From positions 1 through 51,760 of IMG/VR virus record IMGVR_UViG_3300024423_000004: a stretch of DNA of 51,760 nucleotides; one strand, given 5' to 3'. The notes under the pieces are model-generated. The model did no database searches and was not told the origin of the DNA. It saw nothing but the letters and a program-made list of their open reading frames with translations. Both the position numbers and the translations under genes were made by a program. The stretch comes from a virus. Below are positions 1 through 51,760 of this stretch, one piece after another. Each line of letters opens with the position of its first letter. Position 1 is the stretch's first letter.

Positions 1-2
1 AA

Positions 3-143
3 AAAAAATTAATGATGCAATTGAAAGTATTAAATAGATTAGAAGGACATGAAGAATTATTTGAAAATCAAGGTCGAAATTTTCCAAAGGAATCACTTAT
101 ACAAGAAAGGAAACGAATAAAAAAAGAATTAAAAAAATTATGA
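3..143 (+). CDS. Small protein, 3' part (gene crosses the window junction)
   Basis: This is the C-terminal part of a 55-residue protein that starts at 51607 and crosses the junction. It is charged and probably helical, with Lys/Glu-rich stretches and no recognisable domain. Its stop codon (141-143) overlaps the start of the next gene at 140 in an ATGA arrangement, typical of translationally coupled phage genes. Function unknown. Confidence 0.7.
   Translation, partial: KKLMMQLKVLNRLEGHEELFENQGRNFPKESLIQERKRIKKELKKL
4..129. repeat. Terminal direct repeat, left copy
   Basis: These 126 bases are identical to the last 126 bases of the window (51635-51760). Just outside the repeat the two copies differ: eight A at the left edge against CAG plus five A at the right. 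The open reading frame that enters the right copy continues in frame through the left copy to a stop at 141-143, so the ends join into one circle. The repeat is either an assembly overlap of a circular or permuted genome, or a genuine short terminal redundancy. Confidence 0.9.
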
Positions 144-298
144 AACCGATAAAAATTAAAGTTAAAAATAAAATTCGTGAAGGTATTTTATTGGACACTT
201 TTAAAGAAAGTGGTATTATGATGGGTATGTTTCAATATTTTCATGTACATGGTATATTTGTAGTTAAGATAAAAATAGATGATATAATAAAAGATTAA
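140..298 (+). CDS. Small hypothetical protein (52 aa)
   Basis: An ATG at 140 overlaps the previous stop (ATGA) and opens a 52-residue frame ending TAA at 296-298. The protein begins with alternating Lys/Ile residues, has a Met/Phe/His-rich middle (GIMMGMFQYFHVHG) and ends in acidic and basic residues. No family recognised. It lies just upstream of the terminase genes in the same direction. Support is from coupling and position only. Confidence 0.55.
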   Translation: MKPIKIKVKNKIREGILLDTFKESGIMMGMFQYFHVHGIFVVKIKIDDIIKD

Positions 299-337
299 TT
301 TATTTATAAAATGAATATAAATAAATTAGAGGATAAT

Positions 338-919
338 ATGGCTAGTTATAATGGCAGAAATATGCCAGATGAGAGAAAAATTGACCTTTCTACAAACAAA
401 AAATCTAAAAAAACAAATTGGGGTGCTTTAAAACAAGAGTGGATATCTACTAATGTTAGTTTAAATGGATTAGCCCAAAAATATGAATTAAATACATATA
501 CAGTATTAAATCATTACAGAAAAGAAAATTGGGCTTGGGAATTAAAAAAATTTAATAAGTTCATTGATGAAAAATATGATGAAGCATTATTGGCAAAGGC
601 GAAGGATTTTGCTGAAAGAGCTTCTCAATTAGATTCTGTTGTACTTAATGCTTCAGAAAAAATAGCTAATATTCTTGAATTTAAAATAGATCAAATAGTA
701 AATAATGAAGATAAATTAGTTCATTCTGAATTAGAAGATTTAGCAAAGACTTTAAAAGCAGCTTCTAAAGCTTTAATGAATACACATCATAATATTAGAT
801 TAGCTTCAAACAGATCAACTGAAATAACAGAAATTAATGATAATACTGATGTTGATAAAAAGATTAAAGCGTATTTAGATGAGGAAGATGTTGATCATTT
901 AATAGAAGAACATGAGTAA
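338..919 (+). CDS. Terminase small subunit (DNA recognition)
   Basis: This protein probably recognises phage DNA and recruits the large terminase for packaging. After a basic linker it has a helix-turn-helix of the kind seen in small terminases: W-x3-K-x2-W-I-x-T-N-V-S-L-x-x-L-A-x-K-Y, then an aromatic stretch around KENWAWE. The rest is helical and ends acidic, as expected of an oligomerisation and TerL-binding tail. I chose the ATG at 338 rather than 311 because AGAGGA (328-333) sits 4 nt before it, while 311 has no ribosome site. The end overlaps terL by 8 nt. About 193 aa, normal for the family. Confidence 0.8.
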   Translation: MASYNGRNMPDERKIDLSTNKKSKKTNWGALKQEWISTNVSLNGLAQKYELNTYTVLNHYRKENWAWELKKFNKFIDEKYDEALLAKAKDFAERASQLDSVVLNASEKIANILEFKIDQIVNNEDKLVHSELEDLAKTLKAASKALMNTHHNIRLASNRSTEITEINDNTDVDKKIKAYLDEEDVDHLIEEHE

Positions 920-2480
920 ACAAGAATTTAAAAATATAATAGATATTAATGCAAATGAAGCAGATTATTATACATTGGCTGTAGCTCTTCATAAGACACA
1001 TAAAAAGAAAAAGTTAAAATTGCAAGGGACTTTTTTAGAGGCTATTTATAGAGATACAAATAGATATATGGTAATAATGAAGTCTACTCAATGTGGAATA
1101 TCTGAATATCTTATAGTACGTGCTATAGCCAGAACTAGACAAGGTAAAAATATTTTTTATGTTTTACCTACTTTTGATTTGAAGAATCAATTTGTAAAAG
1201 AAAGAATTGATAAATCTATAGCTTTTACTCAATATTACCGATCTTTAATAAACAAGGGAGATAGAAAATTTACAGAAAGTACTTCCCTTAAAATGTTACT
1301 TAATGGTACAATGGCATATGTTGGTTCTAATACAGAAGTAGCTTTTGTTTCTTTTCCGGCAGACGATGCAATTATTGATGAACTTGATCAATGTAATCAA
1401 GATAATTTAACGATGGTCCCCGATAGGCAGGCAGCAAGTGAAGATAAATATACTGTCAAAGTGGCAAATCCAACATTAAACAATTTTGGTATACATGAAG
1501 AATATACAAATTCTGATCAAAAAAAATGGAATACAAAATGTTCAAATTGTGGTAAATATATATATCAAGATTTTTTTGAGCATGTTGTTCGTCAAATAGA
1601 TGATAATGTTTATATTTATAGGGATAAAGATTTTGATCCTTTAGGAGATAAAGACATTTTACCTATTTGTAATCATTGTAATAAACCTTATAATAGAAAA
1701 GCCTCTGGTGAATGGGTGAAAACACAAGAACATAGGCATAGTGGATATCAAATATCAAAGATGTTTTCTACTGCTGTAGAATTGAGGGAATTGACTGATA
1801 AATTACAAAAGGGTCTTGTTAATGATATAGAAATGCAAAGGCTTTATAATAGTGATTTGGGTTTGCCTTATGTGGCAAAAGGAAGTAAAGTTGATGAATT
1901 AATGCTTGATAGTTGTATTGTTCCGGATTTTATTATTCCTAGAAAAAATGAATATAGATGTGTAATGGGTATAGATGTCGGTTCTGTTTTTAATGTAGTA
2001 ATAAGGGAGATTTTACCGGATGGTAGATTGCGTCTTGTTTTTGCTGATGAAATTTATAGTGATGATGGAAAAGAATTGTACGAATTATATAAAAATTATG
2101 AGGTTGTTTGTGCTATCATTGATGGCCTGCCAGAAACTAGATTATCCAAAAAATTTTCTAGAGAATTTTCCGGTGCATTTATATGTTATTATGGAACAGA
2201 AAAGAAAGACAGCGTTAATGCTAAAGATAAAATAGTAACTGTTAATAGAACTCAGACCTTAGATGCAGTTAAAGAATATTTTTTAACACAAACATTTTTA
2301 TTACCTACAAATGCAAAAGATATAAAAAATTATTATGAGCAATTAACAGCTAGTACAAGAGTATTAAATGAAAAAAATAAAAAATATGAATGGCAAGAAG
2401 GAAGTAAAGCTGATCATTATATGCATGCTGAAGGATATTGTTTAACAGCTAAAAGAATATTATCAATGATAGGAGTATGA
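912..2480 (+). CDS. Terminase large subunit (GpA-type packaging ATPase/nuclease)
   Basis: This is the packaging motor and nuclease. The ATPase domain has a variant Walker A, KSTQCGISE at residues 57-65, lacking the usual GKT, as in GpA-type terminases, and a Walker B ending IIDELD with Asp156-Glu157. A zinc-binding pair follows at residues 210-213 and 253-256 (CSNC, CNHC). The nuclease half begins with MGIDVGS near 355, whose Asp would bind metal, and a further acidic strand IIDGLPE near 400. At 522 aa it is somewhat shorter than lambda gpA. It overlaps the small subunit upstream and is followed 1 nt later by the portal gene. Confidence 0.9.
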   Translation: MSKQEFKNIIDINANEADYYTLAVALHKTHKKKKLKLQGTFLEAIYRDTNRYMVIMKSTQCGISEYLIVRAIARTRQGKNIFYVLPTFDLKNQFVKERIDKSIAFTQYYRSLINKGDRKFTESTSLKMLLNGTMAYVGSNTEVAFVSFPADDAIIDELDQCNQDNLTMVPDRQAASEDKYTVKVANPTLNNFGIHEEYTNSDQKKWNTKCSNCGKYIYQDFFEHVVRQIDDNVYIYRDKDFDPLGDKDILPICNHCNKPYNRKASGEWVKTQEHRHSGYQISKMFSTAVELRELTDKLQKGLVNDIEMQRLYNSDLGLPYVAKGSKVDELMLDSCIVPDFIIPRKNEYRCVMGIDVGSVFNVVIREILPDGRLRLVFADEIYSDDGKELYELYKNYEVVCAIIDGLPETRLSKKFSREFSGAFICYYGTEKKDSVNAKDKIVTVNRTQTLDAVKEYFLTQTFLLPTNAKDIKNYYEQLTASTRVLNEKNKKYEWQEGSKADHYMHAEGYCLTAKRILSMIGV

Positions 2481-2481
2481 T

Positions 2482-4029
2482 ATGTTGTATGATGCAAAGG
2501 GAAAGAAAATAGAAAAAGAATTAGTATATAGTAATGAAGTAACTGGATATCGATATAGAGGAAATGAGGAAAAGCCTAGGGGTGTCACAGTTTATAATTT
2601 GTCTGAAATAAGGAATTTTACTGGACGGGATCAACATGGACGTTTGTTATCAGTAGGTACAGAAGATACTTATTTTTCTTTAACAGTACAGCAGAGAATA
2701 GATATATTTAAATCATCTTCTCCTATTTTTGGTGTTGTTTCTTCAAGAATGAATAGATTATCAGGATTAAATTTCAATATAACTACACAGAAAAAAGATG
2801 AAGATAGAATAGCAGAGAAAATGAAAGATTTGAAGATGATTTATACTGAAATTGAGGATTCTGTAGAAATAGTTGATTTAACAAAAAAAGCAACAATAGT
2901 CAGACAATTACATCATTATCTGCCTGATTTGAAGGAAGATTTAAGTAATTTTAATGGTGCTTTATTGAGGTGGAAAAAAAGAATTAGATTTGAAAAACTT
3001 GATAGATGTGAAGAAATATCAGATTGGTTACAGCAACCAAACAATGGTAATACTTGGGAACAATTCATAAAAGAATATGTATTTGATTTAATGGTTCATG
3101 GTACTACTGCTATTTATAAAGACGTAGAAAATAATAAATTAACAAATTTTGGATTACTTCCTGGTGGTACTGTTTATAGAATAAAAGAACCTTATTTTTC
3201 TGGGAAAAATGGATACATACAAGTAATTAATGGTTTAACAGAGCCACAAGTATATTTCGATGATGAAATTGTTTACTCAGAGTATTTATCATCATCTGGA
3301 CGTAATTATGGTTTTATTCCTCTTGAGGCGCTGATTAATAAGATAGCTGAAAGTTTGCTTTTTGATAAATTAATGGCAGAACAAGCAGATGGAACAAAAC
3401 CACCAGAAAAATTAATTATTGTTACTGAAAGTAATCCTTTTGGTAGTTTAGATAATAATATTCATAAAGATATTCCTTTAAATGATGGTGAACAAAGAAG
3501 AGTAGAAGAAAAAATTAATCAGCCTGTAAAAGGTGCAACAATGACAGTTAGTGGCAATGGTGTTGAAGTTGTTGATCTTAGCCGTGAAAGTACAATGGAA
3601 ACACAAAGGCAACGTCAAAAAGATATTAGAGAAGAGGTCGCATTAGTCTTTAATATGTCGAATATGGAAGTCAATTTAACAGGTTCTGAAAATACTAGTG
3701 GTAGAAGTACATCAGAAGCACAAATGGAAATTGAACAAGGAAAAGGTATTGCCCCAATAGCTAAAGATATAGAATCTGTTATAACGAGGGGAATATTACC
3801 CTACCGGTTTGGTTCAGGTTATATGTTTGAGTTCGAGAAAAGCAGAAACGAAAAAGAGGAAAGTGAAATTGATTTACTTGAATTACAGACGGGCAAAATG
3901 ACACAAAACGAAATAAGAGAAAAATATAATAAGACCATTTATGTTGGTGAAGAATTTGATAAACCCAAAGACGCCGTACAAGAGACAGGTGAGAGTGAAA
4001 TGAGTCCCATGTTTACGAGGAATGTATAA
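2482..4029 (+). CDS. Portal protein
   Basis: The 515-residue product sits directly after the large terminase and before head-morphogenesis genes, the standard portal position. It would form the dodecameric ring at one capsid vertex through which DNA passes. Features seen include an N-terminal segment with FSLTVQQRIDIFKSSSPIFG and SRMNRLSGL, common in portal proteins of this broad group, a central aromatic region around FGLLPGGTVYRI, and a glutamine-rich helix near TMETQRQRQKDIREEVAL preceding GSENTSGRSTSEAQ. The assignment rests on these and on gene order; I did not search profiles. Confidence 0.85.
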   Translation: MLYDAKGKKIEKELVYSNEVTGYRYRGNEEKPRGVTVYNLSEIRNFTGRDQHGRLLSVGTEDTYFSLTVQQRIDIFKSSSPIFGVVSSRMNRLSGLNFNITTQKKDEDRIAEKMKDLKMIYTEIEDSVEIVDLTKKATIVRQLHHYLPDLKEDLSNFNGALLRWKKRIRFEKLDRCEEISDWLQQPNNGNTWEQFIKEYVFDLMVHGTTAIYKDVENNKLTNFGLLPGGTVYRIKEPYFSGKNGYIQVINGLTEPQVYFDDEIVYSEYLSSSGRNYGFIPLEALINKIAESLLFDKLMAEQADGTKPPEKLIIVTESNPFGSLDNNIHKDIPLNDGEQRRVEEKINQPVKGATMTVSGNGVEVVDLSRESTMETQRQRQKDIREEVALVFNMSNMEVNLTGSENTSGRSTSEAQMEIEQGKGIAPIAKDIESVITRGILPYRFGSGYMFEFEKSRNEKEESEIDLLELQTGKMTQNEIREKYNKTIYVGEEFDKPKDAVQETGESEMSPMFTRNV

Positions 4030-4214
4030 TGGCAGAAAGGGTAAATAATAATATTACATCAAATCAATTTGATAATTTAAGTAGTTCTTTTGCGTTAGAT
4101 TTAGTTGCAATGTTTAATTTATTACAGGAAGATGTAAATAAAATAATAATGCAGGCACAAAAAAATAATTTGACGCCTGAACAAATGTTAGAAAAAATTG
4201 AGGAATTGATATAA
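4029..4214 (+). CDS. Small hypothetical protein (61 aa)
   Basis: A short, mostly helical protein rich in Asn and Gln with a C-terminal LTPEQMLEKIEEL segment. Its ATG shares a base with the portal stop (TAATG), so translation is probably coupled to the portal. No family recognised. Located between portal and minor head genes, it may be a virion or assembly component, but nothing in the sequence shows this directly. Confidence 0.65.
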   Translation: MAERVNNNITSNQFDNLSSSFALDLVAMFNLLQEDVNKIIMQAQKNNLTPEQMLEKIEELI

Positions 4215-4237
4215 TATAATAAAAATAGGAGAAAATT

Positions 4238-4795
4238 ATGCCAACACCAAAGTCAGGAGAAAAAGAGCAGGAATTTGTATCAAGATGTATGGGTGATTCT
4301 GATATGCAAAAATATGATCAAGATCAAAGGGCTGCTATATGTTTTTCAAAATTTAGAAGTAAATCAGAAAAGAAAAGTAGTGAAGCAATTAAAAGAAAAT
4401 CGGTTTTTTTTAATTTAAAAAAATTAGAGAAAATATTATTTACGCTTGTAAATTCTATAGAAAAAAAAGAAATAAGAAAAGGAATTATATTAGAAATTCC
4501 ACAATCGGTTATTGGTTCTTATTCAGAAGAAGGTCAAATTTTGTTTAAATCAATTTATTTTAAAAATCGTTTGTCCGATAAAAATATGGAAAAAAGTTTA
4601 AATTTAGCAAAAAATTTTCTTGATAGAGAAAATAAAGTTAATAAAGGTACTCTATTAAAAATGATTCAAAAAGAATTATCAAAAATAGTAAAAGCTAGAA
4701 AAGAAGATAAGAAAAAAGTATCTGTTGAAAATGATGTTCAATCAGTAGATGCAATTGATAGCATGGATGAAGTAAAACAATTTACAGGTAAATAA
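4238..4795 (+). CDS. Head-region protein with P-x-P...RCM / DQRAAICFS motif
   Basis: The N-terminus has a motif common in phage head-region proteins: PTPKSGEKEQEFVSRCM followed by a segment ending DQRAAICFSKF. In many phages this motif begins prohead-protease or capsid-associated proteins; here it stands on a separate 185-residue protein whose remainder is Lys-rich and helical. It has a good ribosome site (AGGAG) and lies between the portal-linked small gene and the Mu gpF-like gene, 3 nt upstream of the latter. Role in head assembly is inferred from motif and position. Confidence 0.7.
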   Translation: MPTPKSGEKEQEFVSRCMGDSDMQKYDQDQRAAICFSKFRSKSEKKSSEAIKRKSVFFNLKKLEKILFTLVNSIEKKEIRKGIILEIPQSVIGSYSEEGQILFKSIYFKNRLSDKNMEKSLNLAKNFLDRENKVNKGTLLKMIQKELSKIVKARKEDKKKVSVENDVQSVDAIDSMDEVKQFTGK

Positions 4796-4798
4796 AAT

Positions 4799-5626
4799 AT
4801 GGCTAAAGTTCATATAAAAAGATTAGAAGAAAAATATGGAAAAGATAATATAAAAGGTAAAAAATATCAAGAAATATTATCAACGGTTATTGATCAAAAT
4901 ACAACAAATATAAATAATAAGGTCGCCAGACTTAATTCTACAGAATGGGAAAAATCATTAAGAAAGATAACCCCCAAAGAAAAGAAATTTGTTATTCCTG
5001 ATATTAGAGATGTTTTGCCTAAAAGAACAATTCACCTTAGAAAAGTGGCAGAACAAGGGAAATTTATTTCAGGTACTTTAAGGGATAAACTTACCCAAAA
5101 TTTACGTTCTATAATGACGGAATTTGAGACAAAAACTGGAGAACCTTCTTTTATTAGAAGGAGAGGTATAACTGCTGGTCGTATAAATCCAAAACTTATT
5201 GGAGTATTTGAAAAACAAACTAAACAAGTATTTGAAAATTATGTAAAAAGAGATAAAAAACTTGGTATGCCTAAAAATATTCATACTATAGCAGTAACTG
5301 AAGTTCGTAGTTCGATAAATGAAATAAAAAATTCTTATACTGATCAATTAATAAAAGAAAATCCAGAAATACAATCACGAAAAAGATGGATTCACAATAC
5401 AATGCTATCTAAAAAACCTAGAAGAGGGCATAAAATGATTGATGGTCAAGTGGTTCCTTTTAATGAAATGTTTAAAGTTCCACGTTATAAACAATTAAAA
5501 GGAAAACAAGTGCGGGTAGGTACAACTCTTATGTCTCACCCCCATGATCCAAATGCTCCAATTGATCAAATTATTGGATGTAATTGTGATTTTGATATTA
5601 TAGTAAGTAGAAAGAGGAAAGGATGA
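4799..5626 (+). CDS. Minor head protein, Mu gpF-like head morphogenesis
   Basis: The C-terminal half matches the head-morphogenesis family typified by Mu gpF and SPP1 gp7. It has TEVRSSINE, then KRWIHN, then [16 protein letters not shown], and ends [13 protein letters not shown], equivalent to the family's DGQ...P and I-x-C-x-C signatures. The N-terminal ~120 residues are basic and helical. In related phages a few copies enter the capsid with the portal. Length 275 aa is usual. Its last codon overlaps the ferredoxin start (ATGA at 5623). Confidence 0.82.
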
Positions 5627-5823
5627 TAGCAAAAATAATGCAAGCACAGTGTATTTCTTGCGGACAGTGTGCAGAAATTTGTCCGAGTGATGCAATCAGC
5701 GTTGATTTAAATAATTTGGGTAGAATTGGATATAAAAACTTCATAGTTGATAAAAAAAAGTGTACAGGTTGCGGTGCTTGTTTTGATTGCCCAATGAATG
5801 CTATCCGTACAGAGTTAGAATGA
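5623..5823 (+). CDS. 2[4Fe-4S] ferredoxin
   Basis: A complete 66-residue bacterial-type ferredoxin. Cluster I ligands are C10-x2-C13-x2-C16-x3-C20-P; the second set is C47-x2-C50-x2-C53-x2-C56-P, one residue shorter than the canonical x3 spacing. Such proteins shuttle low-potential electrons in anaerobes. The gene is coupled to the minor head gene upstream (overlap) and to the next small gene downstream (ATGA at 5820), so it is expressed with late head genes. It may serve a radical or reductase enzyme: a glycyl-radical peptide of NrdD type lies 480 nt downstream. That link is inference; the ferredoxin call is secure. Confidence 0.92.
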
Positions 5824-6008
5824 AGGGATATAAAACAAGTGCAAAGTGGTATAGTGATTTTAATATGATTATTCTTGATCCCGATGGATGGGATAGAAAA
5901 AATTATGATTTCAGTTGGCACGAAGAAGAAGTAACATGGAAAGAATTTAATAAAAGGGTACTATATTCGACAATAAGAGGTGCGAAAAAATGTATATATG
6001 GCAAATAG
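5820..6008 (+). CDS. Small hypothetical protein (62 aa)
   Basis: The ATG at 5820 overlaps the ferredoxin stop (ATGA), giving a 62-residue protein rich in Trp, Tyr and Asp ([24 protein letters not shown]). An upstream in-frame ATG at 5787 lies inside the ferredoxin gene and is less likely. No family recognised. Its 3' end overlaps the micro-membrane ORF that starts at 5990. Confidence 0.6.
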
Positions 6009-6082
6009 TACAAGTGATATTTTACTGTTCGTTTTCAGTAAGTTTAATTTCAGGAGTAATTTTATGGGCGCTAATAAAGTAA
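5990..6082 (+). CDS. Micro-membrane protein 1 (30 aa, single TM)
   Basis: An ATG at 5990, preceded by AGAGG (5976-5980), encodes 30 residues that are nearly all hydrophobic from residue 3 to 29 (core VIFYCSFSVSLISGVILWAL), i.e. one transmembrane helix with a lone C-terminal Lys. It overlaps the gene upstream and the second micro-membrane ORF downstream in another frame. With the amidase 400 nt downstream, a lysis role (pinholin-like or holin regulator) is possible. It is short, so the call depends on the ribosome site and the neighbouring twin. Confidence 0.5.
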   Translation: MYIWQIVQVIFYCSFSVSLISGVILWALIK

Positions 6083-6156
6083 AGGCAATATTTTGGAGTT
6101 GTTATTTAACAACGATTGGGCTAGTTATATATTTCGTATATAAGGCCTTTATATAA
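6064..6156 (+). CDS. Micro-membrane protein 2 (30 aa, single TM), nested start
   Basis: This second 30-residue protein starts at 6064 inside the end of the first micro-ORF, in a different frame. It has a good AGGAG (6052-6056) 7 nt upstream. It begins with two lysines, then a transmembrane stretch (FWSCYLTTIGLVIYFVYKAF). Its stop shares a base with the next start at 6156 (TAATG). Equal length and overlapping frames with the first suggest a functional pair such as holin and antiholin, but no family match is recognised. Confidence 0.55.
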   Translation: MGANKVKAIFWSCYLTTIGLVIYFVYKAFI

Positions 6157-6323
6157 TGTTAGTAGCAACACCAATAAAAGATAAAAATCAAATATATGGT
6201 AATGCCATTGGAGAGGTATATATTTGTGGACATTGTGATAATGCAATATTTGAATGGTTTGATTATTGTTCACGTTGTGGGTGCCAAATAATTTGGGAGG
6301 ATTATGAAATTGAGTATAAATAA
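6156..6323 (+). CDS. Small zinc-ribbon protein (55 aa)
   Basis: The frame is coupled to the previous one (TAATG) and encodes a treble-clef or ribbon type metal site: C24-x2-C27-x10-C38-x2-C41-G-C43. The spacing resembles the zinc site just before the glycyl radical in anaerobic ribonucleotide reductase (NrdD), and the next, overlapping gene encodes the glycyl-radical segment itself. It could therefore be the zinc half of a split NrdD C-terminus; an unrelated zinc ribbon is the alternative. Too short to decide from sequence alone. Confidence 0.65.
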   Translation: MLVATPIKDKNQIYGNAIGEVYICGHCDNAIFEWFDYCSRCGCQIIWEDYEIEYK

Positions 6324-6492
6324 TACATCAAAAAAAGTTCCAGTAGAATGTTATTCAAGGGTAGTAGGATATTTTCGCCCTGTAAACCAGTGGAATGCTG
6401 GCAAACAGGATGAATATATACAAAGAAAAGTGGCTGATATGAAGGAATTGAAGAAGCAATTCTTTAATAAGGACATTGGTAATGAATATTAA
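6304..6492 (+). CDS. Stand-alone NrdD-like glycyl-radical domain
   Basis: Residues 15-42 match the C-terminal glycyl-radical segment of anaerobic (class III) ribonucleotide reductase: EC-Y-SRVVGYFRPVNQWN then AGKQ-x-E-Y-x-x-R. Gly22 is the predicted radical residue. Only 62 aa long, it lacks the ~500-residue catalytic barrel. Known parallels are short NRDD-family proteins in anaerobes and, for pyruvate formate-lyase, GrcA, which replaces a damaged radical domain. It overlaps the zinc-ribbon gene upstream (GGAGG at 6296-6300 serves its ATG) and the amidase downstream. A role in supporting host dNTP synthesis is inferred. Confidence 0.8.
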   Translation: MKLSINNTSKKVPVECYSRVVGYFRPVNQWNAGKQDEYIQRKVADMKELKKQFFNKDIGNEY

Positions 6493-7045
6493 GATTGAAA
6501 AAAGAATAAGAGAAAAATATCATCAAGGATTTGAACGTGAAATTTCTGATATTAATACTGTAGTTATACATGGAACAGCTGGTGGAAACAGTGCGAAAGG
6601 ACTTATTAAATGGATGCTTTCTGGAGAAAGGGAGGAACAATATAAAAGGGGTATAGCTTTATTCCATTATTTAATTGATAAAAATGGAAAAATATATGAA
6701 ATAATTAATCCTGATAGATGGGTTTATCATAGTTCAAGCGGTAGTCAAGATCAACATACAATAGGCATTGAGCTTATAAATTCAGGCAAAAATAATGAGG
6801 AAGAATATACTACAAAACAATATATAGCATTATGGAAGCTTCTTTTTGGTAAGATAGGGGAAAAATATAATATAAAAAGGATTATTGGACATGGAGCACA
6901 AAAAAGAAAGTGGTCAGGTGGATATAAAAATTGTCCAGGTAATTTTGAATGGTTTTATTTGGGAGCTGCTGTAAAATTATATGATTATAAGATATCAGAT
7001 TTTAATAAGGATGAAGAAAGAATAGATATTGAAAAAAGGAAGTAA
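6482..7045 (+). CDS. Endolysin, N-acetylmuramoyl-L-alanine amidase (Amidase_2)
   Basis: The product would cut the amide bond between muramic acid and the peptide stem, lysing the host. Amidase_2/PGRP motifs are in order: VVIHGTAGG (zinc His30), FHYLIDKNGKIYE, WVYHSS, TIGIEL, IIGHG and a NCPG-x-F-x-W end. The third zinc ligand is Cys in KNCPG, as in several amidases of this family. It has no signal peptide, so it needs a holin; the micro-membrane genes just upstream are candidates. I chose ATG 6482 over TTG 6476 because AAGGA (6469-6473) is 8 nt before it. Confidence 0.88.
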   Translation: MNIKIEKRIREKYHQGFEREISDINTVVIHGTAGGNSAKGLIKWMLSGEREEQYKRGIALFHYLIDKNGKIYEIINPDRWVYHSSSGSQDQHTIGIELINSGKNNEEEYTTKQYIALWKLLFGKIGEKYNIKRIIGHGAQKRKWSGGYKNCPGNFEWFYLGAAVKLYDYKISDFNKDEERIDIEKRK

Positions 7046-7076
7046 CAATAAATAAAAAATTATCAGATAAAAGACA

Positions 7077-7241
7077 ATGAATAGTTTAGAAAAATTACAT
7101 GAAATGATTGAAGAAAGTGAAAAGAAATTAGGATTATCTAAAAGAGGGGTTATTGCAATTGATATAGAAAACCTTCCAATTGAAAAGGTAGTATTATTGG
7201 GCAAATATATTGATGAAGGACTGTTAACTCTAATAAAATAA
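7077..7241 (+). CDS. Small hypothetical protein (54 aa)
   Basis: A 54-residue frame with an acidic helical first half (LEKLHEMIEESEKKLGL) and a second half VIAIDIENLPIEKVVLLGKYI that looks like a small alpha/beta fold. The ribosome site is weak. It lies alone between the amidase and the prohead protease. No family recognised. Confidence 0.5.
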   Translation: MNSLEKLHEMIEESEKKLGLSKRGVIAIDIENLPIEKVVLLGKYIDEGLLTLIK

Positions 7242-7351
7242 AAGATAAATAAGACTTATTTTCTCCCCCCAGAGTACATAAAAGGGCAGTATTATAAGAA
7301 ATTTCAAATTTATTTATAAGGTGTAATATTAACTGAATAAGGTAATTTGTA

Positions 7352-8335
7352 ATGAGTAATGTTGAATTGAATAAACGTCAAATAAAGTTTCATTTTCACC
7401 CTCACCAATACGATGAAAAAAACCACACATTAGAAAAAGCTTTAGATGGAGATAAAAAAAGAAGGTATCTTTGTGGATCATCTTCAGGCTTAAAGATTGA
7501 TGGCCATGGAGAAAGAATGACTCAAAAGGCTATAGATTCTTTTATGAAGCAAGCCAATGCAGGGGATATTTTACTTTATACTGATGTACATGGAATAAAA
7601 GCAACTGAAGATATAGGGATTTTAACAAAAGCTGAGATTTTGTCTAATGGAGATTGGTATACAGAATATAGACTTTATGATGAACAAGATGGTGTTGGTC
7701 AGATAAAGAAAGAAACAATTGATACAATTTGGAAACAAATAAATGGTTTTCCCCCTTATAAAAATCCTAGACAAAAAGGTTTTAGTGTAGAAGGTTTCAT
7801 TCCAGATACAGCAATCCTTAATAATGGACTTGAAAGAAAAGCAATTGATGATGTGGATTTAGATGGTGTATTGTTAGTACCTCGTCCAGCTTATCAAGAT
7901 TCAGTGGCAACGGCAATTATGAAGGCTTTAGGAGAAACAACTCCAGAGAGAACACAATCACTTCAAAAATCATTACAGATTCAAGTAAAAGAAAAAGATA
8001 TTAATGACGCTTATTATAAATATAAGTGGGACTTTACGGATGCTCTTGAAAGAACAATAGAGCAAATTATGGTTAAGAAGAATAATAATAAAAAAGATGA
8101 ATTAAATATTGTATTCAAGGAATATGGACAACTCATGTCGGATTTAGTAATAAAATCTGAATCCGTATTTAGTGTTGATTCTATAGATAACTATTTTCGA
8201 GAAAGCGATTTTTCGGATAAAGAGACACCTGAAGGTGAATCAAAAGAGACTAAAACATCCTCCAGATTGGAAATGTATAAGTCATTATTAAAAGAAATCA
8301 CAATATTAAGAAAATCAATGGAGGAACAAAAGTAA
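7352..8335 (+). CDS. Prohead serine protease, XkdF/S78-like
   Basis: Expected to mature the capsid by cleaving the scaffold and capsid N-termini. The start of the domain, YLCGSSSGLKIDGHGERMT, is typical of XkdF-like prohead proteases. The probable catalytic residues are His in LYTDVHGIKA and Ser in QKGFSVEGFI. A VLLVPRPAYQDS segment and a Lys-rich coiled C-terminal tail follow. Gene order protease, scaffold, capsid supports it. 327 aa; ends sharing a base with the next start (TAATG). Confidence 0.8.
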   Translation: MSNVELNKRQIKFHFHPHQYDEKNHTLEKALDGDKKRRYLCGSSSGLKIDGHGERMTQKAIDSFMKQANAGDILLYTDVHGIKATEDIGILTKAEILSNGDWYTEYRLYDEQDGVGQIKKETIDTIWKQINGFPPYKNPRQKGFSVEGFIPDTAILNNGLERKAIDDVDLDGVLLVPRPAYQDSVATAIMKALGETTPERTQSLQKSLQIQVKEKDINDAYYKYKWDFTDALERTIEQIMVKKNNNKKDELNIVFKEYGQLMSDLVIKSESVFSVDSIDNYFRESDFSDKETPEGESKETKTSSRLEMYKSLLKEITILRKSMEEQK

Positions 8336-9054
8336 TGGGAAAAAATGTGAACAAGGCATTATCACCAGAAGAGCTAACAGCTCTAAGTAATATTCAGTCT
8401 ATAATTAGTGAATTAGTACAAATGTCCGGAGGAGTAGAAGCTCCAATGGAAGAAGAAGTAATGATGGCGGAGAATGAAGCTCCACCCAAAGAAGTACAAG
8501 AAAAAATTGATGAAGAAGATGAAGATTCAGTAAATAAAGGTATTATTACTACACCTTCTGATTCTGCTACTGCATCGGATGATGCTGTAGAGAGAATGGA
8601 AGAAGTTCAAACGGAACTAACTGAAGAGAATGTAAATGAAGTTGCTAAGGCACTTAACGTACTTGCTTCTCTTCAAACAAAGAAAAAAGCAGTGAAAAAG
8701 TCTGCTAATCAATTGATTTTAGAAGAAATTGGCAAAGTTGCCGGTATTCAAAAATCAAATCAAGAACAAATTCAGGAGGTCCAAAAAGCTCTTTTTAGTG
8801 TAATTGAAGGTATGGGAATTACAAAGCAATTTGAAATAGCTCAAAAATCACAAATTGGTAATCCACAAGTTGGACAAGATGTGCAAAATGAGCAAATGCT
8901 TCAACATATTAAAAAAGCTTTAGGGTCTTCTGATAATATTCAAAAGGAACAAAACAAATTTCTTTCTAATGGGGAAATAGCACGTAAAAATTTAAAAGAT
9001 CGTCAAGTCTTAACTGGTATTTTAGGACAAAGAAATTCAAGAAGATTTGGATAA
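8335..9054 (+). CDS. Capsid scaffold-like protein
   Basis: The 239-residue product is acidic in its first half and coiled and Gln/Lys-rich in its second half, with no globular domain. This composition and the place between prohead protease and major capsid gene are those of a scaffolding protein that is removed during maturation. A central stretch EEDEDSVNKGIIT resembles a linker. The C-terminal RKNLKDRQVL and RRFG end is basic, as capsid-binding ends of scaffolds often are. Confidence 0.7.
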   Translation: MGKNVNKALSPEELTALSNIQSIISELVQMSGGVEAPMEEEVMMAENEAPPKEVQEKIDEEDEDSVNKGIITTPSDSATASDDAVERMEEVQTELTEENVNEVAKALNVLASLQTKKKAVKKSANQLILEEIGKVAGIQKSNQEQIQEVQKALFSVIEGMGITKQFEIAQKSQIGNPQVGQDVQNEQMLQHIKKALGSSDNIQKEQNKFLSNGEIARKNLKDRQVLTGILGQRNSRRFG

Positions 9055-9069
9055 AGGAGAATAAAAATT

Positions 9070-10491
9070 ATGAATAATATGAGAGAATTAAATAAATTCA
9101 TGGATCAAAATCAGGATTTAATATCAAAGGCCCTTACTACAGCAAGTGGTGTTGGTGGTGCTTTAATTCCTGAAAATCTTGAGAAAATAATTACTGATAC
9201 GGTTATTAGACTTTCACCAGAATTGGCATTACTTGAAGCTAATGCTGAAAAAATTTCAGGAAAAACACATGAATTTAATAGAAAAACTAAAAATCCCACT
9301 CGTGGGGGAGCTATGGGTGAAAGTGCTACTACTGGTACTAGTAATTCAAAAACAACACGTCATACTGTTGAACTTAAAATAGTAAGACGTAAGGGTAAAG
9401 TAACGAATTTTCTAAATGATACTTCTGAAGAATATATTGATGCAGCAGCATATGAAATAGAGAATCATATACAATCACATGTTTCTGATTTAATCTATTA
9501 TATGCTTTATGGAAATGCCTTGGGTAATACTTGGGAATTTACTGGTCTTGATAACATGATTCTTACAAATAGAAATAATCAAGCAGAGGGTGGAGCTGTA
9601 CCAACAAGTTTATCAGTACTTGATTCTATGATTTCTAAATCTAATAGAAAAGGTGGAGCTAAACATAGACGTGTATTTGGCATGACTCCTGAAATGCTTG
9701 ATAAATTTTCATCCTTACTTACTAATGTAAGACTTAATCAAGGAGTTGGTGGAGATGGTCTTACTCAAGTTGAAGTAGGCGGTGGATGGCGATTAAATGC
9801 ATATCGTGATATTCCAATTATTGAGACTACAGCATGTGGTCCAATTGAGAAACTTACATCAACATTAACAGTAACTGATGTTGACGGAATTACCGGTGGT
9901 GCTTTAAGTGATGGTACTTATTACATACGTGTTGCCCCTATGACTTATGAGGGAGAACAAGAAGCAAGTGATGAAGAAACCGTTGTTGTAAATGGTGGTA
10001 CAGCTACACAATCTATTAGAATTAATCTTGATGCAGTTCACACTACAGATGGCGAGGATTCTCCTTTAGCATATAAAATTTATGCTTCTGATACTTCTGG
10101 AGATACAAAACTTGTAAGATATTATTCAGCATTCACTTATGATAGTGAAGGTGCTGTTACTGGAGACAATGGAACAGGAACTGATTACCTTTATGTTCAT
10201 TCAATGACTGCAGGTTCAGAAATAGCTACTGGATTACAGAATGATAGACCTCTTGTAGCAACTGGTGGTGTGAGACCAGAAGTTATTTATCTTTGGGATC
10301 TTGATCCAATTCAAGGACTTGGAAAGCTTCCCTACACTAATAGAGGTGGTAGTGCATTTGGTGGATTAGTTACTACAAAAGATTTAGCTGAAACTGATGA
10401 CTTTATTAGTTTTTTAATTAAATCTTATACAGCATTAACTCCTTCATTTGAAAAGACTTCAGTTTGGGAACGTGGTTACAGGACTGCTTAA
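9070..10491 (+). CDS. Major capsid protein (HK97 fold) with inserted beta domain
   Basis: The N-terminal ~260 residues carry HK97-type capsid features: an N-arm with TTASGVGGALIPENL, an E-loop region with FNRKTKNPTRGGAM and a spine region around RVFGMTPEMLDKF, plus the A-domain end FGGLVTTKDLAETDDF at the C-terminus. Between about residues 260 and 400 is an insertion of Ig/fibronectin character (GGALSDGTYYIRVAPMTYEG; IRINLDAVHT; YKIYASDTSGD) that probably projects from the capsid surface. Good ribosome site (AAGGAGA). The stop overlaps the next start (TAATG at 10491). Confidence 0.87.
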   Translation: MNNMRELNKFMDQNQDLISKALTTASGVGGALIPENLEKIITDTVIRLSPELALLEANAEKISGKTHEFNRKTKNPTRGGAMGESATTGTSNSKTTRHTVELKIVRRKGKVTNFLNDTSEEYIDAAAYEIENHIQSHVSDLIYYMLYGNALGNTWEFTGLDNMILTNRNNQAEGGAVPTSLSVLDSMISKSNRKGGAKHRRVFGMTPEMLDKFSSLLTNVRLNQGVGGDGLTQVEVGGGWRLNAYRDIPIIETTACGPIEKLTSTLTVTDVDGITGGALSDGTYYIRVAPMTYEGEQEASDEETVVVNGGTATQSIRINLDAVHTTDGEDSPLAYKIYASDTSGDTKLVRYYSAFTYDSEGAVTGDNGTGTDYLYVHSMTAGSEIATGLQNDRPLVATGGVRPEVIYLWDLDPIQGLGKLPYTNRGGSAFGGLVTTKDLAETDDFISFLIKSYTALTPSFEKTSVWERGYRTA

Positions 10492-10814
10492 TGCCAGTTT
10501 TAACCGAAGAAGAATATAAAAAGCTTGAAAAGGAAAAGAAGGGCCAACAGTTAAGCCCTTCCTTTTTAAAGCCCAAAGAAAAAAAACAAGTAGAGAGGAA
10601 ATTTATATATTTCCTATTCCATCCAGAGAACCCAAAAGAAAAATATTTGGAATTTGATGATGAAGTAGAAATAGAAAATAAAAAATACAAAAGACATTGT
10701 AAAAATGGAATTGTAAAAACTAGTGAAAAAGAATTAGTAGATCACCTCATAAAAAGAGGATATGAATTATTGGATAAAATAGAGGAGGATAATCCGAATG
10801 AGAAAATCAACTGA
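10491..10814 (+). CDS. Hypothetical protein after capsid gene (107 aa)
   Basis: The ATG shares a base with the capsid stop, so I use 10491 rather than an upstream start inside the capsid gene. The product is Lys/Glu-rich. A middle segment FIYFLFHPENPKEKYLEFDDEVE followed by HCKNGIVKTSEKELVDHLIKRGYELL resembles short head-region proteins with a compact beta-alpha fold in other phages. A capsid accessory or decoration role is possible but unproven. Confidence 0.7.
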   Translation: MPVLTEEEYKKLEKEKKGQQLSPSFLKPKEKKQVERKFIYFLFHPENPKEKYLEFDDEVEIENKKYKRHCKNGIVKTSEKELVDHLIKRGYELLDKIEEDNPNEKIN

Positions 10815-11724
10815 AGACGCAATAAACAACTTAAGTCCTGGCAATCAAGTCCATAGAATTGGAACTGAAATAAGAAGAGCTGGAGCAGCAAGTACAAGAA
10901 ATCCAGAATATTATTATTATGTAGATTCAAATTCACTTGGTGGAGATGGAACAAGTTGGGACACAGCATTTTCTACAATTACTGAAGGAATTGCAAAACT
11001 TAATACTTTAGATGGAAAAGGGGCAACTTTATTTGTGGCACCTGGATTCTATATCGAATTAGCAGGAATTGAACTTACAGCAGCAGATTGCGCAATAATT
11101 GGGAATGGTTTGAATGAAGACACTGTTTTATTTGGATCAGGGACAGCCGGAGCAGTGGCAGCAGCTACAGCGGATTTGTTGACAATCAAAGGTGGAAATA
11201 ATCTTATAGATGGATTATCTTTTTATAATCATTCAGCTTCTTACTCATCAATTCTTTTTGATGATACAGGTGGTGGTTATGCAGGTAGTTTTAATACAAT
11301 AAAAAATTGTTTTTTTTCACCTCAAGCTCAAGACGGTGTACAGTATTGTATTGAATTTGATGGTGGAAATGCAAATACTATTGAAGGTAATATTTTCTAT
11401 GGTGCAGCTACAGCAGCAATATACCTTGAAGGAAATGAAGGCAATCCTGTAAGAAATATTATCCGCAATAATCATTTTGTCGGAACTAATGTTGGTATTC
11501 AGGTACAATCTGCAAATTATAATACTATAGTTCAAGATAACTGGTTTAGTGCAGGATCACAATCTGGTGAAACTATGACTAATGCGATTGTAATTGATGC
11601 TGCGATGAATGCAGGAAGTATTACTTTTGCAAGGAATTTTTTTGAACAAAGTGCAGCAAATGACATATCCGATTCTAAGACTGGTGGTTCAGTTTTTGAA
11701 ATGGATAATTCAAACGGAGCATAA
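10798..11724 (+). CDS. Right-handed beta-helix (pectin-lyase-like) virion protein
   Basis: After a short basic N-terminus the sequence opens with YYVDSNSLGGDGTSWDTAF, the usual entry to a pectin-lyase-type beta-helix. Repeated coil motifs follow, with Asn ladders: IIGNG, NTIKNCFF, NTIEGNIFYG, NIIRNNHFVG, NTIVQDNWF. Such folds occur in tailspikes and depolymerases and also in non-enzymatic fibres. At 308 aa there is no obvious head-binding domain. Its place just after capsid genes, not in the tail-fibre cluster, suggests a capsid or neck appendage. Enzymatic activity cannot be judged. Confidence 0.75.
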   Translation: MRKSTEDAINNLSPGNQVHRIGTEIRRAGAASTRNPEYYYYVDSNSLGGDGTSWDTAFSTITEGIAKLNTLDGKGATLFVAPGFYIELAGIELTAADCAIIGNGLNEDTVLFGSGTAGAVAAATADLLTIKGGNNLIDGLSFYNHSASYSSILFDDTGGGYAGSFNTIKNCFFSPQAQDGVQYCIEFDGGNANTIEGNIFYGAATAAIYLEGNEGNPVRNIIRNNHFVGTNVGIQVQSANYNTIVQDNWFSAGSQSGETMTNAIVIDAAMNAGSITFARNFFEQSAANDISDSKTGGSVFEMDNSNGA

Positions 11725-11727
11725 TAC

Positions 11728-12018
11728 ATGGGTACGGATAATATATTCGGGCATGATTCACAAGGACGACCAGTACCGGCACAAGTTGATTCGGCTGGTC
11801 GTCTTATTCATGTTAATGAGAATTTTATACAAAATATAGAAGAAGTAGATGCTAATAATACTTTTATAGGTAAGGCATTAATTGGAACTGGAGACAATGA
11901 AGCAAAATGGCAGATAATTAAAGTTATTGTCAATGGAGTAAATACAACTATTCGTTATGCTGATGGAAGTGTAGAATTTGACAAAGTATGGAATGATAGG
12001 ACAACTTATACTTATTAA
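11728..12018 (+). CDS. Small structural-region protein (96 aa)
   Basis: A beta-rich protein with an N-terminal GHDSQGRPVPAQVDSAGRL segment and a C-terminal half (WQIIKVIVNGVNTTIRYADG) suggesting a compact beta sheet. Small proteins with this pattern accompany fibre or decoration proteins in phage structural modules. It lies between the beta-helix gene and a long fibre-like gene. Not assigned to a named family. Confidence 0.7.
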   Translation: MGTDNIFGHDSQGRPVPAQVDSAGRLIHVNENFIQNIEEVDANNTFIGKALIGTGDNEAKWQIIKVIVNGVNTTIRYADGSVEFDKVWNDRTTYTY

Positions 12019-12027
12019 GGAAAAAAT

Positions 12028-13542
12028 ATGTCTATAAAGTATGATAAAATATTAGGTGTGATAAGGGAGAGTGATGCAGGAGGCACTGGAGCCAGTGTGA
12101 TAACTGGAACCGTTAACACTTACGCAGAACTTCCTGCAGCATCTAGTCAAACAGGTAGGTATTGGGCAGTCTTAACAAGTACGGGATTCCTATGGAATAG
12201 ACGTCGAGGATTATATAGATCAAATGGGACTATATGGGATAGGTTAAGCAATAACGTTTTTGTAGCAAGGACAGATGAAGCTAGTATATTAGATTGGAAC
12301 GATAATACTAAAGTAATAGATTTTGATGCATCTAATATTACTACTAGTAACACTAGAACAATTATAATGTCTGATAATAATGCAGAAATAGGACTGGTTC
12401 AGAAAGTTAGTTCTGATGTTCAACTGGTAACTAATGGAGACAATATAAATCTTAGAAATGGGGGATTAAAAGATACAGACGTAATAGTCCCCATTTCTTT
12501 AGGTGATTCTAATAATACAAATGTTGATTCAGACTTCAATAATAGTTCCTTGTTAGGTGTTATAAATGAAAACAAAACAACTTTTGAAGATACAAGAGAG
12601 CCGACAGGTTTTATTGATATAACTGAATCTACTATAAGTTGGTCAGATAGTACTCCAGATAGAACTTTTACAATAACGCCAGTAGGAATTAGTTTTTCAT
12701 TTTATCAAAAATCTAAAAAGTATACAAAGACAGGTGCAGAATCAATACAACTTACAGACACATTAGGGATGTGGGTAATTTATTATGATAATGGAACATT
12801 GAGTTCTATAAATCAACCAACAAATTCTCAGTTAGAAGACATATACCTAAATAAGATATTAGTTTCATATGTTTATTGGAATTCTACAACTAGCTTAGGA
12901 AAACTTTTTGAAGAGAGACATGGGTGTACAATGGATGGAAACACTCATCTGTACTTACATTTAAGTAAAAATTTAGCATATGCAAATGGGCTAGCTTTAA
13001 ATAATTTTGTAATTAGTTCCGGAGCTTTAGATACACATGCTCAATTTTCTGTAGATTCTGGGTTGGTTTTTGATGAAGATATTTCAATTACCACACCCAC
13101 TGTAGCTTCAACTGTAGGATTAGAAATATGGTATAAGTCAGGGTCCGATTGGACTTGGACTACAAATTCTGGATTTTCAGTGTTGACTACTGGAACTGGA
13201 CGTTTAGCATATAATGATAGTGGATCACAAACGGAAATCTCAAATTTAAATTTTGTTTTATGTCATGTATTTGCATGGAACAGTGAGACAAATAAGATAA
13301 TAGCTATACAAGGTCAGAATCAATATGGAACTGTAGGAAATGCCAGAGATGGTGCAGATACAGAAATCACAAGTTTAGATATGGAAGGTTTGCTTAGTCC
13401 AGAAATGAGACCAATAGGAACGGTCATATTTCAAACAGCAAATGGATATGGAAATGCAGTAAAGGGTCGGGTCAGGGATTATGATTCACCCATACTTTAT
13501 AAAGATTTTAGATTAGTTCCTTCAGGGAAATGGTTTTTATAG
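12028..13542 (+). CDS. Fibre-like structural protein (504 aa)
   Basis: A beta-rich, Ser/Thr/Asn-rich protein of the kind found in phage appendages. It begins with ADAGGTG-like glycine turns and TYAELPAASSQTGRYWAV followed by TGFLWNRRRGLYRSNGTIWDR, a motif frequent in fibre proteins. Later segments resemble carbohydrate-binding or jelly-roll modules. It is in the head-connector region, with the beta-helix gene upstream, so a neck or whisker fibre is as likely as a tail fibre. No catalytic motif seen. Confidence 0.7.
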   Translation: MSIKYDKILGVIRESDAGGTGASVITGTVNTYAELPAASSQTGRYWAVLTSTGFLWNRRRGLYRSNGTIWDRLSNNVFVARTDEASILDWNDNTKVIDFDASNITTSNTRTIIMSDNNAEIGLVQKVSSDVQLVTNGDNINLRNGGLKDTDVIVPISLGDSNNTNVDSDFNNSSLLGVINENKTTFEDTREPTGFIDITESTISWSDSTPDRTFTITPVGISFSFYQKSKKYTKTGAESIQLTDTLGMWVIYYDNGTLSSINQPTNSQLEDIYLNKILVSYVYWNSTTSLGKLFEERHGCTMDGNTHLYLHLSKNLAYANGLALNNFVISSGALDTHAQFSVDSGLVFDEDISITTPTVASTVGLEIWYKSGSDWTWTTNSGFSVLTTGTGRLAYNDSGSQTEISNLNFVLCHVFAWNSETNKIIAIQGQNQYGTVGNARDGADTEITSLDMEGLLSPEMRPIGTVIFQTANGYGNAVKGRVRDYDSPILYKDFRLVPSGKWFL

Positions 13543-13556
13543 GAGATAGATTAAAG

Positions 13557-14198
13557 ATGGAAATAATAAAGTGGATAAGCCAAACGGGATTAATGGGTGT
13601 AGGTGCTATTGCTGTATTTTTAGCATTTCAATATTTTTATGGAAAAATAAAAAAAATAAAAGTTGCTAATCCTTTAAATCATCCCTTTTTCAATACAATT
13701 TTATATAATAAGAATGTAAAACTTAAATCTATAAAATTGTATTCTAAAGGACATGGACATTGTGAGGGAAGAGATGCAGTATTTAAAGATATGCTCAATA
13801 TTAAATTTCAATTATGGCATGATCATACAAAACATGTGGTATCATTAGTAAGTACAAAATATACATATATATCAGATAGTGATTTTGAAGAGATTTGGAC
13901 TTCTGGGATGATGCAATGTGCAAAAGAATATGAAATGGAATGGATGCAATCTGAAATTCCTGAAATTGTTATAAATAAATTTAATGAATGGCATGGAAGT
14001 CATGCGGATATTTTATTCAATACATTAAAAAATATTTGTCATGGTAATTCGTTTAGCACCAAAGAAGAACAGACTAATGCTATATTGGAGCTTCAAAATG
14101 CACTTATTATTATAACAATGATTGATGCAGAAAAAACTCTTGGTAGTTTGAATGGAGATTTGACAGGAATTAAATATAAAGGAATAGTTTTGAAATAG
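13557..14198 (+). CDS. Membrane-anchored protein of unknown function (213 aa)
   Basis: With the ATG at 13557 (AGGAG 13541-13545 upstream) the protein has one N-terminal transmembrane helix, TGLMGVGAIAVFLAFQYFYG, then a basic KIKKIK boundary and a ~180-residue soluble domain rich in His, Trp and Cys (KGHGHCEGRD, FQLWHDHTKH). An earlier in-frame start at 13530 lies within the previous gene. A membrane anchor is odd between fibre and connector genes. It could act in the host membrane during infection. No family recognised. Confidence 0.7.
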   Translation: MEIIKWISQTGLMGVGAIAVFLAFQYFYGKIKKIKVANPLNHPFFNTILYNKNVKLKSIKLYSKGHGHCEGRDAVFKDMLNIKFQLWHDHTKHVVSLVSTKYTYISDSDFEEIWTSGMMQCAKEYEMEWMQSEIPEIVINKFNEWHGSHADILFNTLKNICHGNSFSTKEEQTNAILELQNALIIITMIDAEKTLGSLNGDLTGIKYKGIVLK

Positions 14199-14207
14199 GG
14201 GACTATT

Positions 14208-14834
14208 ATGGCAATAGCAACGGCATCTGAAGTAAGATCATTTTTAGAAGGTTATGAAGTTACAGATACACAATTATCAGATTCTTGGATACAAGCACGT
14301 ATTGACAATTTTGTACAACCTTGGGTAGAAAAAATTTTAAGAAGACCTTTAGAATCAGAAGAAGAAATAACTGAATATGTATCTGGAACTGGAAGAAATA
14401 CTTTGGTGCTTTCTAATAGAAATATAAATGAATTAATAAGAATAGAGTACGTTACTGGTGGTGATATTGATTCAAGTATTGGTATAACAGGTGTTGAACT
14501 TATTGCAGATGAAGGTGTTTTAAGGTCAATACAGAATATAAGTGAAGGTAGATATAATTCTGTTTTTGCTAAAGGCGAAAGAAATATAAAAGTAACTTAT
14601 AAAGTTGGATATACTTCTGCTCCTGCTGATATTAAAGAAGCTATCATTTATTTGAGTGCTGAACAAATACTTGGATTTATTGGTGCTAGAACGGGTGGAG
14701 GATCTCTTAATGTAGAAGGTTTTGGCCGGAGTTATGGATCACGTGGAAAATATCAGGATATTAGAAATGATTTGACAAGACAAGCTATGGCTATATTAAA
14801 ACAATATATGACTAGTGTGGTAGGTAATATATGA
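14208..14834 (+). CDS. Head-tail connector (gp6-like adaptor)
   Basis: The N-terminus ATASEVRSFLEGYEVTDTQL, followed by helices ending WVEKILRRPL, and a beta section with FVLSNRNINEL-type strands, fit the head-tail connector family exemplified by HK97 gp6, SPP1 gp15 and YqbG. These form a ring below the portal. The last third (SAPADIKEAIIYLSAEQIL) is the usual C-terminal helix. Length 208 aa is on the long side. It overlaps the next connector gene by 4 nt. Confidence 0.8.
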   Translation: MAIATASEVRSFLEGYEVTDTQLSDSWIQARIDNFVQPWVEKILRRPLESEEEITEYVSGTGRNTLVLSNRNINELIRIEYVTGGDIDSSIGITGVELIADEGVLRSIQNISEGRYNSVFAKGERNIKVTYKVGYTSAPADIKEAIIYLSAEQILGFIGARTGGGSLNVEGFGRSYGSRGKYQDIRNDLTRQAMAILKQYMTSVVGNI

Positions 14835-15253
14835 CAATTCCAATTGGTGTTGAACTTGAAGCTCAAAATGCAATACAAGACGCAAAAGATATCATTGATG
14901 AACGTGGTAATGATATAATTGTACAAACTACAAATGAAGCAAATGTTGAAAGAGATATTTACGGGGCGATAAAAAAAAGAACAACAACAAATTATACATG
15001 GCATGCCTATCCTGTTACGTTTAGTCCGACAAAAGATCAATTAGAAGAAGCAGGAATAAAAGAAAACGTTGACGTTTTAGTTGTAACGGCCATTAAAGAT
15101 TGGACAGACAATAGTTTAGATTATAAATCAGTTGATAATACACGATGGGAAATAATTTTGAATGGAGAAACATATACGATTAGTCATAAAAATCAAATAA
15201 ATATGTTTAGCCATTATTATTTAAATATTGTTTTAGGATTGTTTAAAAAATGA
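14831..15253 (+). CDS. Head closure / head-tail adaptor protein
   Basis: A 140-residue beta-barrel-type protein in the position of the head-closure protein (SPP1 gp16-like). The pattern RDIYGAIKKRTTTNYTWHAYPVTFSP, then DVLVVTAIKDW, then INGE-like turn GETYTI, fits this class. It would plug the portal channel after packaging. Its ends overlap both neighbours by 4 nt, indicating tight coupling in the connector operon. Confidence 0.7.
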   Translation: MTIPIGVELEAQNAIQDAKDIIDERGNDIIVQTTNEANVERDIYGAIKKRTTTNYTWHAYPVTFSPTKDQLEEAGIKENVDVLVVTAIKDWTDNSLDYKSVDNTRWEIILNGETYTISHKNQINMFSHYYLNIVLGLFKK

Positions 15254-15855
15254 CAATAAAGGCGAAATTTTCTAATTCATATAAAGCAAAACAAATGAGA
15301 ATTAAGAGATTGCCTAAATTATTAAAAAGTGTTGTATCAGGAGCGACAAAAAAAGATTTACTCGGAATGAAAAAAATATTCCATGATGGGATTAAAGATA
15401 ATAGATTAGGATTGGATGCTTTAGCAGAAAGCACAATAAGATCAAAAAAGGCAAAAGGATATCCAAAAGCAAAGTCACCTTTATATGGAGCAGGAGACAC
15501 GGAAGGTGATAGAAGTTACGCAAATATGCTATTAATTGCAAAAGTTAAAAATGGGTGGAAATTAAGGCCTAGTACACGAAAACATCATTCAGGTAATGTG
15601 ACATTAAAAGATTTATTTATGATACATGAGCATGGTGCTTTGATAAAGAAAAAGACAAAAAATGGAAAGGCAAGTTTAATAAGAATACCGCCTAGACCGG
15701 CTTTTTTAATAGCATATAAAAGATGGTTAGGTCAGAGAAAGAAAAGCCAAAAAGAAACATCTTTAGAGGTTAAGGCAGCAATAAGAGAATTTATCAATAC
15801 TGGTAGTAAAAAGAAATTGAAAGTTTTACAGGATTACGAGAAAAGGGAAAAATGA
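15250..15855 (+). CDS. Virion morphogenesis protein (Mu gpG-like tail completion)
   Basis: The 201-residue basic protein carries the conserved C-terminal motif of phage virion-morphogenesis proteins: a FMIHEHGALI segment followed by RIPPRPAFLIA. Before it, an N-terminal helical region and SPLYGAGD resemble the family's LxxTGxL motif. In Mu and P2 relatives these proteins complete the tail or head-tail junction. Position after connector genes fits. Confidence 0.8.
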   Translation: MTIKAKFSNSYKAKQMRIKRLPKLLKSVVSGATKKDLLGMKKIFHDGIKDNRLGLDALAESTIRSKKAKGYPKAKSPLYGAGDTEGDRSYANMLLIAKVKNGWKLRPSTRKHHSGNVTLKDLFMIHEHGALIKKKTKNGKASLIRIPPRPAFLIAYKRWLGQRKKSQKETSLEVKAAIREFINTGSKKKLKVLQDYEKREK

Positions 15856-17024
15856 AAAGTGTAATTGACAATATAACTGAGGTAACAGGTTGGTCAGGGA
15901 TTAATGGGGCAACTGTTCATGGATTAAATTCTGTATCTAATTATATTGCAGGCAATAATCTTGCTTCTGTTATATTTTCATTTAATGCTGCTGATGCTTA
16001 TATCGAAAAAACTTATGGGACGGATGTTACAGATTATGATGAATTAACTTTTTGGATAACTTCTTTTAAGAAAGGCAAAAAGGATTATCAAAAGACAACT
16101 GATTATTTATATAAAATTGATTTGGGTGTGGGAAAAGAATATTATTTAAAAGCATTTGATGATTTTTTTTATGTTACAATAGATATCTCTGATGTAACAA
16201 CGATAGATAGAATACGAATTACTGCATTACAAGCAGGTTTGGACTACATAATATTATCTTATTGTGTAGCATTTACTACTGTATTGCCATTAGACGTATA
16301 TATAGGGATTAAAGAACAACTAGAATATCATATTGACCAAAATACAACACTAAAAAATGTGGGGTTAATAAATGGAACTATTGGAGATGACAATATTAAT
16401 TTTGGCGCTAGCGTTCCTTTTCTTGATAGATACACCACCATTAAGATAGATGACGGAGTTAATTCAGAAATTCATCACGTAGATAGGAAAGACGGTAATC
16501 AATTTTATTTTTCTGATTTATATGATGGAAGTATTCTGCTTAATGATTATACAAATGCAGATGTATATTTATATTATCCTATTCATTTTGGAACAACACA
16601 AAGAGAAATATCGTTGCCGTCAATAACTTTATGGGGTTTTGCACCAGAGAGGTTATTTTTAGCTACTGAATTTGATAATATTATAGATACCGTTAAGACA
16701 GATGATACTTTCGGAGAAAGAAGGGTTGGTCAATATTTACAATGGTCATTTTTGATTGATTGCGAGGCAAAAGAAGAGTGGGAATTATTGGGAGAATTAT
16801 CAAACATTGTGCGTACTGTTATCGGACAAAGAACAATTTGGGTAAATGGACGCAAGGCAAATATTGAATTTGATACACCGCCAACAGAATTGTATCCGAC
16901 AGAGGCATTTGATATAATGCCAAAAATACAATACCCAACGACGATAATTATAAGAGAAGAATTATATGAAAGATCAAGAATACCAAAGACAACAACAATA
17001 AATTTTGAGGCAACAATAATATAA
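15852..17024 (+). CDS. Neck or tail-terminator-region protein (390 aa)
   Basis: The N-terminal ~150 residues look like a beta-sandwich binding module (FWITSFKKGKKDYQ; YVTIDISDVTTIDRIRI). The C-terminal half (QYLQWSFLIDCEAKEEWELL, VRTVIGQRTIWVNG) looks like a separate alpha/beta domain. Between the tail-completion gene and the sheath one expects the tail terminator, so the C-terminal half may be that domain with an unusual N-terminal fusion. I do not recognise the family from sequence. Confidence 0.6.
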   Translation: MKSVIDNITEVTGWSGINGATVHGLNSVSNYIAGNNLASVIFSFNAADAYIEKTYGTDVTDYDELTFWITSFKKGKKDYQKTTDYLYKIDLGVGKEYYLKAFDDFFYVTIDISDVTTIDRIRITALQAGLDYIILSYCVAFTTVLPLDVYIGIKEQLEYHIDQNTTLKNVGLINGTIGDDNINFGASVPFLDRYTTIKIDDGVNSEIHHVDRKDGNQFYFSDLYDGSILLNDYTNADVYLYYPIHFGTTQREISLPSITLWGFAPERLFLATEFDNIIDTVKTDDTFGERRVGQYLQWSFLIDCEAKEEWELLGELSNIVRTVIGQRTIWVNGRKANIEFDTPPTELYPTEAFDIMPKIQYPTTIIIREELYERSRIPKTTTINFEATII

Positions 17025-17037
17025 GGAGGCTTATAAG

Positions 17038-17286
17038 ATGGGTGAAAAATTTGAGCAATCAAAAAGTAAAGATGAATTAAAAGTTGGAAAAGAAAAGAAA
17101 ACTTTTAAACAAAGTGTTGAAGTTCTTTTGACTTTTAGAGAAAATAGAACTTTTGAGCTACATGTTAATCGACAACTAATTAGATTTGAAGGAAGACAAA
17201 CAATTAAACTTCCAAAAGCAATCACAGAACATGCAGATTTTACAGTAAATATTGCTAAAAACTTTATTATTAAAGAGGTGAAATAA
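17038..17286 (+). CDS. Small protein before sheath gene (82 aa)
   Basis: A basic 82-residue protein with a strong AAGGAGG site. A Lys/Glu-rich N-terminus precedes a beta pattern (VEVLLTFRENRTFELHVNRQ, RFEGRQTIKLP). It is 1 nt from the sheath gene and so co-translated with it. It could be a small tail or assembly protein. No family recognised. Confidence 0.7.
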   Translation: MGEKFEQSKSKDELKVGKEKKTFKQSVEVLLTFRENRTFELHVNRQLIRFEGRQTIKLPKAITEHADFTVNIAKNFIIKEVK

Positions 17287-17287
17287 T

Positions 17288-19108
17288 ATGGCGGGATTAA
17301 GACGACAAGGAATTTATGGAGAAAATTTACCAACTAAAAAATCTAAAACGGTTGAGCCATCAGATTTTTTGATTGGTGGATTAGTTGGTTTTTTTGAAAG
17401 ACGATATAAGAAAACTTTTGTTGTGAGAAACACAGAGGAGTTAAGACAGATATATGGTAGTAATACAATTTCTACGTACTATGGTTGGGATGCGGCACAG
17501 GGATTTTTTGACAATGTTGTTGGTGTAGATGCTAAACTATTTGTAAAAGGACATGTGGGAAACGATGGAGCTGCGTATGATGCAGTAGCCGCAACTGTAA
17601 ACGCAGTAGACGGAAGTGCAGCAGATGTTTTACAGTTGGATTCTGCTTATGAAGAAGAACTAGACTTTTCTACATACGGAAACAATACGGGATATACAAT
17701 AGTACAAGGTAGTAGGTTTAACACAGCTGGTCGAGTTGCTAACACTGCATCAGACAGTTTTGTTGATCTTGATAGTGTTGCGGGTATAAGTGTAGGAGAC
17801 TACATCAAGGTTGTGGCAACTGGAGGCGGTGGCGCAACTGTTCATCACACGATTACAGCAATTGATGAAAGCGCAAGGCGTGTTTCTTTTACAGGCGCAT
17901 TTGATGGAGCAGCAAATATGGAAATTGGAGATGTTGTTACACTACCGAGTTTTCAGCTCAAAACATGGAGAAAGTCTACAACTGGAATTGTAGAAGAAGT
18001 GGATGTAGAGAATGGTAAAGTCTGGTGTACAACTGAAAGTGATGTTACTGATTATTTTGTAGATAATGTTTTTGCAACTTCTAAATATTTAAAAGTTACA
18101 GACTTGGCTCCTGCTACTGCGTTGGCAACTAGATTACCTGCAGCTGTTTCAACTGTTACATATTTGGCATCAGGCGCAAATGGTACAAGTCCAACAACAA
18201 CAGCAAATTGGGATTTTGATTTACAATTGTTTAATGATGATCCAATCAGAATGATTTGTAATCCAGAGACTACAGATGAAGCAATTCAGAAAGCAATTGA
18301 AACATATTGCCGAAGTAGAAACGATACTCCAAAGGTTATCTATAATATTTCAGAAGACCAAACAAAAAGTCAATTGATAACGATAGGTAATAAATTTCAA
18401 CGAAGTGATGACGTGTTAGGTGTTATTATTGCAAATTGGTTAAAGAAAACCGATCCTTTCGCAACGTCGCCAACTGCTCCTAAAAGAACTATTCCAAACG
18501 TTGGTCATGTTATGGGTCTATGGATTAGATCAATTGGTACACTAGGAATACATTATATTCCAGCAGTAACAACATTGCCACTTTTTGGTATAACAGGAAT
18601 TAAAGGTGATCAAATATTAAATGATTTAGATCGGACGGATGTTTGCGAGGCTGGTGTTAATGTTATACAGGAAGTAACTGGAAGCGGAATAATTGTTAAA
18701 AGTTTTTATACACCTTCAACAACAAAAGAGTTTCAATTTGCAAATGGAATTTTAATGAGAGAGTTTATAAAAATCTCAATCATTGATTCTCTAAGGGACA
18801 CGGTAAATGAGCCTAACAATTTTGCTAGAATACAAGGGAGTAGGGATGCAGTAGTGGCTTTCTTTTATTCATTGTGGTTAACTGGTAGTACTGGAAACGT
18901 ACCGGCAGGTGAAACATTCGGACAAACAATCGATCCCGATACGGGAACAGGAACAGAACCGAGTGACCACTTTCAAGTGCAAGCGGATTTAATAAATAAT
19001 CCACAAGCAAGTATTGAGGCAGGAGAACGAAATATTTCATCATGGTTCAGTTACCCTGCGCCAGCAGGATCAATTAAAATCGGTGTGGGTCTTATGTTGT
19101 TAGGATAA
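17288..19108 (+). CDS. Tail sheath protein (contractile)
   Basis: This defines the phage as a myovirus. The N-terminal domain has DFLIGGLVGFFERR and NTEELRQIYGSN, and the C-terminal domain has VIANWLKKTDPF, then DVCEAGVNVI and ILMREFIKISI, as in FI-type sheath proteins. The last ~40 residues include IEAGERNISSWFSYP, equivalent to the C-terminal linking strand. Residues ~90-290 hold inserted beta-rich domains, which would lie on the outside of the tail. 606 aa. Confidence 0.9.
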   Translation: MAGLRRQGIYGENLPTKKSKTVEPSDFLIGGLVGFFERRYKKTFVVRNTEELRQIYGSNTISTYYGWDAAQGFFDNVVGVDAKLFVKGHVGNDGAAYDAVAATVNAVDGSAADVLQLDSAYEEELDFSTYGNNTGYTIVQGSRFNTAGRVANTASDSFVDLDSVAGISVGDYIKVVATGGGGATVHHTITAIDESARRVSFTGAFDGAANMEIGDVVTLPSFQLKTWRKSTTGIVEEVDVENGKVWCTTESDVTDYFVDNVFATSKYLKVTDLAPATALATRLPAAVSTVTYLASGANGTSPTTTANWDFDLQLFNDDPIRMICNPETTDEAIQKAIETYCRSRNDTPKVIYNISEDQTKSQLITIGNKFQRSDDVLGVIIANWLKKTDPFATSPTAPKRTIPNVGHVMGLWIRSIGTLGIHYIPAVTTLPLFGITGIKGDQILNDLDRTDVCEAGVNVIQEVTGSGIIVKSFYTPSTTKEFQFANGILMREFIKISIIDSLRDTVNEPNNFARIQGSRDAVVAFFYSLWLTGSTGNVPAGETFGQTIDPDTGTGTEPSDHFQVQADLINNPQASIEAGERNISSWFSYPAPAGSIKIGVGLMLLG

Positions 19109-19144
19109 AACAAATAAAATAATAAAAAAGTAAGGAGGTTTATC

Positions 19145-19555
19145 TTGCAAGTGAATGAAATGGTTGAAAAAAAGCAAGTTTACTTTGACCGGACAGAAAT
19201 TCCCGGTCTTGTAAATGTGAGTGAAATAGTAGAGGAGAAAAGATCGGTAGAAGTGCCAGGATTTAATGTTATACGTGATGTCCAAAGCGGTATAACCAAA
19301 CAACCGCAAATAACATTAACATATAAGTTAGAACGTGGAACTAATACATTAAGGTTTTTTGAAGACTTTTTTACTAATAATGAAACTAAAGATATGACTA
19401 TTGTAAGGACAGATGCACACGGAATGGAGTTTGACAGAAAAACTTACACACAATGTGAGGTTTTGTCGAAAACTGCACCAGAATATAATGCAGAAAGTCC
19501 AAACTTTGCGAGTATAGCAGTAGTTATTTTAATACATGATATAATACCAGTGTAG
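19145..19555 (+). CDS. Tail tube protein
   Basis: The 136-residue product immediately follows the sheath and has the usual size and beta pattern of tail tube proteins (FDRTEIPGLVNVSEI; SGITKQPQITLTYKLERG; MEFDRKTYTQCEVLSK). It would form the inner tube driven into the cell. The start is taken as TTG at 19145 because AGGAGG (19133-19138) lies 6 nt upstream; the in-frame GTG at 19151 and ATG at 19160 are possible but less well spaced. Confidence 0.83.
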   Translation: MQVNEMVEKKQVYFDRTEIPGLVNVSEIVEEKRSVEVPGFNVIRDVQSGITKQPQITLTYKLERGTNTLRFFEDFFTNNETKDMTIVRTDAHGMEFDRKTYTQCEVLSKTAPEYNAESPNFASIAVVILIHDIIPV

Positions 19556-19563
19556 GAGGAAAT

Positions 19564-20391
19564 ATGATAAAACGGTTGCCAGTACTTTTGAAACTGAATG
19601 AGGCGGTTTTTAAAGAAATTGAATTAAAAAAACCATCGGGGAGAGTAATCTCTGATACACAAGAAGAGGTCCAGCGGACTAACTTTCTTATAGCAAATAG
19701 AAATTTTATTGCCGGTTGTACAATGCGCATAACTGGAGAAGAAAAAGAAATTGTCGACATGGTGGCAATAAAAAGTGCATTAGGGAAAATGAGTAATAAG
19801 ACTATCGATTATCTATCACAAGAAATTATGGTTGATTATTTTGATGATGAAGATCTTGTTGAAGGTGTTTATCCATGTCCGAGATGTGGCGAAAAGATTA
19901 TTAACGAAATAACAAAAAATGATGGGATTGTAATTGATACAAGAGATAGTATCAAAAGTCTACAAGTCAATTTTATGGACGATGTAAATGAGCTTGAATT
20001 TGATATCGAGATGACTAAACCAGTTACAATTATTTCTGCACAAAATGAAGAACAAGTGCAAAATATAACAATGACATACCCAACAATAGAACATTATGTA
20101 AAAGCTCATGCAATTGTTAGTGACAAAAACTTAACAAAACTACAATATCATGCTTTTGCAAATGCAATCATTAAAGTTAATGGAGTTGATGTTGATGATT
20201 CTTGGCGTAGGACTTTTGGTGTTCAATTGTTTAACAACACAACAGAAGTAAAAAAAGATATTGGAAGAATTAAAGAGATAATAAATAAGTATGGAGTTGA
20301 TGCAAGATTAGACAAAACTTGTTTAGGATGTGGGAAGGTCTGGCGACCTTTTATCAATACCTCAAATTTTTTCGATTTCGCTCTCCAGTAA
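19564..20391 (+). CDS. Tail assembly chaperone, 0-frame product
   Basis: This 275-residue protein lies between tube and tape-measure genes, where gpG-type or gp26-like assembly chaperones are encoded. It has two zinc-binding CxxC pairs, CPRCGEK (near 105) and CLGCGK (near 255), and a C-terminal PFINTSNFFDFAL. Close to its stop there is a canonical slippery site A AAT TTT (20364-20370) and a stable hairpin. A fraction of ribosomes should move to -1 and make a ~355-residue product using the following frame. Assignment to the T4 gp26-like baseplate-hub chaperone family is possible. Confidence 0.8.
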   Translation: MIKRLPVLLKLNEAVFKEIELKKPSGRVISDTQEEVQRTNFLIANRNFIAGCTMRITGEEKEIVDMVAIKSALGKMSNKTIDYLSQEIMVDYFDDEDLVEGVYPCPRCGEKIINEITKNDGIVIDTRDSIKSLQVNFMDDVNELEFDIEMTKPVTIISAQNEEQVQNITMTYPTIEHYVKAHAIVSDKNLTKLQYHAFANAIIKVNGVDVDDSWRRTFGVQLFNNTTEVKKDIGRIKEIINKYGVDARLDKTCLGCGKVWRPFINTSNFFDFALQ

Positions 20392-20630
20392 ACGTTTTTG
20401 ATGGTTATATTGGAGGGCGAAGTCACGAGGTAACTTGGTTACTGGAAGCCATTAAGTTTATAGATTTTACAAAAGAGAATTTTATTAAAGAAAGTTTTTT
20501 GATTATGTATTACACAAAAGGCGGTATTAACAAAAAAGAATTGGATGGTATGCCTTTTGACGAATATGAAATCTGGTTAAAAGAAGCGATAATAGTACAA
20601 GAAAATTTGACTGAAAAGGAAAAAAAGTAG
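20319..20630 (+). CDS. Tail assembly chaperone, -1 frame extension
   Basis: The frame overlaps the end of the upstream chaperone by 73 nt and is in -1 register to it. It has only poor starts (TTG 20319; ATG 20328 with AGG touching it), so it is probably read by frameshifting at 20364-20370, adding about 86 residues beginning FRFRSPVNVFDGYIGG. Helical content (EVTWLLEAIKFIDF; PFDEYEIWLKEAI) resembles T-domains of G/GT chaperones that bind the tape measure and tube. It immediately precedes the tape-measure gene. Confidence 0.8.
   Translation: MFRMWEGLATFYQYLKFFRFRSPVNVFDGYIGGRSHEVTWLLEAIKFIDFTKENFIKESFLIMYYTKGGINKKELDGMPFDEYEIWLKEAIIVQENLTEKEKK
20364..20424 (+). promoter_or_regulatory. Programmed -1 ribosomal frameshift signal (slippery site plus hairpin)
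   Basis: In the reading frame of the upstream gene the heptamer is A AAT TTT (20364-20370), followed directly by an overlapping T TTT TTC (20367-20373). From 20377 an 11-bp stem pairs TTCGCTCTCCA (20377-20387) with TGGAGGGCGAA (20411-20421), with one G-U pair. It can extend outward to 20374/20424. Slippery site, 3-6 nt spacer and stem are the classic elements, and the -1 frame is open on to 20630. Confidence 0.85.
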
Positions 20631-20641
20631 AGGAGGCCAAC

Positions 20642-22042
20642 ATGGAAGATTTAACATTAACTCTCAATCCAGCGATGTTTATGAAAGGTCTTGATACTAT
20701 TGGTAATGGTATTGGAAAATTAAATCAAAATTTTAGTCAAATGGGAAAAACCGGCGATCAGAAAATCCAAAAAATTGGAATGTCTGCAATGAGCCTAGTC
20801 AAAACTCTTGCGCCTATTGCTATCGCTGGTGGTGCTATAAGAAAAGCCTTTAGTCAAATCCCTGAACTAGGCAGAGCTTTTTCTATTGCTGGGGATATCT
20901 TTTCAAGAAACTTACTCTGGCCTTTACGGAAAGAACTAATGCCGATGCTACAATCCATGTTAAGTTGGGTAAGAGATAATAGAGCAATGTTTTTACGATG
21001 GGGTAACGTTTTAGCTAATATATTTAGAACGGTTGTCTCTCTTGTTAAGAGTGTATTTAGTTTATTAAAAAGATTATGGGATCGTATAACTTCCGGAATA
21101 GAAAGGGTTTTCGGGAAGACCGTTCGGTCTATGTCGGATTTAGTTAATATTGCATTATTTAAATTAGCAGCGATTGGCCAATTTATAATGGCAATGCTAG
21201 AACCAGTATTTGATTTTATTGCTGATTTATTCGTGAGTGCACTTGAAAATGTAAAAGCGTTTATTGGTGGATTCATGGATGGACTAGGTGAATTATCACC
21301 TGAATTAAATGATATGTGGGAATCTTTAAAACGTATTGGAGAGTCTTTAGGATTATTGGGAGACAAAGTGGGAAGTTTGAGGGGATTATTTAGCGCATTA
21401 GGCAGTACAATCGGCACATTAGTGGGGGGAGTTTTACGTGCGGTAAAAGTTGCAATTGATGGGATCGCAACTGCAATCGAAGGATTACAAACAAGATTTG
21501 CACAGTTCAAGGCTTGGAGAGCTGGAGACATGAAAGAAGTTGTTCGATTAGAACGTGAAGGTGTTATTAAAAGTCAAAAATTTCTTAAAAGAACAGCCGA
21601 GACTGGTAAACGTCAATGGGAATCAATAAAAGGCACAGGTGCAGCATATAAAGAATTATTTGTTGGAGACAGAGAAGAAGAAAAAAAACAACCGCAAGTT
21701 TTAAGAAATAATGTTGTAAAGAATACAAAAAATGTTAATCAAATTGACAATAGAAAGAATACACCACTTAAAAATAATATTACTAATGTGACTAACAATC
21801 AGAACAGAAATAATGTTACTAATGTTACTAAAAACCAGAATAGGAAAAATGTTACAAATATTACGAAAGGTTCTATAAAAAGAACTAACAATGTGACACA
21901 CAATAAGGCAGAAACAAAAGTAAATGCTCCAATAACAATAAATATAAATGAAAGTAACGCGCCTAAAGATATAGCTAAGGCCGTTAAAAGTCATTTAAGA
22001 GATTCTTTGCAAGAAGCACGTTTTAGAAGTGGAGGCAAATAA
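20642..22042 (+). CDS. Tape measure protein (short)
   Basis: This long helical protein after the tail chaperones has hydrophobic helices typical of tape measures (ALFKLAAIGQFIMAMLEP, IGTLVGGVLRAVKVAIDG). At 466 aa it is short; at about 0.15 nm per residue the tail would be roughly 70 nm. Residues ~350-425 form a low-complexity Asn/Val/Thr-rich repeat (see repeat entry). The C-terminal NAPKDIAKAVKSHLRDSLQEA is the usual initiator-binding tail. A strong GGAGG site precedes the ATG. Confidence 0.82.
   Translation: MEDLTLTLNPAMFMKGLDTIGNGIGKLNQNFSQMGKTGDQKIQKIGMSAMSLVKTLAPIAIAGGAIRKAFSQIPELGRAFSIAGDIFSRNLLWPLRKELMPMLQSMLSWVRDNRAMFLRWGNVLANIFRTVVSLVKSVFSLLKRLWDRITSGIERVFGKTVRSMSDLVNIALFKLAAIGQFIMAMLEPVFDFIADLFVSALENVKAFIGGFMDGLGELSPELNDMWESLKRIGESLGLLGDKVGSLRGLFSALGSTIGTLVGGVLRAVKVAIDGIATAIEGLQTRFAQFKAWRAGDMKEVVRLEREGVIKSQKFLKRTAETGKRQWESIKGTGAAYKELFVGDREEEKKQPQVLRNNVVKNTKNVNQIDNRKNTPLKNNITNVTNNQNRNNVTNVTKNQNRKNVTNITKGSIKRTNNVTHNKAETKVNAPITININESNAPKDIAKAVKSHLRDSLQEARFRSGGK
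21710..21910 (+). repeat. Asn/Thr/Val-rich coding repeats in tape measure
   Basis: Tandem imperfect units encode N-V-T-N-V-T/I-K-N-Q-N-R-K (for example NNVTNVTKNQNRKNVTNITK). The DNA shows matching repeats of the type AATGTTACTAATGTTACTAAA. This is a low-complexity linker that could vary in copy number between relatives and so change tail length. Confidence 0.75.
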
Positions 22043-22629
22043 TGAATTTTAATATACCTAAGTTTGCTTATAACATGCCGTGGTTCATTTTTGATATTGA
22101 TAATAAACAGTTAATTACTAGTGTTACAATTCCAGGAAATATTAAGGATTCAAAGGATATTGTTTTAGCAGAAACTCCAATCCCAGGTCAAAATTTCCAG
22201 CCTATCACATACGGAGGTGGCGGGAATAGAAAAATATCTTTTTCATTGCCGATTATTAAACGCAACAATACAGTTGGGGATGTTTTATTATTAAAACAAT
22301 TTGATAATTTGCGTAATAGGGCGGTTGGCCTAACAAATATATTTTCCAACCAATTCACCCCAAACCCTAAAGTTTTATATTATTGGGGTTCAGGGTCCAT
22401 CCCCCTCATATATTGGGTAAAGAAATGTGATTTTACACATACGGAAGGATGGACTAATCAAATGGGGCAACCACAACATACAGTTATAGAAATGGAATTG
22501 TGGTTAGACGAAACAAGTATATTATATAAAGCAGAAGAAGTTTTCAGAAAGCTTGCAAGTCTTACAGGGATGGTAACGAATGCATATGATATTATACAAA
22601 GTCAGAGAATTGGTCAAAAAGCTTATTAG
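22042..22629 (+). CDS. Baseplate/tail-tube initiator-type protein (195 aa)
   Basis: The product starts WFIFDIDN-like and has TIPGNIKDSKDIVLAETPIPG and YGGGGNRKISFSLP, a pattern seen in tail proteins between tape measure and hub (CIS-tube or XkdP-type without LysM). A middle segment YYWGSGSIPLIYWVKKC and a helix at the end complete it. It probably caps or starts the tube on the baseplate. Starts on the last base of the tape-measure stop (TAATG). Confidence 0.68.
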   Translation: MNFNIPKFAYNMPWFIFDIDNKQLITSVTIPGNIKDSKDIVLAETPIPGQNFQPITYGGGGNRKISFSLPIIKRNNTVGDVLLLKQFDNLRNRAVGLTNIFSNQFTPNPKVLYYWGSGSIPLIYWVKKCDFTHTEGWTNQMGQPQHTVIEMELWLDETSILYKAEEVFRKLASLTGMVTNAYDIIQSQRIGQKAY

Positions 22630-22639
22630 GAGTTAATCA

Positions 22640-22912
22640 ATGAGATATGAAGCAATAGATTCTATAATTTTTACAGATATAAACGGAATAGCAACAACTA
22701 TTAAGGACATGAGAGAATATCCAGATTATCAAACTTTTGTAAAAATTAATTTAAAAAATGGTGATGAAATAGATGAAATTGCATCAAGACAAGATATTTA
22801 TGGCAATGAAGGAGAGGGGGAGAGTTTTAAAATTGTAGACAATAATATTATTAAATTATTTGAAGCGGATTTTAATTTAGAAGAATTAAATAAATTGGAT
22901 ATTCCATTATGA
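22640..22912 (+). CDS. Baseplate wedge protein, gp53-like
   Basis: Ninety residues containing DEIASRQDIYGNEGEG followed by SFKIVDNNI and an end of the form LEELNKLDIPL. This is the pattern of T4 gp53-like and LysM-like baseplate proteins (I-A-S-R-x-D-x-Y-G). It would join wedge subunits to the hub. Good GGAG site. Overlaps the hub gene by 4 nt. Confidence 0.7.
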   Translation: MRYEAIDSIIFTDINGIATTIKDMREYPDYQTFVKINLKNGDEIDEIASRQDIYGNEGEGESFKIVDNNIIKLFEADFNLEELNKLDIPL

Positions 22913-24156
22913 TTGCCGGATTATATAATCAAGATAGTTCTTTTTTTGAAATTGACAGTCCAGATATTAAAGCTGGTCGTGTTTTGACAGAGGATATTAT
23001 GTCCTTTACGTATGAAGAAGAACTTTATAAATATAATACTGGGTCAATACAAGTCAATGATCCCGACAATTATTATTCAAAAGTTTTGCGGGTTGGTGCA
23101 AAACTAAATATTCGTTTTGGATATATGGATAGTGATTTGTCTACAAATGCCTTGTTAATGCAAAAAGAAAATCCAACACAAGTAATTGGTAGTAGTGTTA
23201 GAGAGGGAATTACAGCCTATATTCAAAACCCTACTGGCAGCGCAAGCGCAAATGGTACTGTTTCATTCACATGTAATTTTTATGGCAAAGAATGGTTGGC
23301 CAAAAAGGAACATCGTATTCATACAGGAATTACTAAGGGAGCTTTAATTGGTCAATTATTGTTAGAACTTGGTTGTGTAACCACTATGGTAAACTTTACA
23401 CGTCAAACTGAATTATTAGATCAAGATACGCAAATTTTACAGAGGGAAACTAATTATAGATTTTTATTAAAAATGGCTTATGAATGGAGGGCAGTTTTTA
23501 GAATTAGTACAGATGGTGCTGGAAATTTAAGTGCAGTTTTTATTTCTCCCTCACAAATTGGATCGGTACAGTTGCCATTTTTATTAAGTGGTGCACTTGG
23601 TGGGGATTCCATGTATTTAGAATGGAAAGAAGGTGTTGCAAATGTAATTGAATATAAATGGAAAAACCATCAAGGACAAAATGGAACTGGAGATAACGCC
23701 CGTCTTGTTATGGGGGCAGATGGTAAAATGACAACTATCAGATATGTTACAAAAGGCGATAAAGTGCAAGCATATACTTTGCGACCAGAACGGATTAGAG
23801 AGAGACTAGACAAGACGGACAGTTTTAGCGAAAAGTTTAAGCAAATGCAAGACTGGTTGAACGTGGCGGACTTCGAGGAAGTGGCGTGGGCTTTTGATCC
23901 TATAGAAATAAAAACAGCCCCGCAAGGTTTAGGCTATAGTATGAACGCAAAAATATTAGGCAATCCATTATTAAGTGCTCCATTAAAAGTATTTTTTGGC
24001 AAAGGTTTCCCTACATGGTTTACTCCAAAAAGTTCGGCAACTCATGTTTCAAATTTCTATGCAAGAAAAGTAACGCACAACATAGATCAAAACGGATATA
24101 AAATTGACTTGGACATCATGGATTCGTTTTCGTTAACAGGAGGCTCGCTGATATGA
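22909..24156 (+). CDS. Baseplate hub protein (gpD/gp27-like late control protein)
   Basis: The N-terminus has a beta-barrel pattern typical of hub proteins: TEDIMSFTYEEELYKYNTGSIQVNDPDN, LRVGAKLNIRFGYMD, then FTCNFYGKEWLAKKEHRIHTGIT and a segment LLLELGC. The final VTHNIDQNGYKIDLDIM strand is also a gpD-family hallmark. The hub trimer holds the spike. 415 aa, flanked by gp53-like and spike genes with 4-nt overlaps. Confidence 0.85.
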   Translation: MIAGLYNQDSSFFEIDSPDIKAGRVLTEDIMSFTYEEELYKYNTGSIQVNDPDNYYSKVLRVGAKLNIRFGYMDSDLSTNALLMQKENPTQVIGSSVREGITAYIQNPTGSASANGTVSFTCNFYGKEWLAKKEHRIHTGITKGALIGQLLLELGCVTTMVNFTRQTELLDQDTQILQRETNYRFLLKMAYEWRAVFRISTDGAGNLSAVFISPSQIGSVQLPFLLSGALGGDSMYLEWKEGVANVIEYKWKNHQGQNGTGDNARLVMGADGKMTTIRYVTKGDKVQAYTLRPERIRERLDKTDSFSEKFKQMQDWLNVADFEEVAWAFDPIEIKTAPQGLGYSMNAKILGNPLLSAPLKVFFGKGFPTWFTPKSSATHVSNFYARKVTHNIDQNGYKIDLDIMDSFSLTGGSLI

Positions 24157-24812
24157 GCAGTCCAATAAATGATGACATATACGGAATGATTAAAGAAATT
24201 ATTCAAGATGAAACAATCTTCATGCGACACTATATTGGAAAGGTTGTTGAAAATGAAGATATTCTTAAAAAGGGAAGAGTAAAGATTACAATACCAGAGC
24301 TTGGAATGGACACCCCAGATTTAGCTTTGTGGTGTAACGCAAGACAAGGCAATGGAATATCTATTCCTGCAATTGGAAGTTATGCAGAAATATATTTTAT
24401 AAATGGAGAAAGGGAAAAGCCAGTTTATTTGTTTCCAGCAAGTGAAATTATTGAGAATATTCCTAAAAATTATACCGGAATAGTAACTGAACATGTTTTG
24501 TTTGAAGATCCTGAAAATAAAGATCAAGTTATTAAATATGATTCAGCCACAAAGTTGTTGCAATTATTTAGCGATCCCGATAATATTAAAATAGACGGTC
24601 AAAATGGGACAGTAATGATATTAAATGGTACGGAGTCTTATGTTTTGGGAGACGCTTTTTTAACTTGGTTAAATAATTTTATAACAACGGTGTTTAACGC
24701 TCATACGCATTTATATAATCCAGGTCCAGGTGGTCCGATACCAACAGCAGCACCGTTGCCTGTAGGAGTACAGCCTACAAATATATTAAGTACTGTTATA
24801 AAGGGGAAGTGA
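24153..24812 (+). CDS. Baseplate spike protein with HxH tip (gpV/gp45-like)
   Basis: The first 90 residues form an OB-fold typical of gpV-like spikes (GRVKITIPELG, WCNARQGNGISIPAIGSYAEIYFINGERE). The C-terminus contains FNAHTHLYNPGPGG; a His-x-His near the tip binds iron in characterised spike tips (P2 gpV, phi92 gp138). The trimer would pierce the outer barrier. 219 aa. Overlaps the hub gene and is followed 1 nt later by the wedge gene. Confidence 0.85.
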   Translation: MSSPINDDIYGMIKEIIQDETIFMRHYIGKVVENEDILKKGRVKITIPELGMDTPDLALWCNARQGNGISIPAIGSYAEIYFINGEREKPVYLFPASEIIENIPKNYTGIVTEHVLFEDPENKDQVIKYDSATKLLQLFSDPDNIKIDGQNGTVMILNGTESYVLGDAFLTWLNNFITTVFNAHTHLYNPGPGGPIPTAAPLPVGVQPTNILSTVIKGK

Positions 24813-24813
24813 A

Positions 24814-25218
24814 ATGGCAGATGCAATAAAAAATATAGCTGATTTTAATTTAGGATTTTTCTATTATGGAAAAAATAGCCTAGATGATGAAAGCAGATTT
24901 GATTTATTTCAATTATTATTACAACCTAAAAGATCATTATTTTATGATAGGCGAGAATCTGCCGGAATAAGTGATTATGAGAATAGACCAAACACAATTG
25001 AATTACAAGTTTTAGGGCGCTTTGAGATTGCTAATGCAGTTGCATATAGAAACTCTTTAGTTACAAATGGGGCAGACAATACAATAGATCGCCGTATAGC
25101 AGTTAGTCAAAATAGTATTGGATTTTCTGCTAGGGGAGAAGAGTTAGACGTTAATGTTTTATATTTCTTATATGGGGATTATGAAACTCCCCGAAATAAT
25201 ATTTTTACACTAGGATAG
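24814..25218 (+). CDS. Baseplate wedge protein gp25/gpW-like
   Basis: The 134-residue protein resembles the gp25/W family. LFQLLLQPKRSLFYDRRESAG near residues 27-50 corresponds to the family's helix and turn, and a strand segment ends RRIAVSQNSIGF. gp25-like proteins start sheath polymerisation on the baseplate. Gene order hub, spike, gp25, J matches P2- and Mu-like tails. Confidence 0.75.
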   Translation: MADAIKNIADFNLGFFYYGKNSLDDESRFDLFQLLLQPKRSLFYDRRESAGISDYENRPNTIELQVLGRFEIANAVAYRNSLVTNGADNTIDRRIAVSQNSIGFSARGEELDVNVLYFLYGDYETPRNNIFTLG

Positions 25219-25230
25219 AGAGAGGGAAAA

Positions 25231-26988
25231 ATGAGCAATCCAATTTCATATACAAGTAGAACATATAATACTATACTAAATGACATTAACACCGATGTAG
25301 AGCTTGCTGATAAACCGAACTGGTTTAAAAGACTTATTGCAGGATTGGGCGATGTGTTAAGCATGTATGAAAATGCAATTGCCAATCAATCATTCTTAAG
25401 AACGGCTTTCACTCGACAAAGTGTAGCCGATTTATGCGCATTGTTAGATTACTATTTAGCCGGACAAACTACATCAAACGGGACATTATTATTTTATTTA
25501 AATCCTGATACGGTGGCTTTTCCTAAAACAATATTGTTAGCAGACCTTGCAGCACGATCTGAAGGCACAACTGATATTTCATCAAAGAAGTTTGAGGCCA
25601 GAAGTCAAGTTATTGCTGCTTCTACAAGTGAAACTTTTACAACAAATTTTGCAGCTGACAATAATTTAGATGTTGCCCGTGTATATATGACAGGTGAAAA
25701 AGTAAGAGTTTCAACAACTGGAACTTTGCCCGATCCTCTCCAAACGGGGACAGATTATTATGTAATTAAAATTTCTGATACTGAAATAAGATTAGCGAAT
25801 AATATAGTAAATGCCTATAATGGGGCTGAAATTACTTTGACGGATGATGGTTCAGGCACTCATACAATTAGCTTATATAGTGTGCAAGTGACAGCATATC
25901 AACAAGAAACAAGAGACACCGCAGCGTTGGGAGAAAGTGATGGATCAACTGCATGGCAGAAATTTGATTTAAATGATTTAAGTGTTTTAAAAGAAACATT
26001 ATCAATCACGATAAATAGTGTACCGTGGACACGAATGGATACGCTGGTGGATTCAACTTCAATTGATACCCATTATTTATTAAGAAATAATACTTTAGAT
26101 AATTCAGCCAAAATAATGTTTGGCGATGGGACGTATGGAGAAATTCCAGGCAACTTTGAAATTGAAGCTGATTTTGCAGTGGGTGGCGGATTAGATGCAA
26201 ATGTATCTATATTAAATCGTATCAATGTTTATGCCGGCTCGGATTCTGATGTAGTTGGTGTTTCAAATGCAACTACATTCACAGGAGCATCTAACGTTGA
26301 AGATTTAGACACAGCTAAAGAATTAGCACCATTGTTATTAAAAGCCAGAGATAGATTTGTAACAAGTGCAGATGGCGAAGCGTTAGCACTAGCATATGGT
26401 GGTATTTCAAAAGTGACAGTTATAAAAAATGCTTATGGAGTATTAAGTGCAAAAGTACCAATAGTACCGACAGGCGGGGGCACTCCTGGGGCTACTTTAA
26501 AAAGTAACTTACAAACGTATTTAATTGATAGGACTATATTAGAGAGTATTGATGTCCGAGTAGTTGATCCCACATTCATAACCGTTACGATAGTTGCAAC
26601 TGTTAAGGTTTTATCTGGATATACTTTTGCCGGTATAAAGCCATATATAATGTTAGCTTTAAGACTATTGGTATATGAGTCAGCAAGCGAGATTGTTTCT
26701 GATTATCAACAAAATGGCATTGCTAGTGCAATTGCAATAATAAATGCAAAATGGAGTACATCTTTTAATGATTCTGATTATACTCAAATAATTAAACTGC
26801 TTGAAAATGTAGCAACCACAGACTTTGACAAAGATTTTCAAGAATCGGACATTTTGGGATTTATAGATGTGTTTGTTGACGGTGTAGACTATATGATTAT
26901 ATCTTCTCCAGCTTTTCCAATCACATGCGCAGATGATGAAATAACAACTGATAATATTTTGACTGGGAATATTACTGAGATTCCATAG
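25231..26988 (+). CDS. Baseplate J-like wedge protein
   Basis: The C-terminal half carries baseplate-J features: DNSAKIMFGDGTYGEIPG, then GGLDANVSILNRINVYAG and DLDTAKELAPLLLKARDRFVTSADGEALA (given as shorter stretches here), then VPIVPTGGGTPG. An inserted beta module lies at residues ~120-215 (TGTDYYVIKISDTEIRLA). J proteins form the arms of the wedge that open on contraction. 585 aa is longer than typical, because of that insertion. Confidence 0.85.
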   Translation: MSNPISYTSRTYNTILNDINTDVELADKPNWFKRLIAGLGDVLSMYENAIANQSFLRTAFTRQSVADLCALLDYYLAGQTTSNGTLLFYLNPDTVAFPKTILLADLAARSEGTTDISSKKFEARSQVIAASTSETFTTNFAADNNLDVARVYMTGEKVRVSTTGTLPDPLQTGTDYYVIKISDTEIRLANNIVNAYNGAEITLTDDGSGTHTISLYSVQVTAYQQETRDTAALGESDGSTAWQKFDLNDLSVLKETLSITINSVPWTRMDTLVDSTSIDTHYLLRNNTLDNSAKIMFGDGTYGEIPGNFEIEADFAVGGGLDANVSILNRINVYAGSDSDVVGVSNATTFTGASNVEDLDTAKELAPLLLKARDRFVTSADGEALALAYGGISKVTVIKNAYGVLSAKVPIVPTGGGTPGATLKSNLQTYLIDRTILESIDVRVVDPTFITVTIVATVKVLSGYTFAGIKPYIMLALRLLVYESASEIVSDYQQNGIASAIAIINAKWSTSFNDSDYTQIIKLLENVATTDFDKDFQESDILGFIDVFVDGVDYMIISSPAFPITCADDEITTDNILTGNITEIP

Positions 26989-27000
26989 AGAGGTTAGAGA

Positions 27001-27651
27001 ATGTTACCATATCCTGTAAGCGATCACGTGCCTAAAATTTTAAGGGATGTCTTGTCTTCAAGTCCAGATGGTCAGGCACTTGTTGACAAATTAGATGAAT
27101 ATATACTTGAGTGGTCTGATGAAATTCTTGAGATGCAATATTTTAAATTGCCTGAACGATGTCCAGCAAAGCTATTAAATGAATTGGGATACATGGTTGG
27201 TGCAAATATTTTGTCTGATGATTCTGAACGAACTAAAAGAATTAAAATTTATTCTGCTATTGCTGGACATAAGTTAAGAGGATCATGGACACAAGACGCA
27301 AAGAAAAAAATTGATGCAATCGCACTCGGAGACAGTCAAATCTTTTCACCAACAACAACGGCAGATTGGGTATTGTTAGGGGGAGAATCATCCGAACCTG
27401 ACAATTATTGGAGCTCGATGGGTGTTGACGGAATAGATGATTTGCTTGGAATTGATTTATTAGGTGGATTTGATGAAGCCACAGAGCCAGGAAATATTTA
27501 TATAGATGTAGATAATGATTCTTTAACAGCAGCAGAAGTTGATAAATTAGTATTGGAACTTGAAGAAGATGTAGTACCTTCATATTTCAGGGTGGTTCTG
27601 GGCTACCTTGATGGTGGTGGTAATTTTATTGAATATGTTACAATGGATTAA
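27001..27651 (+). CDS. Tail protein I-like baseplate protein
   Basis: It follows the J-like gene as P2 gpI follows gpJ. The N-terminal helices (QALVDKLDEYILEWSDEI, CPAKLLNELGYMVGANIL) and the segment ERTKRIKIYSAIAGHKLRG, equivalent to the gpI ...HR.KGT turn, support this. A C-terminal acidic alpha/beta section follows. It probably anchors the tail fibre. 216 aa. Confidence 0.75.
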   Translation: MLPYPVSDHVPKILRDVLSSSPDGQALVDKLDEYILEWSDEILEMQYFKLPERCPAKLLNELGYMVGANILSDDSERTKRIKIYSAIAGHKLRGSWTQDAKKKIDAIALGDSQIFSPTTTADWVLLGGESSEPDNYWSSMGVDGIDDLLGIDLLGGFDEATEPGNIYIDVDNDSLTAAEVDKLVLELEEDVVPSYFRVVLGYLDGGGNFIEYVTMD

Positions 27652-27665
27652 AAAGGAGAAAGAAC

Positions 27666-29711
27666 ATGGCAATTTTGAAGCATCATAATTGGAAATACGA
27701 TGGCGGCTCGCCTGATATTCCTTTAGCAGTAGGCGATAAACTTTACAGTCAGGATATTGGTAGGGACTTTAACTATTTACTTGATCGGGCCGGTTTAACA
27801 TTAAGAGACATGCTGGGAAGTTTTCCTGCATATTTGTCTGGCGGAGTTGTAACAAAAGGCGCAGGCGACACTTTAGATATAACAGCCGGTAAAGGTTATG
27901 CAGAATTTGAGGTTGACTTGCCAGATGACTTCGATGTAGTTACGCCACCAACCGTAATACAACAAGACATGGACGCCATAAGAATTGAGTGGACACAACA
28001 GACAAACATGGCAATCCCTAGCGCAACATTGGACGGTGGTACTGTCAATTATGTCAAAGTAGCCTTTAACGATGCAGACTTGAACGACCGGACACGCAAG
28101 AAAAAAGCAGGAACTTACTATTACGAACTTACGCCATCTTTTACAATCACAGTTGATTCTACACCTAATACAGACAAAGAAGTATTGCTTGCTACTTTTA
28201 CAGGGACAGGTGGCGGTGCTTTTACTATAACGGATATTGATCCATTACTTGATATAATTCCATTAAAAGGCCCAATAGGAATTGGAATTACTACTCCTCA
28301 ACAAAACATACATGTACATCAATCTGATAGTTCTGGTAATAGAATACAGTTTACTAATTCAACAACTGGAACAACTACAGCTGATGGATGTTTAGTTGGA
28401 ATTAGTGATGATGAACATGCTTTTATTTGGAATTATGAAAATACAAACTTATTATTTGCAACTAATAATGATACGAAAATGACAATTTTACCTAATGGAA
28501 GTGTTGGAATTGGTACAAGTGCTCCACAATCTCTTGTACATGTCAATCGTTCTGATTCTAGTGGGCTTGCTATTCAATTTACAAATAATGATTCAGGTGT
28601 AACGAATACCGATGGGACTGTTGTAGGAATGGATTCCTCCGAAAGAACTGTTATAAGAAATTATGAAAATACAGATATGTTATTTTACACTAACAATCAA
28701 ACAAGAATGACTATTTTAGCTGACGGCAAAGTTGGGATGGGAACAAGTTCACCGGATAACGAATTGCATGTCCATAAGTCTACAGCTGCTTTTACTGGGT
28801 TTCGATTGTCAAATTCATTTACCGGAGAAACTGGTGGACTTCTTATAGGAGAAGGTGCAACTGGAGCAGCTATTATTAATAATATAGCAAATGTTCAAAT
28901 GGAATTTAAAACAAATAACACGGAAAGATTTAGAATAACAAATGATGGCAGATTGTCAACAGGTATTGAATCTGCCCCTGATGTTGATCCTGGTGGATTA
29001 TGTCTGCGAGGGAATGGTGGTACAAAACTAACATTTAAAAGTGCAAATGTTGCACATGGAATAACAGGTTATGCCGAAACCGATACTTATTTTTCCTCAA
29101 TTATGTATAATACTGTATTTGGAGGAGTTATTCAACAAGGATTCTCCGAGGGCCTTCCAGCTTATACAATAGAAGCTTATTCAACGGGTGCTAGTACAGA
29201 TACAAATACTTCTGCATTTGGAACATTGCTATTAAGATCTCAAAAAAAATCGGGAACAGGTGCAACCTCTTTAGCGAATACAGAAAATTTACTTGTGCTT
29301 AAGAATTATTTAACTACACGGTATATTTTTAAAGGTGATGGTACAGCCTATGCAGATGTTTCTTGGACTACATTTTCAGATGTAAGATTAAAAACTGATA
29401 TTAAAGAGATTGAATATGGTCTTAATGAAATTATGCAATTAAAGCCTAAAAAATATATTCGTTTTTCTGGTGGATTAAAAGATGGTAAAGTGAAAAAAGA
29501 AAATAATGACCGACATGATATTGGATTTATTGCACAAGAGATGTATGAGATAATGCCAGAAGTAACCTGCCCTCCAAAAAATGACAAGGAAAGCTTTTGG
29601 GGTATAACAGAGACAAAATTAATAGCTCCGATGGTTAAAGCAATACAAGAGTTGAAAAATGAACTTGACGATTTAAAAAAAGATATTACAAAAATAGCAG
29701 TTAAAACATAA
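27666..29711 (+). CDS. Tail fibre with C-terminal S74 intramolecular chaperone
   Basis: The N-terminal ~200 residues look like a baseplate-attachment domain (LYSQDIGRDFNYLLDRAG). From ~205 to 430 there are three tandem repeat units, each starting IGIT/GIGT/GMGTS-x-P and ending TKMTILPNGS-like. The C-terminus is a peptidase S74 endosialidase-type chaperone: FSDVRLKTDIKEIEYGL (Ser-Lys dyad), HDIGFIAQEMYEIMPEV, and a closing coiled coil. It trimerises the fibre and then cuts itself off. This protein probably sets host range. 681 aa. Confidence 0.88.
   Translation: MAILKHHNWKYDGGSPDIPLAVGDKLYSQDIGRDFNYLLDRAGLTLRDMLGSFPAYLSGGVVTKGAGDTLDITAGKGYAEFEVDLPDDFDVVTPPTVIQQDMDAIRIEWTQQTNMAIPSATLDGGTVNYVKVAFNDADLNDRTRKKKAGTYYYELTPSFTITVDSTPNTDKEVLLATFTGTGGGAFTITDIDPLLDIIPLKGPIGIGITTPQQNIHVHQSDSSGNRIQFTNSTTGTTTADGCLVGISDDEHAFIWNYENTNLLFATNNDTKMTILPNGSVGIGTSAPQSLVHVNRSDSSGLAIQFTNNDSGVTNTDGTVVGMDSSERTVIRNYENTDMLFYTNNQTRMTILADGKVGMGTSSPDNELHVHKSTAAFTGFRLSNSFTGETGGLLIGEGATGAAIINNIANVQMEFKTNNTERFRITNDGRLSTGIESAPDVDPGGLCLRGNGGTKLTFKSANVAHGITGYAETDTYFSSIMYNTVFGGVIQQGFSEGLPAYTIEAYSTGASTDTNTSAFGTLLLRSQKKSGTGATSLANTENLLVLKNYLTTRYIFKGDGTAYADVSWTTFSDVRLKTDIKEIEYGLNEIMQLKPKKYIRFSGGLKDGKVKKENNDRHDIGFIAQEMYEIMPEVTCPPKNDKESFWGITETKLIAPMVKAIQELKNELDDLKKDITKIAVKT
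28268..28960 (+). repeat. Three tandem repeat units in the tail fibre gene
   Basis: Units of roughly 70 codons begin at about 28268, 28508 and 28733. Each carries a P-x-N/D-x-L/I-H-V-H/N start, a Q/R-F-T-N or R-L-S-N middle, a N-Y-E-N-T-D/N-x-L-F or related strand and a R/K-M-T-I-L or R-F-R-I-T end. They probably form stacked beta prisms of the fibre shaft. Confidence 0.7.
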
Positions 29712-29733
29712 TAAAATATACGAGGTATTTGAT

Positions 29734-29928
29734 ATGGAAAAACAAGTAGACAGAAAATTCATAATTTCAGAACAGATTATATCTGCAATTATGAACGGAT
29801 TCGAGACAGGAGTTTTCAAAGGTAACTATGTAGATGTAAAGCAATTACAGGCAGCCTTACAAAATGACCTTAAAGAATACAAAAAAGAAGAAACTGAAGT
29901 TAAAGAAAAAATAACGGAGGATGAGTGA
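29734..29928 (+). CDS. Small hypothetical protein after tail fibre (64 aa)
   Basis: A 64-residue helical protein with GFETGVFKGNYVDVKQLQAA in the middle and a Glu/Lys-rich end. It is the last rightward gene before the terminator at 29990. Small genes here often encode fibre-assembly or lysis helpers, but I see nothing that decides. Confidence 0.6.
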   Translation: MEKQVDRKFIISEQIISAIMNGFETGVFKGNYVDVKQLQAALQNDLKEYKKEETEVKEKITEDE

Positions 29929-29989
29929 AGTTTTTTATAATGGAAAAATGATTAAACGAAAAACTCACTATAGACTATGCTGAAAATTT

Positions 29990-30014
29990 AGCCGGATATT
30001 AATCCGGCTTTTTA
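29990..30014. terminator. Rho-independent terminator between convergent operons
   Basis: A perfect 8-bp stem AGCCGGAT (29990-29997) / ATCCGGCT (30002-30009) with a 4-nt loop is followed by TTTTTATTATT on the plus strand. On the minus strand the same stem is followed by AAATTTT, so it may work both ways. It separates the rightward late operon from the leftward accessory operon. Confidence 0.85.
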
Positions 30015-30671
30015 TTATTCATAAATTAAATTTACTTTAGCATAATCAATATCAGCTGGTCTTTTTTTATTCCAATGTATAATATAAGGCAAGTCTTCAT
30101 TAGTTGTTATTATAACTGGATTACCATTTTTAGAACCGTTGAAACTAGTATAGTGCATAATAGAATTGTAGTTATAAGGCAAACTTTCTTCTTCATATAG
30201 AGGATTATCAAATAATTCAAAATTGTGTTCAAAATTAACTATCATATTTTCTGGATAAATCTCAACATATTCGTCTCTGTCAGGTCGTTGATGTTCATGT
30301 ATAAGACCTAGAACATGACCGAGTTCATGCAAGATTACGCTGAAATATCCCACTTCGATAAAAGTCATTTCGGAGTCTTTGTGTTGTCCGAGTATAGCAT
30401 GTGGTCGATACAAATCATCAATAAGGGGCGCTTTTCCTATTTTACAGATATACTGTTCAATTCCACTTGCCTCTATAAATTCAACTATAGTACCGTCTTC
30501 CCAGATATCCATAGCTTTACGGACAACATCTTGTTCGCTATCTGAAACTTCATCACGAAATTGATAATAAACAATTCCATTCTCCCATTTTTGTATAATA
30601 CTATCATCTTCTTGTTCAAAATTACAGCCAATAAGAAAAAAAATTAAAAATAAAATACTTAATTTTTTCAT
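30015..30671 (-). CDS. Astacin-family metalloprotease, predicted lipoprotein
   Basis: The zinc site is the full astacin signature HELGHVLGLIHEHQRPDRD (residues 115-133: ligands His115, His119, His125; catalytic Glu116), with the Met-turn SIMHY at 170-174. Residues 1-16 form a lipoprotein signal peptide (MKKLSILFLIFFLIGC), so Cys16 would be lipidated and the enzyme held outside the cytoplasmic membrane. There is no propeptide region of normal length. It is the most distal gene of a leftward operon opposite to the structural genes, a typical position for a moron that changes the infected cell's surface or helps release. Confidence 0.85.
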   Translation of the reverse strand: MKKLSILFLIFFLIGCNFEQEDDSIIQKWENGIVYYQFRDEVSDSEQDVVRKAMDIWEDGTIVEFIEASGIEQYICKIGKAPLIDDLYRPHAILGQHKDSEMTFIEVGYFSVILHELGHVLGLIHEHQRPDRDEYVEIYPENMIVNFEHNFELFDNPLYEEESLPYNYNSIMHYTSFNGSKNGNPVIITTNEDLPYIIHWNKKRPADIDYAKVNLIYE

Positions 30672-30910
30672 TTTGTGTACCTCTTTTTATAAATTATAAA
30701 ATACGTATGTCCTTCTTCACAAATTTCTTTTATTGCATGTTTTTCATTTAATAAAAAATCAGTAATTATTTTTTCTTTTGCTTTTATCAAATTACCATAA
30801 TATTTTACTGCCATAAGAGTTAGTCTATTATGAAGGTAAGGGAAATTTATCCAAAAATCACTAATTTTTTTACCATTTTTTATTGTTAATAAAATATTTT
30901 TGATTTCCAT
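30668..30910 (-). CDS. Small hypothetical protein (80 aa)
   Basis: A basic 80-residue alpha/beta-looking protein (NILLTIKNGKKISDFWINF; C-terminal GHTYFIIYKKRY) with a strong AGGAGG site. Its stop overlaps the astacin start by 4 nt. No family recognised. Lies between the sigma-like gene and the protease in the leftward operon. Confidence 0.65.
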   Translation of the reverse strand: MEIKNILLTIKNGKKISDFWINFPYLHNRLTLMAVKYYGNLIKAKEKIITDFLLNEKHAIKEICEEGHTYFIIYKKRYTK

Positions 30911-30921
30911 TTTATTTCCTC

Positions 30922-31599
30922 CTATTCAAGATTAAGTATTAATTTTTCTTTGATAGGTATTATTAATTCAATTATTTTATCTTTAAATGAATTTGCATAT
31001 TTGTGGCTTTTGCCTTGTTGCCTTGCATGATCATAAAAGCAAATTTTATTTTTAAGGGCCTCTATAGCAAGCTGTTTATAATGTAAATCTATTTCTTCAA
31101 AAGATTCAACGAATTTAATTATTTCAGAAAATAAATATTCCAGTTGTTCAAATTTTATAAATTTTTCTTCTTCAGAAATTTCTTCTTTAATTTGTTTATA
31201 TAGATTCATAATTTGTTCTTTTTCACATGAGCTATATTCGGTATTGCATTGTTTGCATTGTTTATTTCTTCTGTCATATGCAACAACAACATTACACTCT
31301 GGACAGTATTTTATTAATCTTTGAGAACAAATTGATCTATAATAATCAAGTATTGCCCCTTTTCCTCTTCTAACACAAAAAGCAACGGGATCTCCTATAT
31401 CTATTTTAGCCCTAAAAATAGCATTAAAGCAAGCGAACATATATTCTGCTTTAAGTTCATCCTGTGAAAAAAGATAATTTTCAATTTTGTGAGGTACATA
31501 CCTTCTTTCAAATTCAGAAAGGATTATCTTTTCTTCCATTAATTTGGAATTGCCTTCCTGGATTTTTTTGATAATTGAATTGAATTGATTGTTTGACAT
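30922..31599 (-). CDS. Sigma-factor-like protein with zinc ribbon
   Basis: Residues ~45-90 look like sigma region 2: an acidic helix ELKAEYMFACFNAIFRAKI, then DPVAFCVRRGKGAILDYYR, comparable to region 2.3-2.4, which opens and reads the -10 element. A zinc ribbon follows (CPEC, then CKQC). The C-terminal region (LAIEALKNKICFYDHARQQG) may include region-4-like helices. It would redirect host RNA polymerase to phage promoters. The match is by pattern only; no profile search was possible. 225 aa, with a GGAG site. Confidence 0.6.
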   Translation of the reverse strand: MSNNQFNSIIKKIQEGNSKLMEEKIILSEFERRYVPHKIENYLFSQDELKAEYMFACFNAIFRAKIDIGDPVAFCVRRGKGAILDYYRSICSQRLIKYCPECNVVVAYDRRNKQCKQCNTEYSSCEKEQIMNLYKQIKEEISEEEKFIKFEQLEYLFSEIIKFVESFEEIDLHYKQLAIEALKNKICFYDHARQQGKSHKYANSFKDKIIELIIPIKEKLILNLE

Positions 31600-31848
31600 T
31601 TATTTGTCACTCCTTTTTAATAAATTATTTTTAAATATTATAAGATTATTAGGTGTTATTAAATGCACTTTATATTTATATTTTTGTACAATATCACATA
31701 TTATAGAATAGGGTAATTCTAAAGTATCCTTTTTAAGGTAAAAATTAATTAACCCAGATGATATATTAGAATTATTTTCTTTTTTCTTTAGAAAAAATTT
31801 CACTTCATCACGTAAGACTAAATTTAATTCTTCTATTATGTTTATCAT
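31600..31848 (-). CDS. Small possible DNA-binding regulator (82 aa)
   Basis: The middle section SSGLINFYLKKDTLELPYSIICDIVQKYKYKVHLITP has the spacing of a helix-turn-helix followed by a small sheet, as in some short Cro-like proteins, but no key residues prove DNA binding. The Lys-rich C-terminus fits. Adjacent genes are regulators. GGGGAG ribosome site. Downstream of a terminator-like hairpin at 31876-31893. Confidence 0.55.
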   Translation of the reverse strand: MINIIEELNLVLRDEVKFFLKKKENNSNISSGLINFYLKKDTLELPYSIICDIVQKYKYKVHLITPNNLIIFKNNLLKRSDK

Positions 31849-31865
31849 GTTTTATACTCCCCTTT

Positions 31866-31893
31866 TAAAAAACAGGGCACAATTATTTGTGCC
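31866..31893 (-). terminator. Terminator-like hairpin inside leftward operon
   Basis: Reading leftward, GGCACAA pairs with TTGTGCC (31876-31882 / 31887-31893, 4-nt loop) and is followed by CTGTTTTTT on the minus strand. It lies between the winged-helix gene and the 82-residue gene, so it could reduce transcription into the sigma-like and astacin genes. Confidence 0.7.
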
Positions 31894-31901
31894 TCTTTAT
31901 T

Positions 31902-32180
31902 TTAGTGTTGAAATTTTAATCCCTTAGCAGTTAGAATAATAGGTTTTCCAATTACCCTCTTGATAAGTTTACATTTTTCAAGGAAAGTTAAATCTTTCCG
32001 GATATTTCTAAATTGATTTTCTTCATTTTCACCTGCATAAGATTTACATTTAGTACCAAATAAATGTGCAAGTGAATTTTTAGTAAATTCTCCGGAGTGT
32101 TCTTTTAAAAAATCAAGAAGTTCATACCTTCTTGCCTGACAATTTTTATTCAGGGTTTTAAATCTATCTATCTTTTCCAT
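31902..32180 (-). CDS. Winged-helix protein (92 aa)
   Basis: The protein follows a winged-helix pattern: RRYELLDFLKEHSGEFTKNSLAHLFG as helices 1-2, NQFRNIRKDLTFLEKCKLIKRV as recognition helix and following strand, and a wing GKPIILTAKGLKF. It probably regulates the phage's own promoters. AAGGAGG site 8 nt before ATG. Its leader contains a UUCG hairpin and a possible pseudoknot (32212-32264). Confidence 0.75.
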   Translation of the reverse strand: MEKIDRFKTLNKNCQARRYELLDFLKEHSGEFTKNSLAHLFGTKCKSYAGENEENQFRNIRKDLTFLEKCKLIKRVIGKPIILTAKGLKFQH

Positions 32181-32211
32181 TGTGGGACCTCCTTAGGTCG
32201 TATAATTTTTT

Positions 32212-32264
32212 TGGCTTATCTCATCAGCGCCAGTAAGCCATTTCTGACGGAAGCCCGAAGGCTT
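32212..32264 (-). ncRNA. Possible pseudoknot and UUCG hairpin in leader of winged-helix gene
   Basis: On the minus strand the intercistronic RNA first forms AAGCC-UUCG-GGCUU (32251-32264). Then CGUCAG (32244-32249) pairs with CUGGCG (32228-32233), and the loop of this stem contains UGGCUUA (32234-32240), which is perfectly complementary to UAAGCCA (32212-32218). Together these make an H-type pseudoknot followed by an A-rich run, ending ~20 nt before the ribosome site. A cis-regulatory RNA (riboswitch or autoregulation) is likely; ligand unknown. Confidence 0.5.
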
Positions 32265-32269
32265 TTCGA

Positions 32270-32425
32270 TTATTCTTCTTCTCTTCCAAATAGAATTTGA
32301 TATTGAGATATTATTTCTTTATCTGTCATATATTCTAAATCTTCTTGAGTAAAAGCACTCTCTTCTATTAATGCACTTCCTTTTAAAATTACGTCTTCAT
32401 TAACATGATTTTCAAATTTCATCAT
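32270..32425 (-). CDS. Small acidic hypothetical protein (51 aa)
   Basis: A 51-residue frame in the leftward operon. The start ATG at 32425-32423 overlaps the stop of the upstream gene (ATGA), and the stop is at 32270-32272. The product is acidic (ESAFTQEDLEYMTDKEI) with a GREEE end. Nothing resembles a known domain. Short acidic proteins early in phage operons often bind host proteins, but that is speculation. Confidence 0.6.
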   Translation of the reverse strand: MMKFENHVNEDVILKGSALIEESAFTQEDLEYMTDKEIISQYQILFGREEE

Positions 32426-32604
32426 ATTATTAACCAATATAATTCGTATCTTGCTTGTCTAATTTCTTTTAATTCTTCTTCTAAAGAATCCACTTGAAAA
32501 GTATTTGCTTTGTATAATTTGCAAAGGATTGCTTTTTCTAAAAGTGCAAGGGGTTTATCTTTTGCTTGATATATTTTTTGTTGTATTCTACTTAATTTTC
32601 TCAT
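32422..32604 (-). CDS. First gene of the leftward operon (60 aa, helical)
   Basis: A basic helical protein (RIQQKIYQAKDKPLALLEKAIL; SLEEELKEIRQARYEL) preceded by GGAGG at 32611-32615 on the minus strand and by the consensus promoter 40-70 nt upstream. It is therefore highly expressed early. No family recognised. Confidence 0.7.
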   Translation of the reverse strand: MRKLSRIQQKIYQAKDKPLALLEKAILCKLYKANTFQVDSLEEELKEIRQARYELYWLII

Positions 32605-32644
32605 TTTTGTCCTCCATAAGACATCTTAAATTTATTCTATAACC

Positions 32645-32673
32645 ATTATATCACACCTTGTCAATTTTGTCAA
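32645..32673 (-). promoter_or_regulatory. Consensus sigma70 promoter for the leftward operon
   Basis: On the minus strand TTGACA (32673-32668) and TATAAT (32650-32645) are both perfect and separated by exactly 17 nt. The -35 region overlaps a direct repeat of TTGTCAA (plus strand, 32658-32664 and 32667-32673; 9-nt period) that could be an operator. It reads into the gene starting at 32604. Confidence 0.9.
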
Positions 32674-32700
32674 GATAAACGTGTGTTAAGTAAACAAAAA

Positions 32701-32797
32701 TTCTGTTTCCTTTATTTTTCCTTGCATTTTAGAAATTTTGGCCCCTTTAATATTCTAAAATTACTTAAAGGCCAAAGAAAATACCAGAAAAACAGAA
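32701..32797. ncRNA. Structured hairpin element A
   Basis: The outer stem TTCTGTTT (32701-32708) pairs with AAACAGAA (32790-32797); an inner stem pairs TTTGGCC..TTTAA (32737-32750) with TTAAAGGCCAAA (32765-32776), with a 2-nt bulge. The apical region contains AATATTCTAAAA. Element B downstream shares the loop sequence and flanks, so the two are homologous. It may be a noncoding RNA or a DNA structure at an origin. Confidence 0.55.
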
Positions 32798-32992
32798 GGA
32801 AGTATTATTTTGATAAATACATGATTGTATAGCATTGTAAAGGAATTATTTTGTTTAGTGATTTTTAATTTTCTTTACTATACATTTGTTTACCGACATA
32901 AATGCATGTCCATGTTTATTAAACTTTGAATAATTTCAAGTAAGTTTGAATAAATTTATTATATAATACAAATGTATAGTATATATATCTTG

Positions 32993-33092
32993 TTCTGTTT
33001 CTCTGATATCTTCTTTAGCTTCTAGTGGTTTTTTAGCTGTTTCAATATTCTAAAAATTTTTAAAACGCAAGGAAGATATTAAGGAGACAGAA
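32993..33092. ncRNA. Structured hairpin element B
   Basis: Positions 32993-33016 and 33069-33092 form a 24-bp helix with a single C-A mismatch and a few G-U pairs (outer ends TTCTGTTTCT / GGAGACAGAA; inner GATATCTTC / GGAAGATATT). The enclosed region contains AATATTCTAAAA as in element A. The many G-U pairs suggest that RNA, in the plus-strand sense, is the selected form. Confidence 0.6.
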
Positions 33093-33412
33093 TTAATTTG
33101 ATATCAAATAATAAATTCCTAAACAAATGTGTAGTAAATTCATGAAAGGATATTCTTTGTCCGATAATACATTAAAAACAATAACAAAAACAATAAAGAC
33201 TAAATCAAGTACATAATAATCAATTTTTAATCTATTATGGAAAGAGGGATAAAAGTATTTTCTGACAAAAATAATGTCTTGCGGGACGCTTTCATTTAAA
33301 ATTAAAAAAAGAAGAATACGAAAGAAATATGGGAAGAAAGAAATCTTTTGGTCGTACACGACCTAAGATATAAATAATTTTGTCCGATATAAAAATAAAT
33401 GTTGAGGTAAAC

Positions 33413-33586
33413 ATGGAAAAATCAAAAAATTATAAAAAAAGTAAATGCGTTGTTTGTGGAATTAAATTTAAACCTTGGAGATATGACCAAATTTGTTGTA
33501 AATATGAATGTTCAAGGAAGAAATCTCAAAAAGAAGCTTATGATAAAAGGAAACTTAAAGCAAATTTAAAATGTCCGATAAAATAA
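33413..33586 (+). CDS. Small zinc-finger protein (57 aa)
   Basis: CVVCGIKFKP then ICCKYECSRKK form a four-to-five Cys zinc site of the type found in short phage proteins associated with HNH enzymes. I chose ATG 33413, with GAGG 5 nt before it, over a TTG further upstream. First gene of the rightward replication operon; the tRNA-like remnant begins 2 nt after its stop. Confidence 0.65.
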   Translation: MEKSKNYKKSKCVVCGIKFKPWRYDQICCKYECSRKKSQKEAYDKRKLKANLKCPIK

Positions 33587-33587
33587 T

Positions 33588-33622
33588 AGGCAAAGTGGTG
33601 GAATTGGTAAATGCACTGTCGT
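33588..33622 (+). pseudogene. tRNA-Leu-like 5' fragment
   Basis: GGCAAAG (33589-33595) followed by TGGTGGAATTGGTAAATGCAC reproduces the acceptor 5' strand and D-arm of a bacterial tRNA-Leu, including its A-box. No matching anticodon arm, variable arm or T-arm follows; instead an HNH gene begins at 33641. CTTTGCC (34110-34116), then A, just past that gene, could be the 3' acceptor strand. So this looks like a tRNA gene broken by the HNH insertion. Confidence 0.5.
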
Positions 33623-33640
33623 GGTTATCTTGGAGATATC

Positions 33641-34102
33641 ATGTCCAAAAGATGGTTAGAAAAAGAAAAAATATTTGTGAAAGAAAATTATAAAATAATG
33701 GATTATAAAGATATTGCTAAAATATTAGGAAGAACTTGTAATTCAATTTATAAATATGTTTCAAGAAATTTAGAAGCACTGTCTAAAATGGAAATTGGCA
33801 AAAGAGGTTATAAAAATTCATCTATAAGCAGTAGAAATATGAAAAAAGAAAATAATCCATATTGGAAAGGTAATATTTCTAAAAATCATTATCACTATAA
33901 AAAATTACAAAAAGAAAGATATCCAGAAAGAATAAGAGCAAGAGAAAAAGTTTTTTATGCAATAAAATCAGGAAAACTTATAAAAAAACCTTGTGAAGAG
34001 TGTGGGGACCAGAATAGCCATGCTCATCATGAAAATTATTTAAATCCACTTGATGTAATATGGCTTTGTCCATTACATCATAGGCAAAGACACTGTTCAT
34101 GA
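33641..34102 (+). CDS. HNH homing-type endonuclease
   Basis: The C-terminal domain has the HNH pattern: CEECGDQNSHAHHENYLNPL then WLCPLHHRQRH, with the paired His in AHHENY, the Asn and the last His of the metal site. The N-terminal ~60 residues form a helix-turn-helix (YKIMDYKDIAKILGRTCNSIYKYV) followed by an NUMOD-like ENNPYWKG motif, as in phage mobile HNH enzymes. I use ATG 33641, 5 nt after GGAG, since the upstream frame runs into the tRNA-like sequence. 153 aa. Confidence 0.85.
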   Translation: MSKRWLEKEKIFVKENYKIMDYKDIAKILGRTCNSIYKYVSRNLEALSKMEIGKRGYKNSSISSRNMKKENNPYWKGNISKNHYHYKKLQKERYPERIRAREKVFYAIKSGKLIKKPCEECGDQNSHAHHENYLNPLDVIWLCPLHHRQRHCS

Positions 34103-34119
34103 ATCCTGCCTTTGCCAAT

Positions 34120-34205
34120 GGGGAAACTAGAAATTAAAGTTATGAAAGGTTTTATTGTATTCGGTGATTAAATATAATAGACAAATTGGAGTTTCTAGTT
34201 TCCTC
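34120..34205 (+). promoter_or_regulatory. Leader hairpin upstream of purZ
   Basis: GGGGAAACTAGAAA (34120-34133) pairs with TTTCTAGTTTCCTC (34192-34205), giving a 14-bp stem with one G-U pair and enclosing 58 nt. It ends 26 nt before the purZ start. It is not a tRNA (no T-arm). A leader controlling purZ is possible; a remnant of the mobile HNH element is the alternative. Confidence 0.5.
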
Positions 34206-34231
34206 TATTTTAAAATAAAAAAGGAAAGATT

Positions 34232-35314
34232 ATGGAAAAAGAAAAAAAAATTATTGATGTGATTGTAGGTTGTCAATTTGGGAGTGAAGCAAAAGGATTA
34301 GTTGCTTCTTATGTTGCTTCTATAGAAAAATATGATTGGCTAATTTCTGTAAATTCTGCACAAGCAGGTCATACAGCTCCTTATTGGAAAGAAGGGGAAA
34401 AAGAACCGGAGATGATAGTAACTAGACAATTGCCTAGTTCATGTATAACGGATTTTGAAGCAAAAATTTTTATTGGTCCAGGTGCTGTTATTAATCCTGA
34501 AGTTTTAGTAGAAGAAATTATTATGTTGGAAGAAAAGGGAATTCCTATTTGTGACAGGCTTTTCATTTCAGAGAATGCTACAATTGTTACAGAAGAAGAT
34601 ATAATAGCAGAATCTGTAAATAATTTAACTAATAGGTTAGGTAGTACAAATGAAGGTATTGGGTCAGCTCTTGCTATGAGGGCAATGAGAAAATCTCTTC
34701 AGATTAAAAATTCTTTTATTGATATTATAAAAAATTTGAAGTCTAAAGGATTAGAAAAATCTTTTACTTTAGTATCTGATTATTTTTCTGTTGATCATAT
34801 TTCAGGGAAGATTTTAATTGAAGGAAGTCAAGGTTATGGTCTTTCTATAATGAGTGGTTATTATCCATTTTGTACAAGTAGAGATACAACAACTGCAGCA
34901 TTTTTATCTTATGCACAATTATCACCTCTTGATGTAAGGGATGTTTATGGAGTCTATAGGACTTATCCCATTAGAGTAGGAGGCAATAGTGGACCAATGC
35001 ATGAAGAGATTGATTGGCCGATAATAGAAGGAAGATCAGGTTATAAAGATTTGGCTGAATTTACTACTGTAACAAAAAGAATGCGCAGAATAGGTGAATG
35101 GGATAACAATTTAGCCAAAAAGGCTACTATTGTAAATGGAGTGACAAAACCGATTCTTTGTTTTGCTAATTATTTAGACAAAAATGTAGAAAATGCATTA
35201 TGTTTGGATGAATTTCCCGAAGAAATATTACAAGAAATTGCAAAAAGAGCAGAATCAATTGGCCAGCCTTGGTTTGCTATTTCAACGAATAAACATGGAA
35301 ATTTTTTAACTTAA
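34232..35314 (+). CDS. purZ: PurZ, N6-succino-2-amino-2'-deoxyadenylate synthase (PurA family)
   Basis: This PurA-family enzyme of 360 aa is much shorter than bacterial adenylosuccinate synthetase (~430). The P-loop region reads VGCQFGSEAKG (residues 12-22): Ser18 replaces the catalytic Asp of the GDEGKG motif, which is characteristic of PurZ. Other family motifs are present: QAGHTAPYW (44-52), EGSQGYG near 200, and TSRDTTTAAF. PurZ joins dGMP and aspartate, with ATP or dATP/GTP energy, to make the precursor of dZMP (2-aminoadenine). Host PurB and kinases would finish dZTP. Strong AAGGAAAG site; first of the replication genes after the leader hairpin. Confidence 0.9.
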   Translation: MEKEKKIIDVIVGCQFGSEAKGLVASYVASIEKYDWLISVNSAQAGHTAPYWKEGEKEPEMIVTRQLPSSCITDFEAKIFIGPGAVINPEVLVEEIIMLEEKGIPICDRLFISENATIVTEEDIIAESVNNLTNRLGSTNEGIGSALAMRAMRKSLQIKNSFIDIIKNLKSKGLEKSFTLVSDYFSVDHISGKILIEGSQGYGLSIMSGYYPFCTSRDTTTAAFLSYAQLSPLDVRDVYGVYRTYPIRVGGNSGPMHEEIDWPIIEGRSGYKDLAEFTTVTKRMRRIGEWDNNLAKKATIVNGVTKPILCFANYLDKNVENALCLDEFPEEILQEIAKRAESIGQPWFAISTNKHGNFLT

Positions 35315-35364
35315 TAAAATAATTTGAACAAAATATTAAATTTAAATAAAAAGAGGTACTAATT

Positions 35365-36372
35365 ATGTCGTGGATGCCACAAGATAATAAAGGAGACTCA
35401 AAATTGAAGTCTACTTGGGAATATAGGGATGGCATGGAATTTGTAACTATATTACCTAACACAACAAGAGATTTTATCCTTCTTCAAGGAGATAATGATC
35501 CAACAAAAACTTGGAATAGTCCAAAAATTGCTTGGGTACATGAATTTAAAAATCATAAAGGAAGTTTTTCAACTATAATTTGTAATAAATGGAAACAAGC
35601 ATGTCCATGTTGTTATGAAAATGAACGATATAAACAAAAAAATCCTAATTATAGAAATGCTGGTGGAAGATTGCCTTATGGTTTAAGCAAAAAGGCTTTA
35701 ATTCAAGTATATGATTTTCAAGAACAAAGAGTACTTTGGATTTTAGCAGGTAAACAAATTCAAGATGGAATAGAATTTGTCTTTACTAAAGATACTTTTG
35801 ATAATCGTATTTCTATAACTAGAATAGGTGAAAAACTTAATACGAATTATAGAGTAGATATAAATAAAGTTCCAATTACACAAGAAATTCAAGAAGCAAT
35901 CAATCAATCAATGGTATCTTGGGAAGATACAGATATAATGATATATCCTTCAGATCAAGAATTTTATGAAAAGAGTGGGATGAATCCTTATATTTTTTTT
36001 CAAAAGGCATCATATCAAGTAGATGGTATAGATATTAGTAGTTGGGGACCTATTCCTAGTAAAGATCAAGTGAATATAGAACAAACGCAAAGCAATGTTG
36101 TGCAAGAAAATAAAACAACAATTGTAAATTCCGATCATAATATATCAACAACTGTAAATTTACCAATAGATATTAGGGAGGCTTTAGATACTAAATGTCA
36201 ATCTGGTATTTATGTCAATCAATCTTTAGAGGAAATTATTATTCAAACTGGTAAAACTTATTTGATGTTTTTGTCTGCAAAGGGACAAGAAGCGGAATCT
36301 ATACAATCTAAATTATTAATTGATAATTGGGAATTAATTCAATCTTATATTGATAATAAAGCAAGTTTTTAA
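35365..36372 (+). CDS. Single-stranded DNA-binding protein (gp32-like)
   Basis: The N-terminal domain resembles T4 gp32-type SSBs of phages: an aromatic beta core (EFVTILPNTTRDFILLQ) with a metal site made by His in VHEFK and Cys residues in ACPCCYENERY. A C-terminal helical extension (~250-335) follows a polar linker. It would coat single strands for RecA and the primase-helicase encoded just downstream. 335 aa. Called from pattern and neighbours. Confidence 0.68.
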   Translation: MSWMPQDNKGDSKLKSTWEYRDGMEFVTILPNTTRDFILLQGDNDPTKTWNSPKIAWVHEFKNHKGSFSTIICNKWKQACPCCYENERYKQKNPNYRNAGGRLPYGLSKKALIQVYDFQEQRVLWILAGKQIQDGIEFVFTKDTFDNRISITRIGEKLNTNYRVDINKVPITQEIQEAINQSMVSWEDTDIMIYPSDQEFYEKSGMNPYIFFQKASYQVDGIDISSWGPIPSKDQVNIEQTQSNVVQENKTTIVNSDHNISTTVNLPIDIREALDTKCQSGIYVNQSLEEIIIQTGKTYLMFLSAKGQEAESIQSKLLIDNWELIQSYIDNKASF

Positions 36373-36380
36373 GAGGAAAT

Positions 36381-38420
36381 ATGTCGAAAGAAATAGATAA
36401 TCTAAAGAATCTTGCGAAGCAAATAAATAAAGATTTTGGAGGTGGATCACTCATGCATTTGGGTGATTCTCCTAAAATTCTTGAAAATGAGGCAAAGAGG
36501 CAATCTTTTGGTTATAAATTGCTTGATGATGCTTCTGCAGGTGGTCTTTGTTATGGTAAAATTCATGAAATATTTGGCAATGAGGGAGATGGTAAAACTA
36601 CTTTAGCTTTATCTATTTTAGCAGAATGTCAAAGAAATGGAATGCAGGGTTATTATGTAGATGCAGAACATAAATTAAATTTGGAATATGCTAAGACTTT
36701 AGGGGTTGATGTTAGTAAATTATTAATTACACAACCTTCTCATGGAGAACATGCTTTAGATGTTATGAAGGATGTTTTTAATTCAAATTTAGTGAATATA
36801 TGTGTTGTTGATTCAGTGTCTTCTTTAACTCCTCTATCTATGATAAATGGAGAATTTACTGATGCTAATATGGGTGCACATGCAAGACTTATGTCTACAA
36901 TGTGTAGGGTATTAGTACCTATTTTAAATCAGAAGAATATTATTTTAATATTGATTAACCAAATTCGTTATAAATTGGGTGTAATGTTTGGTTGTTTTCA
37001 TTATAATACTCTTGTTAATTTTGCTGATGGTAAAAATATTCCTATTGGAAAAGTTGTAGATGAAAAAATTCAAGGTGATGTTTATTGCTTAAATGAAAAA
37101 ACTAATGAAATTGAAATAAAATCTATAGTAGATTGGCATGATAATGGGAAAATAGAAAATAAAGAAGATTTTATTCATATTCAAACAAATTCAATAGATG
37201 GTGGAAGTAGATTTGGTTTTACATGCACTCCTAATCATAAAATTTTAACTAATAAAGGATGGAAACAAGCAAAAAATATTAATTATGAAGATAAGCTTAT
37301 TTCTAAATATTTAGAAACTATTAATGGTACTTATGGTGATTTTTTAAGGGGAATATTAATTGGAGATAGTCATATATCTATTCGTGATCAAAACACAGGC
37401 TGTTTAAGATTTCAGGAGAATAAACAAGTTGAATATCTTAATTGGAAATTAAAAAAATTAAATCCATTTTTAAAATTTAAAAAAATTGATATTAATAATA
37501 GAGGGTATAGATATATTTCTAAATATACTTTTGAATGGTCAAAAATAAAAAAAATAATTGGTAATCGCAATCCGGAATATATGTTACAAAAATATTCTGA
37601 TTTATCTTTAGCAATTTGGATTATGGATGATGGACATTTTGATCAAAAAGGTGGTCATAGAAGATATAATATTTCTATAAAAAGATTTAAGAATGATGAT
37701 TTAAATTTACAAAATGTTGTAGATTTATTTCAAAAAAATGGATTAGATTGTAATTATAGAATATCAGATGGAAATATTAATTTTTCTACTGAAATGACAG
37801 ATATAATTGCTAAAAGAATTTGTAAATTTGTTCCAATTTGTATGCAATATAAACTTCCTGTAGAATATCATGAGAAATATCAAGAATTTAATTTAAGAAA
37901 TAAACCTATAGAAATAACTGAATTTGTAGAAATTAAGGAGATTCGGGGGGCTTCGAATAAGCAAATAAAAAATAAGCGTAAATTTGATATTTCTGTTCAA
38001 GATAATGAAAATTATATGGTTGGTGGAAAATATAATGGAATTATTGTACATAATTCGCCAGAGACAACTACTGGAGGACAAGCTATAAAATTTCACTCGA
38101 TAATGAGGATGAAGTTAACATCTACCAAATATTCAGACTCAGATAAATTGAAGAGGATGGTAAATGTTAATTTTATAAAACAGCAATCTGGTGGATTACC
38201 CTATACAAAAACGGGTTTACTCCTCAATATAGGAGAAGGTTTTGATAAGGGGTATGATTTAATTGAACATGGTATAAAAAAAGGAATACTTAAATTAAAT
38301 GGTTCTCAAGTAAAGATGGGTGATATTAGTATTGGACAAGGAAAATTAAAAGCTAGTCAAAATCTTCTAGAAGATAAGAAGTTGTTCGATAAATATGAGA
38401 AGTTATTAAAAGGAGTATAA
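36381..38420 (+). CDS. recA: RecA recombinase interrupted by an intein
   Basis: The RecA extein has Walker A FGNEGDGKTT (65-74), VVDSVSSLTP with Asp144, an ILINQIRYKLGVMFG strand and, after the intein, SPETTTGGQAIKFHS, the L2 loop. Removing residues 205-558 leaves a 325-residue RecA, close to normal. The intein begins with Cys205 right after MFG and ends with VHN followed by Ser559 as +1 extein residue. RecA would drive phage recombination and repair. Confidence 0.92.
   Translation: MSKEIDNLKNLAKQINKDFGGGSLMHLGDSPKILENEAKRQSFGYKLLDDASAGGLCYGKIHEIFGNEGDGKTTLALSILAECQRNGMQGYYVDAEHKLNLEYAKTLGVDVSKLLITQPSHGEHALDVMKDVFNSNLVNICVVDSVSSLTPLSMINGEFTDANMGAHARLMSTMCRVLVPILNQKNIILILINQIRYKLGVMFGCFHYNTLVNFADGKNIPIGKVVDEKIQGDVYCLNEKTNEIEIKSIVDWHDNGKIENKEDFIHIQTNSIDGGSRFGFTCTPNHKILTNKGWKQAKNINYEDKLISKYLETINGTYGDFLRGILIGDSHISIRDQNTGCLRFQENKQVEYLNWKLKKLNPFLKFKKIDINNRGYRYISKYTFEWSKIKKIIGNRNPEYMLQKYSDLSLAIWIMDDGHFDQKGGHRRYNISIKRFKNDDLNLQNVVDLFQKNGLDCNYRISDGNINFSTEMTDIIAKRICKFVPICMQYKLPVEYHEKYQEFNLRNKPIEITEFVEIKEIRGASNKQIKNKRKFDISVQDNENYMVGGKYNGIIVHNSPETTTGGQAIKFHSIMRMKLTSTKYSDSDKLKRMVNVNFIKQQSGGLPYTKTGLLLNIGEGFDKGYDLIEHGIKKGILKLNGSQVKMGDISIGQGKLKASQNLLEDKKLFDKYEKLLKGV
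36993..38054 (+). mobile_element. RecA intein with LAGLIDADG homing endonuclease domain
   Basis: The 354-residue intein has N-terminal Cys (CFHYNTLV), block B CTPNHKILT (TxxH), two dodecapeptide motifs (LRGILIGDSHI and LAIWIMDDGHF) of a LAGLIDADG endonuclease, and a C-terminal block GIIVHN with penultimate His and terminal Asn. All splicing residues are present, so it should be active. It is inserted in the L2 DNA-binding loop. Confidence 0.92.
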
Positions 38421-38423
38421 AAA

Positions 38424-38672
38424 ATGTTTGGTGAATGGAAAGATGCTATTAATGATCCTCCTAAAGATAAAGGTAATGTATTGGTAACAGATGGCAATGA
38501 TTTTACTATTGCATATTACAATGGTGGAGAGTGGCTTTTTGATGAAGTTAATTCAATGTTAGAAGCTGAAAATTGGGATGGAAGGGCGCATATTAGTTTG
38601 GATTCCAATCCTCAATATTGGATGGATTTACCATCAATTCCCATAATAAAAGAGGAATATGAAAATGTCTAG
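38424..38672 (+). CDS. DUF551-like small protein (82 aa)
   Basis: The pattern W-K-D-A-x4-P-P-x-D-K-G-N-V-L-V-T-D-G, then a Trp-rich centre and a closing PQYWMDLPSIP matches DUF551, common in phages but without known function. It lies 3 nt after recA and overlaps the next gene by 8 nt. Confidence 0.72.
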   Translation: MFGEWKDAINDPPKDKGNVLVTDGNDFTIAYYNGGEWLFDEVNSMLEAENWDGRAHISLDSNPQYWMDLPSIPIIKEEYENV

Positions 38673-39051
38673 TATTTATAATAAAGAGTCTGCTGTTATT
38701 TCAATTGATAAATTCTTTGAAGCAATTAGTGATAAACCAGAGCAATATGATATTAATGAATTAGTAACAATAGTAGAGTCTATTATTCCAGTTCATTCTA
38801 CTCTTGAAATTAGTGATTTTGGTGAAGTTGATACTCTATTGGCTATATATCCTTATCTTTTTCAAAAATTAGTAAAAATGCATGCTTATTTTGCACACAA
38901 AGTTCGTATTTATGTTCAAAAGAAGAAATCTCAAGAAGCTAATTTAATGAGGGCACATAGGGACTCTTTTGAACAATTAATGAGGGCAGTAAAATTACAA
39001 TATGAATCTTTATCAAGAAGGATAACTTTAATGACAGAAAGGAGAATATAA
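38665..39051 (+). CDS. Hypothetical helical protein (128 aa)
   Basis: The ATG at 38665 has AGAGGA 8 nt upstream and is preferred to 38659. The product is mostly helical, with a basic C-terminal half (YVQKKKSQEANLMRAHRDSFEQLMRAVKLQ) that could bind nucleic acid or a replication partner. The same general shape is seen in many phage proteins of unknown role between recA and helicase genes. No family recognised. Confidence 0.65.
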   Translation: MSSIYNKESAVISIDKFFEAISDKPEQYDINELVTIVESIIPVHSTLEISDFGEVDTLLAIYPYLFQKLVKMHAYFAHKVRIYVQKKKSQEANLMRAHRDSFEQLMRAVKLQYESLSRRITLMTERRI

Positions 39052-39326
39052 TGAAAATTGAATTTATAGTTGATGATAATTTAGATAGAGCTGATTATGC
39101 AAATGATGCAAAAGATTTTGATTTTGTTGAAAAAGAATTAGAAGAATTAAGGGAAATAAATCTTGAGATTTATAACCATCCTGATGGGGATTTTATTTTT
39201 AAATTTGGATGGGATATATATAAAATTTCTGGAGATAGATTAGCAGCATCTTTATCTGCTTTAAATCAAGTAAAACATTCTTGTGCTAAGATAAAAAAAG
39301 CAATACTTAAAGAAAAAGATGAATAA
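39051..39326 (+). CDS. Hypothetical protein (91 aa)
   Basis: An acidic protein with FIVDDNLDRADYANDAKDF at the start, then a strand-rich YNHPDGDFIFKFGWDIYKI and a helical end. Starts on the last base of the previous stop (TAATG) and overlaps the next gene by 8 nt. No family recognised. Confidence 0.6.
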   Translation: MKIEFIVDDNLDRADYANDAKDFDFVEKELEELREINLEIYNHPDGDFIFKFGWDIYKISGDRLAASLSALNQVKHSCAKIKKAILKEKDE

Positions 39327-39855
39327 TAAAATTGTTGTTTCTTCTTTAACAAGAAAAGTATTTGATCAGATATCATGTCCGCAAAATGTTGATTGGGCTT
39401 GGTGGATAGAACAAAAATTGCAAAAAATGCAAATAAACGGTCTTGTAAAAATGATTCAACAATCAAAAAAAATGGATATGAAATATATTGAAGGATATTT
39501 ACCTAAATTCAAGTGGGCCTTTAGGAAAAATTCAATTAATATTTCTCATTGCGATTGGTTATTTTGTTTTATACAATCTTTAGATGTTGATTTTAATTGG
39601 AATATTTGGGAACAATTAGTACAGATAAAAACAGATGATATGAAAATTTTTCAAGAATCTATGAATATAGCATTTAGTAGAAATAATTCAAATTTGAATT
39701 ACATATTAGCAATTTTTTTTGATAAAAGATATGAATTTTATCAGAAGATAGAAGAATTAAGGAATAATATAACTTCTTTTGAAGAAGAAGAGAAAAAAGA
39801 AATTACAGATAAATCAATACAAAAATGGAATAATTTAAAGGATTTATTATGTTAA
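39319..39855 (+). CDS. Hypothetical protein upstream of primase-helicase (178 aa)
   Basis: A Trp-rich N-terminus (PQNVDWAWWIEQKL) is followed by helices with FKWAFRKNSINISHCDWLF and a charged C-terminal coiled region. Directly before a helicase gene one might expect a helicase loader, but it has no AAA+ motif. It overlaps the primase-helicase gene by 7 nt. Function not assigned. Confidence 0.6.
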   Translation: MNNKIVVSSLTRKVFDQISCPQNVDWAWWIEQKLQKMQINGLVKMIQQSKKMDMKYIEGYLPKFKWAFRKNSINISHCDWLFCFIQSLDVDFNWNIWEQLVQIKTDDMKIFQESMNIAFSRNNSNLNYILAIFFDKRYEFYQKIEELRNNITSFEEEEKKEITDKSIQKWNNLKDLLC

Positions 39856-42284
39856 GACTTTCAAAAGCTACAAGTTTTATTTTAAATGAAGTAAATATTG
39901 TAGAATTTCTAGAATCCTTTGAAGGATTAGAATTTAAAAAGATAGGGAATAACATGAGGGCAATATGTCCCCTGCATGGAGATACTGATCCTTCTTTTAC
40001 TGTTTCTTTAGATAAAAATGTATGGCATTGTTTTGGATGTAAGGGTGGGGGATCTTTAATTTCTTTTGTAGAACAATTTCATTCTTTAAATAGAATTAAA
40101 GCTATTCATTATATTTTTGATCAATTAGAACTTAATGTAAATGATTATGTTGAATATACAGAATCAGAAAATATTCAAAATATTTTGGAATCAGCAACGC
40201 AATATTTTATACAAAAATCAACAAATAAAAAATTTAAAGATTATTTTCAGAAAAAAGAATTTAAAGACTTTAAATATTTAGAACAAGAGAAAATTGGTTA
40301 TTGTGATTCTGAAGCAAATTTACATGCATACTTATTAAGTAAGAATTATTCAAAAGAAGAAATATGGAATAGTAATTTATATGGAACTAAATTTAATAGT
40401 TCAATTGTTTTTCCTATTCGAAATATATATGGAATAATAAGATACTTCCAATGCAGGCAATTAGATAATAAGGATGCAAAATATATTTCAGATAAGGAAG
40501 ATGCTTTATTAGTTGGTGCTCATTCTCTTAAAAAAGATGATTATGTTATTCTTGTAGAAGGATATGCAGATTATTTGGCTTTGAATCATAAAAATTATAA
40601 TGTTTTATGCATGAGGGGTCTAAAGGTAACTCAAGATTTAATAGACTTAATAAAATCTCATGAAATCAATAATGTTTATGTTTGGGTAGATGGAGATATT
40701 GCTGGATTTGATTATATCAAAACTTTGACGTATAATTATGTTGAATTATTTTCTAGTAATCATATGAATGGTTATACAATTTTTGTTGAAAATAGTGATC
40801 CAGATATTTTAGTTAATACTAATATTAATGTAGAATTTTTATTGGAAGGTAGTTTGTTGCTTCCTCTGCATTTTTTAGAAAATAAATATAAAGGGATAAA
40901 TGAAGATGATAAGTATAAATTTATAGATTTTGCTAGGGATTTATGTAAGGGTTATGATTATTTTACTATTAGTCAAATTATCAAATATTTATCAAACTTA
41001 ACGGAAATTGATAAAATTATTATTGAAGATAGGTTTTTATCCCTTAGTAAATCTAAATTTGCAAATTTTGAACTTGAAAAAGATATAATTGCTTCTATAT
41101 TATATGATAATAATTTAATATATCAATATAAAATTGATGAAGAATGGTTTGCATTCAAATCTTCAAGATATTTATTTAAATTAATTCAACTAGAAAAAGT
41201 TAATATTGTTAACATAAAAACTATTGCAGATCAGTGGTGTCATGGATTTATTGATTCATTACCTTCTTATAATTCGAATTTATTAGAGGAAAAATTTAAT
41301 CTATTAAAAGAAATTAGAGATAAAAGGTATTTACATGATATAGGTAAAAAAGTCATGCTCATGAGTGATTCACACGATGAATGTTTATCATATATTAATG
41401 AGTCTTTAATTAATATCTATCAGAATAAAAATGAAAATGTAGAAGATTTCTATGATTCGATGAAATCAGTAATTAATAAATTAGTTGATGGTCACAAGTA
41501 CATAGGCTATGATATAAGTAATAGATTTCCGATAATGAATCAAACATTATTTGGAATAGTTCCAGGTAAATTGATTCTTTTAATGGGTTGTACAGGACAT
41601 GGGAAGACTAATGTAGCTTTGAATTTGGCATCTACTCTTTCATATGATCAATCTTATAAAGGATTGTATTTTTGTGGAGAAATGCAAATAGATGAATTGA
41701 CAAAAAGATTTATTTCAATAAATTCTGGTGTATCGAATACTAAATTAAATACTAATAATTTAGATGATGATGACATGACTAAAATTTTTGATGTTGCTTC
41801 TTCATTTAATAGTGATAAATTAAAATTTCATTCAACTATGAAATTTGATAAAATCATAAATCTTATAAAATATTCTAAAATAAAATATGATATTAATTAT
41901 GTTATTATTGATTATATGCAATTATTAGAACCTTCAAGGTCTATGCCTAGAATGGAAAAAACTTATCAATTAAAAGAAATGACTAGAATTTTAAAAACTA
42001 ATATCTGTCAAGAGTTAGATTTACCAGTTATAGTATTAGGTCAACTGAATGATGATGCTCTAAATGAAAGTATACCCTCTGCTAGAAATTCATCACAGTC
42101 TAAATTAATTCAAACTGATGCAGATATTACAATTGCATTGAGAATGAAGAATAAAAAAGAAAAGGATTTAGAACCAAATGGAGATATTATTTTTCATATT
42201 GATAAGGTCCGATATAATAGAGGGAAGAGGGTTTTACTTTTAGATTTTGATGATAATTCGCTTGTCATGAAAGAATCAATATAA
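39849..42284 (+). CDS. Fused DNA primase-helicase (DnaG-TOPRIM + DnaB-like)
   Basis: Domains in order: a CHC2 zinc domain with CPLHGDTDPSF and WHCFGCKGGG (residues ~40-70); a TOPRIM fold with VEGYADYLAL (~237) and VWVDGDIAG (~282); a DnaB N-like linker; and a DnaB/RecA-type helicase with Walker A MGCTGHGKT (~580), Walker B VIIDYMQLL (~695) and VIVLGQLN. This is the T7 gp4 plan, with primase and 5'-3' helicase in one chain. 811 aa. It would act at the fork with the Pol III alpha encoded downstream. Confidence 0.9.
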   Translation: MLRLSKATSFILNEVNIVEFLESFEGLEFKKIGNNMRAICPLHGDTDPSFTVSLDKNVWHCFGCKGGGSLISFVEQFHSLNRIKAIHYIFDQLELNVNDYVEYTESENIQNILESATQYFIQKSTNKKFKDYFQKKEFKDFKYLEQEKIGYCDSEANLHAYLLSKNYSKEEIWNSNLYGTKFNSSIVFPIRNIYGIIRYFQCRQLDNKDAKYISDKEDALLVGAHSLKKDDYVILVEGYADYLALNHKNYNVLCMRGLKVTQDLIDLIKSHEINNVYVWVDGDIAGFDYIKTLTYNYVELFSSNHMNGYTIFVENSDPDILVNTNINVEFLLEGSLLLPLHFLENKYKGINEDDKYKFIDFARDLCKGYDYFTISQIIKYLSNLTEIDKIIIEDRFLSLSKSKFANFELEKDIIASILYDNNLIYQYKIDEEWFAFKSSRYLFKLIQLEKVNIVNIKTIADQWCHGFIDSLPSYNSNLLEEKFNLLKEIRDKRYLHDIGKKVMLMSDSHDECLSYINESLINIYQNKNENVEDFYDSMKSVINKLVDGHKYIGYDISNRFPIMNQTLFGIVPGKLILLMGCTGHGKTNVALNLASTLSYDQSYKGLYFCGEMQIDELTKRFISINSGVSNTKLNTNNLDDDDMTKIFDVASSFNSDKLKFHSTMKFDKIINLIKYSKIKYDINYVIIDYMQLLEPSRSMPRMEKTYQLKEMTRILKTNICQELDLPVIVLGQLNDDALNESIPSARNSSQSKLIQTDADITIALRMKNKKEKDLEPNGDIIFHIDKVRYNRGKRVLLLDFDDNSLVMKESI

Positions 42285-42293
42285 AGAGGAAAA

Positions 42294-42779
42294 ATGTTAA
42301 AGAAAATAAATAATAAATTGAAAAAAGTCATTCATTCTTGGTTATTTACATATGATTATCATTTTATGATAGAGGAGAATGGAAGATTACCAATTAGAGC
42401 ATATAAAAATGATGCTGGATATGATCTTTTTATTTCGGAATCAATAAAAATAAAATCTAAACAAATGTCTAATATTGCAACGGGTGTTTCTTGTTTGGGG
42501 CATAGACCAGCTTGGATTCTCTTAACTGGAAGATCATCTACATTAATAAATCATGGTTTGATAGTCAATGAGGGTGTAATAGATGCAGATTATACAGGAG
42601 AATTATTTGTAAAAATTTATAATCCAACAGAACATGATGTATTTTTAAATAAGGGAATGAGAGTAGCACAAATAATTGTTATACCTCATACAAGTATAAA
42701 AATGGAAAAAGTAAAAAATCTAAATAATAAAAAGAAGAGTATTAGAGGGTCTAAGGGATTTGGGTCGTCTGGAAAATAA
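42294..42779 (+). CDS. dut: dUTPase (trimeric)
   Basis: All five trimeric-dUTPase motifs are present: NDAGYDLF, TGRSSTLINHG, GVIDADYTGE, RVAQIIVI and RGSKGFGSSGK. It turns dUTP into dUMP and pyrophosphate, keeping uracil out of DNA and giving dUMP for dTMP. The ~35-residue N-terminal extension is basic. 161 aa. Follows the primase-helicase by 9 nt with a GAGGA site. Confidence 0.92.
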   Translation: MLKKINNKLKKVIHSWLFTYDYHFMIEENGRLPIRAYKNDAGYDLFISESIKIKSKQMSNIATGVSCLGHRPAWILLTGRSSTLINHGLIVNEGVIDADYTGELFVKIYNPTEHDVFLNKGMRVAQIIVIPHTSIKMEKVKNLNNKKKSIRGSKGFGSSGK

Positions 42780-42780
42780 C

Positions 42781-43227
42781 ATGTTGAAATACAGATTAAA
42801 TGTACATATAAGAAGTAATAAATTAATAGTAAATAATTATATTTCTTTTATAGAAGAATATTATAAAAAACATAAACGGACTTCAGAAATTCATGTTGAT
42901 TCTTTAATATTAATATATAATCTTACTAAAAATGAAAAAATTTTTAATTGGATTTTAAAAGTTCATAGGGGTCTTTTAATAAAAATTACAAGATTTACAT
43001 ATAATAAATATAAAACTTTCTTATATAAAGAAGATTATAATGAAATGCTTTCCATGGTTATGGGTGAATTTTATAGAAGGATATTATTTTATGAAATTCC
43101 TCCTCGTGCACCTTTTTCTAAATATGTTAAATTATATATACGTAGATGGTTAAATTCATATACAAAATTGATAGTAAAGAAAAATAATCGATTTGTCCTT
43201 GAATGTGATAAAGAGGAAATGCAATGA
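42781..43227 (+). CDS. Sigma region-2-like protein (148 aa)
   Basis: The second half reads like sigma70 region 2: RGLLIKITRFTYNKY, then YKEDYNEMLSMVMGEFYRRI, then FSKYVKLYIRRWLNSYTK (core binding and -10 helices). There is no region 4, as in some minimal phage sigma factors. I use ATG 42781, 1 nt after the dUTPase stop, rather than an upstream TTG. It overlaps the polymerase gene by 4 nt. Probably directs late or middle transcription; alternatively a helical protein of similar pattern. Confidence 0.55.
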   Translation: MLKYRLNVHIRSNKLIVNNYISFIEEYYKKHKRTSEIHVDSLILIYNLTKNEKIFNWILKVHRGLLIKITRFTYNKYKTFLYKEDYNEMLSMVMGEFYRRILFYEIPPRAPFSKYVKLYIRRWLNSYTKLIVKKNNRFVLECDKEEMQ

Positions 43228-46214
43228 TAAATTTACATACAAAATCTGCAGGCGGTAATTTTGATTCTATATTAACTAATTCTGATCTCATATCAGAAGA
43301 TAAAATAATTACTGTTGTAGATTCAACTATGTTTAATGTTGTTTCTTTATACAAAAATTGTAAAGCAGCAAGTAAGAAGTTGGTATTTGGGTTAGATATT
43401 TGTACGGCTTTTGGTAATGTAGAATCATTAATTTCTATGTATGGGAAATTTTATGGTAAATTGACTTTAATTGCTAAAAATTATCAAGGATATCAGAATT
43501 TAGTAAAATTATCTACATATTCTTATTTGAAGGGTTTTTATCAAAAGCCTAGAATAGATTTAGAATTTTTATTAGAAAATAATGAAGGTTTAATTTGTTT
43601 GATTGATTCATTAAATTCTAATCTTGCCATGCATATTGAAAATGATAGTAAATTTGAAATGATGAAAGAATATAAAACTTTAAAGGGTATTTTTAAAGAA
43701 AAGTTACATTGGGTTTATTTTCTGAATGCAGAACCTACTGAAAAAGTAAAAACTTTTATACAAAATAATAATGAAAAAGTAATTGCTTCTAATATAGTAA
43801 AATATCAAAATCCAAATAATTTTGATTATTGGAAATATTTGATGTGTATTAACAACAATATTAATACAGGGGAATTTGATAATAATAATAAATCTTCTTA
43901 TTGTAAAAAAGAATTTAATGATTTTTATTATTGTATATGGTTATCAGAACATGCCATTATGAACTTATTTGATCTACTAGAAGAAGTAGAAGATTATAAT
44001 TTAGATCAAAAAGAATTGAAATTGCCAGATATGGGTATTCCAGATGAGGACTTTATAGAAAATTTATTTCGTAAATTAGAAGAATTTGGTTTAAATACAG
44101 AAAAATATATAGAAAGATTGAGTTATGAATTAGATACTATAATGAAATTTGGATATAAGGATTATTTTCTTTTAGTAAAAGATGTAGTTGATTATGCAAA
44201 TAGAGAATTATCTGGTTATCTTTCTGCAGGTCGAGGTAGTGTAGGTGGATGTTTAATAGCTTATCTTTTAGGAATTACAAGAATAAATCCAGTCAATCCT
44301 AAAGGTTTTGATATGGAAATACCTTTTGATAGATTTTTAAATTCTGGTAGAAAAGTAATGCCGGATATAGATTTGGATTTTTTACCTAGAGATCGTCCTT
44401 TAGTTATTCAATATTTGAAGGATAAATTTGGAAATGATTCTTGTAAAAATATGATGACTAAAGTTACATTTGGTGCACGGTCTTCTATAAGGGAAATTTG
44501 TAGAATATCTGGTAATTTAACATCAGAAATAGAAAGTATAATAAAGTCTTTTCCTTCAGACCAACATCTTAATTTAGATATATTAAAAGATACGGATATT
44601 TATAAGCAAAATGAAGATAATAAAATATTTATGGATATGTATAAAATAGCTGAAAAATTAGAGGGAATGCCACGTTCAATTGGTGTACATGCTTCAGGGA
44701 TCGCATTATCTGCATGTGATATGAAAGATAATGTACCTTTTTTCATTCATAATGGAAGAGAAGTCACCCAATATGATCAAAATTCATTAGATTATATGGG
44801 AGTTATAAAATTAGATATATTAGGTTTAAATGTTTTGCAGATAATGAGTGATTGCTTAGAATTAATTGAGCCTAACATGGACAAATTTGAATGGTTATCT
44901 GAAATATCATTAAATGATGATGGAGTTTTTAAATTTATCAATGATGGATTGATATCTGGAGTTTTTCAATGGGACACTTTTAACTATAAAAAAGTTATTG
45001 AAAATGTAAAACCAAATAGTTTTAAAGAATTAGTTGATCTAAATACATTAGGCAGAAGTGCTGCCTTATTATCAGGTTTAACGGACAAATATATAGCTAG
45101 AAAGAATGGATTAGAGAAAATTGAACCATTACATCCTAATTTGGATAATCTGATGAGTCAGACTTATGAATTACCTTTATATCAAGAACAGATTATGAAG
45201 ATTTTTATTGAATTGGCTGGTTTTAGTTTTTCTGAAGCAGATGATGTAAGGAAAGCAATAGGTAAAAAAATTCCAGAACTTATGAATCAGCAAATGAAAA
45301 AATTTAATGAAGGTTGTATTAAGAATAATATAACAACAAAAGAATCGGCAAAGATATGGTATATTATTGATAAATTTTCTAAATATACTTGGAATTTAGG
45401 TCATGCAATAGCTTATACAAGGATTTGTTATGAAACTGCGTATTTAGCATATCATTATCCAAAGGAATTTTATTGTGCCTGTATTAATAATTCAGGAGAT
45501 AAGAATGAAATTGGTAATTTTATATCTACTCTAAAAAAGAGAAAAATAAAAATAGATAGTTGTCATATAAATGTATCTCAAAAACGATATATTATAAAAG
45601 ATCAAATTGTTTATTCTGGTTTTACTGGATTAAAATTTTTTGGAGAAAAATCAATAGATAATTTTTTGAATATGAGGAGTACTGGATATGATTCTATAGA
45701 AGAATTATTTGAAAAAGTACCCAAAAAAACATTAAATGCAAGGGCAATAAAAGCATTATATTGTGGTGGTGCTTTTGATTCTTTGATAAAAATTGAAGAA
45801 GATTTAGAATTATTAGCAAAAAGGGCAAATCTAACTATAAGGGAATTAAGGTTATTGAATTTAAATCAATATAATATATGTGGTAGAATTACTGTAAATC
45901 CAGTACAAAAAATTGGAATTTTATTTTCTGACCATAAAACAAAATATAATAATTTAATTGATTTAAAAGATAATTTGACTGTTTTTACCATGGCATATAT
46001 AGTTGGATTAAGGGAGATATATACTAAAAATGGAAATAAAATGGCTTTTGGAACTTTAGAAGATCACACTGGTCGATATGAAATTGTTATATTTCCTTCA
46101 GTTTGGAAAAATACAAAAATTAAAATTGGGGATTTATGTGAAACTAAATTAAGATATGATAAAGGAATTATATGTGATTATATAAGGAAATTTGATATAG
46201 AAGAGGTAGAATGA
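43224..46214 (+). CDS. dnaE: DNA polymerase III alpha subunit (C-family, DnaE-like)
   Basis: This is the replicative polymerase. The N-terminal PHP domain is degenerate (NLHTKSAGG for the usual LHxHSxxS). Family C palm motifs are clear: LSAGRGSVGGCLIAYLLG, MPDIDLDF with two catalytic Asp (~390), and VIKLDILGLNVL with the third Asp (~530). Then YQEQIM and HAIAYTRI (fingers), a helix-hairpin region, and an OB domain (MAFGTLEDHTGRYEIV). It lacks its own exonuclease; the DnaQ-like gene at 49110 can supply proofreading. 996 aa, slightly shorter than bacterial DnaE. Confidence 0.92.
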   Translation: MINLHTKSAGGNFDSILTNSDLISEDKIITVVDSTMFNVVSLYKNCKAASKKLVFGLDICTAFGNVESLISMYGKFYGKLTLIAKNYQGYQNLVKLSTYSYLKGFYQKPRIDLEFLLENNEGLICLIDSLNSNLAMHIENDSKFEMMKEYKTLKGIFKEKLHWVYFLNAEPTEKVKTFIQNNNEKVIASNIVKYQNPNNFDYWKYLMCINNNINTGEFDNNNKSSYCKKEFNDFYYCIWLSEHAIMNLFDLLEEVEDYNLDQKELKLPDMGIPDEDFIENLFRKLEEFGLNTEKYIERLSYELDTIMKFGYKDYFLLVKDVVDYANRELSGYLSAGRGSVGGCLIAYLLGITRINPVNPKGFDMEIPFDRFLNSGRKVMPDIDLDFLPRDRPLVIQYLKDKFGNDSCKNMMTKVTFGARSSIREICRISGNLTSEIESIIKSFPSDQHLNLDILKDTDIYKQNEDNKIFMDMYKIAEKLEGMPRSIGVHASGIALSACDMKDNVPFFIHNGREVTQYDQNSLDYMGVIKLDILGLNVLQIMSDCLELIEPNMDKFEWLSEISLNDDGVFKFINDGLISGVFQWDTFNYKKVIENVKPNSFKELVDLNTLGRSAALLSGLTDKYIARKNGLEKIEPLHPNLDNLMSQTYELPLYQEQIMKIFIELAGFSFSEADDVRKAIGKKIPELMNQQMKKFNEGCIKNNITTKESAKIWYIIDKFSKYTWNLGHAIAYTRICYETAYLAYHYPKEFYCACINNSGDKNEIGNFISTLKKRKIKIDSCHINVSQKRYIIKDQIVYSGFTGLKFFGEKSIDNFLNMRSTGYDSIEELFEKVPKKTLNARAIKALYCGGAFDSLIKIEEDLELLAKRANLTIRELRLLNLNQYNICGRITVNPVQKIGILFSDHKTKYNNLIDLKDNLTVFTMAYIVGLREIYTKNGNKMAFGTLEDHTGRYEIVIFPSVWKNTKIKIGDLCETKLRYDKGIICDYIRKFDIEEVE

Positions 46215-46215
46215 T

Positions 46216-47121
46216 ATGTTAGAGCGATTTGTCTGTCCTGATATGAAAGAAATTAATATGAAAGATTGTTTAGAGAAATGCAGATTAAATAAGAGATGTT
46301 TAACAAAACCTACATTAATGGTATTGGCTAGAGTTAGACCTTGGAAAGGTATTCCATCAGTAACGCAATTATTGAATGGAACATATGAATCTTTTTTAAA
46401 GATAAAAGTAGCTTATGCAGAATCACCAGATCAGATGGCTTTTAGATTATATGGTACAGTTACACATGCCAATTTAGAAGAAGTAGAAGTAGATGAATCA
46501 TTGATGATAGAAATTTCTAATGTGGGATCAGATGGAATTTCTGGTACTTCTGATTTGGTAGAAAAGGAAGATAATTGGCATATTTTAACTGATTATAAAA
46601 CATCAGGTTCATTTAAAGTTGCTAAAGCATTAGGGGCATATGAAACATGGGGGGAGTCTAAAGATGAAGTTTATAAACAAAAAACTTATGTAACTTTTGA
46701 TGGAATGAAAGTGGCTAGAGAGAAAGGAAGTCCCAAAATAAAGAAGAAAATTAAATTTGATATAAAAAATCAAGATTGTAAAGATTGGATTTATCAATTA
46801 AATAAATATCGAATTGATCTTGAAGAAAATGGAACAAAGATTGACGAAATAAGAATACAGGCTATTGTTAGAGATGGTGGGACTATGATAGCTAGAAATC
46901 GTGGTTTAGATAGAAATATATATTTGATTCCTATACCTCATATAAAAGATGAAGAAATAAAAAGTTATTTTAAAAAGAAAAAAGAAAATCTTCTTAAAGC
47001 TTTAGAAATGGGGGATTGGAATGAAGAATGTTCTGAAGAAGAGACTTGGAATGGACTTAAATGTGAAAGGTATTGTTCAGTAAGTAAATTCTGTAAATTT
47101 AAGGAAAATATAAATGGATAA
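46216..47121 (+). CDS. RecB/Cas4-type PD-(D/E)XK nuclease with Fe-S cysteines
   Basis: The nuclease core has FRLYGTVTHANLEE (motif I helix), GISGTSDLVE (Asp), and ILTDYKTSG (D-x-K). One Cys cluster is at the N-terminus (CLEKCRLNKRC) and another at the C-terminus (CERYCSVSKFC), as in [4Fe-4S] nucleases of the Cas4/AddB group. It likely works as an exonuclease in replication or recombination with RecA and SSB. 301 aa, overlapping the HNH-like gene by 8 nt. Confidence 0.8.
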   Translation: MLERFVCPDMKEINMKDCLEKCRLNKRCLTKPTLMVLARVRPWKGIPSVTQLLNGTYESFLKIKVAYAESPDQMAFRLYGTVTHANLEEVEVDESLMIEISNVGSDGISGTSDLVEKEDNWHILTDYKTSGSFKVAKALGAYETWGESKDEVYKQKTYVTFDGMKVAREKGSPKIKKKIKFDIKNQDCKDWIYQLNKYRIDLEENGTKIDEIRIQAIVRDGGTMIARNRGLDRNIYLIPIPHIKDEEIKSYFKKKKENLLKALEMGDWNEECSEEETWNGLKCERYCSVSKFCKFKENING

Positions 47122-47515
47122 AGAAAAACTTAAGAAAATTTTTGGAATAGATCAAAAAGAACAGATTATAATAAAAAAAGTGTCCAATGGATTTAACATT
47201 AGATTAAAAAAACGGATTTTTTTAAAGAAAAAAGAAAAGGACAATTTTACTAAAATATTAATTGATGCAGGACAAGATCAATTTATATGTAAAAAGTGTG
47301 GAAAAGTAGGAAAATGCCATCCTCATCATATTATTTACAAATCAAAATGTATAAAAAATAGAGACCACTCAATGAATGGTATTTTCATTTGCTTTGACTG
47401 TCATATTGGAAATAATGGAATCCATTCTCATAAATGGAAAATTGAAGAAATTATTGATGGGAATGTTATAAAAAAAATAAAGAATATTGTAGGAATATAT
47501 GTAGATGAAGAATAG
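47114..47515 (+). CDS. HNH-like zinc protein (133 aa)
   Basis: CKKCGKVGKCHPHHIIYKS, then NGIFICFDCHIGNNGIHSHKW, is an HNH/zinc-finger arrangement: two CxxC pairs, the HH of the active site, and a final HS-HKW. The N-terminal 50 residues are basic. It could be a structure-specific or homing HNH enzyme. It is in an operon, without flanking intron signs. The next, damaged frame overlaps its end. Confidence 0.72.
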   Translation: MDKEKLKKIFGIDQKEQIIIKKVSNGFNIRLKKRIFLKKKEKDNFTKILIDAGQDQFICKKCGKVGKCHPHHIIYKSKCIKNRDHSMNGIFICFDCHIGNNGIHSHKWKIEEIIDGNVIKKIKNIVGIYVDEE

Positions 47516-47750
47516 AATTTGTAGTAAATGTAAATTAGAAAAGGAAATAGTAGAATTCACAAAGATAAAAGAAGAAGTCAAGGTACACGTGGTGTTTGTA
47601 AAAATGTTCAAATGGAATTTCTAAAATAAGATATATAAATGCAAGTGATGATATTTTGGAGGGTAGAAGAAAAAAAGTAAGAGAACTTTTGAAAAAATAG
47701 ATTTTGCAGAAGTTCTAATGGATGTTTTTGATGGTGTGAGGGTTAAATGA
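47505..47750 (+). pseudogene. Frameshifted zinc-finger gene (HNH-associated type)
   Basis: The 39-codon frame from 47505 begins ICSKCKLEKEIVEF, then loses sense. Reading on in other frames gives KDKRRSQGTRGVCK then MEFLK, INASDDILEGRRKKVRELL, and IDFAEVLMDVFDGVRVK ending TGA at 47748-47750, just before the next gene (47747). Together these make a typical short CxxC...C phage protein broken by at least three small indels near A-runs. It is either a true pseudogene or indel errors in the read data. Confidence 0.6.
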
Positions 47751-48130
47751 AAACACTTTATTATGGAAAAAAGCACGACGAAATAAAGTATAAAGATTAT
47801 GAGATTATACAAGATGAAGCCAGGGACAAAGGTGAGAATATACTATGTTACGAATACGAAATTGATCATAAACATGGAAGTCCTTGGTGTTCAGAGAATT
47901 TAGAAATTGATCCCGAATGTAGCCGTGAATGTAATGATTATAATCCTTGTAATGGTAAAAGCGGAAAATGTAGGAAACTCAAAAAAACTCTAAAAGAAAA
48001 TGGAAAGAAATTTGTAATAAAATATGATAATGAATATTTTTATGCGCTACTAAAAAAGAACAAAAAAGTCAAATATGGAAAACAAACGAAAAAAAGGCAC
48101 AATAAAAAGGAAAAATATAAGGGGGAATAA
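47747..48130 (+). CDS. Cys-rich hypothetical protein (127 aa)
   Basis: A charged protein with a central Cys cluster (GSPWCSENLEIDPECSREC, then CNGKSGKC) likely binding zinc, and a strongly basic Lys-rich C-terminus (YGKQTKKRHNKKEKYKG). Nucleic acid binding is plausible. It overlaps the pseudogene's last codon and abuts the RusA-like gene. No family recognised. Confidence 0.6.
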   Translation: MKTLYYGKKHDEIKYKDYEIIQDEARDKGENILCYEYEIDHKHGSPWCSENLEIDPECSRECNDYNPCNGKSGKCRKLKKTLKENGKKFVIKYDNEYFYALLKKNKKVKYGKQTKKRHNKKEKYKGE

Positions 48131-48661
48131 ATGAAAAGAAAAGATAACTATCCAACATTACCACATATAATATTTGGTCTGCTTGAAGAGGGTGGATTTT
48201 TTGTAACTTTACCTTTTAAGGGGATTTCATTAAATCAATATAGAAGGATGCATCATGGTCAAATTAAAAAAGAAAAATCATTATATAAGTCAATTTTAGA
48301 TGTAATTTTGATTTCTTCAATTAAGAAGAATTTTATTGGAGAATTTAATGAAGAAGGAGTAAAATTAAATTCATCACTTTTTAAAAATGAAATTGAAATT
48401 GAGTGGATTTTAAATTTTAAAGAAAAAAATACTCGTGATGTTTCAAATTATACACAAAAAATTGTACTCGATGCTATTGTAAAAACAAACATAATTGAAG
48501 ATGATAATTCTAAATATGTCTTGTCCGATAAAACAGTATTTGGTACTAAACAAATTGATAGTATTACTTGTATATTAATGGGTGAAATTGAAAATCATAA
48601 ATTTTTAAAGTATTTACCTAAAATTAAATATGAATATTTAAAAAAATCCTTGGAGGATTAA
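48131..48661 (+). CDS. RusA-like Holliday junction resolvase
   Basis: The family pattern is present: LPFKGISLNQYRRMHHG near the start, EIEWILNFKEKNTRDVSNYTQ then KIVLDAIVKTNIIEDDNSKYV, where Asp in RDVSNY, LDAI and EDDN are the catalytic acids. RusA resolves four-way junctions, useful before packaging. 176 aa, slightly longer than E. coli RusA (120). Confidence 0.78.
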   Translation: MKRKDNYPTLPHIIFGLLEEGGFFVTLPFKGISLNQYRRMHHGQIKKEKSLYKSILDVILISSIKKNFIGEFNEEGVKLNSSLFKNEIEIEWILNFKEKNTRDVSNYTQKIVLDAIVKTNIIEDDNSKYVLSDKTVFGTKQIDSITCILMGEIENHKFLKYLPKIKYEYLKKSLED

Positions 48662-49087
48662 GTGTTAGATAAAATAGTATATGTAGCAGGTGCCTTGAGG
48701 GGTAATTTTATAAGAAAATGGTTAAATTTTAAAAAGATACATAAAATTTGTAAAAAATTGTGGTCTAACAATATTATCAATTATTCTCCTCATAAAAATT
48801 CAGGGTGGTTTGATAATAAGAAAACAGATGAATTTATGTTAGCATCTAATATTGAATTATTAAAGCGGTGTGATATTTTATTTGTAGTGGATAATTGGAA
48901 AAAAAGTAGTGGCACTATGGGAGAACTCATTGAGGCTATTCGATCTGGTAAAAAAATATATTTTGATATTGATGATTTAATAGAAGACCTTAAATATAGG
49001 AGATTTGATAGATCATTAACAATTATAGAACAAGAAGAATTGTTAATAAAAATAAGGAAAATAAAAAATCATAGAAACATATATTAA
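48662..49087 (+). CDS. Nucleoside 2-deoxyribosyltransferase-like / DUF4406-type protein
   Basis: VYVAGALRGNFIRKWLNFKK (Rossmann-like start), then YSPHKNSGWFDNKKTDEFML, LKRCDILFVVDNWKKSSGTMGELIEAIRSGK place it in the NDT/DNPH1-like superfamily (DUF4406 group). Members cleave or swap bases on deoxynucleosides or deoxynucleoside monophosphates; the Glu in TMGELIEA corresponds to the acidic active-site region. It may adjust the dNTP pool, perhaps with PurZ. Starts GTG at 48661/62 context right after the RusA-like gene; 141 aa. Confidence 0.72.
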   Translation: MLDKIVYVAGALRGNFIRKWLNFKKIHKICKKLWSNNIINYSPHKNSGWFDNKKTDEFMLASNIELLKRCDILFVVDNWKKSSGTMGELIEAIRSGKKIYFDIDDLIEDLKYRRFDRSLTIIEQEELLIKIRKIKNHRNIY

Positions 49088-49109
49088 TAATATGGATAGG
49101 AGTATAGTA

Positions 49110-49733
49110 ATGATTGTTTTTGATTGTGAGACAGTAAGACCTATTTTAAAGAAGAATGAAAAACCAAAAGATCAATATGAATATGCTGAAAGTTGGACAG
49201 ATTATAAGGGCATGGGAATATCTGTTGTGTGTTTTTATAATTATCAAACTGGATGCATATTTGATCTTTTAGAGGATCATATTAAAGAAAAATCTGATGA
49301 ATTTTTATATGCTCAAAATTTAATAAAAGAAAATGAACTTATTGCAGGTTTTAATATAAAAAAATTTGATAATAATTTGATAAGAGAATTTGGAATAAAC
49401 ATTCCAGATATAAAAACTTATGATATATTAGAATTATTTTGGTTAGCAATTGGTTTGGACCCTAAAAATTTTAATCCGAGAACACATGGTGGATATAATT
49501 TAGAAAAATTTTTAAAGATTAATTTTCCTGATGGAGATATTCAAAAGACAATGAATGGAGTAAATGCCCCTTATATGTGGCAAGATGGTAAAAAAGATGA
49601 AGTAGTAGAATATTGTAGAAATGATGTAAAAGTAGAAAAGGCTTTATTTAATAAAATTTTTGAAACTGGTGGTTTGATAAATCCTAAGACTAAAAAATTT
49701 GTAAAAATGCCACTTCCTAGGGCATTTAATTAG
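49110..49733 (+). CDS. DnaQ-like 3'-5' exonuclease (DEDD)
   Basis: The DEDD residues are visible: VFDCET (Asp/Glu, motif I), AGFNIKKFDNNL (Asp, motif II) and YCRNDVKVEKAL (Asp, motif III, Y before it, DEDDy type). This would proofread for the C-family polymerase. ATG 49110 is chosen since AGGAG lies 7 nt before it and motif I follows at once; the upstream ATG at 49092 overlaps that Shine-Dalgarno. 207 aa. Confidence 0.8.
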   Translation: MIVFDCETVRPILKKNEKPKDQYEYAESWTDYKGMGISVVCFYNYQTGCIFDLLEDHIKEKSDEFLYAQNLIKENELIAGFNIKKFDNNLIREFGINIPDIKTYDILELFWLAIGLDPKNFNPRTHGGYNLEKFLKINFPDGDIQKTMNGVNAPYMWQDGKKDEVVEYCRNDVKVEKALFNKIFETGGLINPKTKKFVKMPLPRAFN

Positions 49734-49741
49734 AGGGAAAT

Positions 49742-50266
49742 ATGAATAAAAAAGAAGAAATATATGAAAAGATAGGTAATTTGCGGAAAGATTTTGAATT
49801 AGAAATTGATAAGATTCTTATTGCTATAGATGAGAATGAAGTAATACAGAAGAAAAAAAAAGAAAGGTGGAAGCCTAAAGAAGATGAAATTTATTGGTTT
49901 GTTGATGCAGATGGTGATATAACAGATGTACCATGGTACAATAGGCATTATCATGAATGGTGCTACAATCAAAGAAATTGTTTTAAAACAAGACAAGAGG
50001 TAGGGGAATATAAAAGATATTTAGAGATAGAAGCACAGATAAGGTATATTGCAGATGATTTGAATGAGGGGAGAAAAGTAAAGTGGGGAGAAAATCAGTG
50101 GCATTATAAAATATGGTATGATCATGAAGATGGAGAAATTAGTGATGTTAAAACTAAAGATGTGCAGACTCCAGAGATTTATTGTTTGAATGAAAAATTT
50201 AGAAATATATGTGTAGAGAGAATAGGCAAAGAAGACCTTAAATTTTATTTAACTTATGAGAGATAA
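49742..50266 (+). CDS. Conserved phage hypothetical protein (174 aa)
   Basis: It has the layout of a widespread phage protein: a coiled N-terminus, RWKPKEDEIYWFVDADGDI, N-x-F-K-T-R-Q-E-V then helix, and a C-terminal half with WHYKIWYDH and YCLNEKFRNICVERIG. These proteins have no proven function. GAGG site. Next to the nucleotide-metabolism genes. Confidence 0.68.
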   Translation: MNKKEEIYEKIGNLRKDFELEIDKILIAIDENEVIQKKKKERWKPKEDEIYWFVDADGDITDVPWYNRHYHEWCYNQRNCFKTRQEVGEYKRYLEIEAQIRYIADDLNEGRKVKWGENQWHYKIWYDHEDGEISDVKTKDVQTPEIYCLNEKFRNICVERIGKEDLKFYLTYER

Positions 50267-50268
50267 TA

Positions 50269-50487
50269 ATGAAAATCGATAAAATGATAAAAGAATATGA
50301 AAAATATAAGGAAGATATACCAGAAAAAAAAGTAAAAAAGGATTTAAGTAGTGATATATTTGCCGAAATAGATATAGAAGAGAAATCTTTGTTTATTAGA
50401 AATAAACATGGCAGTTATACAATTATTAGCCTAGAAGAAAGTAAAAAGTTATATGAGTTTTTAAAAGAATATTTCGGAGAAGAATAA
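50269..50487 (+). CDS. Small hypothetical protein (72 aa)
   Basis: A charged protein with a Lys/Glu helix (IKEYEKYKEDIPEKKVKKD) and a compact SLFIRNKHGSYTIISLEESKKLYEFL end that looks like a beta hairpin plus helix. Overlaps the diphosphohydrolase-like gene by one base. No family recognised. Confidence 0.6.
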   Translation: MKIDKMIKEYEKYKEDIPEKKVKKDLSSDIFAEIDIEEKSLFIRNKHGSYTIISLEESKKLYEFLKEYFGEE

Positions 50488-50849
50488 TGGAAAAAGAAGG
50501 GATAAAACACGATAAAGGGAAAACACGTTGGTCATTACTCCCTTTTGAAATTATAGAAGAAATAGTTAAAGTTATGGAGTTTGGTGCTGATACTTATGGA
50601 ATTGATAATTGGAAACAATTAAAAAATTTTAATGACAGATTTTTTTCAGCTTGTATTAGGCATCTTGTAAAATGGAAGCAAGGTAATAAAATAGATGATG
50701 AAACTAATTTAAGTCATCTTGCACATGCAGCAACGTGTATTATTTTTTTACTCTGGAAACAAAGTCAAGTTTCTGAAGAAAAAATATTGGATACATTTCA
50801 AACAATACCAAAAGAGATGATATTTCAAGAAGATGATGGAGAATATTAA
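50487..50849 (+). CDS. dATP/dGTP diphosphohydrolase-like protein (DUF5664)
   Basis: The motif order is that of the dATP/dGTP diphosphohydrolase N-terminal family (formerly DUF5664): KHDKGKTRWSLLPFEII, VMEFGADTYGIDNWKQL, FSACIRHLVKWKQG, then LSHLAHAATCIIFLLW. Members are MazG/all-alpha NTP pyrophosphatase relatives. In Z-genome phages such an enzyme converts dGTP to dGMP (PurZ substrate), and may remove dATP. The family also occurs in phages without PurZ, so a link is inference. 120 aa. Confidence 0.78.
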   Translation: MEKEGIKHDKGKTRWSLLPFEIIEEIVKVMEFGADTYGIDNWKQLKNFNDRFFSACIRHLVKWKQGNKIDDETNLSHLAHAATCIIFLLWKQSQVSEEKILDTFQTIPKEMIFQEDDGEY

Positions 50850-51610
50850 TGAAAAAAGAAGAAAAAGAAGCATTATTCTGTATGAAACTTGCTCAAATTG
50901 CATATCATGGAGAATATGGTAAGAATGATATTAATAAAAAAATTCATAATTATAAAGAATATCGTATAAAAAATACTGAATTTTTTACATGTAAAGATTC
51001 AAAAAATGATTTTTATATAGTTTTTCAAGGTTCTAATAATTTAAAAGATTGGATCGCTAATTTAAAATTTTTAAGTGAGACTGATTCACAATTGGATATG
51101 GAAAGTTTAGAAAGAATTGGTACTGATTTTAAATTTCATAAAGGACATTTAAAACAATGGCATGATGTAGAAGATTTTATCTTTAAAAAATTAATTGAAA
51201 ATGGATTTATTCAAAATATTAATAAGATTTACTTTACAGGACATAGTTTAGGTGGAAGTTTAGCTGAAATAGGTTCTTGTATTACTGCTAAATGTTTCCC
51301 TTTTTTAAAAGAAAAATTAGTAGTTAGGTCTTTTGGTGCTAATAGAAATATGGGTTGGAAAACAAAACATTGGTTTAATAAAAATGTAATGGATTGTTAT
51401 CGTTATGTTAATGGTGATGATATTGTGCCTAAGATGCCACCTAATTTAATTGATCGAATTGGATTATGTCACCCAGCTACAAAAAGAAAGATAGGCAGAA
51501 AGGAACCTTGGTGGAAATTTCTTTTACCTATTCATAATATTAAACATGACATTGAAGACCATTATCCACAGGCATATATTAAATCATTAGAAAATGAGGT
51601 TATTAAATGA
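50849..51610 (+). CDS. Class 3 lipase-like alpha/beta hydrolase
   Basis: Class 3 lipase features: YIVFQGSNNLKDWIANL (oxyanion/lid region), the nucleophile elbow FTGHSLGGSLAE with Ser133, Asp in YVNGDDIVPKMP (~190), and His238 in EDHYPQAY. No signal peptide is present, so it acts in the cytoplasm or after lysis. It could attack host membranes to help release, or esters of the surface. Starts with the last base of the previous stop (TAATG). 253 aa. Confidence 0.82.
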   Translation: MKKEEKEALFCMKLAQIAYHGEYGKNDINKKIHNYKEYRIKNTEFFTCKDSKNDFYIVFQGSNNLKDWIANLKFLSETDSQLDMESLERIGTDFKFHKGHLKQWHDVEDFIFKKLIENGFIQNINKIYFTGHSLGGSLAEIGSCITAKCFPFLKEKLVVRSFGANRNMGWKTKHWFNKNVMDCYRYVNGDDIVPKMPPNLIDRIGLCHPATKRKIGRKEPWWKFLLPIHNIKHDIEDHYPQAYIKSLENEVIK

Positions 51611-51760
51611 AAATAAAGAATATAGAAAAAGCAGAAAAATTAATGATGCAATTGAAAGTATTAAATAGATTAGAAGGACATGAAGAATTATTTGAAAATC
51701 AAGGTCGAAATTTTCCAAAGGAATCACTTATACAAGAAAGGAAACGAATAAAAAAAGAAT
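51607..51760 (+). CDS. Small protein, 5' part (continues at window start)
   Basis: An ATG at 51607 overlaps the lipase stop (ATGA) and runs off the window end in frame. Joined to positions 130-143 it gives a 55-residue charged helical protein (KIKNIEKAEKLMMQLKVLNR start). No family recognised. See the entry at 3-143. Confidence 0.7.
   Translation, partial: MKIKNIEKAEKLMMQLKVLNRLEGHEELFENQGRNFPKESLIQERKRIKKE
51635..51760. repeat. Terminal direct repeat, right copy
   Basis: Identical to positions 4-129. It marks where the linear record closes on itself. Confidence 0.9.

Follow-up and report, generated by a model that had tools for sequence, protein, structure and literature searches.

Phage genomes in which 2-aminoadenine (Z) takes the place of adenine represent one of the few natural changes of the genetic alphabet known. 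Two PolA lineages that prefer Z, DpoZ-1 and DpoZ-2, have already been described. The S-2L PurZ residues S23, T273 and Q308 are unique to PurZ and contact the substrate (PMC8342488), and in PurZ0 phages DutZ, DmtZ and DUF5664 replace DatZ and MazZ (Poubanne et al. 2026, PMC12884076). Here, these systems are compared with the record of an uncultured virus, 51,760 bases long with 30% G+C, the whole of which is called the window. Judging from its sequence, Z is likely to stand in place of adenine in this phage genome.

Terminase and portal genes lie at the left end of the window, tail-type and structural genes extend to about 29.7 kb, and a short leftward block comes next. The latter includes a gene for an astacin-family metalloprotease with a lipoprotein-like N-terminus (30015-30671, - strand). 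A rightward replication block starts at 33.4 kb, and purZ is situated inside this block or operon, in agreement with the position beside replication genes given by the first-pass annotation. The gene adjoining purZ (35365..36372, +) codes for a conserved 335-aa protein that, from its position, is probably a ssDNA-binding protein; its identity to the versions in the two closest relatives is 42-48%. It is followed on the + strand by genes for a RecA recombinase split by a LAGLIDADG intein (36381..38420) and a primase-helicase combining a DnaG zinc finger/toprim with DnaB (39849..42284); in the two closest phages RecA measures about 320-331 aa and is free of this intein. Further downstream are an exonuclease gene (46216..47121, +; PHROG 2139) and a gene for a RusA-like Holliday junction resolvase (48131..48661, +). 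A class 3 lipase-like gene occupies the right end (50849-51610), and no counterpart of it was found in a near-complete relative.

The purZ ORF (34232..35314, +) starts with ATG, codes for 360 aa with no internal stops and has a good ribosome-binding site, AAGGAAAG, a short distance upstream. The product carries the motif G17-S18-E19-A20-K21-G22, so that the PurA-family protein of 360 aa with GSEAKG (Ser18) reported by the first-pass annotation is confirmed as an intact ORF. The presence of a PurA-fold protein with this motif at this locus is far beyond chance, and Pfam Adenylsucc_synt matches it at 6.7e-45. The top NCBIfam model is PurZ NF038379 (4e-73), with all PurA models lower; the score of 246 bits lies under the 300-bit cut-off of this model, as expected for a divergent clade. 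PHROG 1211 (PurZ) matches at 2.7e-70. An AlphaFold model of the product (pLDDT 95.3) ranked 7vf6, 'PurZ0', first among PDB entries and S-2L PurZ (7odx) fourth, with two Pyrococcus PurA structures between them. P0001, used as the sole query sequence against IMG/VR, gave no matches, and alignments were required to reach relatives. Models, tree and residues together lead us to predict, with high confidence in its identity as PurZ, a succino-2-amino-deoxyadenylate synthase acting on dGMP and Asp.

A tree against PurA had been proposed at the outset as a check of this identity, and the placement inside PurA that would have told against it did not come about. In our maximum-likelihood tree of 81 rows, rooted on four PurA sequences, the Ser/Gly family, with the window protein in it, was split from PurA at 100/99, and chromosomal homologues also fell on the PurZ side. 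The purA of GenBank 'Acinetobacter phage MD-2021a' resembles chromosomal PurA and was employed as outgroup; the PurZ-like candidates of megaphage record LR756501 and fecal record MT837463 turned out to be ordinary Asp-type PurA. Capture of a host-type PurA as an auxiliary metabolic gene boosting AMP synthesis would be compatible with the shared fold and Pfam family, but it is extremely improbable given this split, the loss of the catalytic Asp and the scores of PurA models below that of the PurZ model. Within the PurZ side, the window protein forms a clade (100/100) with those of two other viruses, L022 (59% identical) and L023 (53%). This clade lies outside PurZ0 (Wayne, Ghobes and Spocter) and outside the S-2L/phiVC8 clade, and its union with the latter, two archaeal sequences and a further clade of viruses (the second clade below) has support of only 90/76. 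The tree assigns the window protein to a new PurZ clade placed weakly beside PurZ sensu stricto; it belongs neither to PurZ sensu stricto, defined as the S-2L/phiVC8 clade in company with DatZ and MazZ, nor to the Wayne/Ghobes clade that defines PurZ0. As characterised PurZ and PurZ0 bracket the family, use of dGMP is favoured.

All eight residues that separate PurZ from PurA are present in the window protein (S18, E127, S138, R243, I247, S253, W262 and T278), S18 standing where PurA has the catalytic Asp13, as in PurZ in the broad sense, the Asp-to-Ser branch of the PurA family. In the alignment, S23, T273 and Q308 of S-2L correspond to S18, T278 and N313. The last position serves in recognition of the nucleotide base and is Asn in PurZ of the phiVC8 type, as against Asp in PurA, in PurZ0 and in those cellular homologues that were sampled. 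Since N313 is as in the phiVC8 type, and since the structures of phiVC8 PurZ and S-2L PurZ were solved with ATP and dATP, respectively, a donor of the ATP type is likely. The window protein also has Gln44 (QAGH) where the NAGH motif carries an almost invariant Asn, a feature common to L022, L023 and several further virus and archaeal homologues.

The Asp-to-Ser swap and the 360-aa length had been put forward as marks of PurZ. Both are indeed present in the window, but both also occur in chromosomal homologues. Pattern and tblastn scans recovered at least 569 relatives in IMG/VR and at least 439 in GTDB genomes. Among the matches listed, the motif could be read in 172 homologues (165 with Ser, 4 with Gly and 3 with Asp), and about 70 of the 165 come from bacterial or archaeal genome records; the scan patterns being biased toward Ser, these counts show that Ser is widespread and do not give its frequency. 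Because virus and chromosomal homologues by the hundred have Ser, this residue is not diagnostic of Z phages, and in the sequences compared its combination with a length of about 350 aa is not specific to them either. The argument from motif and length is thus necessary but not sufficient, and Z phages cannot be called from the Asp-to-Ser motif alone.

This distribution allows a different reading, in which the window protein would be a cellular-type PurA paralogue with Ser that makes another product, for example a ribonucleotide or a compound of the free nucleotide pool, in a phage with an ordinary adenine genome. The chromosomal homologues fall in two large clades with GSEGKG and most of the PurZ-like residues, including Ser and TTVT/TTTT; in some of them a kinase-like domain is fused on or purB-like genes are located nearby, and Ser in itself is no proof of Z DNA. 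We nevertheless consider this reading unlikely: in the tree the window clade is not inside the cellular clades, N313 replaces the Asp of the cellular forms, a dUTPase of the DutZ clade and a DUF5664 protein accompany purZ inside the replication operon, and DatZ is added in sister cassettes.

Some of the cellular loci deserve mention in their own right. Two chromosomal Ser-type PurZ-like proteins (L113:9416-11053 and L115:9419-11038) have an N-terminal P-loop kinase-like region; in both records a similar ORF of about 210 aa comes after the gene, and in L113 a macro-domain-like gene precedes it. The arrangement looks like an unstudied cellular system. In a Lokiarchaeota record (L103:9995-14114), a PurZ-like gene is found near deoxynucleoside-kinase-like and PurB-like genes, a set that could serve the production of Z-type nucleotides in a cell.

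Genes for a dUTPase, an NDT-family protein and a DUF5664 protein are all present in the window, and no match to DatZ (PF12917) or DUF550/MazZ (PF04447) was detected there. The dUTPase (42294..42779, +), which has a GRSST motif, finds its best matches, among 940 dUTPase-bearing phage records, in Arthrobacter and Micrococcus phages of the PurZ0 type. A tree of 57 dUTPases placed every one of the 36 PurZ-linked proteins, that of the window included, in one clade (98), apart from 21 controls (5 from other phages and 16 cellular enzymes). The clade takes in DutZ of Wayne and Ghobes, proven hydrolases of dATP and dGTP; RSS stands in place of RSG in 36/36 of its PurZ-linked members, and the window protein has six of its six signature residues. 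By sequence it is a dUTPase of the DutZ type, grouped apart from ordinary dUTPases and predicted to be a dATP/dGTP (and dUTP) diphosphatase. The DUF5664/dGTP_diPhyd_N gene (50487..50849, +), a homologue of dATP/dGTP pyrophosphohydrolases, was seen only in the window among the close relatives tested and is not taken as a defining part; the near-complete relative G002, where the exonuclease and terminase genes adjoin, yielded no such gene. The NDT/DUF4406-family protein (48662..49087, +), of the nucleoside deoxyribosyltransferase superfamily, was weighed as a DmtZ and is not clearly one: of the catalytic triad and Asp12 looked for, Tyr7 and Glu88 align, identity is 16-21%, Asp12 has no clear match and the best phage matches are in non-Z phages. 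Unlike the window clade, phages of the second clade with PurZ and DnaE carry a DatZ-family (YfbR-like) gene, in 5/5 of those tested (G028, G042, G064, G065 and G066), which ties the purZ-dut-dnaE cassette to Z metabolism. The strongest evidence for a Z pathway, dutZ and DUF5664, and the most unusual feature of the window, Pol III alpha in place of PolA, are absent from the first-pass annotation.

Among 51 PurZ-bearing records, PolA was found in 31, Pol III alpha in four (the window, L023, L061 and L094) and both in none. Later scans added six records with PurZ and DnaE (L207, L354, L351, L352, L359 and L365), L022 shows the beginning of the same dnaE, and the purZ...dut-dnaE cassette was seen again in about ten more virus contigs. 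No PolA (PF00476) was found in 11 PurZ+DnaE records, namely the window and 10 cassette relatives; the window, having no family A polymerase, is outside the DpoZ group. In all 11 the dUTPase gene precedes dnaE, mostly immediately; about 0.8 kb separates them in L359, and in the window clade one small ORF, conserved in the three closest phages (42760..43227, + in the window), lies between them. Of 128 DnaE loci, just one that lacks PurZ was seen to have any dUTPase of this sort close by. Our literature search, which covered open-access publications, found no report of PurZ combined with Pol III or DnaE.

The window DnaE (43224..46214, +), a candidate Z-DNA replicase, gave no matches in a single-sequence search of IMG/VR. 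The PurZ-linked DnaEs are monophyletic (98 in a quick tree and 100/99 in a careful one), with identities among them down to 26-31%. The catalytic Asp381, Asp383 and Asp531 of the palm are retained in the window protein, and its PHP motif, like that of L194, is degenerate. Trp723 stands four residues before the steric-gate His727 and aligns with Phe756 of Escherichia coli Pol III alpha, itself four before the steric-gate His760; Gly is found where the E. coli enzyme has Ser759, a position at which substitutions affect selectivity for base and sugar (PMC8485763). Position 723 is Trp in all readable PurZ-linked DnaEs and Phe in the other readable locus records (120/120, a count in which some contigs were entered twice). 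Contigs fetched later by PurZ alone retain Trp, which constitutes a small prospective test. This Trp may also have been inherited without function from the shared ancestor of one clade. Another phage DnaE (L316:1398-4958) was seen to have an intein-like insert immediately before the motif of the steric-gate helix.

Pol III alpha as Z replicase, the new part of our interpretation, is plausible from these sequences, and we infer that with the PurZ-linked DnaEs a third lineage of polymerases would have been recruited to Z-DNA. The fuller proposal of a dedicated C-family (Pol III alpha) lineage, recruited independently of DpoZ-1, DpoZ-2 and the S-2L PrimPol and marked by the Phe-to-Trp change of the fingers helix in a conserved purZ...dutZ-dnaE cassette, is evenly poised between holding and failing. 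A serious competitor, to which we grant a little short of an even chance, is that dZTP is made but Z incorporation is partial or involves no choice by the polymerase: DnaE would be an ordinary replicase tolerating A and Z, with the pools setting Z content, as proposed for the S-2L PrimPol. That enzyme accepts A as well as Z (PMC8065100), and the window DnaE has the usual catalytic residues; the exclusive O-helix Trp and the monophyly of the PurZ-linked DnaEs suggest, but do not prove, specialisation. If a C-family replicase does copy Z-DNA, the polymerase problem has been solved once more, altered-alphabet DNA gains a new copying enzyme and the equivalent of F756W offers a readily testable one-residue hypothesis.

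The pathway that we propose would begin with PurZ, which would convert aspartate and dGMP, probably with ATP or dATP, into N6-succino-2-amino-dAMP, host PurB and kinases then completing dZTP. The DutZ-type dUTPase and the DUF5664 enzyme would break down dATP, so that the competitor is removed, and dGTP, as a source of dGMP. The phage Pol III alpha, together with a separate proofreading subunit, the DnaQ-like 3'-5' exonuclease (49092..49733, +), would copy the genome with Z replacing A. Gene identity, phylogeny, diagnostic residues and conserved co-occurrence were observed directly; each reaction is assigned by analogy with characterised homologues, and that DnaE would prefer or tolerate dZTP and that Z is present in virion DNA we only infer. 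The explanation as a whole, in which purZ, the pool enzymes and a DnaE of its own give the virus a genome with Z for A, is in our judgement quite probable. The original call of PurZ and of a probable Z pathway is thus borne out by the tree, the residues, the DutZ-type neighbour, DUF5664 and the DatZ of sister phages.

Compared with PurZ of phiVC8 and S-2L, the window protein shares the fold, the catalytic Ser, the TTVT loop, an Asn or Gln for base recognition (here N313) and the surroundings of replication genes. It differs in its identity of about 30-33%, its separate clade, GSEAKG for GSTGKG and QAGH for NAGH, and the window differs in having neither DatZ nor MazZ/DUF550 and in having DnaE for a PolA DpoZ or PrimPol. 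The PurZ0 phages (Arthrobacter Wayne and Gordonia Ghobes) resemble the window in their DutZ-clade dUTPase, DUF5664, NDT-family gene, lack of DatZ and GSEAKG, whereas the window lies outside the PurZ0 clade and has N313 for Asp, an NDT gene that is not clearly DmtZ and DnaE for DpoZ-1. With E. coli Pol III alpha, finally, the window DnaE has in common the Asp triad of the palm and a fingers helix with the steric-gate His, and it is set apart by Trp for Phe756, Gly for Ser759 and the degenerate PHP motif.
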